Assembly (NCBI GenBank): GCA_037482215.1
Contig: CP148074.1
Coordinates: 1,612,001 to 1,676,000, forward strand
Source of the DNA: Pseudomonas mendocina
GTDB taxonomy: Bacteria > Pseudomonadota > Gammaproteobacteria > Pseudomonadales > Pseudomonadaceae
Reading direction: 5' to 3'
DNA: 64,000 nt
The notes beneath the pieces are model-generated. The model searched no databases. It was not told the origin of the DNA and was given only the letters and a program-made list of their open reading frames with translations. Both the position numbers and the translations under genes were made by a program. Shown here in pieces: positions 1 through 64,000 of the stretch (positions within the stretch are counted from its first letter, which is position 1; each line of letters starts with the position of its first letter).

Positions 1-1756
1 CTAGTCGATGAGCCAGTTCTAAATTACCTTGCAGGATAGTGCGTATACCTTCACTGAGAAGGTTGTGGGTTAAGTTCAACGCCGAACAGTTAATGGCAAT
101 TTTGATATTCGAATAGCCTTGTTCGAATAAATATTCGAGGTCTTGGCAAGCTTTGCGCATTACCCATTTATCCAATTCTCCGATCAGGCCGTTAGCCTCT
201 GCTATGCAGATGAATCGCTCTGGTGTGAGTAGTCCATGGCGTGGATGTTGCCAGCGTATCAATGCTTCCAAGCGTGTTATTTGGCCATCGCTCAGATCGA
301 TGATGGGTTGGTAATAGAGCTTCAGCTCACTCTCCTCTTGCAGCGCTTGGCGTAAGTCTTCTTCTAGTTGCAGCTCTATGGACGCTTTGTCAGTTAGATG
401 CTGTTTGAACAGTCTGATTGTATTTCGGCCATCAGCTTTCGCTTGGTAGAGCGCTAGATCGGCATGTTTGATCAATTCCTCTGTAGTACTTCCATCTTGT
501 GGGAATCGACTGATACCGATGCTCGTGGTCATGACCAGCTTGCGTTCGCCGAGGGTGATGGGCTCCTTGAGCTTTTCAAGCAATCGTTCTGCTAGCGGCT
601 GCAGCGCCTCATCGCTATCAATACTACTAACTATGCAGAACTCATCGCCGCCTAGCCTTGAGACGATGTCTCGGTCACGCAGGGAGCTTCGAATCCTATG
701 TGCGACGATCCTCAGCAGCTCATCCCCTGCGTCATGCCCCAAGGTGTCGTTGATACGTTTGAAGTGATCGACATCAAGGAACATAACGGCAAGACTTCGG
801 CCTGTTAGGGCGTGCTCTTCGAGGGTTGCGCTAAATACACGATTGAAGCCGCGTCTGTTTAGCTGTTCTGTTAGAGAGTCGTAATGGGCTATCTGCTCCA
901 ATGAGGCTTGAGCCTGATCAAGCTGTTGTAACAGTGCATTGACCCGCTGTAAGTCTCGATCTTTTTCTTCGAGTTTGCGGCTAGCCCAGGCTGCAGCAAA
1001 GCTTAAGCCGAGTATCAGGAAGGTGATGGACGCTACGATCAGGCCGAGTTGGACGCTGTTATGGGCACTGCGCAGTTGGAGAGGGAGGTCAACCGGAGCG
1101 ACCATATAAAGCCCGCTCATGCCGGTGTAATGCATGGAGCAGATGGCGGCGCCCATTACCAATGCCGCTGAGTACTTGAGCCATGTACTGTTTCGTCGTT
1201 GGCCATCGCGAAAATATTCTGCAAGCTTTAGGGCTGCAAAACTTGCGGTTATAGCGATGATGATAGACAGGACGAACATTCCACCATGGTGGTAGATATC
1301 TGCTTCGGACTGCATGGCGGTCATACCGCTGTAGTGCATTGCAGAAATACCTACACCAATCACCACTGCTGCTGCACATTGTTGAATCAACCGCTGACTG
1401 GTGCTAGTCATGTAATGCATCGCGATGACCGAGGCCGTCAGGGCGACAAGGAAAGAGAAAAGTGTGGTGCTGAGATCGTAATGGATGTAAACCGGTGCCT
1501 TGAAAGCCAGCATGCCAATAAAATGCATTGTCCAGATGCCACCCGCTAGGCAGATTGCCCCTAGCAGGGTCCAGATACGCTTCATGCTCAGATTCAGGGT
1601 CTTGCTAGCCTGCTTCGCAATTGTGAGCGTGATATGGCTGCCAAATACAGCTATCAGGTACGAAAGGGCGACCAGCCAGAGTGTGTGGCTGCACGCTAAA
1701 ACTACATGATGGTCGTGCGGAAGTTCAGAGAGAAACCGGACTGGAAACCACTGCAT
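1..1756 (-). CDS. MHYT-GGDEF-EAL cyclic-di-GMP signalling protein, cut at the window edge
   Basis: Membrane sensor joined to diguanylate cyclase and phosphodiesterase domains, expected to control cyclic-di-GMP. About 585 codons are visible; the C-terminal end of the EAL domain lies outside the window. The N-terminal part (about residues 25-215) is a multi-helix MHYT sensor with MHFIGM, MHYSGM and MHYTGM motifs; such domains are proposed to bind copper and sense a diatomic gas. A GGDEF domain follows, with the signature RLGGDEF near residue 369, then an EAL domain with YYQPI and RLEALIRW near residue 495. Both catalytic signatures look intact, so either activity is possible. I chose the ATG at 1754-1756 because an AAGG element precedes it and the first helix follows about 15 residues later. 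The MucR/YkoW-like architecture is clear; the net activity cannot be told from sequence. Confidence 0.9.
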   Translation of the reverse strand, partial: MQWFPVRFLSELPHDHHVVLACSHTLWLVALSYLIAVFGSHITLTIAKQASKTLNLSMKRIWTLLGAICLAGGIWTMHFIGMLAFKAPVYIHYDLSTTLFSFLVALTASVIAMHYMTSTSQRLIQQCAAAVVIGVGISAMHYSGMTAMQSEADIYHHGGMFVLSIIIAITASFAALKLAEYFRDGQRRNSTWLKYSAALVMGAAICSMHYTGMSGLYMVAPVDLPLQLRSAHNSVQLGLIVASITFLILGLSFAAAWASRKLEEKDRDLQRVNALLQQLDQAQASLEQIAHYDSLTEQLNRRGFNRVFSATLEEHALTGRSLAVMFLDVDHFKRINDTLGHDAGDELLRIVAHRIRSSLRDRDIVSRLGGDEFCIVSSIDSDEALQPLAERLLEKLKEPITLGERKLVMTTSIGISRFPQDGSTTEELIKHADLALYQAKADGRNTIRLFKQHLTDKASIELQLEEDLRQALQEESELKLYYQPIIDLSDGQITRLEALIRWQHPRHGLLTPERFICIAEANGLIGELDKWVMRKACQDLEYLFEQGYSNIKIAINCSALNLTHNLLSEGIRTILQGNLELAHRL

Positions 1757-1881
1757 GAAGCCTTACCTTGTAGCTGCTTGGATACTTTTAGTGAAGCATA
1801 TGTTTACCTTGATGCACTAATGTGCCGATATTATTTGGCCATTATTTTGATCCATAACAAAAACGGTTGCTTAGTCATCAT

Positions 1882-1911
1882 TTGCATCGGTTCTACTACT
1901 AACCGATGCAA
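1882..1911. repeat. Perfect 11-bp inverted repeat in a 345-bp intergenic region
   Basis: The arms at 1882-1892 and 1901-1911 are perfectly complementary around an 8-nt loop. No T-run follows on either strand, so a simple rho-independent terminator is unlikely. The element lies between the start of the MHYT-GGDEF-EAL gene and the MFS gene at 2102, which are divergent, so an operator is plausible. The rest of 1757-2101 holds no gene that I can support. Confidence 0.55.
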
Positions 1912-2101
1912 GCCGTTATCCCTTTCTAAACTCCCTTAGCTTGTCATGTCGTGTGTTCAAGAAAATCTAAGGCATGGCATGATGTCCTATACATGTCGCT
2001 GATGGTAATGGCAGTCTTTTTTATACCCTTTAGATTGCAGCTTCGGGTGCTGTACGACGATCAGCTCCTATTGCGTGTGCTGATAACAAGAGAGAAAAAT
2101 C

Positions 2102-3421
2102 ATGCAGCAACTGCAACAAGCTCCTAACGCATGGCGCGTCCTTTTTCTGCTGTTTTTGGCCAATCTTTTTAACTTTTTTGACCGAACGATCCCTGCCATT
2201 CTCGGGGAGCCGATCCGCCATGAGTGGGATCTGAGTGACTTTCAAGTTGGCTTGATGGGTACTGCCTTCACCCTTATCTATGCCATTGCTGGGTTGCCGC
2301 TTGGACGTTTGGCGGACACTGGCTCGCGTCGCAAGATCATGGGGTGGGGGCTTACCGTGTGGAGTGGGCTTACGGCCCTAAACGGTATGGCTTGGAACTA
2401 CTGGAGCTTCCTGCTGATTCGAATGGGGGTCGGTGTTGGTGAGGCCAGTTACGCTCCTGCGGCCAATTCATTGATCGGTGATTTATTTCCAGCACATAAG
2501 CGCTCCCGTGCGATGGGGATTTTCATGCTGGGCTTGCCACTGGGGCTTTTACTGGCTTACTTCACCATTGGCATGATGGTTAAAGCCTTTGACAGCTGGC
2601 GTGCGCCGTTTTTTATAGCGGCTGTACCCGGCTTGGTTTTGGCGCTGTTTATCTTCTTTATTAAAGAGCCTCAACGCGGTGCGGCGGATGAGGTGCAGGT
2701 ATCGACTGCTCCTGTGGACAAGCCTCTACGCAGGGTTCTGTCGATTCGTACGTTCTGGTGGTTAGTAGTAGCTGGCTTGGCGTTTAACTTTGCGACCTAT
2801 GCCTGCAACTCCTTCCTGGTGCCGATGTTGCAACGTTACTTCCTCATGCCTCTGCAAGAGGCAGCCGTGGCAACAGGCTTGATTGTGGGGGTGACAGGGT
2901 TGGTGGGGCTTACGCTGGGCGGTTGGCTGGCAGACAAGATTCACCAGCGCTGGAAAAGGGGACGCCTGCTGTTTGCGGCCGTGAGCATGTTGATTGCGGC
3001 GTTTGCGACCGGTATGGCCTTGCTGGGTGGGAAGATCGAAATTGCTGTGTTTGTCGGCCTGTTCAGCTTTGGCTGGCTGTTCTCGTACAACTTCTACACC
3101 TGCGTCTACACCGCGATCCAGGATGTTGTGGAACCGCGCCTGCGGGCCACGGCGATGGCGTTGTTCTTTGCAGGTTTGTATTTGCTCGGCGGAGGTTTAG
3201 GCCCTGTGGTGGTTGGGGCCCTGTCGGACTACTTTGCTAAGGCGGCAATGTCTGCTGCAGGTGCGAGCGAAATGACCGAGGCTTTTAAAGCTGTTGGCCT
3301 GCACGATGCGCTGTATCTGGTACCAGTTGCGTTTGTGTTGACCATGTTGGCGCTGTATATGGCATCCCGCTTTTGTGTTCGTGATGCTGCAGCTATGCGC
3401 GATGGTCTGACGACCGCTTGA
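2102..3421 (+). CDS. MFS transporter, spinster-like
   Basis: A 439-residue major facilitator superfamily permease of the inner membrane with about 12 hydrophobic segments. The loop between helices 2 and 3 carries the MFS signature (GLPLGRLADTGSRRKIMGW). The following GVGEASYAPAANSLIGDLFP segment is typical of the spinster-like branch, whose bacterial substrates are mostly unknown. The ATG at 2102 is preceded by a purine-rich GAGAG element. The gene stands alone on the plus strand, converging with another MFS gene. The substrate cannot be predicted. Confidence 0.85.
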   Translation: MQQLQQAPNAWRVLFLLFLANLFNFFDRTIPAILGEPIRHEWDLSDFQVGLMGTAFTLIYAIAGLPLGRLADTGSRRKIMGWGLTVWSGLTALNGMAWNYWSFLLIRMGVGVGEASYAPAANSLIGDLFPAHKRSRAMGIFMLGLPLGLLLAYFTIGMMVKAFDSWRAPFFIAAVPGLVLALFIFFIKEPQRGAADEVQVSTAPVDKPLRRVLSIRTFWWLVVAGLAFNFATYACNSFLVPMLQRYFLMPLQEAAVATGLIVGVTGLVGLTLGGWLADKIHQRWKRGRLLFAAVSMLIAAFATGMALLGGKIEIAVFVGLFSFGWLFSYNFYTCVYTAIQDVVEPRLRATAMALFFAGLYLLGGGLGPVVVGALSDYFAKAAMSAAGASEMTEAFKAVGLHDALYLVPVAFVLTMLALYMASRFCVRDAAAMRDGLTTA

Positions 3422-3428
3422 ATAATAT

Positions 3429-3453
3429 GCCTGCACCAATAGCCGGTGCAGGC
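3429..3453. terminator. Hairpin between convergent transporter genes
   Basis: A perfect 9-bp stem (3429-3437 with 3445-3453) and 7-nt loop lie between the convergent stops at 3421 and 3465. There is no U-tract, so it may act as a weak bidirectional terminator or as a 3'-end stabiliser. Confidence 0.45.
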
Positions 3454-3464
3454 AGGCTCACCTG

Positions 3465-5084
3465 TCAGGCGTGAATATCGTTGTGCCGAGTCTCACGCAG
3501 GAACAGCAGTGCACAAACCAGGCTAATGCCGGTGATCAACACCGGATACCAGAGCCCGTAGAAAATATCCCCGGTGTACACCACCAGTGCGAATGACACG
3601 GTTGGCAGCAGCCCACCAAACCATCCGTTGCCAACGTGATAGGGCAATGACAGCGAGGTATAGCGGATCCGGGTAGGGAACAGCTCGACCATCAATGCCG
3701 CCAGCGGGCCATAGCAAAGGCAGGCGATCAGCAGCAGTGCAACCATGATGACAACAACCATGGTGCGGTCGAGTTGGGAGGAGTCCGCTTGGCTTGGATA
3801 ACCGGCGTCCCTAAGGGCTGAACTCAAGGCTTCGGCATTATGACCCTGTAGGGTCTGGGTACCTACCGTAACCACCAATTCACTTCCGCGCTCACTGGCT
3901 GAAGTCTTGTATGGAATGCCACTTTTGGCCAGCAGCGCTTTGGTCAGGTCGCAGGGGGTGTCGAAGCGTGCTTTGCCCACTGGGTCAAACTGGAAGGTGC
4001 AGGTCGCAGGATCAGCGATGACCGTGACGGGGGCCTGTCGCGAAGCCATGTCGATCTGCGGATTGGCGTAATGGGTAAGGGCTTTAAACAGCGGAAAATA
4101 CAAAAGGGTGGCAAGCAAGAGGCCCGCCAGCAGTACTGGCTTTCGCCCGATTCGGTCAGACAGCCATCCGCTGACGATAAAAAAGGGTGCCCCGATAACG
4201 ATGGCGATGATCAGTAGGTTGTTGGCCAGTGCTGCATCAACTTTTAACACCTGCGTCAGGAAGAACAGGACATAAAACTGGGCTGTGTAGAAGGTCACCG
4301 CTTGCCCTGCATTGATGCTGAACAGGGCCGTCAGCACAACTTTGAGGTTCTTCCAGTTGGTAAACGATTCACGCAGTGGCGCTTTACTGCACTTGCCTTC
4401 GTTTTTCATTTTTACAAAGGCCGGAGACTCCTGCATGGACAAGCGAATCCACGTGGAAATACCCAGCAGCACGATCGACAGCAGAAACGGCAGGCGCCAG
4501 CCCCAGGTCTCGAATTCATCGCCGGTGAAGTAGCGGCAAGCCCCAATTACTAGCAGCGACAGCAGCAGACCGCCGCTGGCCGTGGACTGTATCCAGCTGG
4601 TGTAACTGCCGCGCTTATCGGCTGGGGCGTGTTCCGCAACATACGTCGCGGCACCACCGTATTCACCGCCTAATGCAAGGCCTTGCAGCATGCGCAGGGC
4701 GACTAGGATGATTGGTGCGGCGACGCCGATGCTGGCGTAGGAAGGCAGCAGACCTACGCAAAACGTTGAGAGCCCCATCAGCAAAATGGTCGCAAGGAAG
4801 GTGTATTTACGCCCGACCATGTCACCGAGCCGCCCGAACACCAAGGCCCCAAAGGGTCTGACCAGAAAACCGGCGGCAAAGGCCAGCAGGGCGAAGATAA
4901 AAGCCGTGGTGTCGTTCACGCCGGCAAAAAACTGTTTACTGATGATGGCGGCCAGTGCGCCGTAGAGGAAGAAGTCGTACCACTCGAAGACCGTACCGAG
5001 GGATGAGGCGAGTATCACTTTGCGTTCTTCACGACGGGTCACCTGTGTCGATTCACAGGTGTTGCTCTGTGCAGATAGGCTCAT
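3465..5084 (-). CDS. MFS transporter, metabolite:H+ symporter (MHS) family
   Basis: A 539-residue proton-linked permease of the MHS family (ShiA/ProP/KgtP relatives). The N-terminus has the family-typical GTVFEWYDFFLYG, and GRLGDMVGRKYTF matches the MFS loop. About 100 hydrophilic residues (roughly 325-425, including CTFQFDPVGKARF) interrupt the second half; such an extracytoplasmic insertion occurs in some Pseudomonas MHS proteins. The ATG is preceded by AGGAG at 8-nt spacing. It follows the GMC oxidoreductase gene by 96 bp on the same strand. I infer that the two form an operon that imports and oxidises one carbon source. The substrate is unknown. Confidence 0.87.
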   Translation of the reverse strand: MSLSAQSNTCESTQVTRREERKVILASSLGTVFEWYDFFLYGALAAIISKQFFAGVNDTTAFIFALLAFAAGFLVRPFGALVFGRLGDMVGRKYTFLATILLMGLSTFCVGLLPSYASIGVAAPIILVALRMLQGLALGGEYGGAATYVAEHAPADKRGSYTSWIQSTASGGLLLSLLVIGACRYFTGDEFETWGWRLPFLLSIVLLGISTWIRLSMQESPAFVKMKNEGKCSKAPLRESFTNWKNLKVVLTALFSINAGQAVTFYTAQFYVLFFLTQVLKVDAALANNLLIIAIVIGAPFFIVSGWLSDRIGRKPVLLAGLLLATLLYFPLFKALTHYANPQIDMASRQAPVTVIADPATCTFQFDPVGKARFDTPCDLTKALLAKSGIPYKTSASERGSELVVTVGTQTLQGHNAEALSSALRDAGYPSQADSSQLDRTMVVVIMVALLLIACLCYGPLAALMVELFPTRIRYTSLSLPYHVGNGWFGGLLPTVSFALVVYTGDIFYGLWYPVLITGISLVCALLFLRETRHNDIHA

Positions 5085-5180
5085 GGAGCATTCTCCTGCC
5101 CTTATGGGGCTTCAGCTTTTTATTATTCGGTATCGACCTCCTGGCCGTACGGCACCGGTTGCACGCATCTACCGTCGGGA

Positions 5181-6839
5181 TCAGGACAGTGCGGTGGATG
5201 CAGATTGGGTTTCATTAATGGGCGTTAATGAGTGCTTGCGGCATGCATCTGCAAGGATCATTCGGGCGGCTTTTTCCGCAATCATCAGCACCGGCGAGCA
5301 GGTGTTGCCTGAGGTAATTGAAGGCATGATGGAGGCATCGGCAATACGCAAGCCGGGGATGCCGTGCACCCGTAACTGACTGTCGACCACGGCGTCGGCG
5401 CCTTCGCCCATCCGGCAGGTGCCCACCGGATGGAAGATAGTGGTACCGATCTCAGCAGCTGCGCGTTGCAGGTCTTCTTCGCTCTGGTAGTCCGGCCCAG
5501 GTTTGTACTCGTTTGGTTGATAGGGTGCTAGGGCGGGGGCGGCAGCGATGCGCCGGGTCAGGCGGATGGCATTGGCCGCCACCTGTAGGTCTTGCGGATG
5601 GCTGAGGTAATTGGGCTGGATAATGGGTTTGTCGTTAAAGTTTGCGGAGCGGATGTGTACCGTGCCGCGACTCATCGGGCGGAGATCGCAAACCGACGCA
5701 GTAAATGCGGGGAAGCTGTGCAGCGGCTCGCCAAAACGATCCAATGACAACGGTTGCACGTGGTATTCAAGATTGGCGCTGGCTTGCTGCGGATCGGATT
5801 TGGCAAATGCACCCAGTTGGCTGGGAGCCATAGAAAGCGGTCCGCTGCGCTTGAGTGCGTACTCAAGCCCCATCCCCAGTTTGCCCCAGAAGCTGGAGGC
5901 AATTTGATTGAGCGAGGGGGCACGGCTGAAGCGATAGATCAGCCGTAGTTGCAGGTGATCTTGCAGGTTCGCCCCCACGCCTTGCAGTGCATGGCGAACG
6001 CCAATGCCATGCTGCTTAAGCAAAGTACTCGGGCCTATCCCAGAACGTTGCAGAATGGTCGGTGAGCCGATCGCGCCTGCGCAGAGGATGATTTCCCGGC
6101 GCGCCCGCAGCGTTTTCTCCTTGCCATGCTGACGTACTGAGACAGCCCCTGCACGGCCATTGTCCAGCAGGATTCGATCAACCTGAGCATCTGTCAGCAC
6201 CGTCAGATTTGGGCGTGACAAAACCGGTCGGAGAAAGGCTTTGGAAGCATTCCAGCGTACGCCACTACGCTGATTGACCTGAAAGTAGCTGCAACCTTCG
6301 TTATCACCTCCGTTGAAGTCGTCGATGCTGGCAATCCCAGTTTGCGCCGCTGCGCTGCGGTAGGCTTCCAGAATCTGCCATGACAGGCGCTGACGCTCCA
6401 CACGCCATTCACCGCCACTGCCGTGTAGTTGCGAGCTACCGGCGTAATGATCTTCGATGTCCTTGAACAGCGGCAGTACATCTTTCCAGCCCCAGCCGCT
6501 GTTGCCCTCAGCCGCCCAGCAGTCGTAATCCCGGGCCTGACCGCGCATGTAGATCATCCCGTTAATCGAAGAACATCCACCCAACACACGTCCGCGGGGG
6601 TATTTCAAGGCTCGTCCTGCAAGGCCGGGCACTTGTTCAGTGTCGAAACACCAATCTGTGCGTGGGTTGCCGATGCAGTAGAGGTAGCCGACGGGAATAT
6701 GAATCCAGGGGTAGTTGTCTTTGCCACCGGCCTCAAGCAACACCACCTGATTGGCAGGATCGGCGGACAGTCGATTGGCCAGCAGGCAACCTGCCGGGCC
6801 AGCGCCGATGATGATGTAGTCGCAGGAATCCTGTGACAT
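5181..6839 (-). CDS. GMC-family FAD-dependent oxidoreductase (choline/alcohol dehydrogenase-like)
   Basis: A 552-residue flavoprotein of the glucose-methanol-choline family, which oxidises primary alcohols or choline-like substrates. The FAD-binding motif IIIGAGPAGCLLANRLS is at the N-terminus, followed by the GMC signatures PRGRVLGGCSSINGMIYMRG and, further on, GAIGSPTILQRSGIGP. The C-terminal HPVGTCRMG supplies the usual catalytic histidine region. Length fits the family. The ATG at 6839 has a strong AGGAGGAG ribosome site. It heads a probable two-gene operon with the MHS permease and is divergent from a LysR regulator. BetA-like and medium-chain alcohol dehydrogenase (AlkJ-like) functions are both possible; no betB or betI homologue is adjacent. 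Confidence 0.88.
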   Translation of the reverse strand: MSQDSCDYIIIGAGPAGCLLANRLSADPANQVVLLEAGGKDNYPWIHIPVGYLYCIGNPRTDWCFDTEQVPGLAGRALKYPRGRVLGGCSSINGMIYMRGQARDYDCWAAEGNSGWGWKDVLPLFKDIEDHYAGSSQLHGSGGEWRVERQRLSWQILEAYRSAAAQTGIASIDDFNGGDNEGCSYFQVNQRSGVRWNASKAFLRPVLSRPNLTVLTDAQVDRILLDNGRAGAVSVRQHGKEKTLRARREIILCAGAIGSPTILQRSGIGPSTLLKQHGIGVRHALQGVGANLQDHLQLRLIYRFSRAPSLNQIASSFWGKLGMGLEYALKRSGPLSMAPSQLGAFAKSDPQQASANLEYHVQPLSLDRFGEPLHSFPAFTASVCDLRPMSRGTVHIRSANFNDKPIIQPNYLSHPQDLQVAANAIRLTRRIAAAPALAPYQPNEYKPGPDYQSEEDLQRAAAEIGTTIFHPVGTCRMGEGADAVVDSQLRVHGIPGLRIADASIMPSITSGNTCSPVLMIAEKAARMILADACRKHSLTPINETQSASTALS

Positions 6840-6890
6840 AGAGCTCCTCCTGGCTTCTTATTCTTGTCTGACGCTTGAGGCTAAGCGTTC

Positions 6891-6945
6891 ATTCGCGATA
6901 AAAAAACAATCGTTTTCGCGCATTAGCTGTTTATTTTTTAACAGC
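6891..6945. promoter_or_regulatory. Divergent control region with nested inverted repeats, possible LysR operator
   Basis: The gap between the divergent oxidoreductase and LysR genes is AT-rich. It contains a CGCGA/TCGCG repeat (6894-6898 with 6916-6920) around an AAAAC-AATC-GTTTT dyad, and a GCTGTT/AACAGC repeat (6926-6931 with 6940-6945) just before the LysR ribosome site. LysR regulators usually bind dyads in such gaps. Assignment as the operator is inference. Confidence 0.35.
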
Positions 6946-6956
6946 GGGAGGTGTTT

Positions 6957-7874
6957 GTGTTTGATTGGGGGGACTTGCGCTATTTCCTTGAGCTGCACCG
7001 CACCGGGCGCTTGCTGGCGGTTGCCAAGCGAATGAACACAACCCATGCCACGGTATCTCGGCATATCGACAACCTGGAGAAGGGGCTCGGTACCCAGCTT
7101 TTTGTGCAGCACACCGGCGGCTACCAACTGACTCCGGCCGGGCAGGCCTTGCTGCAGCATGCCGAGGCTATGGAGAACACCGCACTGCTGGCGCAGGAGG
7201 TGCTCAGTCAAGGGGTTTCGCCGCTTGGGCAGGTGCGCATAGGTGTTACTGAGGGGCTAGGTAACGGGTTTCTCGCCCAGCGCTTGGGTGGGCTGCTAAA
7301 GCAGTATCCGGGGCTTGAGGTGGAGTTGGTGTCGGTGCCGCGATTTGTCAGCATCACTAACCGGGAGGCCGATATTGCGATCACGTTGGAGCAGCCCAGC
7401 GCCGATTTACTTATCTCCCGCTTACTGACCCGCTACCGCCTGAGTCTGTATGCCAGCCCGGAATACCTCCATCAGTCGCCGCCGCTGCGCAATCGGGAGG
7501 ATTTGAGTAAGCATCAGTGGATTGGTTATGTGGACGACCTGTTGTTTAGCCAGGAGTTGATGTTTCACCACAGCTTCTGCCGACATCCGCAGGTGATTTT
7601 CCGCAGCACCAGTGTGTCGGCCCAGCAGCAGGCGGCGCGTGCCGGGGTTGGTTTGGCGATTCTGCCGAATTTTGTGGGGGCGTGTGACTCGCAGTTGCAA
7701 CCCGTATTGCCGGAGCTGTTTATTGAACGCAGCTACTGGATGAGTGCTCGTCGCGAGTTGCACCGTTCGGTGCGTTTAAGATTGGTCTGGGATTACTTAT
7801 TGGCGCTCTGTGAGCAGGAACAGGCGCTTTTGATGGGGGGAGGAGTGGGGCGGACTGAGTCCGCCCCGGAGTGA
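6957..7874 (+). CDS. LysR-family transcriptional regulator
   Basis: A 305-residue LTTR. The N-terminal winged helix-turn-helix includes AVAKRMNTTHATVSRHIDNLE, and the remainder resembles the periplasmic-binding-protein-like effector domain. It probably controls the divergent GMC oxidoreductase and MHS permease genes. Two in-frame GTG codons compete for the start: 6951 overlaps the GGGAGG ribosome site, whereas 6957 lies 5 nt after it, so I chose 6957. The final codons overlap a terminator-like hairpin. Confidence 0.85.
   Translation: MFDWGDLRYFLELHRTGRLLAVAKRMNTTHATVSRHIDNLEKGLGTQLFVQHTGGYQLTPAGQALLQHAEAMENTALLAQEVLSQGVSPLGQVRIGVTEGLGNGFLAQRLGGLLKQYPGLEVELVSVPRFVSITNREADIAITLEQPSADLLISRLLTRYRLSLYASPEYLHQSPPLRNREDLSKHQWIGYVDDLLFSQELMFHHSFCRHPQVIFRSTSVSAQQQAARAGVGLAILPNFVGACDSQLQPVLPELFIERSYWMSARRELHRSVRLRLVWDYLLALCEQEQALLMGGGVGRTESAPE
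7847..7867. terminator. Hairpin between the LysR gene and rapA
   Basis: An 8-bp GC stem (7847-7854 with 7860-7867) with a 5-nt loop lies at the convergent ends of the LysR gene and rapA, overlapping the last LysR codons. No clear U-tract follows on either strand. Confidence 0.5.
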
Positions 7875-10718
7875 TTAGCCAGCGACCAGAACGCGGATCG
7901 CTTCAAGGCGCAGTGCCGCTTTATCAAGCATGGCCAAACCTTGTTCGCGCTGTTGACGCAGGGCTTCGATCTCGCTGTCACGCACGCTCGGGTTGACCTT
8001 TTGCAAGGCAATCAGGCGGGCTAGCTCTTCTTCGCTCTCTGACGCCAGGCGGCGCTTAGCTTCTTCTACACGCTGCTCATGACGAGGTGCGACCTTGCTT
8101 TCGCCACTGTTGATCAGGGCCGCGAGGCTGTCACGCTGAGCCTGCACAAACTTGTTGGAGCTGGCGCGAGGGACGCTTTCCAACTGATCGTTCAGGGTTT
8201 CGAAAGAGACCTTGTGCGCAAGATCGTTGCCGTTAGCGTCCAACAGGCAGCGCAACGCGATCGGCGGCAGATAACGGGTCAATTGCAGGGCTTTCGGGGC
8301 CACGGCCTCACTGACGTAGAGCATCTCCAACAAGACAGTACCCGGCTTCAGGCCCTTATTCTTGATCAGCGCTACGCCGGTGTTGCCCATGGAGCCGGAG
8401 CGCACCAGATCCATACCACCTTGCACCATTGGGTGTTCCCAGGTGAGGAACTGCATGTCTTCGCGGGCCAGTGCCAGTTCGCGGTCGTAGGTGATGGTGA
8501 CACCTTCGTCGCTCCCGAGCGGGAAGCTCGCGTCCAGCATCTTCTCGCTGGGGCGCAGGATCAGGGCGTTTTCGGAATGGTCTTCGCTGTCGATACCGAA
8601 TGCATCGAACAGCTGCTCCATGTAGATCGGCAGGGCGAACTGATCGTCCTGTTCGCGAATCGCTTCAACCAGCGCTTCACCTTCGCCAGCACCGCCCGAG
8701 TTCAGTTCAAGCAGGCGGTCGCGGCCGTCATGCAGTTCGCTTTCCAGGCGTAGGCGCTCGTTGCGGGCTTCTTCAACCAGTTTGTCCCAGGCGTCATCTT
8801 CACCGCCTTCAAGCAGTGGCAGAAGGCGGCTGCCGAACTGATGCTGTAGGGCGTTCCCGGTCGGGCAGGTGGCCAGGAACGCATTCAGGGCCTGGTGGTA
8901 CCAGTGGAACAGGCGCTCTTGCGGGCTGTTTTCCAGATACGGCACATGCAGCTGGATACGGTGCTTTTGGCCGATACGGTCGAGACGGCCGATACGCTGT
9001 TCCAGCAGGTCCGGGTGGGCAGGCAGATCGAACAGCACCAGATGGTGGGCAAACTGGAAGTTGCGGCCTTCGGAGCCGATCTCGGAGCAAATCAAAACTT
9101 GTGCGCCAAATTCTTCGTCAGCGAAGTAAGCGGCGGCACGGTCACGCTCCAGGATGCTCATGCCTTCGTGGAATACGGTGGCCGGGATCCCTTTCAGTAC
9201 GCGCAGGGCGTCCTCAAGGTCCATGGCGGTCTCAGCGTGGGCGCAGATCACTAACACCTTGACCTTTTTCAGCATCTTCAGGGTGTCGATCAGCCATTCG
9301 ACGCGGGGGTCAAATTTCCACCAGCGCTGCTCTTCATCCACTTCAGGTTGGGCCTGATAGGCCACCTCCGGGTACAGGTCAGCGTGCTCGCCGAGTGGCA
9401 GCTCCATGTACTCATCCGGGCTTGGCAGCGGATAGGCGTGCAACTCGCGCTCCGGGAAGCCCTGTACAGCGGCGCGGGTATTACGGAACAGCAGACGGCC
9501 GGTGCCATGGCGGTCAAGCAGTTCGCGCACCAGACGCTGCGAGGCTTCGGTGTCGCCAGCGGCCACAGCGCTCAGCAGCTCTTCTGCTTCTGCACCAAGG
9601 AAATCGCGGATGGTTTTGTTTGCAGCATCCGAAAGGCGGCCCTGATCAAGCAGTTCCTGTACCGCTTCGGCAATTGGCTTGTAATGCTCGCTTTCAGCGC
9701 GGAACGCCTCAAGATCATGGAAGCGGTTCGGGTCCAGCAGGCGTAGACGTGCGAAGTGGCTGTCCAGCCCGAGTTGTTCAGGGGTTGCGGTCAGCAGCAG
9801 GACACCATCAATCACTTGGGCAAGTTGTTCGACCAAAGCGTATTCCGGGCTAGCTTGCTCCGGGTGCCAGACCAAGTGGTGAGCTTCATCGACCACCATC
9901 AGGTCCCAGCCGGCGGCAAACAGGGCGTCTTGGGCGTTTTCGTCTTCACGCAGCCACTCAAGGGCGACGAGAGCCAGCTGACAGTCTTCGAACGGGTTGG
10001 TGGCGTCGCTCTCAAGGAAGCGCTCGGCATCAAACAGCGCAACCTCCAGGTTGAAGCGTCGACGCATCTCCACCAACCATTGATGCTGCAAGTTTTCAGG
10101 CACCAGGATCAGCACACGGCTGGCACGGCCACTGAGCAACTGGCGGTGAATGATCAAGCCAGCTTCGATGGTTTTGCCCAGACCTACTTCGTCAGCCAGT
10201 AAAACCCGTGGTGCGATCCGGTCTGCGACTTCACGGGCAATGTGCAATTGGTGCGCAATGGGCTGAGCACGTACACCACCAAGGCCCCACAGGTTAGATT
10301 GCAACTGCTTGCTGGTGTAATCCAGGGTGCGATAGCGCAGACCAAACCAAGGCAATGGGTCGATCTGACCGGCAAACAAACGGTCGCTGGCCAGACGGAA
10401 TTGAATGAAGTTAGACAGCTGCGTCTCTGGGAGGGTGACCTCTTCGTTCTGCGCATTGATGCCGTGGTAAACCAGCAGGCCGTCGATGTCATCGACTTCC
10501 TGAACGGTCATTTTCCAGCCATCAAAATGGGTCACTTCATCGCCCGGCGAAAAACGTACGCGGGTCAGGGGAGCATTACGCACTGCATATTGGCGCGTTT
10601 CACCTGTAGCCGGGTAAAGCATGGTGAGCATGCGGCCGTCCTGCATCAGTACGGTCCCCAGACCCAGTTCTGCTTCGCTGTCGCTGATCCAGCGTTGCCC
10701 CGGTTGATACTGCGCCAT
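7875..10718 (-). CDS. rapA: RNA polymerase-associated ATPase RapA (HepA)
   Basis: A Swi2/Snf2 ATPase that binds core RNA polymerase and helps recycle it after transcription. I read 947 residues from the ATG at 10716-10718 (start [13 protein letters not shown]), which is the usual family length; the ribosome site is GGGAGAC. The open frame continues upstream to 10955, but that extension has no family resemblance and no better ribosome site. The N-terminal domain precedes the helicase core with Walker [16 protein letters not shown] and DEAH box [10 protein letters not shown]. Motif VI appears as [13 protein letters not shown]. The C-terminal third is the RapA-specific region. It stands alone on the minus strand. 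Confidence 0.95.
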
Positions 10719-10945
10719 GCTTGTCTCCCGCGTGAAAAAGCTGGCTATATTACCGCAGCGTGGCTTTTGACCAAAGGCGCAATGATGAACGTAACGCACT
10801 TTGGGAAATTTGGTGTTGTCAGACTGAGTGAGGTTGTTGATCTTTAGGAAAGATCTAGTTGCTTCTTTTTGAAGAAATCGATTCCAAAGAACCTTAATTG
10901 ATCCAACATGCTGGTGTGAATGCCGGACACGTGAGGTTGTAAGCG

Positions 10946-11245
10946 ATGCTTCCACCTATTCCACAAGGGCTTGTACCTGTCACAGCTCAACAGGATGTAG
11001 CCAAGCCGCGCCCAGATATTCAACCCGTCACCGCTACTGCCGAAAGTGCTAAGGAAAGCGAAGTCAGTACCGATAAGCGGCATCCGCAAGAGGCCGGACT
11101 GTTTTTGCGTGAAGAGCAACGCCGTCGACAGCGCAGGCCTGGATACAGTCCTGAGGAACTTGCTGAGGGCAACATCGACGAAGCAGATGCGGTCGAATTG
11201 AAGGATCTTCCACGGCAGGGGTTGTGGGTGGATGTAGAAGTTTGA
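10946..11245 (+). CDS. Small conserved-looking hypothetical protein upstream of the carbonic anhydrase
   Basis: A 99-residue hydrophilic protein with no signal peptide or membrane segment. The first 50 residues are Pro/Thr/Ala-rich and probably disordered. The second half is charged ([16 protein letters not shown], then an acidic stretch). A GAGG element precedes the ATG at about 10 nt. It is divergent from rapA, 227 bp from the rapA start. I do not recognise a family; its compact codon use and position support a real gene. Confidence 0.65.
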
Positions 11246-11278
11246 TCACAGCTTAATCGTTTATATGCTGGGAGATTT

Positions 11279-12016
11279 ATGAACAATAGTTTTGTTCTAG
11301 TACTGGCTGCTTTGTTTTTCGCCTCCTTGGCTGGTTGCATGTGCATGAAGCAAGAGAGTGCAGGCAGAAGTGGCGAGCATCCGGCCGACTATCATGGTAA
11401 TGGTGGAAGCATAATCAAGGCGGGTCGCTCTCAGTCGCCGATTAACATCGAGACGCTAAATGCCGAACCTGTGCAGGCACTAATCCCGATTAGGCTGGAT
11501 TACCACAACCCCGTGATCGGCGTGCTGGGTAGTGGTCGCCCCCTTAAGTTAGTGAGTGCAGGTACGGCAATTTTAGATGGCCAACGTTTCGACCTACAGC
11601 AGCTGCACTTTCATTCCAGTAGCGAGCATACAGTGGATGGCAAGCACTATCCGATAGAGTTGCATTTTGTTAACAAGGCCGAAGATGGCCAGGTAGCTGT
11701 GGTCGCTGTGTTCCTCAAGTCTGGCAAAGAAAATCCGACCTTGGAGGCGATGCATAAGCAGTCCTACAAGACTGCACAGGTTGAGTCTGGGGAATCTGTA
11801 GGTCTGCGGGCGCTACTGCCAAGTGACTTATCGTACTATCACAATGATGGCTCACTAACGACACCTCCGTTCTCTGAAAATGTGGAGAGGTACGTTATGA
11901 AATCTCCCGTTGAAGTTTCACGGTCGCAGATTGAGTTGTTCAAATACACTTACGCACTCAATAACCGATCAATCCAGCCACTGAATGGAAGGCGAGTGAT
12001 TGTCAGTATTGAGTGA
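11279..12016 (+). CDS. Alpha-type carbonic anhydrase lipoprotein
   Basis: A 245-residue alpha-class carbonic anhydrase that interconverts CO2 and bicarbonate outside the cytoplasm. The N-terminus is a lipoprotein signal with lipobox LAGC, so the mature protein should be lipid-anchored. The zinc ligands are visible in LQQLHFHSSSEH (the two His of HFH) and IELHFV (third His). QSPINIET and SLTTPPFSENVE match conserved family blocks. Two things are odd. The usual N-terminal segment with W-x-Y and GPxxW is missing before QSPINI. Where many family members have a proton-shuttle His, the sequence reads GSGRPLKLV. It may be a slow or altered enzyme. It lies 33 bp after the small hypothetical gene. Confidence 0.88.
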   Translation: MNNSFVLVLAALFFASLAGCMCMKQESAGRSGEHPADYHGNGGSIIKAGRSQSPINIETLNAEPVQALIPIRLDYHNPVIGVLGSGRPLKLVSAGTAILDGQRFDLQQLHFHSSSEHTVDGKHYPIELHFVNKAEDGQVAVVAVFLKSGKENPTLEAMHKQSYKTAQVESGESVGLRALLPSDLSYYHNDGSLTTPPFSENVERYVMKSPVEVSRSQIELFKYTYALNNRSIQPLNGRRVIVSIE

Positions 12017-12922
12017 TTGATGAGTCTGGTAAGCCAGCAAGAATAAAACGGGGTAACTTGAGTAGCCGAGCACGTTCGTACTCATGTTGTCAATCTAGTA
12101 CATGCGAATATATGTCTACTATCAGCTTGCGTAGATTGAGGCTGAGAGGGTAGCTGGTCAAGTGACATACGCGCACAAATTTAGGAGCGGCAGAGACTGA
12201 TGCTCTTAGGTTAGGGCCATTCAGAGTGTTGTGGCTTAGTTTGGCGAGGCACGGGGCCGGCTAGCGCTATTTTAGTCTTGGCGCCATTCACCAGCCCGTA
12301 CGCCAATGCCAAGAAAAATATGAGGTCGAGCGCCGGTGGAGGCAGGTTAAGTTTTGAATGCGGTGGTGTTCATTATTGCCGTGATGCGCAGGACTCGTTA
12401 GGAAAGTACAGTGAAGGTAAGCCCACGCACGGCCCTTAACCGCCCCAGCCCAAGCCGGTCCGAAGGGGCTTGGCATCGGTTTTCTTCATAAAGCCCAGGC
12501 TGGATTGAGCACACTGTAAAAGTTAAAGCGTAGCTCTTGACTGGTTAAGCGCAGTTGAACGTAGCCTCATTGGCAGCATCTGGGGCGAATTAGAGGGGGT
12601 GTCGTGAGCCTAGTCCGAATATGAATGCCCTCTGAATTGGATGTACTGGGCCGAGTACGACTCAAATATTCAGCTGAGATTGTGAAGAGGAATCGGTGAA
12701 TCAAAAGTGTTTTTCAGGACCTTCATTAGGTAGTATTCATCATATAGCATCCTCTTGATGAGAATGATACTCAGTAAGATTTGTGCGGTATTGGATTTAT
12801 ACGTTTGTGTCTAATCGAGCGGATGGCAGTTTTAGCGTCAGCGAACAACTGGCCGCTGTAATAGATTTATTGGTTAGGTAGTATTTAGTTTTTTAGTCTG
12901 GTGTATGGAGAGATTGACTCTG
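12017..12922. other. About 0.9 kb without a supported gene
   Basis: No convincing coding region on either strand. A short GC-rich block (about 12245-12480) interrupts otherwise AT-rich sequence and contains a 62-codon minus-strand frame, 12288-12476, which I do not trust as a gene; it could be a decayed or repeated element. The region must hold the promoter of the polysaccharide cluster. I did not find a JUMPstart/ops element. Confidence 0.5.
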
Positions 12923-13384
12923 ATGAGAAAGGTAGTATTAACCTATGGAACATTTGACCTTTTTCATATTGGGCATCTTAACTTATTAAACAGGCTTCGT
13001 GAGTTAGGGGATTTTTTGATTGTTGGTGTTTCTACGGATGCATTTAATGAGGGAAAAGGTAAGAAGACTATAGTTGGTTTTGAGGACAGGCTTAGAATAG
13101 TCTCAAGCTTAAAGTGTGTGGATCTCGCTATTCCTGAAGAAAGTTGGGATCAAAAAATAAGTGATATCAAAAAATACGGCGTGTCAATATTTGGCATGGG
13201 GCACGACTGGGAAGGGCACTTTGATGAACTGAAAAGTTATTGTGAGGTTGTTTATCTACCGCGTACTGAGGGGATTTCTACTACAGCCATAAAGAAAACA
13301 CTTCAGGTGATTGATAAAACACACATAGATGATTTGAAGAAAGCCTTAGATCTGATCTCGTCAATCGTTGATCGTTTCGATTAG
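12923..13384 (+). CDS. Glycerol-3-phosphate cytidylyltransferase-like protein (TagD/GCT family)
   Basis: Nucleotidyltransferase expected to make CDP-glycerol from CTP and glycerol 3-phosphate. The 153-residue frame begins KVVLTYGTFDLFHIGHLNLL, which contains the HxGH motif, and has RTEGISTTAIKKTL, the RTxGISTT signature of this family. TagD proteins are about 130 residues; the extra C-terminal 20 or so are helical. The ATG at 12923 is preferred to the one at 12905 because GGAGAG lies 9 nt before it. It is the first gene of an AT-rich cluster, 9 bp before the flippase. Other TagD-like enzymes activate different polyol phosphates, but the TagF-like gene downstream favours CDP-glycerol. Confidence 0.85.
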   Translation: MRKVVLTYGTFDLFHIGHLNLLNRLRELGDFLIVGVSTDAFNEGKGKKTIVGFEDRLRIVSSLKCVDLAIPEESWDQKISDIKKYGVSIFGMGHDWEGHFDELKSYCEVVYLPRTEGISTTAIKKTLQVIDKTHIDDLKKALDLISSIVDRFD

Positions 13385-13393
13385 GTACAGTCG

Positions 13394-14650
13394 ATGGCAT
13401 CGGGTGGTATTCGCAGGTTGGTATCTAATACGGGTGCCCTCTTGGCTCTGCAAATAGCTAATGCTATTTTGCCGTTTGTTCTTATCCCATATTTAACGCG
13501 TACTCTTGGTTTGTCTTTATATGGCGTTGTTGCGCTTGGGATGGCTATTGTTCAGTTAGCTTGTGTGCTAACAGATTTTGGATTTAATTTGTCTGCCACA
13601 CACCGAATAGCCAGCAACTTTGAAAATACGCTGCTTGTAAGAAAAATTGCTTCGGCTGTGAGTATTTGCAAGCTGGTATTGCTTATACCGATTGTCGCTT
13701 TCATATACTTTTTCCTAAGTTTTCAAGAGCAGAGTTATGGTGGAAATAGCCATTATTTCTGGCTGCTCCTTATTCCTATCATAGGGCAGACGTTTCAACC
13801 AATATGGCTATTTCAAGGTATAGAGCGAATGGGCTACATTTCCCTCTGCCTTGTTCTAGCTCGCAGTTCGTATGTTTTACTTACTCTACTGTGGGTTACT
13901 AGCTCTTCAGACTATCTTTGGGTAGCAGTAGCAAATGGTGTAGCTCAATTAGCAGCTGCTAGCATTGCGACTTTATTTATGTTTCGTCTCGGGTATTGGC
14001 CTATTTGGCCCGGCATAAGGTTTATTAGAGAAACCTTTAATCAATCCGTGGAATTTTTTTGGTCAAGAGCTGCTGTTGCGACCTATACAGCAGGTGGGGC
14101 GTTTTATTTGGGTTTAGTAGCAGGACCTACAGCCGTTGCATACTACTCCGCGGCTGAGCAGTTGTATAAAGGGGCTCAAGCGCTTTTTCAGCCTTTATCA
14201 CAAGCGTTGTATCCATACATGACCAAGACCAGGGATACAAAGTTGTTTTTCAGGATTTTGAAAATTGTAGTATTGCTTAGTATCTTGGGATTGATTGTAG
14301 GCTTACTAATTGGTGAGTGGTTTCTCGTCCTTTTATTTGGTTCGGAGTATTCACACAGCTTTCCGATACTAGCAGTATTTATGGTTGCGTTCTGTATCAC
14401 CATGCCTTCAATACTTCTTGGTTACCCGTTTCTCGGTGCACTAGGTGATAATCGATCTGCAAATCTCAGTGTTATCTATGGTGGGCTCTTGCAGGTGGTG
14501 ATTTTATTTATTATTTATCTTGTGGGATGGACAAGTGAAGTAGTTGTAGTTGGGTCTGTAATGTCTGTAGAGGTATTTGTACTAGCTTACAGGGCGTTTA
14601 AAGCTAAAGCCCTCGTCAGTTTCATGTGTGCTCAAGAGGATGCCCGATGA
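13394..14650 (+). CDS. wzx: Wzx-type polysaccharide flippase
   Basis: A 418-residue integral membrane protein with about 12 hydrophobic segments, of the MOP/PST family that moves lipid-linked repeat units across the inner membrane. The N-terminal region (NTGALLALQIANAILPFVLI and the following PYLTRTLGLSLYGVVALG) is characteristic. It ends with an ATGA overlap into the next gene. The AT-rich composition matches its neighbours and suggests horizontal acquisition. Family assignment is firm; the transported glycan is unknown. Confidence 0.85.
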   Translation: MASGGIRRLVSNTGALLALQIANAILPFVLIPYLTRTLGLSLYGVVALGMAIVQLACVLTDFGFNLSATHRIASNFENTLLVRKIASAVSICKLVLLIPIVAFIYFFLSFQEQSYGGNSHYFWLLLIPIIGQTFQPIWLFQGIERMGYISLCLVLARSSYVLLTLLWVTSSSDYLWVAVANGVAQLAAASIATLFMFRLGYWPIWPGIRFIRETFNQSVEFFWSRAAVATYTAGGAFYLGLVAGPTAVAYYSAAEQLYKGAQALFQPLSQALYPYMTKTRDTKLFFRILKIVVLLSILGLIVGLLIGEWFLVLLFGSEYSHSFPILAVFMVAFCITMPSILLGYPFLGALGDNRSANLSVIYGGLLQVVILFIIYLVGWTSEVVVVGSVMSVEVFVLAYRAFKAKALVSFMCAQEDAR

Positions 14651-15789
14651 GAACGTTTTCTGCGATATCGAAGTTGTTTTACTCGGTTGTCCTAGTTCTA
14701 CTTTTATATCCTATATTTATAGTTTCAGGTTTTTTTATTAGAAATAGGAAAAAGGTTGTTTTTGGTTGTCATCTATCTAAACCGGCTGGAAATATATTTT
14801 ATTATTACAAGCATTGCATTGAGCAAAATTCTGGTCAGTATCAGTTGGTGTGGGTTGCAAGCAATAAAGAATCATATGATTTTATTGCATCTAAAGGTTA
14901 TCCAGTGGTATACAAATATTCATTTGCTGGTATTTTTTGGTGTTTGACAGCTGGTTATTATTGCTACTCATCATATGTTTCAGATATTTCTTATTTTTTA
15001 TCAAAAGGGGTTCGTGGTGTGAATGTGTGGCATGGAACACCTTTGAAGAAGATCGAATTCGATATTGATACCGGTATTTATAGTCTTAGGTATAAGTATA
15101 AGTGGATTTTCAAAATTATACAGCCGTGGATATATTTTAGACCATATAAAGTATTTGTTTCGAGCCGGTATGAGGAAAAATGTTTCAAGACAGCATTTTG
15201 TATAAGCGCAGATGAGATGTATAAAACTTATCCGCCGCGGCTAATGGATTTTGAGAGAGTCTCGATGGCTGACGGGTATAAGCATATTTTAATTGCGCCA
15301 ACGTTTCGAGATGGTGCTGTGCTTGAATATGAGAGGTTGGTTGATTTTGTAAGGCTGAATGAATTTGCGCGTGATAATGATGTGGTTTTTCATGTTAAGG
15401 CTCATCCTTCCGATGTTTCTTTAATGTCACTTGATTTTTCAAAGTTTGATAATATTCATCAAGTTGATAGGTTGGTAGATGTTTATTCTGTTGTTCAGAT
15501 GATGGATGCTGTCATTACAGATTATTCATCAATATTTTTTGATTGTGGGTATGTAGGTGTCCCATTTTTTCTTCATTGTCCTGATGTTGATTTTTATAAC
15601 TCTAATTGTCGTGGTTTTTACTTTGATGCAAAGAATACATTGTCTTCTGTGTACTCTGAAGATTTAGATAATTTGTTGGAGAACTTGAGTAGATGGCTTT
15701 GTGGCGACAAGATAGAAGGTGATGTGGGGTCTGGTGAATTTTTATGTCACAGTGTTGCAGAAAGCTATCCACTAGCAGTTTTTAAATGA
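14647..15789 (+). CDS. CDP-glycerol glycerophosphotransferase-like enzyme (TagB/TagF family)
   Basis: Transfers glycerol phosphate from CDP-glycerol to a glycan acceptor. From the ATG at 14647 it is 380 residues. An N-terminal hydrophobic segment precedes the catalytic domain. Family blocks visible are NVWHGTPLKKIEFD, APTFRDG, FHVKAHPSD and the C-terminal DYSSIFFDCGYVGVPFFLH. The start is set by AGAGGA 6 nt upstream and by ATGA overlap with the flippase stop; the GTG at 14626 has no ribosome site. With the TagD-like gene it makes a poly- or mono-glycerol-phosphate decoration likely. Confidence 0.87.
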   Translation: MRTFSAISKLFYSVVLVLLLYPIFIVSGFFIRNRKKVVFGCHLSKPAGNIFYYYKHCIEQNSGQYQLVWVASNKESYDFIASKGYPVVYKYSFAGIFWCLTAGYYCYSSYVSDISYFLSKGVRGVNVWHGTPLKKIEFDIDTGIYSLRYKYKWIFKIIQPWIYFRPYKVFVSSRYEEKCFKTAFCISADEMYKTYPPRLMDFERVSMADGYKHILIAPTFRDGAVLEYERLVDFVRLNEFARDNDVVFHVKAHPSDVSLMSLDFSKFDNIHQVDRLVDVYSVVQMMDAVITDYSSIFFDCGYVGVPFFLHCPDVDFYNSNCRGFYFDAKNTLSSVYSEDLDNLLENLSRWLCGDKIEGDVGSGEFLCHSVAESYPLAVFK

Positions 15790-17174
15790 GATTAATTATG
15801 ACTGCTATTCGATATCAAGTTGATAGAATAATCATACCTTACTTGTTCGATGCTCTGTTTTTTTTGCTCGTTTTTTTTAAGTTGCTGGATGGTGGGCAAG
15901 GTTGGATTGATTTTCTGTCTTTCTTATTATTTTTATGTTGGTCGGGGTATGAGCTTTTAGTTAGGACTCGGGTTTTTTATTTAAATATACATACTTATCT
16001 TTTTGGTACTCTTTTTTTACTGGGGGTTCTTTCTATTGAATATTCTGATGCATTTTATATGTATGAAATTGATGAGCTTTCAGGTTGGCATGGAACTTTT
16101 TTTGGCGCTTTGGCGTGCATGTATGCGTACGCTAGAGGGACTAGTATTGTCTTGGATGGTGTATCGCGTAGTGACTCAGCAATAATAAGAGGAGGGGGCG
16201 GGTGGTTTAATTTTTTGGTTGTAATATATTTGGTGGTTTCATTGTTTGTTATTGCTTATCATCGGCCTGCCTTGGTGCTGCAGGTTGATAGGTTTATATA
16301 TGATAAGGTGGTTTTGGGTGTATGGGGTAACTTTACAAACTTGGGGTATTATTTTTGTTTAGGCTTAGGCGCTATATTTTTTGGGCGCAAGTCATATTTT
16401 TCGTTTTTTTTATTTCTGATGATTATTTTTGTTTTTCTTTTGAAGGGGCATAAGTTTTCGAATCTTGTAGAGGCTTTTTTTCTATTCGCAGTTCCGTATT
16501 TTTGTATGGCTTCTGTCAAGGTGCTTCGTAGGAAAATCGCCTCAGTTATTCTCGGAATTTCGCTGCTTTTTGGTATGGCGGTAAGTATAAATTTGTATCT
16601 GTTTCCGGCTTTTTCAGCTAAAGATTATTTGCGGCATAGACTCTTCCAAGAGGGGCAGCTATGGTGGGCTGTCGCGAAAAATCCAGACAATGATCGTCTT
16701 CATATGGATGAGTTGCGATTCGAAATTTCCTCTTATTTTTCTTCAGAACTGATGGAGCGGAATTTCCTTGAAATAGGCATGTATAAAGTTATGAGGCTTG
16801 CTGCTCCGGAGGAACTCGTTGAGCAGAAAATTGAGCGGCAATCTAGATACACTCGTTCAGCGCAGGCGCTTCTGTATTATTATTTCAATGGTTTCATTGC
16901 GTGCGTATTTATGCTTGTATTTGGTTTTTTGTGGGGCTGGTTGCTTCGGCGGATGTATCATGCCTCACTTAGCTTTTGGTTATTCGAAAGCATTATTTTG
17001 TGTAGGGTTTTTTATATATTTATGAAGGCGTTCAAAGATGCTGATTTTTACAAGATTTTTTCTTTTGAGATGTTGATATTGGGGCTGGCAATTTTGCTAG
17101 CTGCCAAGTTTCGGATGCGTATACCAAAATTTAGTCTGTCTAGCTCGAAAAAATATTTGGATGCCAATGTTTGA
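15786..17174 (+). CDS. Polytopic membrane protein, probable Wzy-type O-antigen polymerase
   Basis: A 462-residue, very hydrophobic protein with about 10-12 membrane segments and a large hydrophilic loop near residues 280-360 (including RHRLFQEGQLWWAV), the usual layout of Wzy polymerases. Wzy proteins share little sequence, so the call rests on topology and on position after wzx and a transferase gene. It overlaps the preceding stop (ATGA). Extremely AT-rich codon use. An O-antigen ligase is the main alternative. Confidence 0.65.
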   Translation: MRLIMTAIRYQVDRIIIPYLFDALFFLLVFFKLLDGGQGWIDFLSFLLFLCWSGYELLVRTRVFYLNIHTYLFGTLFLLGVLSIEYSDAFYMYEIDELSGWHGTFFGALACMYAYARGTSIVLDGVSRSDSAIIRGGGGWFNFLVVIYLVVSLFVIAYHRPALVLQVDRFIYDKVVLGVWGNFTNLGYYFCLGLGAIFFGRKSYFSFFLFLMIIFVFLLKGHKFSNLVEAFFLFAVPYFCMASVKVLRRKIASVILGISLLFGMAVSINLYLFPAFSAKDYLRHRLFQEGQLWWAVAKNPDNDRLHMDELRFEISSYFSSELMERNFLEIGMYKVMRLAAPEELVEQKIERQSRYTRSAQALLYYYFNGFIACVFMLVFGFLWGWLLRRMYHASLSFWLFESIILCRVFYIFMKAFKDADFYKIFSFEMLILGLAILLAAKFRMRIPKFSLSSSKKYLDANV

Positions 17175-17300
17175 ATTATTTTTTGGTGTTTTTTGTGATA
17201 TTTTTAATATTTGCACGACTATAGTTCATGATTTATATGAGTTATGGGGCGTCTTCCTCTAACTCAAGGTGCTGTCTTCTGCCCCGTTGTCGTTCTATAA

Positions 17301-18454
<1,154 letters not shown>

Positions 18455-18455
<1 letters not shown>

Positions 18456-19240
18456 TGAGTTCTTCTGTATCTCTGATGGTTGCGGCGCACAAAGACTATG
18501 AGTTCCCTGAGGATAAGGGTTATTTACCAGTACAGGTTGGTAGATCCCTGGCAGCTAATAAGCTGAATATCACGGGTGATGATTCTGGGGATAATATTTC
18601 CCATTTGAACAAGTCATTTTGTGAACTCACGGGGCTATATTGGTTATGGAAAAATCAAGCATCTGACTTTTACGGGCTTGCGCACTATCGCCGATATTTC
18701 AAACCGGTCAGCGGGGATGGGGTACGGGTTGCGGGTAAGGCTATAGCGGCTACCGAGGATTTGTTGAAACAGCTCGATGGTTATTCAATCTTGCTGTCTA
18801 AGCCCCGCAATTATTGGATTGAGAGTGTTCGTAAGCACTATGTGAATGCACACAATGCGAGTGATCTTGATGCGCTACGACAAGTGCTGAGTGAGAAACA
18901 TCCTGAGTATGTTGCATCCTTTGATACAGTAATGGGGCGCACGCGTGTTTCGCTCTACAATATGTTTTTTATGCGTGCTGATCTTTTTAACAGTTATTGT
19001 AGCTGGCTGTTCTCGATTCTTTTTGAATTAGAAAAACGTATCCCTTACAAGAGTTACGGTGCTTACCAAGGTCGTGTCTTCGGATTCTTGGCGGAGCGCT
19101 TGCTGAATGTCTGGGTTGAGAAAAATATTGATCCGGCACAGATAAAATATCTTCCTGTTATCAATATTGAAGGTGAGAATCTCTTCAAAAAGGCTATTGG
19201 TCTTCTCGAGCGTAAATTTAAAGGCGTGAAACAAGAATAA
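18455..19240 (+). CDS. DUF4422-family glycosyltransferase
   Basis: A 261-residue predicted cytoplasmic transferase. It shows the DUF4422 blocks VAAHKDYEFP near the start, NKSFCELTGLYWLWKN and YGLAHYRRYF. DUF4422 proteins occur in capsule and O-antigen loci and often lie next to glf, so transfer of a galactofuranosyl residue is a reasonable guess. The start overlaps the glf stop by one base and the stop overlaps the next frame, so translational coupling is likely. Confidence 0.8.
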
Positions 19241-19269
19241 TGAATGCTCAAGTTGATATGGAGAGATCA

Positions 19270-20289
19270 ATGAAAACGGCGGTTATTTTCGGTGGTTCTG
19301 GGTTTATAGGCGTGTTTTTCGCCAAACATCTTCTGCGGCATGAAGGGTTTGAAAAGGTTTATCTTTATGACCGAGAACAGGTTGCTGACAAGCCGTTTCC
19401 ATTCAGAGCTCAGTTGGTGCAAGACGATCCCCGTATTGTTGAAGTAAGCGGAGACGTTCGTCAGTCTGTGACTTGGCGGCCAGAAGAACCAATTGCGCTT
19501 ATTGCCAATTTCGCTGCGGTGCACCGTGAACCTGGTCATGCAGATTATGAGTATTACGAAACCAATTTGGCCGGCGCAGAAAATGTTTGCGCGTGGGCCG
19601 CAGAGGTTGGGTGCAACGAGGTCATTTTTACTAGCTCCATTTCCCCTTACGGCCCTAGCGAGCAGCAGAAGGATGAGCGCTCATTGCCCGTGCCGGTCAC
19701 TGCATATGGTGGCTCCAAATTGGTTGCTGAGAAAATCCATCAGGCCTGGTTGGCAGCCGATAGCAATAATCGACATTTGGTCATCGTCCGTCCAGGTGTA
19801 GTTTTCGGCCCTGGAGAGGGTGGCAATGTCTCTCGTCTGGTTAAGGCTGTTCTTAAGCGGTACTTTTTCTATATGGGCAACCGTAGCACGCGTAAGGCTG
19901 GTACTTACGTGAAGGAGCTCTGTGCGGCCATGTGTTGGGTTTTGTCGCGCCAGAAAGATAAGGCTGAACATTTCACTTTGTTCAACATGTCTATGAATCC
20001 AGGCCCTTCTATTAAAGAGTATGTAGATACTGTTTGTAGGGTTGCTGGAGTACAGCGCAAGGTTCCAGCTATCCCTTATCCGCTGTTGTTGGCTGTAGCA
20101 TATGGTATTGATCTCATTGCCAAGCCGCTTCGGATTAATCACCCATTTAGTCCCGTGAGGATTAAAAAGCTGGTTCGCTCCAATAATATTCACCCTGGGT
20201 ATCTCGTGGATAATGGCTATCCTTATCAATACACACTCGACTCAGCTTTTGAAGATTGGATGCGTGACTGCCCAAATGAGTGGCAATGA
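19270..20289 (+). CDS. NAD-dependent epimerase/dehydratase (extended SDR)
   Basis: A 339-residue nucleotide-sugar SDR enzyme. The Rossmann motif is VIFGGSGFIGVFFAKHLL, and the catalytic pair is in TAYGGSKLVAEK (YxxxK). The protein is closer to general UDP-sugar epimerases than to GalE. I prefer the ATG at 19270, which directly precedes the Rossmann strand and has GGAGAG upstream; the ATG at 19240 would overlap the previous stop and add 10 residues. The substrate is not predictable. Confidence 0.82.
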   Translation: MKTAVIFGGSGFIGVFFAKHLLRHEGFEKVYLYDREQVADKPFPFRAQLVQDDPRIVEVSGDVRQSVTWRPEEPIALIANFAAVHREPGHADYEYYETNLAGAENVCAWAAEVGCNEVIFTSSISPYGPSEQQKDERSLPVPVTAYGGSKLVAEKIHQAWLAADSNNRHLVIVRPGVVFGPGEGGNVSRLVKAVLKRYFFYMGNRSTRKAGTYVKELCAAMCWVLSRQKDKAEHFTLFNMSMNPGPSIKEYVDTVCRVAGVQRKVPAIPYPLLLAVAYGIDLIAKPLRINHPFSPVRIKKLVRSNNIHPGYLVDNGYPYQYTLDSAFEDWMRDCPNEWQ

Positions 20290-20314
20290 CTTGACTAACG
20301 GCGGATTTTGACTT

Positions 20315-21334
20315 GTGAGTAATAAAGTCCTAGTAACTGGTGGAGCTGGTTACATTGGGTCACATACTGTTTTGGCTTTACTTGAGGCGGGCTACGAAGT
20401 AGTCGTACTCGATAGTTTGTGTAATAGCTCGGTTGAGTCATTACGTCGAATTGAGTCAATCAGCGGGTGTTCACTTGATTTTGTCGAGGGTGATATCCGC
20501 AACAGAGCGTTGCTTGATAAGTTGTTTACAGAACACCGTATTTCATGTGTGCTTCACTTCGCAGGCCTTAAGGCTGTTGGTCAAAGTGTGCGTGAGCCGC
20601 TGGCGTATTATGAAAACAATGTATCCGGCACCATAACGCTTTGTCAGGCGATGGCTGCTGCTGGCGTATTTACTCTGGTTTTTAGCTCTTCTGCCACGGT
20701 CTATGGTGAGCCGAAGCAAATGCCTATCCGTGAAGATTTCCCAACCGGTACCCCGACTAATCCTTATGGCCGCTCAAAGCTGATGGTGGAGGAGGTGCTG
20801 GGGGATTTGGCGAATTCTGATGCTCGCTGGAGCATTGCACTTTTACGCTACTTCAATCCTGTTGGTGCGCATGACAGTGGGTTAATTGGCGAGGATCCAG
20901 AAGGTATACCAAATAACCTATTGCCTTTTATTGCTCAGGTCGCTGTTGGGAAGTTGAGTGAACTGGCGATTTTTGGTGGGGATTATCCAACTTCAGATGG
21001 TACCGGTGTGCGCGACTACATTCATGTCGTTGATCTCGCTGACGGGCATCTCAAGGCGTTGCAGGTTATTACTGGTCGCCAGGGGGTTCATATCTGGAAC
21101 CTAGGTACTGGAAATGGATATAGCGTCCTACAGATGTTGCGGGCATTTGAGGTCGCTTGCGGTAAGACGTTGCCTTATCGAATAGCGCCTCGTCGTTCGG
21201 GTGATATCGCCGAGTGCTGGGCTGATTCGTCAAAAGCCGAACGGGAGCTGGGTTGGAAAGCAAAGAGAAGCCTGGCTCAAATGATGGAGGATACTTGGCG
21301 TTGGCAGTCACGAAATCCACATGGGTATTCTTGA
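20315..21334 (+). CDS. galE: UDP-glucose 4-epimerase
   Basis: A 339-residue SDR interconverting UDP-glucose and UDP-galactose. It carries VTGGAGYIGSHTVLALLEAG at the N-terminus, then FSSSATVYG, the catalytic NPYGRSKLMVE and RYFNPVGAH, all typical GalE blocks. The length is standard. The start is a GTG at 20315. It supplies UDP-galactose to Glf upstream in the same cluster. Confidence 0.95.
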   Translation: MSNKVLVTGGAGYIGSHTVLALLEAGYEVVVLDSLCNSSVESLRRIESISGCSLDFVEGDIRNRALLDKLFTEHRISCVLHFAGLKAVGQSVREPLAYYENNVSGTITLCQAMAAAGVFTLVFSSSATVYGEPKQMPIREDFPTGTPTNPYGRSKLMVEEVLGDLANSDARWSIALLRYFNPVGAHDSGLIGEDPEGIPNNLLPFIAQVAVGKLSELAIFGGDYPTSDGTGVRDYIHVVDLADGHLKALQVITGRQGVHIWNLGTGNGYSVLQMLRAFEVACGKTLPYRIAPRRSGDIAECWADSSKAERELGWKAKRSLAQMMEDTWRWQSRNPHGYS

Positions 21335-21406
21335 GGCTACGTTTGGCTCGCAGGAAGTGACTTCATTCGGTTTAGCCGTTCATAACATTAGTTTTTAGGG
21401 TTGCTC

Positions 21407-22240
21407 ATGATTCGCAAATGTTTGTACCCAGCAGCTGGCTACGGAACCCGTTTTCTCCCTGCCACTAAGGCTATGCCAAAGGAAATGCTTCCAATCGTTA
21501 ACAAGCCATTGATTCAGTATGCTGTAGAAGAGGCTCAGGATGCCGGGATTCAGCATATGGCTGTTGTTACAGGGCGTGGTAAACGTGCATTAGAGGATCA
21601 CTTCGATATCAGTTATGAGCTTGAGCATCAGATCAAGGGGACTGATAAAGAGAAGTACCTTGCTGGTACGCGTAAGTTGATAGAAAACTGCACATTTTCT
21701 TACACGCGTCAGGTTGAAATGAAAGGTCTCGGTCATGCAATTCTCTGTGGCCGCCCTTTAATTGGTGACGAGCCCTTTGCTGTGGTGTTGGCTGATGACC
21801 TTTGCTTGAATATCGAGGGCGATGGCGTATTGCAACAAATGGTCAAGCTCTATAACCAATTCCGTTGCTCTATTGTTGCAATTCAGGAAGTGCCGCGAGA
21901 TCAAACCCATAAATACGGTGTTATCTCTGGGGAGATGATCCGCGATGATATTTTCCGCGTAAATAGCATGGTTGAAAAACCTAAGCCGGAAGAAGCACCG
22001 TCCAATCTTGCCATCATTGGCCGCTATATTCTTACGCCTGATATTTTTGATCTGATCGCTGAGACAGAGCCTGGGAAAGGTGGGGAAATCCAGATTACTG
22101 ATGCCTTGATGAAGCAGGCTCAGCAAGGCTGTGTGCTGGCATACAAGTTCAAAGGTCAGCGATTCGATTGTGGTAGCGCAGAAGGTTATGTGGCTGCAAC
22201 CAATTACTGCTTCAACAATCTATATTCATCTGGTTTCTGA
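21407..22240 (+). CDS. galU: UTP-glucose-1-phosphate uridylyltransferase
   Basis: Makes UDP-glucose, the precursor used by GalE. 277 residues with the signature GYGTRFLPATKAMPKEMLPI at the start and VEKPKPEEAPSNLAIIGRYI in the middle. I use the ATG at 21407, with AGGG 6 nt upstream, rather than an in-frame TTG at 21401. It is the last gene of the polysaccharide cluster. An imperfect hairpin (22252-22261 with 22281-22290) lies shortly after the stop. Confidence 0.95.
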   Translation: MIRKCLYPAAGYGTRFLPATKAMPKEMLPIVNKPLIQYAVEEAQDAGIQHMAVVTGRGKRALEDHFDISYELEHQIKGTDKEKYLAGTRKLIENCTFSYTRQVEMKGLGHAILCGRPLIGDEPFAVVLADDLCLNIEGDGVLQQMVKLYNQFRCSIVAIQEVPRDQTHKYGVISGEMIRDDIFRVNSMVEKPKPEEAPSNLAIIGRYILTPDIFDLIAETEPGKGGEIQITDALMKQAQQGCVLAYKFKGQRFDCGSAEGYVAATNYCFNNLYSSGF

Positions 22241-22356
22241 GCCGAATGCAGCGGCAGTGATGAAGTTCATATCCTCTTTAATCACTGTCGTTGGCTTTAG
22301 ATTCAGAGTATTAGAGGGGTACATCTTGTGTCTTACTTACGGGTGATTAGTCTGCT

Positions 22357-22521
22357 ATGAGCAATGCTCCTAAGCTGATCGACTTCTCCGCGGAACGTGA
22401 CAAGCGCATCCATGACCTGCATGAGAAGAAACTCAATGAGGTGCGGGCTGCCTTCGAGCAGGCCCTTCCTCTGCCTAAGGGCAAAAAGAAAAAGCCCGCT
22501 AAAAAGCCGAAAAAGCGTTAA
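22357..22521 (+). CDS. Small lysine-rich hypothetical protein
   Basis: A 54-codon frame beginning MSNAPKLIDFSAERDKRIHD. The first 40 residues look like one or two amphipathic helices, and the tail is almost entirely Lys/Pro (from KGKKKKPAKK). No clear ribosome site precedes the ATG, but the codon use and unbroken helix-like pattern suggest a real gene. I do not recognise it. A nucleic-acid-binding role would be speculation from charge only. Confidence 0.55.
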   Translation: MSNAPKLIDFSAERDKRIHDLHEKKLNEVRAAFEQALPLPKGKKKKPAKKPKKR

Positions 22522-22547
22522 TCCCCGCCTGTTGTAGGGCTGATTAG

Positions 22548-22561
22548 TTGATCTGGATCAG
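22548..22561. promoter_or_regulatory. Upstream ANR/FNR box
   Basis: TTGAT-CTGG-ATCAG matches the FNR/ANR consensus TTGAT-N4-ATCAA except the last base. It is 50 bp upstream of a second, perfect copy. Confidence 0.75.
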
Positions 22562-22597
22562 TTCCCTGTCATCTCTGTCAATACCGCTTGGTAGCCG

Positions 22598-22611
22598 TTG
22601 ATCTGGATCAA
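22598..22611. promoter_or_regulatory. ANR/FNR box for the CcoM-like gene
   Basis: A perfect TTGAT-CTGG-ATCAA site centred 76 bp before the ATG at 22681. If it sits at -41.5, transcription would start near 22646, giving a short leader. It predicts low-oxygen induction. Confidence 0.85.
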
Positions 22612-22680
22612 TTTGCCAGGCGGCCCGCCTGTTAAGGTGTAGCCATTCCCACACGGGTTACACCATAAACAGGAGGCACC

Positions 22681-22803
22681 ATGTTCATCGATACAGTTGT
22701 TCTCGCAGGTATTGGCACTGTCGGTTTGATGGTTGCTTTCGTCGGGGCGGTTGGTTATTTCATCTGGCAGGACGCACGTAAGCGCGATAGCAAGAAGAGC
22801 TGA
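22681..22803 (+). CDS. ccoM: CcoM-like small subunit of cbb3-type cytochrome oxidase
   Basis: A 40-residue single-span membrane peptide (start MFIDTVVLAGIGTVGL) with one hydrophobic helix at about residues 5-29 and a charged C-terminal tail (DARKRDSKKS). From memory it closely resembles CcoM, the small single-helix subunit of the Pseudomonas stutzeri cbb3 oxidase that aids complex stability and assembly. The two ANR boxes upstream fit, because cbb3 components are induced at low oxygen. The ribosome site AGGAGG is strong and a classical terminator follows. It stands away from any ccoNOQP genes in this window, so it is an orphan gene here. The protein is easily missed in annotation because of its size. 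Confidence 0.75.
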   Translation: MFIDTVVLAGIGTVGLMVAFVGAVGYFIWQDARKRDSKKS

Positions 22804-22837
22804 ATCCTGCCGATTCAGGGGCACGCAAGGCAACTTG

Positions 22838-22862
22838 GGGCGACTATGTCGCCCTTTTTTTT
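22838..22862 (+). terminator. Rho-independent terminator after ccoM
   Basis: A 7-bp stem (22838-22844 with 22848-22854), 3-nt loop and 8 T residues, 34 bp after the ccoM stop. Confidence 0.9.
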
Positions 22863-22914
22863 CGTTCCGATTTTCTCTGCTGATCAGCGCCAGATAGCTG
22901 TGCGCTGCTTCGTC

Positions 22915-24462
22915 TCAGTGGGCGATAGCCTGTTCTTGTGATGGCTGGATATTGGTGACTTCGTTCAGGTATTGCGCGAGCCTGTCTTGTTGTTCCTGAC
23001 TCAGATACAAGCCCAGCTTACTGCGGCGCCAGAGGATGTCTTCAGCTGTTAGCGCCCACTCGTGTTCACGCAGGTAGTCGACTTCGCGGGTGTACAAGCC
23101 ACTTCCTAAATGTTCGCCCAAGTCATTTAGGGTTCTCACGCCCTCCAACATGGCCCATGTGCGTGAGCCGTAGGTGTTTACCCAGCGCTTGATGACACTC
23201 CCTGGGAGCCAGTTGTAGCTGCTGGCGATCTCGCCGGCGAGCTCACGCAGATCAGTGACTTTCTCGGCACCGGGCAGTGGGGCGGTTTTGGTCCAGGCTG
23301 GACCCATTTTGGGGAAGAACTCAGCTAGCTGGTGCATCGCAGCTTCCGCCAGCTTGCGGTAGGTGGTCAGCTTGCCGCCAAAAACGGACAGTAGGGGCGC
23401 ACCTTCACTTTTTTCACTGAGCGCTAGTGTGTAGTCCCGGGTCACTGCTGAGGGGTTGTCTGATTCGTCATCACATAGCGGGCGTACGCCTGAGTAGCTG
23501 CTGACGATGTCGCTACGCAGTATCTGCCGTTTGAAGTGGCTGTTGACGACGTTGAGCAGGTAGCCAATTTCGTCATCGGATATGGATACCTTAGCCGGAT
23601 CGCCGTTGTACTCCTTATCAGTCGTGCCGATCAGCGTGAATTGATCGTGATAAGGAATAACAAAAACAATCCGGTTGTCTTCGTTTTGCAAAATAAATGA
23701 TTGGGGCAGGTCGTGAAGTCTCGGCACGATGATGTGGCTGCCCTGAATCAGGCGGATGCCATAGGGCGATTTCTGCTTGAGGTCGTCGCGGATAAAGCTG
23801 GAGACCCACGGGCCGGCGGCATTGACGAGGGCGCGGGCGCGGATACTGCGGGTAGTGCCATCGGCGTGTTGCAGCTCTACCTGCCAAACACCGTCCAGCC
23901 GTTGTGCGTGGGTGCAGCGGGTACGAGTGTGGATTTGAGCGCCGTGTTCACGGGCTGCTATGGCATTAAGGACTACCAGTCGTGCGTCATCTACTGTGCA
24001 GTCGGCGTATTCGAAGCCCCGACTGATATGCGATTGCAGTGGATGGTCTGAAGCAAACTTCAGACCGCTGGAGGCGCCCAGTTGTTTGCGTTTGCCCAGA
24101 TTGTCGTAGAGAAATAGGCCGCAGCGAATCATCCAGGCTGGTCGCAGATGAGGGCGGTGGGGCAGGATAAAACGCATAGGTTTAACGATATGCGGGGCCT
24201 TGCTCAGCAGCACTTCCCGCTCAGCCAGTGCCTCGTGCACCAGGCGAAATTCATAATGCTCCAGATAACGCAGGCCACCATGAATCAGTTTGCTGCTGGC
24301 CGACGAGGTGTGGCTGGCCAGGTCGTCTTTTTCACAAAGGAAAACGGATAGGCCGCGTCCGGCTGCGTCAGCCGCGATGCCCACTCCGTTAATGCCGCCG
24401 CCGATTACAACCAGATCGTACACGTCGGGTTGTGCGGTTGAGGGGGTATGGGTGGTCGACAC
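22915..24462 (-). CDS. glpD: Aerobic glycerol-3-phosphate dehydrogenase
   Basis: A 515-residue membrane-associated FAD enzyme that oxidises glycerol 3-phosphate to dihydroxyacetone phosphate and passes electrons to quinone. It has the FAD motif DLVVIGGGINGVGIAADAAG, then SSASSKLIHGGLRYLEHYEF and FGGKLTTYRKLAE near the C-terminal third, all typical of GlpD. Translation starts at a GTG (24460-24462) with an AAGGAGG site 6 nt upstream. A GlpR-operator-like sequence lies 43 bp before the start, so it is probably transcribed from its own glycerol-inducible promoter rather than only from glpFK. Confidence 0.96.
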   Translation of the reverse strand: MSTTHTPSTAQPDVYDLVVIGGGINGVGIAADAAGRGLSVFLCEKDDLASHTSSASSKLIHGGLRYLEHYEFRLVHEALAEREVLLSKAPHIVKPMRFILPHRPHLRPAWMIRCGLFLYDNLGKRKQLGASSGLKFASDHPLQSHISRGFEYADCTVDDARLVVLNAIAAREHGAQIHTRTRCTHAQRLDGVWQVELQHADGTTRSIRARALVNAAGPWVSSFIRDDLKQKSPYGIRLIQGSHIIVPRLHDLPQSFILQNEDNRIVFVIPYHDQFTLIGTTDKEYNGDPAKVSISDDEIGYLLNVVNSHFKRQILRSDIVSSYSGVRPLCDDESDNPSAVTRDYTLALSEKSEGAPLLSVFGGKLTTYRKLAEAAMHQLAEFFPKMGPAWTKTAPLPGAEKVTDLRELAGEIASSYNWLPGSVIKRWVNTYGSRTWAMLEGVRTLNDLGEHLGSGLYTREVDYLREHEWALTAEDILWRRSKLGLYLSQEQQDRLAQYLNEVTNIQPSQEQAIAH

Positions 24463-24504
24463 GGTGAGCCTCCTTTGTGTATCTTGGTATCGATTGTGAA
24501 CATC

Positions 24505-24524
24505 AATGTTCGATTTCGAAAATA
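24505..24524. promoter_or_regulatory. GlpR operator candidate upstream of glpD
   Basis: The minus-strand 20-mer matches the E. coli GlpR operator consensus (WATGTTCGWTAWCGAACATW) at 18 of 20 positions. It lies between glpR and glpD, where GlpR repression of glpD is expected. Confidence 0.7.
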
Positions 24525-24641
24525 CTAGCGCAGCAAAACGCCTACGACCAGCCGTAAACCCAGTAAACGGATTTTGGATGACAGACGGACGATCAGCAGT
24601 GCATGTGTTGCGAAGGAAATTGGCAGGCGCGCAGAGTGTGC

Positions 24642-25397
24642 TCAGATCACATCGAGACGAATCTTATGCTGGTGCAGGAGTTGGGAGAACGCTGGGGAAG
24701 GAGGCTGATCGGTTACCAGGCAATCAATCAGGCTGATTGAGCCCAGCCGCACCATGGCATTGCGGCCGAACTTGCTTGAGTCTGCGGCGAGAATGACCTG
24801 ACGGGCGTTGTGGATGATGGCTTGTGAAACCCGTACCTCCTGATAGTCAAAATCCAGCAGGCTGCCGTCTTCGTCAATACCGCTAATGCCAACAATGGCA
24901 TAGTCGACCTTGAATTGCTGGATGAAATCCACAGCCGCCTGGCCCACCACGCCGCCATCACTGCGTACGGTTCCTCCGGCCACTAGCACTTCAAAGTCTG
25001 CTTTGCTGCTTAGTAGGGCAGCAACGTGCAGATTATTGGTGATGACTTTGAGGCCAGTGTGATTGAGAAGCTCGCGGGCGATGGTTTCAGTGGTGGTGCC
25101 GATGTTGATGAAGAGCGAGGCGTGGTCGGGAATCTGGCTGGCCACCGCTTCGGCAATGCGCTGTTTTTCGTCGCGCATCTGGTCGGCTCGCATGGAGTAG
25201 GCGGTGTTTTCGACACTTGAGTCGTAAGCGGCGCCGCCGTGATAACGACGCAGCATGTTCAGCTCGGCGAGTTGATTAATGTCACGCCTGATGGTCTGCG
25301 GGGTCACCACATACAGTTGAGCCATTTCCTCAATGCTCACGTAACCGCGGTCACGAACCAGTTCGAGGATTTGCTGTTGTCGTGGTGGCAGATTCAT
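24642..25397 (-). CDS. glpR: DeoR-family repressor of glycerol metabolism
   Basis: A 251-residue DeoR/GlpR regulator that represses glp genes until glycerol 3-phosphate accumulates. It has an N-terminal helix-turn-helix ([20 protein letters not shown]) and the DeoR effector domain with [15 protein letters not shown] and [23 protein letters not shown] precedes the ATG. It sits between glpK and glpD in the order glpF-glpK-glpR-glpD seen in pseudomonads. Confidence 0.95.
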
Positions 25398-25462
25398 TGA
25401 CCATCCTTACAGAGTGTCGGAAGAGGCACGCCATCATCAGGAAAAGCGTGCCATTCCACAAT

Positions 25463-25513
25463 ACATGCCGACAAAGCAGCCTGTGTGTGACGGTTCAGGC
25501 TATGTCGGCATGT
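25463..25513. repeat. Long hairpin between glpK and glpR
   Basis: An 11-bp perfect outer stem (25463-25473 with 25503-25513) encloses a second 6-bp stem (25478-25483 with 25496-25501). It begins 10 bp after the glpK stop on the minus strand and ends 65 bp before glpR. No U-tract follows, so attenuation or 3'-end stabilisation of glpFK mRNA is more likely than full termination. Confidence 0.6.
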
Positions 25514-25523
25514 GTAAGGGCTT

Positions 25524-27907
<2,384 letters not shown>

Positions 27908-28053
27908 GATTGAGCATATTCCTTATTGTTGTGATGCCAGGTAGGCGCCAACAACAGGAACGGCTCAAGGCCTCCATAACGCAAACCATCCATGATGAAA
28001 TTCGTTTCCATATTTTCGGAAGTGAAAAAATAAAGCCCTGAAAAGATACTGTC

Positions 28054-28073
28054 AAAGATCGAAAGTGAACATA
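28054..28073. promoter_or_regulatory. Weaker GlpR operator candidate upstream of glpF
   Basis: Matches the E. coli GlpR consensus at 15 of 20 positions, with an intact GAACAT right half. It lies in the 300-bp gap between glpF and the divergent ybaK-family gene, which has no other supported gene. Confidence 0.45.
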
Positions 28074-28207
28074 TGTACCTATCTGACCGATGGCTGGTCA
28101 ATTTGTGCCAGCTAAACCTCTAGGTATCAGTTACAGCAGTCTGGAGTCAGCAGCGCTTTTGCCCTACATTTGGCGACCGTATTTCCGGACTCGCTAGAGA
28201 TGTAACG

Positions 28208-28678
28208 ATGACTCCTGCTTTGGATCTCCTGAAAAAACGCCGCATTGAGCATCAGGTCCACAGTTATGAGCACGACCCGAAAGCCGCTTCGTATGGGCTT
28301 GAGGCAGCAGAGAAGCTCGCCTTAAACCCCGCGCAGGTGTTCAAAACGTTACTGGTCAGCAGTGAAAAGGGGGAGTTGCTGGTGGCTGTCGTACCAGTCG
28401 CCGGAACGTTGGATCTAAAAGCGTTGGCCCATGCAGCAGGTGTAAAAAAGGTTGATATGGCTGACCCTGCCGCCGCTCAGCGTGCGACAGGCTATCTGTT
28501 GGGGGGGATCAGCCCTCTTGGGCAGAAAAAGCGCCTGCGTACGTTTATTGATGACACTGCGCAGTCTTTTGCTTCTGTGTATGTCAGTGCCGGAAGGCGT
28601 GGCCTTGAGGTGCAGCTGGCTGCCAGTGCTTTGTGTGAGTTAACCCAGGCCCAGTTTGCCTCGATTGGGCGAGAGTAG
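28208..28678 (+). CDS. ybaK: YbaK/EbsC-family Cys-tRNA(Pro) deacylase
   Basis: A 156-residue trans-editing enzyme that hydrolyses cysteine mischarged on tRNA-Pro. It has the YbaK blocks [29 protein letters not shown] (containing the conserved functional Lys), and [19 protein letters not shown]. The length is standard. The ribosome site is weak. It is divergent from glpF. Confidence 0.92.
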
Positions 28679-28798
28679 CGCTGGCCTTGATGGCCGTTGA
28701 TTTGGTACAAGCTGTAACTTGCCAGTTGTAATCAAGAGTTGCCACGCCGTTAGCACGAGGCGCGGTTTATACCGATCGCATTGAAACATGGGCTGTGC

Positions 28799-29575
28799 AT
28801 GTCGTTGATACGTTTACTTGCTGGTCATGGGTTGCTATTGCTACTGCTCAGTTACGCTAGCATTTCAAAAGCTGAAACTTTAGTTATTGCTGGGGACGAG
28901 TGGTGCCCGGTCAATTGCGAAGCTAGCTCCTCCCGTCCTGGCATATTTGTTGAGCTAGTGCGGGAGATTTTTGCCGAGTCTGGTATTACGCTCGACTACC
29001 AAACCATGAATTGGGCTAGAACACTGCAGTTGGTTAGGCGCGGCGAGATTAATGCGGCTATTGGAGCTGGGATTGAAGATGCACCCGACTTCATGTTTCA
29101 TCAGACGCCGATGGCAATGTCCCGGAACTGTTTTTACACCCGCAGTGACTCAACTTGGCAGTGGGACGGGGTGAAGTCTTTGGCAGGGCAGCGTTTAGGG
29201 GTCATCAACGACTACAGTTACGGTGATGCACTGAACGCCTATATCAACACATACCGTCATAACAGTTCTCGGGTGCAGCTGGCCGCTGGAGACAAAGCGC
29301 TGTCTCTGAGCTTGGGTAAACTGCGGCGCAAAAGGCTAGACGTTGTTCTTGAAAACCCCTGGGTGGTTGAGGCGCTCCTGGCTAGAGAAGGGCGCCCAGG
29401 CTCATTGCGTCAGACCGGTTGCCGTGTCCCTGATGTCGCCATCTATTTGGCATTCTCTCCTGTGCTTGATTCCAGCAGGCGTTACGCCGAAATTTTCGAT
29501 CAAGGCTTAAAGCGTTTCCGCGCCAACGGACGCCTGCAAGCACTTTTCCACGCTTACGGTGTGAAAGAAAACTGA
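28799..29575 (+). CDS. Periplasmic substrate-binding protein, solute-binding family 3
   Basis: A 258-residue exported protein. The signal peptide is a hydrophobic stretch (LLLLLLSYASI) ending at SKA before ETLVIAG. The mature part has the family-3 layout, with SSRPGIFVELVREIF and a hinge region MNWARTLQLVRRGEINAAIG. Two Cys pairs could form disulfides. No permease or ATPase gene is adjacent, so it may be an orphan binding protein or sensor input. I use the ATG at 28799; the upstream in-frame TTG at 28781 is less likely. Confidence 0.78.
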   Translation: MSLIRLLAGHGLLLLLLSYASISKAETLVIAGDEWCPVNCEASSSRPGIFVELVREIFAESGITLDYQTMNWARTLQLVRRGEINAAIGAGIEDAPDFMFHQTPMAMSRNCFYTRSDSTWQWDGVKSLAGQRLGVINDYSYGDALNAYINTYRHNSSRVQLAAGDKALSLSLGKLRRKRLDVVLENPWVVEALLAREGRPGSLRQTGCRVPDVAIYLAFSPVLDSSRRYAEIFDQGLKRFRANGRLQALFHAYGVKEN

Positions 29576-29676
29576 CCCGCTTGGCTCAGACTGTATCTGA
29601 GTAATTGCTGGTAACTGTTTCAACGATGGTTTTCTGTTTTCTGCATACTGGCCTGAACTATCCAGTCGAGGCTTAT

Positions 29677-30480
29677 ATGTCGCTCGAATACTTTCAGGTT
29701 GATGCGTTTACGTCGGTTCCATTCAGTGGTAACCCAGCCATCGTTTATCGACTCTCAAATTGGCTCAAAGACGTGCAAATGCAGCGGATTGCTGCTGAGC
29801 ATAATTTGGCGGAGACCGCGTTTGTGGTCCGTGAAGACGATCAGTGGCGCATTCGTTGGTTCACCCCAAAGGCCGAGGTGCCCTTATGCGGTCACGCCAC
29901 GTTGGCGAGCGCCCATGTGCTGTATGAGGTGTATGGCGAAAGCGCTGAGGTAATTGAATTCGCCAGCCTCTCAGGTGCGCTGCGTGTTGCTCGTAAGGGG
30001 ACTCAGCTGGTGTTGGATTTTCCGGTGCGGAGGGTGCAGCAGGTCGAACATAACCCCGCAGTTGATCAAGCCCTAGGGCTGCCTGTGTTGGAGCTGTTGG
30101 CCTTGATGGAGGACGGGGGCATTCAGGAGCTGATGGCCGTGGTTTCCTCTGAAGAGGAATTGCGTTCCTGCCAGCCTGACTTGGCGGCGGTGGCTCGTTT
30201 ACCAGGATTGGGCCTGCTGGTCACGGCGCCCGGAGAACAGCATGATTTTGTCTCCCGTTACTTTGCACCGGCTATTGGGATTGATGAGGACCCCGTCACC
30301 GGTTCAACTCACTGCATGCTTACGCCTTATTGGGCTGAGCGACTTGGTAAGCAGTCACTCATTGCTCGGCAGTGTTCAGCCCGTAGCGGTGAGTTGCAAT
30401 GTGAGTTGCATGGAGAGCGGGTGAAGATCGCTGGCCACGCCGTATTGGTGGCCAGAGGAGAGCTGCTGCTGGCGCTCTAA
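29677..30480 (+). CDS. PhzF-family isomerase/epimerase-like protein
   Basis: A 267-residue PhzF-fold protein. The conserved blocks are YFQVDAFTSVPFSGNPAIVY at the start, AEHNLAETAFV with the catalytic-type Glu, VPLCGHATLASAHVL and DEDPVTGSTHC. These match the PhzF/YddE superfamily; no phenazine genes are near, so it is a general family member of unknown substrate. The ATG at 29677 has GAGG 5 nt upstream; in-frame codons before it (from 29605) look non-coding. Confidence 0.88.
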   Translation: MSLEYFQVDAFTSVPFSGNPAIVYRLSNWLKDVQMQRIAAEHNLAETAFVVREDDQWRIRWFTPKAEVPLCGHATLASAHVLYEVYGESAEVIEFASLSGALRVARKGTQLVLDFPVRRVQQVEHNPAVDQALGLPVLELLALMEDGGIQELMAVVSSEEELRSCQPDLAAVARLPGLGLLVTAPGEQHDFVSRYFAPAIGIDEDPVTGSTHCMLTPYWAERLGKQSLIARQCSARSGELQCELHGERVKIAGHAVLVARGELLLAL

Positions 30481-30483
30481 TTA

Positions 30484-30506
30484 TCAGGCGCCGCTGTAGC
30501 GCCTGA
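30484..30506. terminator. Hairpin between convergent genes
   Basis: An 8-bp stem (30484-30491 with 30499-30506) with a 7-nt loop overlaps the last codons of the ABC ATPase gene and lies 4 bp from the PhzF-family stop. No U-tract is seen. Confidence 0.4.
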
Positions 30507-31587
30507 CACCGTTGTCGCTGAGGTTGACCTGGGCAGCGATGCTTCCTTGGGCTGGGAAGATCACCAGATGGTCCGCCGCGACCCTGATGCCTACTTGTTG
30601 ACCAGGTTGATGGTCGGCATGGCTGGGGAAGATCGCTTCCAGCTGCGTACCGGTTGGCAGCTGCAGCCGATACAGTGTGGCAGCACCGAGGAATGTCTTG
30701 CCGACGATCTTAGCCTGCTGTTCGCTGTTGGGTTCGTAAACAATGTCGTCCGGGCGCAAAAGGACATCAACCGCGCTGCCTGCCGGCAGGTTGTAGGCGC
30801 GATTACCGCGAATGACGCCAAGCTCAGTCTGCACCGAGTCAGGGCTGAGTAATTGGCCGCGAATGAAATACCCCTGGCCGATAAAGCTCGCCACAAATGG
30901 AGTGTGCGGCTCATGGTAAAGGTTGTAGGGCGTGTCCCACTGTTCAAGCCGGCCTTGGTTGAATACCCCGACCAGATCGCTCACGGCGAAGGCCTCTTCT
31001 TGATCATGGGTGACCAGAATAGCGCTGGTGCCACGGGCCTTTAGAATCTCACGGACCTCATGGCTAAGGCGCCGACGCAGTTCGCCATCGAGGTTGGAGA
31101 ATGGCTCATCAAGCAGCAGTAACTGGGGTTCTGGCGCCAGTGCGCGAGCCAGTGCAACTCGCTGCTGTTGGCCGCCAGAAAGCTCATGTGGGTAGCGCTT
31201 ACTGAGGTGCTCCAGCTTGACCAGCGCCAGCAGCTCATTGACCACTCGCTCGCAGTTGGCCTGCTTGCGGATGCCAAAGCCTACGTTTTCCGCCACACTC
31301 AGATGAGGGAAAAGGGCGTAATCCTGAAATACCATGCCAATGCGGCGCTTTTCTGGGGCGAGGGTGTAACCGGCTTTGGAAATCACTGTTCCGGCAAGCT
31401 GAATCTCGCCACTGTGAACAGGCTCAAAACCGGCAATAGCGCGCAATGTGGTGGTTTTGCCGCAGCCTGAGGGGCCGAGCAGGCAACCGATGTCGCCTGC
31501 ATTCAGATGCAAGTTGAGGTTTTGCACCACCTTGTGAGCATCGTAGCTGCAGCTCAGGTCCCGCAGGTTAAGCAATACGTGGTTCAT
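30484..31587 (-). CDS. ABC transporter ATP-binding protein (FbpC/PotA-like)
   Basis: A 367-residue importer ATPase with C-terminal TOBE region. Walker A is GPSGCGKTT, the Q-loop region is [14 protein letters not shown], the signature is LSGGQQQR, Walker B is [12 protein letters not shown] and the H-loop is THDQEEA, all intact. The closest relatives appear to be ferric-iron or spermidine-type ATPases. No permease or binding protein gene is adjacent. Its ATG overlaps the argF stop (ATGA), so it is translationally coupled to argF; from memory the same pairing exists in P. aeruginosa. The substrate is unknown. Confidence 0.87.
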
Positions 31588-32504
31588 GCGTGGTGATACG
31601 CCGGCTCAACCAGAAACTCGAGCAGGGCTTTCTGCACGTGCAGGCGGTTCTCAGCTTGATCCCACACGGCGGAACGTGGGTCATCCAGCAGGTCTTCGCT
31701 GATTTCCTCACCTCGGTGGGCGGGCAGGCAGTGCAGGAACAGTACATCTTCGGCCGCCGCATCGAGCAGGGCACGGTCGACCTGATAAGGACGGAACAGC
31801 GCCATGCGCTCGGCGGCTTCATCTTCCTGGCCCATGGAGGCCCATACGTCAGTTGAAACCAAGTGTGCACCGGCTACGGCTTCGCGCGGGTCGCGCACAA
31901 CCTGTACGCGATCACCGGCTTCTTCCAGCAGGCGGGCGTCCGGCTCGTACCCTTCAGGGCAGGCTACACGCAGTTGGAAGTCCAGCTGAATAGCCGCCTC
32001 GATGTACGAGTTGCACATATTGTTGCCGTCGCCGATCCAAGCTGCGGTCTTGCCCTTGATGCTGCCGCGATGCTCTTGATAGGTCTGCATATCGGCCAGT
32101 AGTTGGCATGGGTGCAGATCATCTGACAGGCCGTTGATGACGGGCACTCGCGAGTTAGCTGCAAATTCTGTCAGGGTGCTGTGGGCAAACGTACGGATCA
32201 TGACAGCATCCAGCATGCGTGACATTACCCTGGCTGCATCGCAGATTGGCTCACCACGGCCCAGTTGTGTATCGCGGGGCGACAGGAAAATAGCTTGGCC
32301 GCCCAATTGAATCATGCCGGCCTCAAACGAGAGGCGGGTACGGGTGGAGGCTTTTTCGAAGATCATGCCCAGCACGCGGTTTTTCAGCGGCTCAAAAAGA
32401 ACCCCTCGATTGCGCAGGTCCTTCAGCTCCATGCCGCGGCGGATCAAACCGTTGAGTTCGTCCGGGGTGCAATCTTTAAAGGAGAGAAAGTGTCTTGCGC
32501 TCAT
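31584..32504 (-). CDS. argF: Ornithine carbamoyltransferase, anabolic
   Basis: A 306-residue cytoplasmic enzyme that makes citrulline from ornithine and carbamoyl phosphate in arginine biosynthesis. The carbamoyl-phosphate motif is [16 protein letters not shown], the ornithine-binding region appears around [18 protein letters not shown], and [12 protein letters not shown] carries the conserved Cys. AAAAGG precedes the ATG. The length fits the anabolic ArgF class rather than the longer catabolic ArcB. Confidence 0.95.
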
Positions 32505-32917
32505 CGTTAACTACCTTTTAACAGCTGGGCGCAGGTTCGTTGGCGTTCCTAAACGTAAGAAACAGAAGAACCTGCGGCTGGGGGCCGCATTGTGCGACGA
32601 AACGGGGAAACGTCGATCTTATAAGCAACTGGTGGCGCTGCACAACTCGCGCAAAAAAGGCTGTTACGAAAATATGCCGATGGGGGCATCGCAAACATTT
32701 GCTTGCCACCTGTTTTCAGGCTCGGCCCGGCTCTATGGGTACTGAGTCCAATAGCTATTGCTTTGTGTCTGTTCAGGCCAGGGGCTAACACTGAGCCCTA
32801 TTGGTCGCTCTGATAACCGACGATTCATCCAGCAAGGTTTGGTGGCAAGTTCAGTAGGGGGAGGCCATATTCAGGTGTGTGTAAGTATCAGGTATGAGTA
32901 CAACAAGAGGCCTGACT
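32505..32917. other. Intergenic region between argF and the molybdoenzyme gene
   Basis: A divergent promoter region with no gene I can support. A CGACG/CGTCG dyad (32595-32599 with 32611-32615) separated by 11 A/C/G-rich bases lies about 100 bp before argF. An ArgR site would be expected here, but I cannot match it to the ArgR consensus with confidence. Confidence 0.4.
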
Positions 32918-35026
32918 ATGAACAAGGCAGTCCATTACCGTGCCTGTCACCTGTGCGAGGCGATTTGCGGTCTGGTGATTGAGACCACGACTGATGATCA
33001 CGGCAACGTGTGCGTGAGTTCAATAAAAGGAGACGCGCAGGATCCCTTTAGTCGTGGGCATATCTGCCCTAAGGCCGTCGCGCTACAGGACATCCAAGCC
33101 GATCCCGATCGCGTACGGGGGCCCATGCGCCGGGAGGGCGATCAGTGGAGGTCAATCAGTTGGGATGAGGCATTTGAGCTGGTTGCCAAGCGTCTAAGTG
33201 ATATACAGAACCAATACGGACGCAATGCCGTAGCGGTATATCAGGGTAATCCCAGTGTGCACAATCATGGGCTGATGACCCACAGCAACTACTTTTTGGG
33301 GTTGTTGAAAACTCGCAATCGTTTTTCTGCGACTTCGGTCGATCAGTTGCCTCATCATCTGGCAAGTTACTGGATGTACGGCCACAGCTTGCTGCTTCCC
33401 ATCCCTGATATTGATCACACGGATTTCATGCTGATTCTCGGCGGCAATCCTTTGGCATCCAACGGCAGCATCATGACGGTGCCGGATGTTGAAGCGCGCT
33501 TAAAGGCTATACAGCGGCGTGGTGGCCGGTTGGTGGTAGTCGATCCGCGTCGTACTGAAACCGCCGCGATTGCTGACCAGCATGTGTTTATTAGGCCAGG
33601 GCAAGATGCGGCTTTGCTGCTGGGGCTGCTTAACACGTTATTTGAGGAAGGGCTTGGGCGCAGCAGCCATTTACCTATCAATGGCTTAGCTGAGGTGCGT
33701 CAGGCGATTGCTAGTTTTACCGCTGAGGCTATGAGTGAACGCTGTTCCGTTCCAGCTCCTGTTATTCGCCAGTTGGCACGTGATTTTGCTGGTGCTCCTG
33801 CTGCGGTGTGTTACGGGCGCATGGGTGTTTCCACCCAAGCATTCGGTACGCTGTGCCAATGGCTGGTGCAACTGATTAACTTGGTGACTGGCAATCTTGA
33901 CCGTGTGGGTGGGGCTTTGTGCACGGAGCCTGCCCTGGATCTTGTCGCAACAACCGCTGGCGGTCATTACAACCAATGGCAGAGTAGGGTGTCTGCTTTA
34001 CCGGAGTTTGGCGGCGAATTACCTGTCGCTGCGCTAGCTGAGGAAATTTTAACGGCTGGTGATGTGCAGGTTAGGGCGCTGATTACCGTAGCGGGCAATC
34101 CAGTGTTATCGACGCCCAATGGCAGGCAGCTGGAACGGGCTTTGGATGGGTTAGATTTCATGCTGAGCATTGATTTCTACATCAATGAAACCACGCGCTT
34201 TGCAGACCTGATTCTGCCGCCGACCGCCCCTCTGGAGCACGATCACTACGATGCGACCTTCAACTTATTGGCGGTGCGCAATGTAACGCGCTTCAATCAG
34301 CCCGTTTTGCCCAAGCCTGATGGTGCAATGCACGACTGGGAGATTTTTGTCGCGCTGGCCCAGACATTTGCCGCCAAAACCGGTGTGCAGCTCAAACCAA
34401 CACGGGCACCTGATGAGATGGTAGACCTAGGTTTGCGCGCAGGGCCTTACGGCGACCGATCATCCCATGGCCTTTCTGTGACCGCCTTACTCAAGCATCC
34501 TCACGGGATTGATTTGGGGCCGCTGAAACCCAACCTGGCGGGACGTTTGAAAACGCCTGATCAGGCTGTTCAAGCGGCTCCGGAAGCGCTAGTGGCTGAT
34601 CTACAGCGCTTTGCCGAGCAACCTTGTGCCACCGATGGTCAGCTATTACTGATTGGTCGACGCCATGTGCGTAGTAATAACTCCTGGATGCACAACTATC
34701 ACCGCTTGGTGAAAGGTAAACCGCGTCAACACCTGTTGATGCATCCTGCTGACGCGGAGCGTCTTGGCCTGCAAGACGGGCAGCGGGTAAAGGTTGTTTC
34801 GCGTGTGGGGGAGATAGAGGTTGAGATGGGCGTCAGTACCGACATGATGCCCGGCGTGGTGAGCCTGCCCCATGGCTGGGGGCACCGGCGGAGCGGCGTT
34901 CAACTGGGGATTGCCAGTGAACTGCCCGGTGCCAGCGTCAATGATCTGACTGATGAGCGGGTGCTCGATCATTTATCCGGCAATGCAGCTTTAAATGCGG
35001 TGCCCGTCCATGTGGTGGCTGCTTGA
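32918..35026 (+). CDS. Molybdopterin oxidoreductase with N-terminal [4Fe-4S] cluster
   Basis: A 702-residue cytoplasmic-type molybdoenzyme of the DMSO reductase superfamily. The N-terminal cluster ligands are in CHLCEAICG and GHICPKA. The Mo-bis-MGD core follows, with LILGGNPLASNGSIM and VVVDPRRTETA. A molybdopterin dinucleotide-binding domain is at the C-terminus (LMHPADAERLGLQDGQRVKV). No twin-arginine signal is present, so it should stay in the cytoplasm. I use the ATG at 32918, which has AGAGG 7 nt upstream, in place of the ATG at 32894. The substrate is unknown; no partner subunit gene is adjacent. Confidence 0.88.
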   Translation: MNKAVHYRACHLCEAICGLVIETTTDDHGNVCVSSIKGDAQDPFSRGHICPKAVALQDIQADPDRVRGPMRREGDQWRSISWDEAFELVAKRLSDIQNQYGRNAVAVYQGNPSVHNHGLMTHSNYFLGLLKTRNRFSATSVDQLPHHLASYWMYGHSLLLPIPDIDHTDFMLILGGNPLASNGSIMTVPDVEARLKAIQRRGGRLVVVDPRRTETAAIADQHVFIRPGQDAALLLGLLNTLFEEGLGRSSHLPINGLAEVRQAIASFTAEAMSERCSVPAPVIRQLARDFAGAPAAVCYGRMGVSTQAFGTLCQWLVQLINLVTGNLDRVGGALCTEPALDLVATTAGGHYNQWQSRVSALPEFGGELPVAALAEEILTAGDVQVRALITVAGNPVLSTPNGRQLERALDGLDFMLSIDFYINETTRFADLILPPTAPLEHDHYDATFNLLAVRNVTRFNQPVLPKPDGAMHDWEIFVALAQTFAAKTGVQLKPTRAPDEMVDLGLRAGPYGDRSSHGLSVTALLKHPHGIDLGPLKPNLAGRLKTPDQAVQAAPEALVADLQRFAEQPCATDGQLLLIGRRHVRSNNSWMHNYHRLVKGKPRQHLLMHPADAERLGLQDGQRVKVVSRVGEIEVEMGVSTDMMPGVVSLPHGWGHRRSGVQLGIASELPGASVNDLTDERVLDHLSGNAALNAVPVHVVAA

Positions 35027-35059
35027 CATGCTGTATCAACCGATGTCTTGACGCGTAAG

Positions 35060-35082
35060 GCCGAGCATTACGCTCGGCTTTT
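35060..35082 (+). terminator. Terminator after the molybdoenzyme gene
   Basis: A 7-bp stem (35060-35066 with 35072-35078), 5-nt loop and a short T-run, 34 bp after the stop and before grxD. Confidence 0.7.
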
Positions 35083-35143
35083 CTATACAATGCCGCCACC
35101 GTGCCGACCTGCTGGTCGGGTTAGTCAAGTTCTGAGGTGCCCC

Positions 35144-35470
35144 ATGGATATCATCGAAACCATCAAAGAGCAGATCGCCAATAACACCGTTATTCTGTAC
35201 ATGAAAGGCTCGCCGAATGCGCCGCAATGCGGTTTTTCTGCCAAAGCTGCTCAAGTTGTGATGGGCTGCGGTGAGAAGTTTGCTTACGTCGACATCCTGC
35301 AGAACCCGGAGATTCGCGCTAATCTGCCGAAATACGCAAACTGGCCGACTTTCCCGCAACTGTGGGTGAAGGGTGAGCTGGTTGGCGGCAGCGACATCAT
35401 GGTTGAGATGTTTGAGAAGGGCGAATTGCAGAGCCTGATCAAAGAAGCTGTGCAGGGCGCCAGCGCCTGA
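35144..35470 (+). CDS. grxD: Monothiol glutaredoxin, Grx4 type
   Basis: A 108-residue CGFS-type glutaredoxin that carries or delivers [2Fe-2S] clusters. The active site PQCGFSAKA, WPTFPQLWVKG and GGSDIMVEMFEKGEL are diagnostic. I use the ATG at 35144, with GAGG upstream; in-frame sequence before it is the preceding terminator region. Iron-linked genes (bacterioferritin and bfd) are immediate neighbours on the opposite strand. Confidence 0.95.
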   Translation: MDIIETIKEQIANNTVILYMKGSPNAPQCGFSAKAAQVVMGCGEKFAYVDILQNPEIRANLPKYANWPTFPQLWVKGELVGGSDIMVEMFEKGELQSLIKEAVQGASA

Positions 35471-35486
35471 GGTCTGAAAGCTGAAA

Positions 35487-35515
35487 AAACCGATGCCAGT
35501 GCATCGGTTTTTTTT
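35487..35515. terminator. Rho-independent terminator after grxD
   Basis: A 10-bp stem (35487-35496 with 35501-35510), 4-nt loop, and T-run to 35515; the A-run on the left makes it bidirectional in form. Confidence 0.9.
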
Positions 35516-35550
35516 CGTCTGGAAAAACCCATGGCATTTGAGCAGGCATA

Positions 35551-35577
35551 AAAAAACGGGAGCCTAGGCTCCCGTTT
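35551..35577 (-). terminator. Terminator after bacterioferritin gene
   Basis: A 10-bp stem (35554-35563 with 35568-35577) and a minus-strand T-run, 14 bp beyond the bfr stop. Confidence 0.88.
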
Positions 35578-35590
35578 CTGATGAGTGAGA

Positions 35591-36061
35591 TCACTCTTCC
35601 ATCTGCGATTGCAGGTAGTTCTGCAGGCCGACGGATTCGATCAGGCTCAGTTGGGTTTCCAGCCAGTCGATGTGCTCTTCCTCCGAGCTGAGGATGTCTT
35701 CAAGCAGCTCGCGACTGGCGTAGTCGCCAACGCTTTCACAATAGGCGATGGCAGCTTTTAGATCAGCGTGGGCTTTGTGCTCGATCTTCAGATCGCACTC
35801 AAGCATCTCTTTGGTGTTTTCACCAATCAGGATTTTGCCCAAGTCTTGCAGGTTGGGTAGACCTTCCAGAAACAGAATGCGTTTGATCAGCTTGTCCGCA
35901 TGCTTCATCTCGTCGATGGACTCGTGGTATTCGTGCTCACCGATTTTTTTCAGACCCCAATCTTCGTACATGCGCGCATGCAGGAAGTATTGGTTGATTG
36001 CGACCAACTCGTTACCGAGGATCTTGTTCAGATGCTGGATGACTTTCTTGTCGCCTTTCAT
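35591..36061 (-). CDS. bfrB: Bacterioferritin (BfrB-like)
   Basis: A 156-residue haem-containing iron-storage protein that assembles into 24-mers. The ferroxidase ligands lie in [35 protein letters not shown] and [14 protein letters not shown]; the Met of DEMKHAD is the haem ligand. The sequence is very like P. aeruginosa BfrB as I remember it. The start at 36061 ([11 protein letters not shown]) fits the family; the frame open to 36127 has no support. It lies next to bfd, whose product releases the stored iron. Confidence 0.95.
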
Positions 36062-36217
36062 GTCTGCTTCTGCCTTGAATGGGTTGGAATGTCGATAGAT
36101 TCTGGCCCGGAGCATAGGGGCTGTCAAACCTAAGTATTTGAATTTAAAGTTAAAATTAATATGAATGAGAAGGCTTTAGTTCTGCATCTGAGCGCTAAGC
36201 TCTTGAATTACAGGCAT

Positions 36218-36245
36218 AAAAAAGCCGGACACAAGGTCCGGCTTT
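36218..36245 (-). terminator. Terminator after bfd
   Basis: A 10-bp stem (36221-36230 with 36236-36245), 5-nt loop and minus-strand T-run, 15 bp beyond the bfd stop. Confidence 0.88.
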
Positions 36246-36260
36246 CAACTTCTTAGCTAA

Positions 36261-36479
36261 TTAAGCAGCAACAAAACTTGCCGAATAGGCGAGGGCGGAC
36301 TGGCTGCTTTGCACTTCGCTGAGCGTCTCACGCACGACTTGCTTCGCCAAGCAAGCGCATTTCCCGCATTGGGTGCCCACACCCAAACTGGTACGCACTT
36401 CACGATAGCTGCAGCAGCCTTCGTAAATAGCTTCACGGATCTGACCGTCAGTAACACCTTCGCAAAGACAAACGTACAT
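36261..36479 (-). CDS. bfd: Bacterioferritin-associated ferredoxin
   Basis: A 72-residue [2Fe-2S] protein that reduces the mineral core of bacterioferritin so that iron can leave. The cluster ligands are in MYVCLCEGV (C4, C6) and GTQCGKCACL (C38 and C41). In pseudomonads bfd is induced by iron starvation; a Fur-like site lies about 45-60 bp upstream of the ATG. Confidence 0.95.
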   Translation of the reverse strand: MYVCLCEGVTDGQIREAIYEGCCSYREVRTSLGVGTQCGKCACLAKQVVRETLSEVQSSQSALAYSASFVAA

Positions 36480-36524
36480 GTTTCACGCTCATGAAAGGGC
36501 TTAGTGAATGGTCGAGATACTAAT

Positions 36525-36543
36525 GTGAATGAGAATGCTTGTC
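36525..36543. promoter_or_regulatory. Possible Fur box upstream of bfd
   Basis: AATGAGAATGCTT (36528-36540) fits the core of the Fur consensus at 10 of 13 positions. Its place upstream of bfd agrees with known iron control of this gene. The rest of 36480-36878 (about 400 bp) holds only this site and the flgB promoter. Confidence 0.45.
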
Positions 36544-36812
36544 AAAGACATCTGTTTCTATTTTCCAGTCGCATTCAATGAGGCTTCTGGCTACGCGCGT
36601 CTGACTTGTACGGTGGGGCAGGTGCCCAGAGCCAAAACCTGTAACCGCTGAAAGCAGGATTTCAGACGAGTGACGGGTTTCTGTCACGTGTCGTGGCTTT
36701 TGTGGGTTTGTCATTGCCGATGCTGGCAGTTTGGCGGAAAACTTTTGCCGCTTTGTCAGGTTTATGGCGTTTGTATTTTGTTAAGTCTATGAAATAAAAG
36801 GATTTTTAAACG

Positions 36813-36828
36813 TGGCACAGGCTTTGCT
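36813..36828 (+). promoter_or_regulatory. Sigma-54 promoter of flgBCDE
   Basis: TGGCAC-N5-TTGCT with GG and GC exactly 10 bp apart (36814-36815 and 36826-36827), 50 bp before the flgB ATG. RpoN with FleQ/FleR control is the known pattern for this operon in Pseudomonas. Confidence 0.9.
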
Positions 36829-36878
36829 TAAGGATTGGCGACGAATTACATAACGGCAACCGGAATAGGTTACTGACC

Positions 36879-37286
36879 ATGAGCATCAACTTCGACCGGG
36901 CACTCGGCATCCATGAGAAGGCACTGGGCTTCCGCGCTCAGCGTGCAGAAGTGCTGGCTAACAACATTGCCAATGCTGACACCCCTAACTACCAAGCGCG
37001 CGATCTGACCTTCGCCAATGTGCTGGCGGCGCAAAGCGCCAAAAACGACAAAGGGCATATCAGTCTGGATCGTACAGATGCCAAGCACATTGCCGGTGAA
37101 GGGGTTGGTATCGGAGAAGGTGACTTGGATTACCGCATACCGTTGCATCCTTCTATTGATGGCAACACGGTCGACCTGCAGATCGAGCAGTCCAATTACG
37201 CGGAGAACTCGGTCAACTTTCAGGCCAGCTTCACTCTGCTCAACAGTAAATTCAAAGGGCTGATTGGCGCCCTGCGTGGCGAATAA
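36879..37286 (+). CDS. flgB: Flagellar proximal rod protein FlgB
   Basis: A 135-residue axial protein of the flagellar rod, exported by the flagellar type III apparatus. The N-terminal rod signature is RAEVLANNIANADTPNYQARD. The C-terminal helix (NSVNFQASFTLLNSKFKGLI) completes the axial coiled coil. First gene of flgBCDE, directly after a sigma-54 promoter; flgC starts 14 bp later. flgA and flgM are not adjacent. Confidence 0.96.
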   Translation: MSINFDRALGIHEKALGFRAQRAEVLANNIANADTPNYQARDLTFANVLAAQSAKNDKGHISLDRTDAKHIAGEGVGIGEGDLDYRIPLHPSIDGNTVDLQIEQSNYAENSVNFQASFTLLNSKFKGLIGALRGE

Positions 37287-37300
37287 CAGGAGCCTTCACC

Positions 37301-37750
37301 ATGTCTCTTCTCAGTGTGTTCAACATTGCCGGTACTGGTATGAGTGCCCAGAGCACTCGCCTCAATACCATTTCAAGCAACATTGCTAACGCCGAAACGG
37401 TCTCTTCCAGTATTGATCAGACCTACCGTGCGCGGCATCCGGTGTTTGCCACCATGTACCAACAGGCTGCTCAGCAAGGGGGAGATCGTGGCTCGCTGTT
37501 TGCTGATCAGGATAACGCCGGTGTGGGTGTGCAGGTCTTGGGCATCGTTGAGGATCAGAGCACGCTGATGCCGCGGTACGAGCCGAACCACCCTTCGGCG
37601 GACGAAAACGGCTATGTGTACTACCCGAATGTGAACGTAGTGGAAGAAATGGCCGACATGATTTCCGCCAGTCGTGCTTTCCAGACCAACACCGAAATGA
37701 TGAATACCGCCAAGCAAATGATGCAGCGTGTGCTGACATTGGGCCAGTAA
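37301..37750 (+). CDS. flgC: Flagellar proximal rod protein FlgC
   Basis: A 149-residue rod protein. It has the N-terminal axial motif NTISSNIANAETVSSSIDQT and, near the end, YYPNVNVVEEMADMISASRA followed by NTEMMNTAKQMMQRVL, the conserved C-terminal helix. Ordinary length; cotranscribed with flgB and flgD. Confidence 0.96.
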   Translation: MSLLSVFNIAGTGMSAQSTRLNTISSNIANAETVSSSIDQTYRARHPVFATMYQQAAQQGGDRGSLFADQDNAGVGVQVLGIVEDQSTLMPRYEPNHPSADENGYVYYPNVNVVEEMADMISASRAFQTNTEMMNTAKQMMQRVLTLGQ

Positions 37751-37775
37751 GCGGCGGATCAGGAGTGCAACGCAG

Positions 37776-38447
37776 ATGAGCACGGTTAGTAATGTTACGG
37801 GGTCTGTGCTTGATCAGTATCAGATCAAGCAGGATAACGGTGCCAAGTCCAATGAGCTTGGCAAGAACCAATTTCTGGAGCTGCTGGTTGCTCAGCTGAA
37901 TAACCAGAACCCGCTTGAGCCTCAGGGTAACGGTGAGTTTATCGCTCAGCTGGCTCAGTTCAGTCAGGTTGAGGGTGTTGAGAAACTCAATACCAGCATG
38001 GAGGCGCTGCTTGGGGGGTATCAGTCATCCCAGGCGCTCCAGGCCTCGTCAATGGTCGGCACTAAGGTCGTCATCCCGACTGACAAAGCACTGGTTGATA
38101 CCAGTGAAAGTTTTAAAGCCAGCCTTGTTTTGCCTATTAGCAGTGGCAACGTTTACGTCAACGTTTATGACCAAGCGGGGGCAGCAGTCGGTCGTGTCAA
38201 TCTTGGCGCTCAAGAGGCTGGCAACGTCAGCTTTATCTGGGATGGCAAAGATGCAAGCGGCAATACATTGCCGCCGGGCACTTACAAGTTTGAGGCGCAG
38301 GCCAGTTATTCAGATGGGACTAAAGGCTTGTACACGATGCTTCCGGCGAATGTGGACAGCGTCACGCTGGGTGGTTCCGAGTTGGTGTTGAACTTGGCCG
38401 GGATTGGCAGTGTTCCGCTCTCACAGGTTCAGGTTATCGGTCAGTAG
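37776..38447 (+). CDS. flgD: Flagellar hook-capping protein FlgD
   Basis: A 223-residue scaffold needed for hook assembly; removed when the hook is complete. The N-terminal FLELLVAQLNNQNPLEPQ is the FlgD signature. The C-terminal half has the FlgD Ig/TUDOR-like domain (FIWDGKDASGNTLPPGTYKF). Follows flgC by 25 bp. Confidence 0.95.
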   Translation: MSTVSNVTGSVLDQYQIKQDNGAKSNELGKNQFLELLVAQLNNQNPLEPQGNGEFIAQLAQFSQVEGVEKLNTSMEALLGGYQSSQALQASSMVGTKVVIPTDKALVDTSESFKASLVLPISSGNVYVNVYDQAGAAVGRVNLGAQEAGNVSFIWDGKDASGNTLPPGTYKFEAQASYSDGTKGLYTMLPANVDSVTLGGSELVLNLAGIGSVPLSQVQVIGQ

Positions 38448-38490
38448 ATTTCTGTTTTTGCTCGCCGGCTGGCCGGCATAGGAGTTTTTT

Positions 38491-39861
38491 ATGAGTTTCA
38501 ATATTGGTCTCAGTGGCCTGCGCGCTGCCAACAATGACTTGAACGTAACCGGTAATAACATTGCTAACGCGGGGACTACTGGTTTTAAAGCCTCACGTGC
38601 CGAGTTTGCTGATGTTTACGCAGCCTCTGTGTTGGGTACAGGCAAAAACCAGCAAGGCAGTGGTGTGATGCTGGGGGATGTTTCTCAGCAGTTTAACCAA
38701 GGCAATATCAACTACACCCAGAACCCACTGGACTTGGCAGTTAATGGCAATGGCTTTTTCATTACCAGTGACAACGGGGCTATTAGCTATACTCGCGCTG
38801 GGTATTTCGGTACTGATCGAGACGGATACATCGTCAACAACTTTGGTCAGCGCCTCCAAGGATATGCTGCAGACATAGACGGCAACCTGATCAAGGTGAA
38901 GGCTGATCTGCGTATTCAAGTGGATCAGCAGGAACCTAAGGCGACGACCAAGGTTGCGCAAACGCTGAACCTGAACTCGACACAGGTACGCCCGGCCAAC
39001 GCGGGCACCATGGCTGCACCGACATTTGATCCGAGTGATCCACTGTCTTACAACGAGTCAACGTCGACCAACATCTACGATGCACAGGGTAATGCTCACG
39101 TAATGACCCAGTACTTCGTTAAAAATGAAGCACCGGCTAACAACGGTTGGACAATGCATGTGTTGATCGATGGTGTGAACCCGGCTGATCCCTCCAGCAC
39201 ACAACCATATAGTTACGCTCTTGACTTCAACGAGTCGGGCCAGCTGAATGAGCCGGCATTTACCCCGCTGGTGGTCAGCGTGCCTCCACAACCCACTGAT
39301 ACGCCGGCTATCCCTGTTGATGCTCCTAATGGTGTATTTGCCCTGCCTGAAGGGACTTGGGTGCCAGCTGAGGCGGACCCGGCCAACCCAGGTACTATGG
39401 TTCCGAATAGTGCGGCTGCATCTGGTATTACATTCGATATGCGGGGCTCAACCCAATACAACGCGCGGTTTGGTGTTAACACCATCAATCAGGATGGCTT
39501 CACTACCGGCCAGCTATCTGGCTTGGAGGTGGACGACAGCGGTGTCATTTTGGCTCGTTACACCAATGGACAGACAAAGGCTCAAGGTCAGATATTGCTA
39601 GCCAATTTCGCTAATATCCAAGGGCTGACACCCGTGGGAAAAACCTCTTGGGTGCAAACATTTGAGTCTGGGGAGCCCGCAATCGGCGAGCCGATGAGTA
39701 GTACTTTGGGTGCGCTACAAGGCGGGGCGCTGGAAGACTCCAACGTTGAACTGTCTGACCAGCTAGTTAACCTGATTGTGGCCCAGCGTAACTATCAAGC
39801 GAACGCTAAAACCATCGAAACTCAGAGTGCAATCACGCAGACCATCATCAACCTGCGTTAA
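38491..39861 (+). CDS. flgE: Flagellar hook protein FlgE
   Basis: A 456-residue hook subunit. The N-terminal axial segment (LRAANNDLNVTGNNIANAGT, then TGFKASRAEF) and the C-terminal VAQRNYQANAKTIETQSA region are typical; the middle (about residues 140-330) is the variable surface domain, here acidic and Pro-rich. Last gene of flgBCDE, followed by a terminator. Confidence 0.95.
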   Translation: MSFNIGLSGLRAANNDLNVTGNNIANAGTTGFKASRAEFADVYAASVLGTGKNQQGSGVMLGDVSQQFNQGNINYTQNPLDLAVNGNGFFITSDNGAISYTRAGYFGTDRDGYIVNNFGQRLQGYAADIDGNLIKVKADLRIQVDQQEPKATTKVAQTLNLNSTQVRPANAGTMAAPTFDPSDPLSYNESTSTNIYDAQGNAHVMTQYFVKNEAPANNGWTMHVLIDGVNPADPSSTQPYSYALDFNESGQLNEPAFTPLVVSVPPQPTDTPAIPVDAPNGVFALPEGTWVPAEADPANPGTMVPNSAAASGITFDMRGSTQYNARFGVNTINQDGFTTGQLSGLEVDDSGVILARYTNGQTKAQGQILLANFANIQGLTPVGKTSWVQTFESGEPAIGEPMSSTLGALQGGALEDSNVELSDQLVNLIVAQRNYQANAKTIETQSAITQTIINLR

Positions 39862-39930
39862 GGCTTTGACGCTTGGCGAGGCGTGTTGATTGGTTTTCGC
39901 TTCAAGCGGCATTCAAAGCGTCATAAAAAA

Positions 39931-39951
39931 GGCTCCCGTGGGAGCCTTTTT
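39931..39951 (+). terminator. Terminator after flgE
   Basis: A 6-7-bp GGCTCC stem (39931-39937 with 39940-39946) with a very short loop and T-run, 70 bp after flgE. Confidence 0.85.
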
Positions 39952-39996
39952 CTATTTAAGCTAGCAAAATCAATGCCTTGTGATTCTTTTAGGGTT

Positions 39997-40012
39997 TGGC
40001 ACATCCTTTGCT
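39997..40012 (+). promoter_or_regulatory. Sigma-54 promoter of flgFGHIJKL
   Basis: TGGCAC-N5-TTGCT with GG (39998-39999) and GC (40010-40011) separated by 10 bp. It is nearly identical to the flgB promoter and lies about 50 bp before flgF. Confidence 0.9.
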
Positions 40013-40060
40013 TAATAGCCTGTATTGAGCAAAGGGCGATGGCCCACGCGGAGGATCAAC

Positions 40061-40801
40061 ATGGACAAGATGCTTTACGTCTCCATGACTGGGGCGCACC
40101 AGAACACGCTGGCTCAGCGTGCCCATGCCAACAATTTGGCCAACATATCCACTACGGGTTTTCGACGGGATTTTGAACAGGCTCGTTCGATGCCTGTTTT
40201 TGGTGACAGTTTTCCGGCGCGGGTGTACGCGATGAGTGAGCGTCCAGGGACTGATTTCACCCCTGGCTCTCTGCAGGAGACGGGGCGCGATCTGGATGTG
40301 GCCGTTGGTGGCCAGGGTTGGATTGCCGTCCAAGCGCCTGATGGTGGTGAAGCTTATGTGCGTACTGCCAGTCTCAATGTTGATGCCCTCGGGGTGTTGC
40401 GTACCGGCAATGGTTTGCCGGTGATGGGCAATGCCGGGCCTATTGCTGTACCGCCGGAGCAAAAAATCGAGATTGGCGCCGATGGCACCATCTCCATTCG
40501 GGCTTTGGGTGAGGCGCCGAATGTGTTGGCGGAAGTGGACCGTATCAAGCTGGTTAACCCCGACCTAAAACAAATGGAGAAAGGTCAGGACGGCATGATC
40601 CGTTACACCGGGCAGGGGGCTGTTGAGGCTGATGCAACGGTGGAGGTTACCTCGGGTTTTCTTGAGTCGAGCAACGTCAATGCTGTTGAGGAAATGACAG
40701 CGATCTTGTCCTTGTCCCGTCAGTTCGAGCTGCAAGTAAAAATGATGCGTACCGCTGAGGATAATTCTTCAGCTATGGCCCGCGTCTTGCAGATGACCTG
40801 A
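40061..40801 (+). CDS. flgF: Flagellar distal-proximal rod protein FlgF
   Basis: A 246-residue rod protein. It opens with MDKMLYVSMTGAHQN and has the axial motif RAHANNLANISTTGFRRDF. The C-terminus NAVEEMTAILSLSRQFELQ fits the family. The ATG at 40061 is set by GGAGGAT; an in-frame ATG at 40025 lies before this site and close to the promoter. First gene of the second hook-basal-body operon. Confidence 0.95.
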   Translation: MDKMLYVSMTGAHQNTLAQRAHANNLANISTTGFRRDFEQARSMPVFGDSFPARVYAMSERPGTDFTPGSLQETGRDLDVAVGGQGWIAVQAPDGGEAYVRTASLNVDALGVLRTGNGLPVMGNAGPIAVPPEQKIEIGADGTISIRALGEAPNVLAEVDRIKLVNPDLKQMEKGQDGMIRYTGQGAVEADATVEVTSGFLESSNVNAVEEMTAILSLSRQFELQVKMMRTAEDNSSAMARVLQMT

Positions 40802-40813
40802 TGATCACAATGC

Positions 40814-40833
40814 GGCGACGGTAAATCGTCGCC
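40814..40833 (+). repeat. Intra-operon hairpin before flgG
   Basis: A 7-bp GGCGACG/CGTCGCC stem with a 6-nt loop ends one base before the flgG ribosome site AAGGAG. It could affect mRNA processing or translation of flgG. Confidence 0.45.
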
Positions 40834-40847
40834 CAAGGAGAAACACC

Positions 40848-41633
40848 ATGCTTCCAGCACTTTGGGTCAGCAAAACGGGCCTCACCGCCCAGGACATGAA
40901 CCTGACCACCATTTCCAACAACTTGGCTAACGTCTCGACAACAGGTTTCAAGCGCGATCGTGCGGAGTTTGAAGACCTGCTCTACCAGATCCGTCGCCAG
41001 CCAGGTGGTCAGTCCACCCAGGACAGTCAACTGCCATCCGGTTTGCAGCTGGGTACCGGTGTGCGAGTGGTTGGAACGCAGAAAGTGTTCACTGCAGGCA
41101 GCTTGCAAACGACTGAGCAGCCGTTGGATATGGCCATCAACGGTCGTGGTTTCTTCCAGATTCTGATGCCGGACGGTACGGTCTCCTATACCCGCGACGG
41201 TAGCTTCCACCTGAACTCTGATGGTCAAGTTGTAACATCCAACGGTTACCCGCTTGAGCCTGCCATCGTACTGCCGAACGAAGTGCGTACTTTCACCGTC
41301 GGTGAGGATGGCACGGTATCCGTGACCACAGCAGGCGACCCGCAGCCACAAATTGTCGGCAACCTGCAAACCGCTGACTTCATCAACCCGGCGGGCCTGG
41401 AAGCAATCGGCAATAACTTGTTTCTGGAAACAGCCGCCAGTGGTGCACCGCAAGTCGGTACTCCGGGCTTGAATGGCTTGGGTACGACGCTGCAAAACAC
41501 CTTGGAAAACTCCAACGTAAGTGTGGTTGAGGAACTGGTGAACATGATCACCACCCAGCGCGCTTACGAGATGAACTCCAAGGTCATCTCCACAGCGGAT
41601 CAGATGCTGGGCTTCATTTCTCAGAATCTTTGA
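40848..41633 (+). CDS. flgG: Flagellar distal rod protein FlgG
   Basis: A 261-residue rod protein and the most conserved of the axial set. It has LWVSKTGLTAQDMNLTTISN and NLANVSTTGFKRDRAEFEDL at the N-terminus, and VVEELVNMITTQRAYEMNSK near the end. Normal length; AAGGAG ribosome site. Confidence 0.97.
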   Translation: MLPALWVSKTGLTAQDMNLTTISNNLANVSTTGFKRDRAEFEDLLYQIRRQPGGQSTQDSQLPSGLQLGTGVRVVGTQKVFTAGSLQTTEQPLDMAINGRGFFQILMPDGTVSYTRDGSFHLNSDGQVVTSNGYPLEPAIVLPNEVRTFTVGEDGTVSVTTAGDPQPQIVGNLQTADFINPAGLEAIGNNLFLETAASGAPQVGTPGLNGLGTTLQNTLENSNVSVVEELVNMITTQRAYEMNSKVISTADQMLGFISQNL

Positions 41634-41724
41634 TAGTTGAACTGCGCTGAATGTGATGTGTGTACGCAGGAATAAGTTGGGCTGGCACGTTAGGTCGGCT
41701 CTGGCAAGACATGAGGTAAGTGAT

Positions 41725-42444
41725 ATGAAACGGCTGGTAACTCTCACTGCAGTCCTTGGCTCATTAGCCCTGACTGGCTGTATGGCGCCTGCGCCAAAGC
41801 CGAATGACCCTTATTACGCTCCTGTTATGCCGCGCACACCTCTGCCTGCTGCGCAGAACAACGGTGCGATCTATCAGGCCGGGTTTGAGAATGGCTTGTT
41901 CACTGACCGTAAGGCATACCGGGTCGGTGACATCATTACCATCACCCTGAATGAGCGCACCCAAGCAAGCAAAAACAGTAACAGCCAGCTGTCTAAAGAC
42001 AGCTCCGGTAACCTGGGGGTACCTAATCTGTTTGGCATGGCCGTGGCGCCAAAGAACCCGCTCGCAGGTATCAGTGCATTGGGTATGACCGGTGACAACC
42101 TGAGCCTGAGTGCCGACTGGGATGCAACCCGGGCCAATAAAGCCGCTGGACAAGCAGGGCAGAGCAACAGCCTTAGCGGTTCGATCACAGTTTCTGTCGC
42201 GGAGGTGATGCCTAACGGCATCCTGCTGGTGCGCGGCGAGAAGTGGATGACCCTGAATACCGGCGACGAGCTGGTGCGTATTACTGGCCTGGTTCGTGCC
42301 GATGACATCGCCACTGACAACACGGTGTCTTCTACCCGTATTGCGGATGCGCGCATCACCTATTCAGGTACTGGAGCTTTTGCTGATGCCAGTCAGCCGG
42401 GTTGGATGAGCCGGTTCTTTATGAGCCCGCTGTGGCCGTTCTGA
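41725..42444 (+). CDS. flgH: Flagellar L-ring lipoprotein FlgH
   Basis: A 239-residue outer-membrane lipoprotein forming the L-ring. The lipobox is LALTGC at residues about 14-19. The conserved [20 protein letters not shown] and [20 protein letters not shown] follow. The ATG at 41725 fits the signal peptide and has GAGG upstream; the longer frame from 41653 would put a charged stretch before the signal. Confidence 0.95.
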
Positions 42445-42455
42445 GGATGATCAGC

Positions 42456-43562
42456 ATGAAGTTTTGCAAATACCTCCTCGCAGTCACGGCAGCCCTGATC
42501 ATGGCGTCGGCGGCGCACGCTGAGCGTCTGAAAGACTTGGCCAGCATTCAAGGTGTGCGGACCAACCAACTGATCGGCTACGGCCTGGTTGTTGGCCTTA
42601 ACGGCACTGGCGACCAAACCACTCAAACGCCGTTTACCGTTCAGACCTTCAACAACATGATGGCCCAGTTCGGCATTAAGGTGCCGCAGGGCGGCAACGT
42701 ACAGTTGAAGAACGTTGCAGCGGTGTCGATCCATGCTGACTTGCCTGCTTTTGCTAAGCCGGGTCAGACCATTGACGTTACTGTGTCGTCGATTGGTAAC
42801 GCCAAAAGCCTGCGTGGTGGCAGCCTGTTGATGACGCCGCTGAAAGGTATTGATGGCAACGTTTATGCCGTTGCTCAAGGTAACCTGGTTGTTGGTGGCT
42901 TTGATGCCTCTGGCGGTGATGGTTCTCGTATTACTGTGAACGTCCCTTCGGCGGGCCGTATTCCGGCGGGTGCGACGGTTGAGCGTCCGGTTCCGAGTGG
43001 TTTTGATCAGGGCAACACCCTGACCCTGAACTTAAACCGTCCTGATTTCACCACAGCTAAGAACATTGTTGATCACATCAATGATCTGCTCGGCCCAGGG
43101 GTCGCTCAGGCTGTTGATGGGGGCTCGATTCGCGTTACCGCGCCGCTTGATCCGAGCCAGCGCGTTGATTATCTGTCGATTTTGGAAAACCTCGAAGTCG
43201 AGGTAGGGCAGGCGGTTGCTAAGGTCATCATCAACTCCCGTACGGGCACCATTGTGATTGGTCAGAACGTGCGCGTTCAGCCTGCTGCTGTGACCCACGG
43301 CAGCCTGACTGTGACCATTACTGAAGACCCGATTGTCAGCCAGCCTGAAGCGCTGTCAGGTGGTCAGACTGCGGTAGTGCCGCGTTCACGCGTCAATGCG
43401 GAAGAGGAGGCTAAGCCGATGTTCAAGTTCGGCCCGGGCACCACTTTGGATGAGATCGTCCGTGCGGTAAATCAGGTAGGTGCCGCACCTTCCGACCTTA
43501 TGGCTATCCTCGAAGCGCTGAAACAGGCTGGCGCTTTGCAGGCTGACCTGATCGTTATTTGA
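42456..43562 (+). CDS. flgI: Flagellar P-ring protein FlgI
   Basis: A 368-residue periplasmic P-ring subunit. A signal peptide ([16 protein letters not shown]) precedes [20 protein letters not shown], the FlgI start block. The C-terminal [20 protein letters not shown] is typical. I chose the ATG at 42456 because of GAGG 8-9 nt upstream and a correct signal peptide length; it starts 11 bp after flgH. Confidence 0.96.
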
Positions 43563-43572
43563 GGCTGCCACT

Positions 43573-44754
43573 ATGGACTCTCGAATTTCAGCAGGCTTGC
43601 TCGGTGGCGCCAAAGGCGCAGTCGACTCTGGCTCGTACAACGACCTCAATCGCCTCCAGCAGTTTAAGGTGGGCGGTGACAACGAAGGCAACATCAAAAA
43701 AGTGGCTCAAGAGTTTGAGTCGCTGTTTTTGAATGAAATGCTCAAGGCCATGCGTTCTGCCAACGAAGTGTTTGCTGAGGGTAACTACCTCAACAGTAAC
43801 GAAGGCAAAACCTACCAGGATATGTATGACCAGCAGCTCTCAGTCACCATGTCAAACAGCAATAACGGCATCGGCCTGGCGGATGTACTGACTCGTCAGC
43901 TGTCCAAAATTAAAAATGTCAGCGATCGCCCCAATCCATTCGCTCAGGTGAATGAGGCCGTACCTGCTGCACCGAGCAAACCGATGGCTAAGGCGGAACC
44001 GGTTCAGAGCAATCGTGACGACACCTCACTGCTGAACCAGCGCCGTCTGTCTTTGCCAGGTAAGCTGACTGATCGTCTGTTAGCGGGCATTGTTCCCACA
44101 ACAGGAGATGAGGCAAACACGCTGACTAAAGGTGACTGGATCCCAGCGAAAAGTTTTGCAGCGCCTGGTGATAAAGCGCTGAGCATCAATGGCAGTGATG
44201 CCATCACAGGTCGACGGTTGGCACAGCCACCACTGGCTCCGAGCAAGGCTGCCTTTGGCTCCAAAGATGAGTTCATCGCGACCATGTTGCCGTTGGCTGA
44301 GCAGGCTGCGGACAAGATTGGCGTTGACCCGCGTTATCTGGTTGCTCAGGCAGCTCTGGAGACTGGCTGGGGTAAGTCGGTTATCCGCCAGCAGGACGGC
44401 AGCAGCAGCCACAACCTTTTTGGTATCAAGAGCCACAACAGCTGGGGCGGCGAGTCAGCCCGAGTGCTGACCACTGAGTACGTCAACGGCAAGCCCGTCA
44501 AAGAGGCCGCCTCCTTCCGTGCTTATGAGTCCTATGCCCACAGCTTTGAAGACTATGTGAGCTTTCTGCAAAACAACCAGCGCTACGAGAAAGCGCTGAC
44601 CAAGACAGACAAGCCGGAGCAGTTCGCTCAAGAACTGCAAAAGGCCGGTTATGCAACTGACCCGAACTACGCACGCAAAATTGCTCAGATCGCCCGGCAG
44701 ATGCAGACCTACCAAACCGTTGCGGCTGTGACAGCGCCGCCAGCAAAAGGCTGA
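43573..44754 (+). CDS. flgJ: Flagellar rod-cap peptidoglycan hydrolase FlgJ
   Basis: A 393-residue bifunctional protein. The N-terminal 110 residues are the rod-capping part (KKVAQEFESLFLNEMLKAMR). A Pro/Ala-rich linker follows. The C-terminal glucosaminidase domain starts near residue 235, with the catalytic Glu in LVAQAALETGWGKSVI and then LFGIKSHNSWGGES. It opens the peptidoglycan for the rod. Length matches Pseudomonas FlgJ; the linker is somewhat long. Confidence 0.95.
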   Translation: MDSRISAGLLGGAKGAVDSGSYNDLNRLQQFKVGGDNEGNIKKVAQEFESLFLNEMLKAMRSANEVFAEGNYLNSNEGKTYQDMYDQQLSVTMSNSNNGIGLADVLTRQLSKIKNVSDRPNPFAQVNEAVPAAPSKPMAKAEPVQSNRDDTSLLNQRRLSLPGKLTDRLLAGIVPTTGDEANTLTKGDWIPAKSFAAPGDKALSINGSDAITGRRLAQPPLAPSKAAFGSKDEFIATMLPLAEQAADKIGVDPRYLVAQAALETGWGKSVIRQQDGSSSHNLFGIKSHNSWGGESARVLTTEYVNGKPVKEAASFRAYESYAHSFEDYVSFLQNNQRYEKALTKTDKPEQFAQELQKAGYATDPNYARKIAQIARQMQTYQTVAAVTAPPAKG

Positions 44755-44760
44755 TGAAAA

Positions 44761-46806
44761 ATGGCTGACTTACTCCAAATCGGCTTGTCCGGGTTGAGTG
44801 CCAATAAAACCTCACTGGCGGTCACCGGCCATAACATTACCAACGTCAATACGCCGGGTTTTTCCCGGCAAGGCACGGTACAGGCCACACAAACTCCGCA
44901 GTTCAGCGGTGCGGGTTTTATTGGGACTGGTACAACTCTGGCGGATGTACGCCGCATTTATAACGAGTTTCTGACCAATCAGGTACGCAGCAGCACGGCG
45001 TTGAACAGCGATGCGCAGTCGTACCTGAGCCAAATCAGCCAACTCGACTCGCTGCTGGCAGGCTCCACGACCGGTATCACGCCCGGCATGCAGAAGCTGT
45101 TTGCGGCCTTGCAGACCGCTGCTGAAGATCCATCCGATCTGCCCGCGCGGCAGTTGGTGCTGTCTGAAGCTGAGGGCCTGGCTAATCGCTTCAACACTGT
45201 GTATGACCGCCTGAATGAGCAGAACGCGTTCGTTAACAAACAGATGTATGCGATCAGCGATCAGGTCAATCAAATAGCTACATCCATTGCCAAGCTCAAT
45301 AATGCGATCGCGACTGCTGCCGCGACCGGCAATGCGCCTAACGATTTGCTGGACTCCCGTGAGGAGGCCATTCGTCAATTGTCGACCTTTGTTGGCGTGT
45401 CGGTGGTAGCTCAGGATGACAACAGCTACAACGTGTTCGTCGGTTCAGGCCAGCCGTTGGTAGTTGGCAACACTGCGGCGCGTCTAGAAGTGGTGCCGGG
45501 CACCAAAGACCCGATGCGCAATGAGGTGCAGTTCGTTAGCGGCAATTCGCGGCAGACCATCACCAGCATGATTACCGGTGGTGAAATGGGGGGGCTGATC
45601 CGATACCGCGAAGATGTGCTGGACAACACCTTAAACTCTATTGGGCGGCTTGCTCTGTCCGTTACTGACCAGATGAACCGCCAGTTAGGCCAGGGCCTGG
45701 ATTTGAATGGCGAATTCGGCTCCGGGCTGTTTCGTGATCTCAACGATCCGGAACTGACCAAATTGCGTAGCTTGGCGCAAGTCGGGAACTACGATGGGGA
45801 CGCCAACCTCAATGTGATCATCACTGACACCAATCTGCTGACCACCAGCGATTATGAGGTGACGTTTACCAGTGCCTCCGAGTTCACCGTCCGCCGCCTG
45901 AATGACGGTAAGGATTTCGGTCCGTTTGATGTGGGAGCGGTGCCACCTGACGAGTTTGACGGTCTGTCGATCAACATCAACGCAGGCAGCGTGGTTGACG
46001 GCGACAAGTTCCGCCTGATCCCGACTCGCAACGCCGCGCAAGGTATCCGTACGGATATGAAACAGCCGGAGGAACTGGCCTTCGCTTCGCCACTGAAGGC
46101 CGAAGTCAGCCCGGCAAACGTCGGCACCGGCACCATCAGCCAGCCCGTACTAAAAACCCAAGTTGATATCTACGATCCGGACGCCAAACTCTGGGTTGAA
46201 GACAGCCTGCGCCAGCAGCCACCGGTTCGCATCGTGATGGGGCCTGAGCCGACGACGGCGGGTGGTTTGCAGTCTTTTGATGTGTATGACAGTGCCGGTA
46301 ATGTGCTGTACACCAACAGCATCACACCGGGGCAGAACAACACCATTGAAATCACTGTTCCGCCAGAGCTTGGCCCGCCTTACCTAGAAGAGTTCACGTA
46401 CACCGTGAATATCGGCGGGCGGCCAAAGGCTGGCGACAGTTTCTCTGTGTCGTTTAACACCAATGGTGTGTCAGACAACCGCAACGCCTTGCAGATGATC
46501 GACCTGCAAAAGCGCCCTGTTATCGGGGTCAATCCGCTGTCAGCGGAAACCACAGGTGCTAGCTTCAATGAGGCCTACGGTGATCTGGTCGAAAGGGTCG
46601 GTACCCTGACGAGTCAGGCTCGGGTGGATGGTGAAGCCAACACCGCAATCCTCAAACAGGCCACCGACAACCGCGACTCCATCTCGGCGGTAAACCTGGA
46701 TGAAGAGGCAGCGAACTTGATCAAGTTTGAGCAGTACTACCAAGCGTCGGCACAGATTATTCAAGTTGCACGCAGCCTGTTCGATACACTGATTAATTCA
46801 TTCTGA
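44761..46806 (+). CDS. flgK: Flagellar hook-filament junction protein FlgK
   Basis: A 681-residue junction protein (HAP1). The N-terminus has LLQIGLSGLSANKTSLAVTG and NTPGFSRQG. The C-terminus has VNLDEEAANLIKFEQYYQAS followed by the last axial helix. The middle is a large variable domain. It starts 6 bp after flgJ. Confidence 0.96.
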   Translation: MADLLQIGLSGLSANKTSLAVTGHNITNVNTPGFSRQGTVQATQTPQFSGAGFIGTGTTLADVRRIYNEFLTNQVRSSTALNSDAQSYLSQISQLDSLLAGSTTGITPGMQKLFAALQTAAEDPSDLPARQLVLSEAEGLANRFNTVYDRLNEQNAFVNKQMYAISDQVNQIATSIAKLNNAIATAAATGNAPNDLLDSREEAIRQLSTFVGVSVVAQDDNSYNVFVGSGQPLVVGNTAARLEVVPGTKDPMRNEVQFVSGNSRQTITSMITGGEMGGLIRYREDVLDNTLNSIGRLALSVTDQMNRQLGQGLDLNGEFGSGLFRDLNDPELTKLRSLAQVGNYDGDANLNVIITDTNLLTTSDYEVTFTSASEFTVRRLNDGKDFGPFDVGAVPPDEFDGLSININAGSVVDGDKFRLIPTRNAAQGIRTDMKQPEELAFASPLKAEVSPANVGTGTISQPVLKTQVDIYDPDAKLWVEDSLRQQPPVRIVMGPEPTTAGGLQSFDVYDSAGNVLYTNSITPGQNNTIEITVPPELGPPYLEEFTYTVNIGGRPKAGDSFSVSFNTNGVSDNRNALQMIDLQKRPVIGVNPLSAETTGASFNEAYGDLVERVGTLTSQARVDGEANTAILKQATDNRDSISAVNLDEEAANLIKFEQYYQASAQIIQVARSLFDTLINSF

Positions 46807-46847
46807 TGGGCCGCTGCGGCTGCCTATAGTGTTTTGAGGTTAGCAAT

Positions 46848-48512
46848 ATGGTTATGCGCATTTCTTCGCTGCAGGCCTTCAATAACGGAGTAGGTGGCCT
46901 GGGCCGCAACTACTCCAATGTGATCCGCACGCAAGAACAGATCAGCACTGGCAACCGTATTCTGACGCCGGCAGATGATCCGGTCGCCTCCGTGCGTTTG
47001 ATGCAGCTTGAGCAGCAGGCTTCGGTGCTGGGGCAGTACAAGTCCAACCTGACGGCTGCCAAAAACAGCCTGTCGCAGGAAGAGGCGACGCTCAATTCGG
47101 TGAACACCGTTATGCAACGTATCCGTGAGCTGGCAGTACAGGCCGGTGGCGGTGCATTGTCTGCCGAAGACCGCAACTCCCTGGCTCAGGAGCTGGCAGA
47201 GCGTGAGAACGAGCTGCTCAACCTGATGAACACACGTAACGCCCGTGGTGAATACCTGTTCAGCGGTAACTTAGGTAAGACAGAGCCTTTCACCCGCAAC
47301 CCTGATGGCACCTACTCCTACCACGGTGACGAAGGCCAGCGCAGTTTGCAGGTGGCTACTTCAAGTACCGTGGCGATTAACGATAACGGCAAGGCGCTGT
47401 TTCAGTCGGTGACTAACGCCAACCGTATTCAAAGTGATAACGGTGTGGATAACCCTAATTTGCCGATGCCACCGCTGCAGTCCACTTCATTCGCCCCCAA
47501 GCCGGCTAATGAGCAGCGGCTGTTCATGTCACCGGGGCTAGTGCAGGACAACAAGGTGTACAACAGCCAGTTCCGTGCGGGTGAGCCCTACTCGATGGTG
47601 ATGGTCAGCGGTACAGAGTTCGCCATTTACGATAAAGACGGCAGCGATGTGACCTCGGATATCACCGGCGGCGGCATAATTGACCCGACTGCCAGCAGCG
47701 GTAATGTCATTAACTTCCGCGGCATGCGTTTTCAGCTCGATGTGGTCTTTAAAGAGGGCGATAACCCTAAGGACGCGGATAACCTCCTGGCCGACGCCTC
47801 AACCCCTGGCACGCCGGGCACCCATAGCTTCACCTTGTCTTCGACACCGACTGCATTTGCCAGCACCCGTGCTGCGGGCAACGCGTCTTCTGCACGCCTG
47901 GTTCCTGAAGGCATTACCAATCAGGCCGTGTTCAACAGCCAGTTCCCCACTTCTGGGGTGCTGATGCGCTTCAATGGCACCGATTTTGATGTTTTTGCCC
48001 AGCCCTATAAGGCAGGAAATCCTGTGTTGCAGACGGCTCCGCTGATCCCCGGTCCGCCTGATACGGTCGAGGTGCTTGGGGTGTCGATGCAGGTCAACGA
48101 CGTTCTCAGTGCGGATGACCAGTTCACTTTAATGCCGCAGTTTCAGGAGCAGCGCAGTATCCTCGACACCGTCAGCCGACTGCGCCAAGCGCTTGAATCA
48201 ACTCCAGACTCACCTAATGGCAATCTGGCCATTCGCGATGAAGTGGCCATTGCCCTGACCAACATTGATAACGGTATTAGCAATGTGCTCGGCGTGCAGA
48301 CGCAGATCGGTGCACGGTTGAATCTGATCGAAACCACGCAAACCGACAACGAGGATGTCACCCTCGTCAACAAGGGAGTGCAGGCAGAGCTGCGAGAGTT
48401 GGATTATGCCGAGGCATTGTCGCGCCTGTCCTTCCAGACCATCGTTCTGGAGGCAGCGCAGCAGAGCTACGTGAAGATCGCCAGCCTTAACTTGTTCAAC
48501 CAGTTGCGCTGA
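46848..48512 (+). CDS. flgL: Flagellar hook-filament junction protein FlgL, long form
   Basis: A 554-residue HAP3. The N-terminal axial helix includes NYSNVIRTQEQISTGNRILT and PADDPVASVRLMQLEQQ, and the C-terminal helix has LRELDYAEALSRLSFQTIVLE. The length is about 100 residues above the P. aeruginosa protein I remember (about 440). The excess lies in the central surface domain (about residues 190-400), which is Pro/Asp/Ser-rich. End of the flgF operon. Confidence 0.93.
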   Translation: MVMRISSLQAFNNGVGGLGRNYSNVIRTQEQISTGNRILTPADDPVASVRLMQLEQQASVLGQYKSNLTAAKNSLSQEEATLNSVNTVMQRIRELAVQAGGGALSAEDRNSLAQELAERENELLNLMNTRNARGEYLFSGNLGKTEPFTRNPDGTYSYHGDEGQRSLQVATSSTVAINDNGKALFQSVTNANRIQSDNGVDNPNLPMPPLQSTSFAPKPANEQRLFMSPGLVQDNKVYNSQFRAGEPYSMVMVSGTEFAIYDKDGSDVTSDITGGGIIDPTASSGNVINFRGMRFQLDVVFKEGDNPKDADNLLADASTPGTPGTHSFTLSSTPTAFASTRAAGNASSARLVPEGITNQAVFNSQFPTSGVLMRFNGTDFDVFAQPYKAGNPVLQTAPLIPGPPDTVEVLGVSMQVNDVLSADDQFTLMPQFQEQRSILDTVSRLRQALESTPDSPNGNLAIRDEVAIALTNIDNGISNVLGVQTQIGARLNLIETTQTDNEDVTLVNKGVQAELRELDYAEALSRLSFQTIVLEAAQQSYVKIASLNLFNQLR

Positions 48513-48521
48513 TGCCTGAAA

Positions 48522-48551
48522 CAAGAAGCCCGCCAAATGGCGGGCTTCTTG
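48522..48551. terminator. Terminator between flgL and the GT41 gene
   Basis: A 13-bp perfect stem (48522-48534 with 48539-48551) with a 4-nt loop lies exactly between convergent stops; it probably serves both strands. Confidence 0.85.
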
Positions 48552-50381
48552 TTAGTGCGGTCTGACCAGATGCTTGAGCTGCTCTTCCAGGTTCTTCACC
48601 AGTCGCGGAGTATCAAACAACACACCGTTTTCCTTCACGTCTTTAAGCTGCTCTCTTAGTGCTTGCAGCTTTCCAGTTGCGTTGGCAAGGGCGACGGCTT
48701 GCTCTTCATAACTAGTTAGATCGTAGGTGATGAGCTCAGGCATACCTGCTGCTGTGAGCAGCGCACCGGCCATACGTGAAGCAAAGGTCTTACCCGTGCG
48801 GGTCAGCACTGGCAGGCCCATCCACAGGGCATCGTTGGCTGTAGTTCCAGCGTTGAACGGATAGGTGTCGAGGAACAGGTCGGCCACACCAAAACGCGCC
48901 AGGTAATCTTCAGGCGACACACGTGGCGCGAAAATCAGCCGACTCATATCAATACCAGCGCCTTGTGCATGGGCGATTAGATTGGCTTGCGCCCAGGGGT
49001 TGTCTGCCAGTAGCCAGAGCACAGAGTTCGGAGTGCGCTGCAAAATACGCATCCAGCTGTCAAACATCTCCTCGGTGAATTTGTAGTTGTTGTTGAATGA
49101 GCAGAACACCACTGCATCTTCAGGCAGGCCGCAGCTGCTGCGGGTTGGAATGGCGGAATGCTGGCGCTGTCGGTCGCTGGACTGGTAGACGTCTGGCAGG
49201 TACAGCGGCTTTTCCGAGTAGTACTGGGCTTGGTCTTCCGGGATCAGGAATTTGTCTGCAATCACGTAGTCGATCGATGGCAGGCCTGTTGTGGCCGGGA
49301 GGCCGAGATAGGTGATTTGCAGCGGGGCTGGGCGTAGGGCAATCATGGCTGGGCGAGCACCCAAGGTTTGCCCTTGCAAGTCGATCAGAATATCAATTTC
49401 ATGCTGGCGGATCAGCTGTGCAGCGGCTTCATCGCTCAGGTGATGAATGCGTTCAAAATGATCCATGGCCTTAATCACGCGCTGGCGGATTTGCGAGCCA
49501 TCCTCGCGACTCCAATCAAACCCATACACTTCAAACTGATCACGGTCATGCAGCTCGAACAATTCAACTGTTAGCTTGGCCACCGGGTGCAAGCAGAAGT
49601 CTGACGAGCAGTAACCGATGCGCAGTTTTTTGTGCTTGTATGGTTTGTCCGGAGATAGTTTGTGCGGCACGGAGGCCATTTTGTTGCGCACATAATTCTG
49701 GGCGGCAATCAGCTGCTGCTGCGGGTCTTCGGAGATGCTGATCATTGCCATGGCCGAGGTGTACTCGCGCTGAATCGCTTCCGGAAGTCCGGGCAATGGT
49801 TCGTAAACCGGCCACACGCACTGTTTGGCGCGCAGGAAGACCCAGTGGTGGATCACATCCGGTTGATTGGGCTCAATACGCAGGCTTTTGGTGAGCGAGT
49901 GCAAGGCATCTGCAAGCCGGCCTTGTTCTTCATAATGACGGCCCAAGTTGTTCACTGCCATTAACAGGAACTGGCGTTGTTCAGGGTCGCTGGCGTCGGC
50001 ATGGGTTTCAATCCATTGCCACTGGGCGGTAGCAATGTCGAACTGGCCCAGGCGTTCATGCACCAAGCCCAGGTTAAAGCGAGGTTGCAGAAAATCAGGT
50101 GCCAAGCGTATGGCCCGGCTATAGACCTCACCTGCTCCGGCGTAATCCCCTTCGTTGAACAGGATCACGCCCAGGTTGAACAGGGCAAGGTGGTCGTGGG
50201 TGGTGCGGTTACGTTTGAGCCAGGTCTGGTACAGAACAGCAGCCAGCGGCGCGTTTTGTTCGCTGAGTTGGTTACAGAGCTCTAACAGTTGGAGTAAACC
50301 CAACTGTCCGTTCCAGGCTTGAAGCGTGGCCTGAGCGAAGTCTGGTTGTGTTGTCTGAGGCAGGGCGTTCTTCTTGGCCAT
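48552..50381 (-). CDS. TPR-containing O-GlcNAc-transferase-like glycosyltransferase (GT41)
   Basis: A 609-residue predicted cytoplasmic protein. TPR-like helices cover about residues 60-190 (FNLGVILFNEGDYAGAGEVY, RFNLGLVHERLGQFDIATAQ). The catalytic region from about 255 resembles OGT/SPINDLY proteins: IGYCSSDFCLHPVAKLTVE, DLQGQTLGARPAMIALRPAP, VFCSFNNNYKFTEEMFDSWM and FLDTYPFNAGTTANDALWMG. GT41 enzymes attach a sugar to Ser/Thr of proteins. It follows the giant Ser/Thr-rich repeat gene on the same strand by 77 bp and lies in the flagellin-glycosylation position. Targets could be flagellin, FlgK/FlgL or the repeat protein; sequence alone does not decide. Confidence 0.88.
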   Translation of the reverse strand: MAKKNALPQTTQPDFAQATLQAWNGQLGLLQLLELCNQLSEQNAPLAAVLYQTWLKRNRTTHDHLALFNLGVILFNEGDYAGAGEVYSRAIRLAPDFLQPRFNLGLVHERLGQFDIATAQWQWIETHADASDPEQRQFLLMAVNNLGRHYEEQGRLADALHSLTKSLRIEPNQPDVIHHWVFLRAKQCVWPVYEPLPGLPEAIQREYTSAMAMISISEDPQQQLIAAQNYVRNKMASVPHKLSPDKPYKHKKLRIGYCSSDFCLHPVAKLTVELFELHDRDQFEVYGFDWSREDGSQIRQRVIKAMDHFERIHHLSDEAAAQLIRQHEIDILIDLQGQTLGARPAMIALRPAPLQITYLGLPATTGLPSIDYVIADKFLIPEDQAQYYSEKPLYLPDVYQSSDRQRQHSAIPTRSSCGLPEDAVVFCSFNNNYKFTEEMFDSWMRILQRTPNSVLWLLADNPWAQANLIAHAQGAGIDMSRLIFAPRVSPEDYLARFGVADLFLDTYPFNAGTTANDALWMGLPVLTRTGKTFASRMAGALLTAAGMPELITYDLTSYEEQAVALANATGKLQALREQLKDVKENGVLFDTPRLVKNLEEQLKHLVRPH

Positions 50382-50413
50382 TTATGTCCAGTTCATCAGA
50401 AAACGGGCGATAA

Positions 50414-50445
50414 CAGGCTGGATGGCAAAATTGCCGTCCAGCCTG
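50414..50445 (-). repeat. Strong hairpin between the repeat-protein gene and the GT41 gene
   Basis: A 13-bp stem with one G-T wobble (50414-50426 with 50433-50445) and a 6-nt loop. There is no U-tract, so some readthrough into the GT41 gene is likely, at reduced level. Confidence 0.6.
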
Positions 50446-50458
50446 CCGCTCAACTCAA

Positions 50459-53400
50459 TCAGGAGATGCCGAGGGTATTCAGATCGTCCGCGGACAGAAT
50501 CTCCTTGAGGAAGTCGGTTTGCGCAGTGGTCAGTGCACTGAGGTCCACTTTCTCGAGTTTGGCGACTCCCAAGTGCTCAAGTTGATCATTGGTGAACTGA
50601 CTGACTTGGCTTGCGTTGAGCGCACCTAGCGCAGCGTCATTCATGCCCTGAAGCTGAGTTTTGCTCAGCTCTTTGATGTTGTCAGACGTGATTGCCTTGA
50701 TGCTGGCGGATGCCAATCCGTTGATCTGGGCTGCCGTCAGGGTGGCTGTCTGGCTGGCGGACATGGCACCCACCTGGCCTGCGCTGATGTGGGCCATTTG
50801 CGCGGGGGTCAGCGCTTCGATCTGGCTGTTCAGCAGAGCACCGAAGCTGGCGTTGGAGATCTTCTCCAACTGGCCCTGTGTCAGCACTTCTACTTGGTCG
50901 GTTGTCAGTGCGCGCAGTTGTACGTCGGTCAGCTTGGCGATCTGATCTGCACTGAGCCCCTTGTTAGCGTCGGTAACGCCGCTGACATCAAGGGCTGCGA
51001 TCTGATCAACAGTGAGCTGATCAACCCGATCACCCAACTGGCGCAGCAACGACAGATTGCCTCCTGTAGACGCTGTCAGTTCAGTCAACAGCTGCGTATC
51101 ATCCAGGGCTTTGAGTTGCTCGTCACTCAAACCAGCAACTTGGTTGGTGCTCAGTGCGCCAATGCTGGTGGCGGAGAGGCCGCTGATTTGGGTCACAGAC
51201 AGGTCTTTGATGTCGTCGCCGGTAAGTTTTTTCACAATGGCAGCAACTTGCGAGTCGTCCAGCGCTTGCACTTGCTCAGAACTCAGGCCTTTGACCTGGT
51301 TATAGGTCAGCTCGCCCAATTTGGTAGCGGATAGCCCGCTGATCTGCCCTGAGGTGAAGTGGCTGATATCAGCTGCACCCAGATCGGCAATGGCAGCCAT
51401 TTGGGTCGAATCCATCGCGCGCAACTGGTTCTGGGTGAACTTGGACACCTGATCGTTGGTCAGGCTGATCAGCTGATCCGTATTCAGGCTCTTAACTTGA
51501 GTAGTGGTGAGCTGGCTGATCTGGTCGGTTGTCAGGTTATTCAGGATGGCATTCAGGCGAGTGCTATCCAGCGCACGAATTTGGGTGTTGGTCAGATCTT
51601 TCACCTGAGCAGAAGTCAGCCCCTGCATTTTCGACGCGCTAAGGGCGTTCAGCTGAGTCGTGTTGAGGGCTTTCAGATCAATGCCATCAATGCTGGCAAC
51701 CTGGCCAGCGCTGAGGCCAGCTAACTGGCCGGTGCTCATGACACGCATCTGGTCGCTGCTGAGGTCTTTGATCTGGTTGTACGACATCAGCGCCAGCTGA
51801 GTGGTTTGCAGTGCGCGAACCTGGCTGGTAGTCAGCGCCGAGGTATCCAGTTCGGCGACTTGGGTGTCAGTCAGCTCTTTGATCTGCTGATCTTTCAGTC
51901 TGGCTTGGACGTTAGCGATGTCTTCTGACTCAAGGGCTTTGACCTGGTCACTGGTCAGTGCGCGGATCTGCTGAGTCGTCAACGCGTTGACCTGAGCACT
52001 GGTCATGTTACGCACGTGCTCTGTGCTGAGGTTGCTGATTTGAGCGGTGGTCAGCGCTTTGACTGAAGTAGTGCTCAATGCTTTCAGAGCTTCAGCAGAC
52101 AGGCTGTTGAGCTGGTTGGTTTTGAGCGCACGCAGTTGGTTGGTTTCCATGGCCCCAATCTGAGTGGCGGACATGGCTGCAACTTGCTCGTCGCTTAATG
52201 AGCCGACTTGAGCAGTGGTCAGGGCTTTGATTTGATCAGTGTCCAGACTTTGAACTTGCTCAATGGTCAGTTGTGCAACCTGACTGGTTTGCAGTTTGGT
52301 GCCCAAGGCTTTGATGTCTTGAGTTTCCAGTGCCTGGATCTGACTGCTATTCAGCGCTTTGACTGCCGCTGCGGTCAGTTTTGCAGCCTGATCATCTTCT
52401 AAACTGGTGATTTGGTCAGCGGTCAATGCTGCCACTTGCTCTGTACGCAGGGCTGCAATTGCAGCCGTGCTCAAGGCTTTGATCTGCTCACCGCTGAGTA
52501 CGCTGATGCCGTTGGTGCCGGTACCCAGTGCACGCACCTGTGCAGTGGTCATGTTGGCCAGATGGTCGGTGCTTAATGCTTTGAGATGGTCACCACTGAG
52601 TGCTGCAACTTGTGCCGTTGTCAGTGACTTGAACTGCGTTGTGGTCAACGCCTGGACCTGCTCTGTGGTCAGGTGTTGGATTTGACCGGAAGTGAGGGCC
52701 GTTGAGAGCTTGGCGATTGTTTCGGCATTCATCAACTTCAGCTGGCCGCTTGTGAGGCTTTGTGCGGCTTTGCTGTTAAGTTTTTCAGCTTGGGTTGTGG
52801 TCAGCGCCTGGACTTGGTTCGTGGTCAGTGCCTGAATCTGGTCGGTACGCAGGGCCGCAATGGCGGACGTCGAGAGCGAAGCAATCTGTTCGTTGCTCAG
52901 TGTTTGGAGCGAGCTGTTACCAATTGCACGAATTTGCGCCGAGGTCAGAGATGCTGTCTGATCGGTGGTCAGGCTCTGCAATTGAGTATTACTGAGGCTG
53001 GCCACTTGAGCAGTGGTAAGCGCCATGATTCCGTTGGCACTGAGCGCAGCAATCTGGTTAGATTCAAGTGCCTTAATGCCGTCATCATCATGGCCTAATG
53101 CGCGCACTTGGGCGGTAGTCAGGGCACCCAGTTGATCATCAGTCAGGGCCTTGAGCTGGTTCGAACCCAGCGCCGTAATCTGGGCGTTGGTCATGGCGCG
53201 GATTGCACCGGTGCTCAGGGAGCTGATCTGATTGGGTTCAAGTGCCTGGATGCGGTCGTTCTTCAGGGCTTTAATCTGGGCTGGCAGCAATCCTGAGAGC
53301 TGCTCATCTGACAAAGCTTTGATCTGGCCGGCGGTCAAGGCTGCAACCTGTTGGGTCGACATGGTCTGCAGGCTGTCTACGGACAGGGCCTTGACTTGGT

Positions 53401-54262
53401 CGGTGGTGAATGCACCCACCTGTGCAGCGGTCAGGAATCGGGTCTGGTTAGGAGACAGGCTACGTATCTGACTGTCGTCCAGTGCCTGAATCTGGTTGGT
53501 CTTAAGTGCTCTGACTTGGGTCCCGGTCAGGGCACCCAATTGTTCAGAGGTCATAACTTGCAGCTGATCTGTGGTCAGCGTGGAGACCTGCTTGGCGCTC
53601 AGGCTGGCAATCTGCGCAGTGCCCAGGATGTCGATGGCATCCAGTTGCGCAGGCTTGAGGGCTTGGATCTGCGCAGAGGTCAACGAGCCGATTTGCTCTT
53701 CGGACATGGAGCGCAGCTGTTCAACAGTCAGTTGACCGATCTGGCGGGTCGAGAGCTGCTGAATCTGATCAGTGCTCAGCACATTAACGGCATCCAGTTG
53801 AGCCGCAGTCAGGGCCTGGACCTGGGTTTTGGTCAAGGCCGAGTCATCGGCATCTTCTTCCAGCGTACGCAACTGGTCTGCACTCAGCGCGGCCAACTGC
53901 TGGGCAGTGAGCGCCTGTACCTTGGTCGGGTCATCGTTGATGGCATCAATTTGCGCATAGGTCAGGCTGGCAATCTGCTTGGTATCCAGGCTGCGCAGCT
54001 GAGTGGTGGTGAAGTTGCTGATTTGGCCTGAGGTCAGGCCGTATTCGATCTGATAATCAGAGAAGGCTTTGATCTGCGATGCACTGAGGTTAACGATAAC
54101 GCCTTCGTCAATCGCCTTTACCTGTTCAGCGGAAAACATCTGAATCTGTTGGGCAGACAGTGTCTTGATTGCACCAGAGCCTGCACTTCGAATCTGCTCT
54201 GTGCTCAGGCTAACGATCTGATCAAGCGTGTAGGACTTAAAGCTCGTAATTGTTGTGCTCAT
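50459..54262 (-). CDS. Giant Ser/Thr-rich octapeptide-repeat protein, function unknown
   Basis: A 1267-residue protein made almost wholly of degenerate 8-residue repeats, about 150 in all, of pattern L-[ST]-[ST]-x-Q-[IV]-x-A (examples LTTQQIRA, LTSDQVKA, LSAEALKA). Phase shifts of one to a few residues occur, often at Asp/Gly-rich points. I see no Cys or Trp and very few Pro. Non-repeat ends are short: about 20 residues at the N-terminus (MSTTITSFKSYT) and about 25 at the C-terminus, which ends SADDLNTLGIS. There is no signal peptide or membrane segment. I take the ATG at 54262, with AGAGGG 9 nt upstream; an in-frame start at 54382 has no such site. [ST]-x-x-[QED] resembles a helix N-cap, so a compact helical solenoid is possible. 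I do not recognise a characterised family. Adjacent glycosyltransferases suggest a glycosylated structural protein (inference). Confidence 0.9.
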   Translation of the reverse strand: MSTTITSFKSYTLDQIVSLSTEQIRSAGSGAIKTLSAQQIQMFSAEQVKAIDEGVIVNLSASQIKAFSDYQIEYGLTSGQISNFTTTQLRSLDTKQIASLTYAQIDAINDDPTKVQALTAQQLAALSADQLRTLEEDADDSALTKTQVQALTAAQLDAVNVLSTDQIQQLSTRQIGQLTVEQLRSMSEEQIGSLTSAQIQALKPAQLDAIDILGTAQIASLSAKQVSTLTTDQLQVMTSEQLGALTGTQVRALKTNQIQALDDSQIRSLSPNQTRFLTAAQVGAFTTDQVKALSVDSLQTMSTQQVAALTAGQIKALSDEQLSGLLPAQIKALKNDRIQALEPNQISSLSTGAIRAMTNAQITALGSNQLKALTDDQLGALTTAQVRALGHDDDGIKALESNQIAALSANGIMALTTAQVASLSNTQLQSLTTDQTASLTSAQIRAIGNSSLQTLSNEQIASLSTSAIAALRTDQIQALTTNQVQALTTTQAEKLNSKAAQSLTSGQLKLMNAETIAKLSTALTSGQIQHLTTEQVQALTTTQFKSLTTAQVAALSGDHLKALSTDHLANMTTAQVRALGTGTNGISVLSGEQIKALSTAAIAALRTEQVAALTADQITSLEDDQAAKLTAAAVKALNSSQIQALETQDIKALGTKLQTSQVAQLTIEQVQSLDTDQIKALTTAQVGSLSDEQVAAMSATQIGAMETNQLRALKTNQLNSLSAEALKALSTTSVKALTTAQISNLSTEHVRNMTSAQVNALTTQQIRALTSDQVKALESEDIANVQARLKDQQIKELTDTQVAELDTSALTTSQVRALQTTQLALMSYNQIKDLSSDQMRVMSTGQLAGLSAGQVASIDGIDLKALNTTQLNALSASKMQGLTSAQVKDLTNTQIRALDSTRLNAILNNLTTDQISQLTTTQVKSLNTDQLISLTNDQVSKFTQNQLRAMDSTQMAAIADLGAADISHFTSGQISGLSATKLGELTYNQVKGLSSEQVQALDDSQVAAIVKKLTGDDIKDLSVTQISGLSATSIGALSTNQVAGLSDEQLKALDDTQLLTELTASTGGNLSLLRQLGDRVDQLTVDQIAALDVSGVTDANKGLSADQIAKLTDVQLRALTTDQVEVLTQGQLEKISNASFGALLNSQIEALTPAQMAHISAGQVGAMSASQTATLTAAQINGLASASIKAITSDNIKELSKTQLQGMNDAALGALNASQVSQFTNDQLEHLGVAKLEKVDLSALTTAQTDFLKEILSADDLNTLGIS
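50500..54230 (-). repeat. Degenerate 24-bp tandem repeats
   Basis: The octapeptide periodicity appears in DNA as 24-bp units (recurring TTGATCTG or TTGAGC-type blocks on the plus strand). Units are diverged at synonymous and non-synonymous positions, which suggests old expansion rather than recent slippage. Confidence 0.85.
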
Positions 54263-54745
54263 TGTGTGCTGCCCTCTGATTATCAGATGCACAAGCCCGT
54301 TCTTGTTTTTCAGGCTTATTAATTGTTGGCCCAAGCTATTTTGGGGGAGAGTCGGCTGGGAAATCGGCAGATTGTCGAACAACTTTAACGTAAAAAATAA
54401 AATAGTGGCACTGAGCTATCTTTTGGCAGGAGTGTCATTCTGTAAGCGGGATGTCTACAGCAAGGTTTGCAGCGAGGCTGTTCGGGTTGATTTTTTTTTA
54501 ACAGCATCTGGCCTGATTCGATGGGCGCAGTGGCGCTTTTCGAGTGCCCTGTCGTTGCTCTTAGGGCGACGTGCGAACACTAAGCGGGTTGGCCAAGGGA
54601 GTTGGCGGGATATTTGCAGAGAACCACCCAAACTGTGCTTAGCGTCAGAACACTGACATTTGCACCCTGACCAAGACGTTCGAGCGAGTGCTCGCGGGCT
54701 TGGTTTATCTAGCTAGCACGCATGGGATTGAAGGGGAGTGGTGGC
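54263..54745. other. Divergent control region of the glycosylation locus
   Basis: About 480 bp between the divergent repeat-protein and methyltransferase genes. It is more AT-rich than its flanks near 54380-54500. A plus-strand 133-codon frame (54255-54656) looks non-coding. A sigma-54 candidate is listed separately; I see no matching element pointing towards the repeat gene. Confidence 0.5.
54603..54618 (+). promoter_or_regulatory. Sigma-54-like promoter for the glycosylation operon
   Basis: TGGCGG-N5-TTGCA, with GG (54604-54605) and GC (54616-54617) separated by exactly 10 bp, about 130 bp before the methyltransferase ATG. It matches the flagellar RpoN promoters except at the base after TGGC. 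Confidence 0.65.
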
Positions 54746-55498
54746 ATGAGCCAAGAAGCTGTCGCGGGTCAGCGCAATTACCTTGAGGTACTGAACATAC
54801 TGCATGAGCAGTTGTTACCGGACCTTTATATGGAAGTGGGCGTACGCAACGCCGGGAGCCTGAGTCTGGCCAAAGGCTGCGCAGTGGGAATCGACCCGCT
54901 TAAGCAGTTCACTAAAGAGCTTCCTGCCACAACGCTGTTCTATGAGATGACCAGCGATGACTTTTTTGCTGCTGCAAAAAACAGCAACATCGAAGAGAAG
55001 GTGGATCTGGCATTTATTGATGGCATGCACCTGTTCGAATACGCACTGCGTGACTTCATTAATATTGAGGCGTATGCGACTCCTTGGACTGTGGTGGTCC
55101 TGGATGACATGTGCCCCAACCACCCGGCTCAGGCTGCTCGGGATCGCAAGACCACAGTGTGGACTGGCGATGTGTGGAAACTGCGCGACTGCCTCAAGCG
55201 CTACCGCCCGGATCTGGTTCAGATTTTATTGGATACATGGCCCAGCGGCTTGCTGCTGATTATCGGCCTGGACCCTTCCAATACCGCGCTGAGCGATAAC
55301 TATGAAACCATCCTCAAGGAGTACGTCCATAACGACCTGGCTGTACCTGAAGGGGTGCTGCGTAGGGAGGGGGCGATGGCTCCAAATAATGAACTGATTG
55401 TCTCCACCTGCGAGTTGATTAAAACCGTCAGGACCTCTCACGAGCCACAAGAACAGATGCATAAACTGCGCAAGCTGCTGGCGTGGAGAGGGCTATGA
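54746..55498 (+). CDS. Class I SAM-dependent methyltransferase
   Basis: A 250-residue protein of the Methyltransf_24 type. The SAM-binding strand-loop is YMEVGVRNAGSLSLA, with VGIDPL as the acidic second strand. DLAFIDGMHLFEYALRDF and TVVVLDDMCP complete the family pattern. The ATG at 54746 has GGGGAG upstream; the ATG at 54722 does not. Its stop overlaps the next gene (ATGA). Probably methylates a sugar or glycan in the flagellin-glycosylation pathway; direct protein methylation is an alternative. Confidence 0.82.
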   Translation: MSQEAVAGQRNYLEVLNILHEQLLPDLYMEVGVRNAGSLSLAKGCAVGIDPLKQFTKELPATTLFYEMTSDDFFAAAKNSNIEEKVDLAFIDGMHLFEYALRDFINIEAYATPWTVVVLDDMCPNHPAQAARDRKTTVWTGDVWKLRDCLKRYRPDLVQILLDTWPSGLLLIIGLDPSNTALSDNYETILKEYVHNDLAVPEGVLRREGAMAPNNELIVSTCELIKTVRTSHEPQEQMHKLRKLLAWRGL

Positions 55499-56385
55499 AA
55501 AAACTCTCTGTCATTGTTGTGGCGTTCAATATGGCGCGTGAACTTCCACGCACCGTGCAGTCCCTCTCGCCGCAGCTACAGCAGGGCATCAGTGCCGATG
55601 ATTATGAAATCATCGTGGTGGATAACGGCTCGGCAGAGCCCGTCCCGCAGAGCGTGCTGAGTGCTTGGGGCGCGGATGTGCGTTGTCTGCAGGTGGAAAA
55701 GCCGAACAAATCCCCTGTCGCGGCGGTAAACCTGGGCTTGGCTGAGGCCCGTGGCGAAGTGTGTGGAGTGATCGTAGACGGCGCACGCATGGTGACGCCG
55801 GGGCTGCTGGCCCGTGTGCTCAAAGCCAGGAACCTGCGCGAAGAGCCGGTGATTTCAACCGTAGGTTTCCATCTGGGGCCAGTCCATCAGTCGCGTAGTG
55901 TGGCGATGGGCTATGAGCAAAAGTTTGAGGACTTCCTGCTGGCATCCATCGACTGGGCCAAAGACCCGTATCGGCTGTTTGTTGTGTCCTGTTACGCCGG
56001 CTCGTCTCCGCGTGGCTGGTTCGGACCCACCAGCGAAAGCAATGCACTGTTCATGCTTAAGCAAACCTGGGAGCAGTTGGGCGGTTATGACCCGGCGTTT
56101 GAGCTGCCGGGGGGCGGCCTGTGCAACTTGGATATATTCCGCCGCGCGCTGGAACTACTGCCGCAGAACCTGATTGTGTTGTTGGGAGAAGGGACCTTCC
56201 ATCAATTCCATGGCGGGACTTCATCCAATGATGAAGGCTCGAAGTGGGAGCTTTTTCACAGGGAGTACCAGAGCATCCGGGGGAAGAATTGGGAAATTCC
56301 TCATGTGCCTGTTGAGTATTTCGGAGCGGTACATCCTTACTCGCATGATCATCTGGCGTTATCGATCAATGCGCTGAAGGGCTGA
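55495..56385 (+). CDS. GT2-family glycosyltransferase
   Basis: A 296-residue GT-A-fold transferase. The N-terminus is LSVIVVAFNMARELPRTVQS, followed by YEIIVVDNGSAEPV and a VIVDGARMVTPG block in the DxD position. No membrane helices, so it acts in the cytoplasm, as expected for flagellin glycosylation before export. Overlaps the methyltransferase stop. Confidence 0.86.
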   Translation: MKKLSVIVVAFNMARELPRTVQSLSPQLQQGISADDYEIIVVDNGSAEPVPQSVLSAWGADVRCLQVEKPNKSPVAAVNLGLAEARGEVCGVIVDGARMVTPGLLARVLKARNLREEPVISTVGFHLGPVHQSRSVAMGYEQKFEDFLLASIDWAKDPYRLFVVSCYAGSSPRGWFGPTSESNALFMLKQTWEQLGGYDPAFELPGGGLCNLDIFRRALELLPQNLIVLLGEGTFHQFHGGTSSNDEGSKWELFHREYQSIRGKNWEIPHVPVEYFGAVHPYSHDHLALSINALKG

Positions 56386-56453
56386 AACGATTTCCACATG
56401 GTTTCGAGCAGGCATGAGCCTGGATATCTATCAACTCACTGGAAGGCTTTGAT

Positions 56454-59400
56454 GTGAGCACTCGGTATAAGTTTGACGCTGAACACAATCTCTACACGCG
56501 CCCTGAGGCGAATCGCTTTAACTACAGTGACGGCGATGCGGTGGAGAACTTCCTCTATAACGTCATCAAGAACGCTGCGGATGTCTCCACAGGCTCTGAA
56601 GAGCTGCAGCAGCACATCAGCAACTGGCCGACGCTGTATCACCTGAGTCCGATGCGCGCCAACCTGTTCCGCCCGATTGCTGCCAGCCTGCAGGGTAAAA
56701 AGGTGCTGGAGCTGGGTTCAGGCTGCGGTGCAATCAGTCGCTTCCTGGGGGAGTCCGGGTGCGAGCTCACGTGTGTTGAAGGTAGCCTTCGTCGTGCCGG
56801 TATTACGGCAGCCCGTTGCCGCGACCTGAACAACGTCAAGGTCTACAACGACAACTTCCAGAACTTTGAAACCGACGAGCGTTTTGATGTCGTGACGCTG
56901 ATCGGGGTGCTTGAGTACAGCCGCAAGTTTATTGGCGGTGAGGATCCAGTTGGCGCAGCGCTGGCCTTGGCGCGATCCTTCCTTAAGCCGGACGGGGTTT
57001 TGCTGGTCGCGATTGAGAACAAGCTCGGTCTCAAATACTGGGCCGGTGCTTACGAAGATCACCAGGGCGTGCCGTTCTATGGTATCGAAAGCCTGTATGG
57101 CGACGGCGAAGCGGTGACGTTCGGACGTCGCGATTTGGCCCGCATTCTTAAGCAGGCCGATTTCTCTGAGCTTGAGTTTTTCTATCCGTACCCAGATTAC
57201 AAACTGCCTTCGATGGTGCTCACCGAGCGTGCCCTCGAGCAGCGCGATGACGTACTGGTCAACCTGCTTTCCGGCGTATTTGCGCCGGTGCAAGGGGCGA
57301 ACTATCAGCGCACGTTCTCCGAAGGCGCGGCTCAGCGCGGCCTGGTTGAAAACGGCCTGGTCGGTGACCTGGCAAACTCTTTCTTTATCGTTGCCAAGAA
57401 AGGCAGCGGTAACTGGACTGGTGACCCGGACGCTGTTGCGTTCACCTACTCTCAGGGCCGTCGTCGCCAGCTGAGTAAAGAAGTCAGCATCCATCGTGCG
57501 GGCACTGCACTGGAAGTGCGCCGCCAACTGCTTGATAGCCACGCCGCACTGCCAGCCTGGATGCAGTTCAGTCCGGTTGAGCCGCTGCATCAGGGTGAGT
57601 TGCTTTTCAACTCGCTGTTGACCCTGATGAACCGTGAAGGCTGGGGGGTGAGCGCTCTGGCCGAGTGGCTGCGTCCGCTGTCCCGCGTGCTGTTTAGTGC
57701 AGCTGTTGATAAGGGCGGCCGCCTTGTGCTTCCTGGACAATATTTTGATGCCACGCCGTTCAATCTGGTGCTTGATGCTGAAGGCAACGGCACGCTGTTT
57801 GATCTGGAGTGGCAACTTTGGCCGGAGATTGATGTGGCCTTGCCACTGTTCCGAGGCATGTTCCACAGTCTGGCGCGGATTGGCAGTGTCGCCCAGCCGA
57901 TGGCCGATACTCCGCTGCATCTTGCCGAGCTGTCGTCGCGTGTGGTCAGCCAGCTAACTGGTAAACCGGTCGATACCGATGCATACCTGGCCCAGGAAGT
58001 TGAGTTCCAGCGTCAGGTTCAGTTGTTCCCCGGCAGCGTGGAGGGCCTCAAAGCGTCCATGTTGGATGTGCGTTTGTCGCCGACCCGCTTGCGTCAGGCT
58101 TTGCAACGCTATCTGGATCAGGGGGCACATTCCCAGACTGTCAGTTCTACCGCGCCCCAAACAACGGGTTCTGAAATCGACATTACCCGCACTTGGCTGG
58201 CCAACCGCTTGCCTACCGAGCAGGAGAACCAACTGATTGCCGGTCACCTTGAGCAGCATCAGGGTGGGCCGCTGCTGGGTGTGGTCGTGGTCGATCTGGA
58301 AGGCGACAGTGCCAAGCTGATGACAACCATCAAGAGTCTTGGTTTGGACCGCTGCCTCTACGCCACGCTGAAAATAATCGCACTGACGCCTGCGAACGTG
58401 CCGCAGACCAGTCCCACGGACAAGCTGCACTTCGTCAACATTGATCCGACTGACTATGTGGCGCAGCTAAATAGCGTCATCAGTGAGAGCCAGGTTGAGT
58501 GGTTTATGCTCGCCCGTGCCGGCGAGGAGTTCACCTCAAGCGGTCTGATGATGGCTGCATTGGAGCTGATCCGGCAGCCGCAATGCCGCGCCTTGTACGG
58601 TGATGAAATGCATCGCCTGGCCAATGACGAACTCGGCGCAGCCCTGCGTCCTGGTTTCAACCTGGATTACCTGCTGAGCATGCCGGCAGTGATGGCGCAT
58701 CACTGGCTGGTTAAACGCGAGCTGTTTGTGGAGCTAGGCGGTTATTCCGTTGATCAGCCTGAGGCCATGGAGTTCGACTTGATCCTGCGACTGATTGAGC
58801 AGGACGGCCTGAACGGTCTGGGCCATGTCGCCGAGCCGCTTCTGATCACCGATGCGCCGCAGCTGCAGGACAACCCGCAAGAACAGGCTACGCTGCTGCG
58901 TCACCTGAGCCAGCGCGGTTATGCGGCTGAGCTGAAGGAGCATTTGCCGGGCCGCTACCGCATTGATTACCAACATGCTAGCAAGCCGCTGGTATCGATC
59001 ATCATTCCGACCAAAGACCAACTGCCGATGGTGCAGCGTTGTGTCGAGTCGCTACTGGAGTTGACGCGTTACCAGAATTACGAAGTCATCATCGTCGACA
59101 ACAACAGCGAAACCCCGGAGGCCCGCGAGTGGCTGCAAGGGATTATTGGCCTTAATGAGCCCAAGTTACGTGTCTTGCGCTATCCACATCCGTTCAACTA
59201 CTCGGCCATTAACAACATGGCTGCCCGTGAAGCACGTGGCGAGTATCTGGTTCTGCTGAACAACGACACAGCCATCATCGACGGGGGCTGGCTGGACGAG
59301 CTACTCAACCACGCTCAGCGTCCGGAAGTGGGTATTGTCGGGGCCAAGCTGCTGTACCCGGACGGTCGCATTCAGCACGCCGGGGTAGTCTTGGGCCTAC

Positions 59401-60845
59401 GCGGGCCAGCAGACCATCCGTTTATTGGCTCGCCGGCGGATGCGCCGGGTTACATGCAGCGCATGCAAGTGGTGCAGAACTACACTGCTGTGACTGCTGC
59501 TTGCCTGATGATTCGCCGTGAAGTTTACGAGCAGGTCGGTGGCCTAGACGAGGAGGTCTTCAAGGTTTCCTACAACGATGTGGATTTGTGTCTGAAGTCC
59601 CGTCAGGCTGGCTATCTGACTGTGTGGACACCATTTGCCCAGCTGTTACACGAAGGCAGTGTCAGCCAGAACAGTGTGGATACTGCTGCCGCTGAGGCCA
59701 AACTCAAGCGTTTTGTGTCTGAGCAGGATGCGATGTATGAGCGCTGGGTGTCTGTCCTCGCCCGCGATCCGGCTTACAACGCAAACCTTTCACTCAACGG
59801 CGTGGGTTTTGAAATCGAGCCTGATTTCAAACTGACCTGGCGTCCGCTGAGCTGGCGCCCGCGGCCAGTGGTGCTGGCTCATCCGGCTGACCCGCATGGT
59901 TGCGGTAACTACCGGATCATCCTGCCCTTTAAGGCACAGCAGAAGGCGGGCCTTATCGATGGCATGCTTTCTCCGGGCTTGTTGCACGTAGCTGATCTGG
60001 AGCGCTATGACCCGGATGTTATTGTGTTGCAGCGTCAGATTGGTGACGAGCGGCTGGAGGCCATGCGCCGTATCCAGAAGTTCTCGCGTGCGTTCAAGGT
60101 TTATGAGCTGGATGACTACTTGCCTAACCTGCCACTGAAAAACGTACACCGCGAGCAAATGCCCAAAGATGTATTGAAGTCCCTGCGTAAAGGCCTGAGC
60201 TATGTGGATCGTTTTGTGGTGTCAACCGAGCGTCTGGCTGAGGCCTTTACTGGTCTGCACGGTGAAATTCAGGTGGTGGAAAACCGCTTGGCCCCAGAAT
60301 GGTGGGAAGGCTTGAAGAGCAAGCGTCGACAAGGGCGCAAGCCTCGCGTGGGCTGGGCTGGCGGCGCCAGCCACACCGGCGATCTGGAGTTGATTGCGGA
60401 TGTGGTCAAAGCATTGGCGGATGAAGTGGAGTGGGTATTCCTAGGGATGTGCCCGGCCAAATTGCGGCCCTATATTCATGAATTCTATCCGGGTGTCGAT
60501 ATAGAGAAATATCCAGCTGCATTGGCCAGTTTAAACCTGGACTTGGCCTTAGCCCCTGTGGAGCAGAATCTGTTCAACGAATGCAAGAGCAATCTGCGCC
60601 TGCTTGAGTACGGTGTCTGCGGCTATCCCGTAATTTGCAGCGACTTGGCGTGCTACCAGGGAGACTTGCCAGTTACCCGGGTGAAAAACCGATTCAAAGA
60701 CTGGGTCGATGCCATACGTGCACATATCAGTGATTTGGATGCAGCGGCCAAGATGGGAGATGAGTTGCAGGTGTCAGTACGCAGTGACTGGATGCTCGAC
60801 GAAAACGCAGCCAGAAACTGGCTGCAGGCATGGTCTGGTCAGTAA
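56454..60845 (+). CDS. Fused methyltransferase / glycosyltransferase, FgtA-like
   Basis: A 1463-residue multidomain protein. Residues about 80-240 are a class I methyltransferase (KVLELGSGCGAISRFLGESG). About 615-840 is a degenerate GT2-like region ending in FVELGGYS. About 843-1080 is a canonical GT2 domain (PLVSIIIPTKDQLPMVQRCV, EVIIVDNNSETPEA, LVLLNNDTAIIDGGWLDELL). About 1136-1440 is a GT-B-like domain with GWAGGASHTGDLELI and FNECKSNLRLLEYGVCGYPV. The start is a GTG with GGAAGG 7 nt upstream. It directly precedes fliC, the position of fgtA in P. aeruginosa, so building a flagellin glycan is the likely role. Which sugars it handles is unknown. Confidence 0.88.
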   Translation: MSTRYKFDAEHNLYTRPEANRFNYSDGDAVENFLYNVIKNAADVSTGSEELQQHISNWPTLYHLSPMRANLFRPIAASLQGKKVLELGSGCGAISRFLGESGCELTCVEGSLRRAGITAARCRDLNNVKVYNDNFQNFETDERFDVVTLIGVLEYSRKFIGGEDPVGAALALARSFLKPDGVLLVAIENKLGLKYWAGAYEDHQGVPFYGIESLYGDGEAVTFGRRDLARILKQADFSELEFFYPYPDYKLPSMVLTERALEQRDDVLVNLLSGVFAPVQGANYQRTFSEGAAQRGLVENGLVGDLANSFFIVAKKGSGNWTGDPDAVAFTYSQGRRRQLSKEVSIHRAGTALEVRRQLLDSHAALPAWMQFSPVEPLHQGELLFNSLLTLMNREGWGVSALAEWLRPLSRVLFSAAVDKGGRLVLPGQYFDATPFNLVLDAEGNGTLFDLEWQLWPEIDVALPLFRGMFHSLARIGSVAQPMADTPLHLAELSSRVVSQLTGKPVDTDAYLAQEVEFQRQVQLFPGSVEGLKASMLDVRLSPTRLRQALQRYLDQGAHSQTVSSTAPQTTGSEIDITRTWLANRLPTEQENQLIAGHLEQHQGGPLLGVVVVDLEGDSAKLMTTIKSLGLDRCLYATLKIIALTPANVPQTSPTDKLHFVNIDPTDYVAQLNSVISESQVEWFMLARAGEEFTSSGLMMAALELIRQPQCRALYGDEMHRLANDELGAALRPGFNLDYLLSMPAVMAHHWLVKRELFVELGGYSVDQPEAMEFDLILRLIEQDGLNGLGHVAEPLLITDAPQLQDNPQEQATLLRHLSQRGYAAELKEHLPGRYRIDYQHASKPLVSIIIPTKDQLPMVQRCVESLLELTRYQNYEVIIVDNNSETPEAREWLQGIIGLNEPKLRVLRYPHPFNYSAINNMAAREARGEYLVLLNNDTAIIDGGWLDELLNHAQRPEVGIVGAKLLYPDGRIQHAGVVLGLRGPADHPFIGSPADAPGYMQRMQVVQNYTAVTAACLMIRREVYEQVGGLDEEVFKVSYNDVDLCLKSRQAGYLTVWTPFAQLLHEGSVSQNSVDTAAAEAKLKRFVSEQDAMYERWVSVLARDPAYNANLSLNGVGFEIEPDFKLTWRPLSWRPRPVVLAHPADPHGCGNYRIILPFKAQQKAGLIDGMLSPGLLHVADLERYDPDVIVLQRQIGDERLEAMRRIQKFSRAFKVYELDDYLPNLPLKNVHREQMPKDVLKSLRKGLSYVDRFVVSTERLAEAFTGLHGEIQVVENRLAPEWWEGLKSKRRQGRKPRVGWAGGASHTGDLELIADVVKALADEVEWVFLGMCPAKLRPYIHEFYPGVDIEKYPAALASLNLDLALAPVEQNLFNECKSNLRLLEYGVCGYPVICSDLACYQGDLPVTRVKNRFKDWVDAIRAHISDLDAAAKMGDELQVSVRSDWMLDENAARNWLQAWSGQ

Positions 60846-60851
60846 CTGAGC

Positions 60852-60887
60852 GGCTGATACTGCGTACTGACTGACGCAGTATCGGCC
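60852..60887 (+). terminator. Long hairpin after the glycosyltransferase gene
   Basis: A 10-bp perfect stem (60856-60865 with 60874-60883) extended by four more pairs including one wobble, loop 8 nt. No U-tract follows; it may be a Rho-linked or weak terminator separating the gene from fliC. Confidence 0.5.
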
Positions 60888-60928
60888 AGAACAGTGCAAG
60901 ACACAGCTACTTATAAAGGAGGTCGAAA

Positions 60929-60961
60929 ATGAACCTCCAACCGCCTTGGTGCCAATTTTAA
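60929..60961 (+). CDS. Possible 10-residue leader peptide upstream of fliC
   Basis: A near-ideal AAAGGAGGT ribosome site is followed 5 nt later by ATG and a 10-codon frame (MNLQPPWCQF). The ribosome site can pair with ACCTCC inside the frame (60918-60923 with 60933-60938). It lies before the FliA promoter, so only readthrough RNA would carry it. It could be coincidence. Confidence 0.25.
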   Translation: MNLQPPWCQF

Positions 60962-60990
60962 TGCGTCAAAAAAAAATTCGGCCATGGCCC

Positions 60991-61017
60991 TAAAGATTTT
61001 TAGGGGTAGGCCGATAA
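60991..61017 (+). promoter_or_regulatory. FliA (sigma-28) promoter of fliC
   Basis: TAAAGATT, 11-bp spacer, GCCGATAA: the flagellar late-gene consensus with one mismatch, about 97 bp before the fliC ATG. Confidence 0.92.
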
Positions 61018-61113
61018 AAGTAACGAATGCGAACTTTATGGGGCGTCTGAGCAAGCAGGCCCGAAGCTCGCAAGCTCAGACAAACTTTGCTAGGTCCTTT
61101 GGAGGAATTCACC

Positions 61114-62631
61114 ATGGCCCTTACTGTCAACACAAACGTAGCCTCGCTGAACACTCAGCGTAACCTGAACACCTCGTCCAAGGGTCTGGATACTTCGCTG
61201 CAGCGCCTGTCGACTGGTTTCCGCATCAACAGCGCAAAAGATGACGCTGCTGGTCTGCAGATTTCCAACCGACTGACCAGCCAGATCAGCGGTTTGAATG
61301 TTGCAACCCGTAACTCGAACGACGGTATCTCTCTGGCCCAGACTGCTGAAGGTGCACTGCAGCAGTCCACTGGTATCCTGCAGCGTATGCGAGACCTGGC
61401 CCTGCAATCGGCTAACGGTTCCAACGGTGCGAGTGAGCGTGCTGCTCTGCAAGGTGAGGTGGCTCAGCTGCAACAGGAGCTGAACCGTATCGCTGAGACC
61501 ACCAGTTTCGGTGGTCGCAAAATTCTTGACGGCTCGTTCGGTTCCCAGAGCTTCCAAGTGGGTGCCAACGCCTACGAAACCATCAGTGTTTCCATCGGTT
61601 CTGCAGCAACTGACCGTATCGGTGTAAACCGCTTTACCTCTTCCCAAGGGGCGGGTACCGGTTATGCGCCGACTGTACAAGGTAGCGGCTTTAGCGCCAC
61701 TTCTGGCAGTGCGTTCGCATCCAGTGGTTTCAGCATCAACTCCAAGCTGTCCCAGGGTGATGTGGCTATTACTTACGCGACCAGCGGGGCTGCAAGTGAA
61801 GTAGCTGCTGCCGTAAACGCGAAAAGCGATGAGACTGGTGTAACTGCGAGTGCGCGTACAGTCGCCCGCTTGGGTGGTATTTCTGCTGGCGCATCGGGCG
61901 CTGGAAATACTGTCTCCTTCAAGCTTTACGGCGCTGACAGCAAAACTACTGCAGATGAGGGTGCTACTGTTTCTGCTGTGATCAAGGATCCAGCTGATCT
62001 GGGTGCTCTGGCTGATGCTATCAACAAAGAAACTGGCAAAACTGGTATCTCGGCCATCTCCAAAGGCGGAGAGATTGAACTGGTTAGCTCCCGCGGTGAT
62101 GCGATCGTGATCGGCGACTTCGCGGCAACTTCCGGTACTGCAACCATGACTGCTTATGACTTCTCCGGTGAGACAGCCATGAGCTCTGGCACTATCTCCG
62201 CAGGTTCGGGCATGCGTGCTGATGGTCAAATCCGCTTTGAAGCAGCTGATGCCTTCTCACTGACTGGCATGGGCTCTGGGATGGCAACTAGCAGTGGTGC
62301 AGTATTCAGTGAGCTGGACACTGTTCGCGAGATCGATATCAGTACTTCGACTGGCGCACAGGATGCTCTTGGTATCATCAACGGCGCGATCGCTAACATC
62401 GACTCGCAGCGTGCTCAACTGGGTGCTGTACAGAACCGCTTTGAAAACACCATCTCCAACCTGCAGAATATCTCCGAGAACGCCTCTGCTGCTCGCAGCC
62501 GGATTCGGGATACTGACTTCGCAGCGGAGACTTCGGAACTGACCAAAAATCAGATCCTGCAACAGGCTGGTACCGCTATCTTGGCTCAGGCCAACCAGCT
62601 TCCACAGGCAGTGCTCAGCCTCTTGGGCTAA
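61114..62631 (+). CDS. fliC: Flagellin FliC
   Basis: A 505-residue filament subunit. Conserved D0/D1 regions are at the N-terminus ([40 protein letters not shown]) and C-terminus ([40 protein letters not shown]). The central 170-410 is the variable, Ser/Thr/Gly-rich surface domain and is the likely glycan acceptor. I use the ATG at 61114 with GGAGG upstream; the extension from 61087 is leader. Regulated by FliA. Confidence 0.97.
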
Positions 62632-62649
62632 GCATAATAAGCTAGACTT

Positions 62650-62678
62650 CGGGGGGATGAGCTGAGCTCTTTCCCCCG
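62650..62678 (+). terminator. Hairpin between fliC and flaG
   Basis: A G-rich/C-rich stem (62650-62657 with 62671-62678) with an inner GAGCT/AGCTC stem. No T-run follows, so partial termination giving more fliC than flaG RNA is possible. Confidence 0.55.
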
Positions 62679-62702
62679 TTGCCTCATTCTGAGGAGAGGA
62701 TT

Positions 62703-63053
62703 ATGGATACCAGATCTATTGCCAATACAGCTACAGCGTCAGTCACTGCTGACAGTCGCGTTTCTGGTACTACTGCTGGTGCAGCCCTCGCTGAACAGCA
62801 GCGCAATGTGTTGAATGCTGGCCGTGGTTCTCGTGAAGATTTAGAAGCAGCGGTGGCTACAATTAGTGACTTTGTCCAGTCTGTAAGTCGCAGCCTTAAT
62901 TTTTCCCTTGAGGAGGGTAGCGGTCGGGTGGTTGTTAAAGTCACCGACAGCGGTTCTGGCGATGTAATTCGGCAGATTCCTTCTGAGGAAGCGTTGCAGC
63001 TGGCTGAGAACCTTTCTGAGGTTCGCAGTCTGCTGTTCAAGGCCGAGGCCTGA
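62703..63053 (+). CDS. flaG: Flagellar protein FlaG
   Basis: A 116-residue FlaG-family protein, linked to filament length control. The C-terminal half (SLNFSLEEGSGRVVVKVTDS, IRQIPSEEAL) is the conserved FlaG domain. The N-terminal half is Ala/Thr/Ser-rich. I use the ATG at 62703, with AGAGGA upstream. Confidence 0.93.
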   Translation: MDTRSIANTATASVTADSRVSGTTAGAALAEQQRNVLNAGRGSREDLEAAVATISDFVQSVSRSLNFSLEEGSGRVVVKVTDSGSGDVIRQIPSEEALQLAENLSEVRSLLFKAEA

Positions 63054-63063
63054 CCCACAAGGT

Positions 63064-63079
63064 TGGCACGGCTTTTGAT
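63064..63079 (+). promoter_or_regulatory. Near-consensus sigma-54 promoter of fliD
   Basis: TGGCACG is a perfect -24 block. The -12 dinucleotide, 10 bp on, is GA (63077-63078) where GC is usual. It lies 50 bp before the fliD ATG; fliD is RpoN-controlled in Pseudomonas. Confidence 0.65.
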
Positions 63080-63128
63080 TGTTCTTCCCTAACAAGGATT
63101 GGCAGTCACATTTTTGGCGAGGTGAATC

Positions 63129-64000
63129 ATGGCTGGTATCTCAGGTCTGGGGTCAGGGATTGATATCCAGGAAATGGTCAGTAAGCTGGTGGCTGTGGAG
63201 CGTGCTCCTAAGCAAAACCAAATTACCAAGCAGCAGACTGCTGCTGAGTCCAAGATATCAGCCTTGGGCACATTGTATTCAGCTGTTAATGAGCTGGGCA
63301 CTGCACTGCAGAACCTGAATAAGGCCTCTGCATTTCAGAAACAGAGTGTATCGTCATCCAACTCATCGGTTTTAACGGTTACCTCTGACGGCAACATCCC
63401 GCCCAGCAAATTCAGCTTGCAGGTGCAACAGCTAGCCTCCAGCAGCAAGGTGGTGTTGCCCTCTGTTACGGGGGGCTCATCCGCTTCATTTAATACCGGC
63501 TCATTGTCCATCAGTGCTGGCGATAGCAGCATTGAGGTCAATATCACCGAACAGAACAACAGTCTGCTTGGCATTCGTGATGCTATTAATGCTGCGGGCG
63601 ATAGCAAAGGTATTAGTGCAAGTATCGTTACAGACTCGTCCGGCTCTCGGTTGGTGCTGAGCTCATCCAAAACGGGCGAGGGGAACGATCTTAAAGTCAG
63701 TGTCACTGAGGATGGTGCGGCCTCTGGCAGCAACTCGTTGAAGGCGCTGGGCTTTACTGGGGGTAGCAGCACGACCCAACTGCCGCAAGTTGAGGGTGGT
63801 GCGGCCGCGACCTTCAAACAGGGTACCCTGACAATTGCCAGTGGGGCTGTAAGCCTTGGTATTGATGTTGACGCCGAGGACTCTCTCGACGCAATCATGC
63901 AGAAAATCAATGCTGCCGGTGCATCCCAGGGCATCAGTGCTTCCATTGAAACCGTTAAGGATGGCTCTCGGCTGGTGATTCACTCCAGCAACGGTGAGGA
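63129..64000 (+). CDS. fliD: Flagellar filament cap protein FliD, cut at the window end
   Basis: The first 290 codons of the filament cap (HAP2). Start block GISGLGSGIDIQEMVSKLV and ERAPKQNQITKQQTAAESKI are typical of FliD N-termini. Repeated SxGxxxLxI-type segments fit the FliD D2/D3 region. The ATG at 63129 has GAGGTG upstream. The C-terminal part is outside the window. Confidence 0.95.
   Translation, partial: MAGISGLGSGIDIQEMVSKLVAVERAPKQNQITKQQTAAESKISALGTLYSAVNELGTALQNLNKASAFQKQSVSSSNSSVLTVTSDGNIPPSKFSLQVQQLASSSKVVLPSVTGGSSASFNTGSLSISAGDSSIEVNITEQNNSLLGIRDAINAAGDSKGISASIVTDSSGSRLVLSSSKTGEGNDLKVSVTEDGAASGSNSLKALGFTGGSSTTQLPQVEGGAAATFKQGTLTIASGAVSLGIDVDAEDSLDAIMQKINAAGASQGISASIETVKDGSRLVIHSSNGE

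Follow-up and report, generated by a model that had tools for sequence, protein, structure and literature searches.

A giant octapeptide-repeat protein and a TPR-containing GT41 glycosyltransferase are encoded side by side in the window (the whole stretch of 64,000 nucleotides that was analysed), and the same pair recurs in many other genomes. Probably the two are substrate and enzyme: the GT41 would O-glycosylate the adjacent octad protein in the cytoplasm, at the Ser/Thr in position 3 of its octads, and the product, a glycosylated alpha-solenoid of the flagellar regulon, would be exported to the surface. We know of no substrate for most bacterial OGT-like GT41 enzymes. Here both the substrate and the acceptor position can be predicted from the sequence, because the candidate residue varies with the GT41 and the neighbouring structural hydroxyl does not. 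If true, this would give a function to the Pfam family PF20080, extend the flagellar regulon by a glycoprotein module, and explain misleading names in public records such as 'heme utilization protein' and 'ICE nucleation protein'.

The octad protein and its neighbours

The features of the region are as follows.

46848..48512, plus strand: flgL (profile match)
48552..50381, minus strand: TPR + GT41 glycosyltransferase gene, 609 aa (Pfam; relative of XcOGT and human OGT)
50414..50445, minus strand: hairpin, inside the 77-bp gap from the octad gene to the GT41 gene
50459..54262, minus strand: octad-protein (ALTTAQ) gene, ATG at 54262, stop at 50459, 1267 aa (Pfam match)
54361..54387, minus strand: FliA (sigma-28) type promoter, TAAAGTTG-N11-GCCGATTT, 98 nt before the octad-gene ATG
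54722..55498, plus strand: Methyltransf_24 protein (Pfam), divergent from the octad gene
55483..56385, plus strand: GT2 glycosyltransferase (Pfam)
56454..60845, plus strand: methyltransferase + GT2 protein, 1463 aa (Pfam)
60991..61017, plus strand: FliA-type promoter of fliC
61114..62631, plus strand: fliC flagellin (profile match), ATG at 61114

On one flank of the pair are flgK and flgL, and on the other the methyltransferase, GT2, GT2/methyltransferase and fliC genes, all on the plus strand and opposite to the pair; the Methyltransf_24 protein is possibly involved in glycan modification. An earlier note on this DNA had described a 1267-residue protein of about 150 octads, free of Cys and Trp, with a GT41 gene 77 bp away on the same strand between flgL and fliC, and the coordinates, the residue counts (Cys and Trp both zero) and the Pfam assignment bear this out. 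The octad period is real, since the self-identity of the protein is 0.269 at lag 8, 0.225 at lag 16 and 0.212 at lag 24, while lags off the eight-residue register give 0.05-0.10; the strict motif is found in 91 octads, and the length (1267/8) corresponds to about 158. The stem of the hairpin in the gap is kept in a related locus (L082) through paired changes.

The note's statement that no characterised family of this design was known has to be corrected, as the octads belong to an already catalogued Pfam family, PF20080 (ALTTAQ repeat), which matches the protein over 27 stretches with an E-value of 2e-172 and 558.9 bits (curated cut-off 26.4). The note had also raised the prospect of a known family with another role: the family match is strong, but the literature text searched gave no role for it, as 'ALTTAQ' was not found and the matches to 'PF20080' were apparent string accidents. 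Among the matches listed (120 of 312, in a search with scoring confined to the 7997 candidates with most words in common), ALTTAQ arrays elsewhere are fused to RTX-, Ig-, filamentous-haemagglutinin- and G8-type domains. In the window protein RTX nonapeptides (PF00353) were not matched at E<=0.001, and neither a secretion signal nor a type I domain was recognised; it lacks the C-terminal domain typical of the type I form described below. Colinear homologues of nearly equal length (1227-1267 aa) are found in Pseudomonas kin, Comamonas, Propionivibrio and a Proteobacteria MAG. Structure prediction, which the note had proposed together with the profile search, gives a nearly all-helical solenoid (pLDDT 91.6 and 89.6). 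One octad is predicted to form one short helix, with the Leu in position 1 likely buried, the Ser/Thr in position 2 as helix N-cap and position 3 as the first helical residue; in the predicted structure position 2 is non-helical and position 3 helical in 43 of the 43 octads counted.

The 609-aa enzyme matches Glyco_transf_41 with an E-value of 3.9e-84 and 283.3 bits (cut-off 25) and matches TPR as well; at E<=1e-20 the genome gives no other GT41 match. Its closest solved relatives are XcOGT and human OGT (2jlb, E 4e-87). Residues H265 and K434 are invariant in ten of ten aligned enzymes and align with the XcOGT His and Lys; we take them to be the catalytic His and Lys of OGT (H498 and K842 in human). 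An N-glycosyltransferase of the HMW1C type was considered and rejected, both from the model for that type (NCBIfam NF049992), which scores 34 bits with a cut-off of 1000, and from the substrate, in which N-X-S/T is not in excess (13 compared with 11.0 in shuffled sequences).

Pairing across genomes and the signal at position 3

PF20080 is present in 16 of the 298 genomes of the genus. A close GT41 is found in 14 of the 298, and in the co-occurrence search that the earlier note had proposed, every one of these 14 has an adjacent ALTTAQ array, while the GT41 clade is found in 0 of the 282 genus genomes without ALTTAQ (Fisher 3e-22, uncorrected for kinship). Base rates of PF20080, with the centre genome included, are 5/274 for the class, 28/398 for the phylum and 6/289 for the class of genome G749; GT41 was found in 22 of 32 genomes, one of which (G123) is counted with a distant match only. 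The best 80 public loci of 114 relatives, with 43-95% identity in the GT41, hold an array in 65 cases, within 600 bp in 56, and in 53 of those directly upstream on the same strand, a count that includes related Pseudomonas; for 14 of the 15 loci lacking an array, the genome holds one elsewhere. The GT41 scan used peptide patterns from array-linked enzymes and so samples that clade, and several of the genus loci come from the same genomes as loci within L104-L121. The pairing is not due to chance, since every genus genome with a close GT41 has an adjacent array and 65 of the 80 public loci hold one. Cereibacter sphaeroides 2.4.1 carries a copy of the pair on plasmid pA, where the array protein goes by the name 'ICE nucleation protein'.

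The place of the GT41 gene between flgL and fliC, together with GT2 and methyltransferase genes, could also mean that the enzyme is a flagellin O-glycosyltransferase like Caulobacter FlmG, with the octad protein a neighbour that has a role of its own; FlmG likewise combines TPR with GT-B and modifies flagellin as a cytoplasmic enzyme (PMC7591256). FliC, FlgK or FlgL is found in 18 of the best 80 of 114 loci, six of them lacking an array within the sequence retrieved (L090, L136, L148, L149, L153 and L155), and position 3 of the window form has comparatively few Ser/Thr. However, all six of those genomes carry ALTTAQ arrays elsewhere, the clade is absent from the genus genomes without ALTTAQ, the GT41 follows the array also in loci where a flagellar gene was not found (the majority), and the position-3 signal sits in the array. 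This makes a pure flagellin enzyme unlikely.

A further signal lies at octad position 3. The median Ser/Thr fraction there is 0.76 over the 65 arrays that share a locus with a GT41 (a wider set than the 56 adjacent ones), compared with 0.10 in eight arrays from GT41-less genomes; this uncollapsed comparison omitted L224 (4 octads) and L250 (2 octads) as well as the loci lacking an array. After collapsing by genus, or by record for MAGs, by which some families are counted more than once, the values are 0.74 (41 taxa) and 0.11 (nine GT41-less arrays), p=3.4e-6; of the stretches L297-L303 only L298 entered this test, the others being single values. Position 2, a built-in control, is mostly Ser/Thr in all groups (0.80 vs 0.78, p=0.99). 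As an example, one genome (G1071) has two arrays, with 0.96 at position 3 in the one beside the GT41 and 0.29 in the other. The window protein has 0.49, and its kin of the same form are similar (Comamonas 0.38, RUBRI1 0.52, Propionivibrio 0.53, Accumulibacter 0.54); as a group they are at the low end of the signal, yet above every GT41-less array (maximum 0.29). Exceptions are an Oxalobacteraceae array with 0.31 beside a GT41, two arrays with only distant GT41s (0.05 in G474, 0.31 in G973), G899 with 0.33 beside a GT41 and 0.21 away from one (position 4 being higher, 0.83 and 0.58), and G1093 with 0.61 in an array away from the GT41 and 0.57 in the array beside it.

It is worth noting that the nine GT41-less arrays are mostly short and partly related, so that subfamily descent could give part of the signal. 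In its full form this argument makes the octad protein an unmodified cytoplasmic scaffold whose position-3 Ser/Thr was inherited within one repeat subfamily; arrays from genomes without a GT41 are often rich in Pro there and may form a lineage of their own, and the failure to recognise a secretion signal or type I domain in the window form agrees with it. The contrast inside G1071, the adjacent type I genes and C-terminal domain of relatives, and the domain fusions among the matches listed speak against a scaffold, which we regard as very improbable. The earlier note's worry about repeats that occur without a GT41 was justified in that such arrays do occur, but their position 3 is poor in Ser/Thr. 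Its proposal that the octad protein is the GT41 substrate gains from the conservation of the pair across genera and settings and from a position-3 Ser/Thr that follows the enzyme.

Promoter, flagellar setting and export

In a scan with what we take to be the sigma-28 consensus, the promoter of fliC, a positive control, scored 25/26 and the site before the octad gene 23/26, the second-best in the whole window. The boxes are largely kept in L082 and L083. A comparison of the 65 arrays with a start inside the locus, where starts were picked by rule and some are wrong (L083), placed a FliA-type promoter before the array at 21 of 26 related loci and before none of 27 other arrays, a rough negative group with rule-picked starts that includes L222, which has a close GT41. 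The promoter is absent in the other five related loci and in L222, whose GT41 is 58-59% identical. FliA is above its cut-off in 39 of the 44 genomes covered, for 44 of the 80 loci. Most close-clade arrays thus appear tied to the flagellar regulon through this promoter, and for that reason the flagellar setting given in the earlier note is partly right; the more specific idea that the pair is a feature of a flagellin-glycosylation island finds no support in that form, as FliC, FlgK or FlgL accompanies only the 18 loci mentioned and a type I exporter adjoins 18 Pseudomonas loci. The shared promoter type of fliC and the octad gene, and the single GT41 match in the genome, would also suit an enzyme acting on flagellin as well as on the octad protein, the two being under common FliA control. 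Flagellin is not found near the intact pair in many loci, and we consider a double substrate quite improbable.

For the octad protein as the dedicated substrate, the following course can be proposed. FliA would drive the octad gene along with flagellin; the octad chain, perhaps before it folds, would be held by the TPR superhelix of the GT41 while sugars are added along it; and the neighbouring GT2 and methyltransferase genes could lengthen the glycan or cap it. Once glycosylated, the solenoid would be exported and serve in contact or attachment at the surface of the cell. Many Pseudomonas relatives may export theirs through an adjacent type I system acting on the C-terminal domain: among the best 80 of 114 loci, 18 adjoin a type I exporter by similarity, all in Pseudomonas, with ABC, HlyD and TolC genes recognised by Pfam in L041 and L047 and present on an annotated plasmid. 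An ABC/HlyD pair also lies beside the array-GT41 pair of C. sphaeroides 2.4.1, and in L104 and L111 the arrays have the C-terminal domain and no close type I ABC was found in the fetched stretch.

ABC, HlyD and TolC neighbours were not recognised at the window pair, whose flanks are flagellar or glycosylation genes, and the one close type I ABC of the genome (55% identity) is some 570 kb away, next to another protein, of 449 aa. The window form is shorter than the type I form, nearly constant in length and devoid of the C-terminal domain, and our leading guess for its route would be the flagellar export apparatus. A bolder and rather doubtful reading is that the window form is a hitherto unrecognised component on the outside of the flagellum: an alpha-solenoid rod under FliA control, with about 158 helical octads and dense O-glycosylation, that would be exported by the flagellar apparatus and coat or extend the filament, its own GT41 writing the sugar at the first residue of each octad helix.

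Comparison with known systems

The serine-rich repeat glycoproteins of Gram-positive bacteria (GtfA/GtfB, SecA2) also pair a giant surface protein of Ser/Thr-rich repeats with a cytoplasmic O-glycosyltransferase dedicated to it, with enzymes, export and repeat all different from the octad pair. For XcOGT and human OGT, the closest solved relatives of the enzyme, we know of no dedicated octad substrate. Haemophilus HMW1/HMW1C resembles the pair in having a GT41 dedicated to one giant exoprotein, modified in the cytoplasm before export (PMC3983070); HMW1C differs by an AAD domain in place of TPR and an Asn acceptor, and HMW1 leaves via a two-partner pore. The window pair has TPR, no sequon excess, an octad alpha-solenoid, type I or unassigned export, and a FliA-type promoter. 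With FlmG the window GT41 shares the TPR N-terminus and GT-B layout and, putatively, a cytoplasmic and flagellar role, and the fliC near the window gene would fit such an enzyme; FlmG has flagellins as substrate, and the available part of the paper names no octad partner (PMC7591256). FrhA of Vibrio cholerae, a giant type I adhesin under flagellar control, would be comparable in this to the octad proteins; it is of RTX-adhesin build with Ig-like domains and with no GT41 partner named in the portion of the source at hand (PMC10865825). The best PDB sequence match of the octad protein is HeliScrew4 (PDB 9zem, E 8.5e-16), for which a paper on its origin was not found in the literature searched; it has only 120 aa, its position 3 is mostly Pro where the two align, and it consists of similar octads of the LTPEQIAA type.

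Paired genes and the two forms of the array

An octad-array gene paired with a GT41 gene beside flagellar genes, as claimed in the earlier note, is confirmed: both genes are on the minus strand, 77 bp apart, with flgL on one side and the glycosylation genes preceding fliC on the other.

48552..50381, minus strand, TPR plus GT41 enzyme (609 aa)
50414..50445, minus strand, hairpin in the gap between the two genes
50459..54262, minus strand, octad protein (1267 aa)

A Pfam search identifies the octads as PF20080 (ALTTAQ repeat), which in a whole-genome search of the window genome (4.76 Mb, one contig) is confined to this locus; the genome has a single GT41 match at E<=1e-20. The regular design read from the sequence held up in profile-HMM and structure checks: AlphaFold models of residues 1–600 and 668–1267 (mean pLDDT 91.6 and 89.6) consist almost entirely of short helices, about one per octad. 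Across 43 octads in these models, positions 1 and 2 are helical in none and positions 3–6 in all, so in the predicted fold position 2 is the N-cap and the helix begins at position 3. In the PDB, the best hit by sequence is 9zem ('HeliScrew4', E 8.5e-16). The gap hairpin has a z of −3.3, with equal stability in 1 of 200 shuffles, and L082, which like L083 is the matching locus of a near relative in Pseudomonas, keeps the stem with several paired changes, followed by a T run. It may hold the GT41 level below that of the octad protein.

Proteins colinear with the window form occur in two Pseudomonas relatives (52–99% identity in the two halves) and in Comamonas, Propionivibrio and Proteobacteria MAGs (39–54%). 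Counted from the ATG, six proteins of this form, including that of the window, are 1227–1267 aa long; L084, whose alignment covers the C-terminal half, exceeds this (≥1479 aa, its start lying beyond the contig). The type I form, which has a C-terminal domain, varies from about 1,600 to 5,500 aa, and arrays in the genus reach about 5,500 aa. The domain '...GDVQLLVATDVQTWIH' or a variant was found in 13 of 15 genus genomes with the array end on the contig, and is missing from the arrays of the window and of genome G128.

Distribution of the pair

PF20080 is present in 16 of 298 genus genomes. A GT41 like that of the window (E<1e-190; 54–58% identity outside its own genome) was found in 14 of the 298, with an adjoining array in all 14, bearing out the expected co-occurrence in Pseudomonas. 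G128 has an array and, adjoining it, a GT41–methyltransferase fusion with 41% identity in the GT41, and in G123 the contig stops inside the array. Six genus genomes have only distant GT41s (30–36% identity) and no ALTTAQ. Loci L041 and L047 carry ABC, HlyD and TolC genes (Pfam), as does an annotated P. asturiensis plasmid near its octad gene, which is broken into three ORFs, the first labelled 'heme utilization protein'. The one close type I ABC of the window genome lies ~570 kb from the pair, next to a different kind of protein (449 aa). There (L252, G000:C1:1080000-1099999) the type I ABC-MFP-OMF genes adjoin the 449-aa ORF, which is possibly their substrate.

Beyond the genus, one genome from each of 84,980 species was scanned with peptide patterns drawn from an alignment of array-linked GT41s, giving 114 GT41 relatives. 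The best 80 of these 114, to which the following counts refer, come from Pseudomonas, Burkholderiales and Rhodocyclaceae relatives, Methylomonas, Geobacteraceae, Syntrophobacteraceae, Holophagaceae and Alphaproteobacteria. An octad array occurs in 65 of the 80 loci. In 56 it lies within 600 bp of the GT41 gene: 53 of these arrays are immediately upstream in the same orientation, 2 are divergent and 1 is downstream. The other 9 are more distant. Among the 15 array-less loci (six with <1.8 kb of upstream sequence), 14 belong to genomes with PF20080 elsewhere, the exception being a 2.4-Mb MAG, so that 79 of the 80 loci are in ALTTAQ-bearing genomes. The base rates of PF20080, counting the centre genome, are 5/274 (class), 28/398 (phylum) and 6/289 (class of G749). 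The flagellin-glycosylation island proposed as the setting holds for the window, but is only one setting among several: FliC, FlgK or FlgL was found in 18/80 loci, a type I ABC sharing ≥60% identity with the one in L041 in 18/80 (all Pseudomonas), and some ABC exporter, aligned over at least 450 aa, in 31/80.

Cereibacter sphaeroides 2.4.1 has a 1561-aa ALTTAQ array annotated as 'ICE nucleation protein'. A GT41 gene diverges from it, and an ABC/HlyD pair and a methyltransferase come after that GT41 gene. Public names on ALTTAQ arrays include 'heme utilization protein' (L304, 6482–9580) and 'ICE nucleation protein' (L305, 6952–11637). In other lineages (L101, L143, L091, L098), FkbM methyltransferase, GT2 and TPR-GT9-like genes adjoin the pair and resemble the methyltransferase and GT2 genes of the window. 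Genomes of family f206 of the phylum (G604, G659, G648) have up to 27 GT41 matches each; several hold more than one ALTTAQ array, with some frames >5,000 aa.

Candidate acceptor position and promoter

Ser/Thr was counted using the octad motif with positions 2–4 left free. Position 2, the built-in control, is commonly Ser/Thr in all three groups.

Median Ser/Thr fraction in three groups of arrays (range in brackets)
Arrays in GT41 loci (65): position 2, 0.81; position 3, 0.76 (0.31–1.00)
Arrays in GT41-positive genomes (22): position 2, 0.75; position 3, 0.74 (0.05–1.00)
Arrays in GT41-less genomes (8): position 2, 0.78; position 3, 0.10 (0–0.28)

In a collapsed test of 41 taxa versus 9 arrays, p was 0.99 for position 2, 3.4e-6 for position 3 and 0.011 for position 4. 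Within G1071, position 3 is 0.96 Ser/Thr in the GT41-adjoining array and 0.29 in the other. Descent may also explain the contrast between groups, since the GT41-less group is small and perhaps a separate lineage. There are counter-cases: one Oxalobacteraceae array (0.31), two genomes with distant GT41s only (G474, 0.05; G973, 0.31), and G1093 (0.61 in an array away from GT41). Position 4 equals or exceeds position 3 in G899 and most f206 arrays. Position 3 is also low in the window form (window 0.49, Comamonas 0.38, RUBRI1 0.52, Propionivibrio 0.53, Accumulibacter 0.54). The octad protein as a putative GT41 substrate, the main inference of the earlier note, gains support from independent signals, weakest for the window form.

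The window was scored against a sigma-28 consensus (maximum 26), by which the octad-gene site is a predicted FliA-type promoter. The best two sites are the fliC promoter (25/26) and one located 98 nt ahead of the octad start codon (23/26); the third scores 20. Compared with L082, the promoter boxes are mostly retained and the flanks have diverged. Among arrays whose start falls inside the locus, an upstream site of at least 20 was found in 21/26 GT41-clade loci and 12/12 genus loci (genomes partly overlapping), and in 0/27 other arrays, which include L222, a locus with a close GT41 and a best score of 18. Most type I forms (L038, L041, L046–L049, L052–L054) have TAA[TG]GTTT-N11-GTCGCTAA, with varying spacer letters, ~85 nt before the ATG; with its weaker consensus fit (20/26) this is a predicted FliA-like variant promoter. 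FliA scored above the cut-off in 39/44 tested GT41-locus genomes versus 4/11 GT41-less ALTTAQ genomes; the two sets differ in lineage, so this is no more than consistent with FliA control. Class IV genes such as fliC are driven by FliA in Pseudomonas (PMC8036289).

Relation to known systems

The simplest account would be a dedicated O-glycosyltransferase with a giant octad substrate, produced when flagellin is produced. Two reports describe cytoplasmic modification before export, of HMW1 by HMW1C, another GT41 (PMC3983070), and of flagellin by FlmG (PMC7591256). The window enzyme does not resemble HMW1C, scoring 34 bits where the cut-off is 1000, and no sequon excess was found in the window octad protein, unlike an HMW1C-type substrate. 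Giant repeat exoproteins with a glycosyltransferase of their own are a known kind of system; the putative case here would be new in its substrate fold, enzyme clade and regulon. Among 14 control genomes, PF20080 was found in Caulobacter vibrioides alone; the FlmG work (PMC7591256) was likewise done in Caulobacter.
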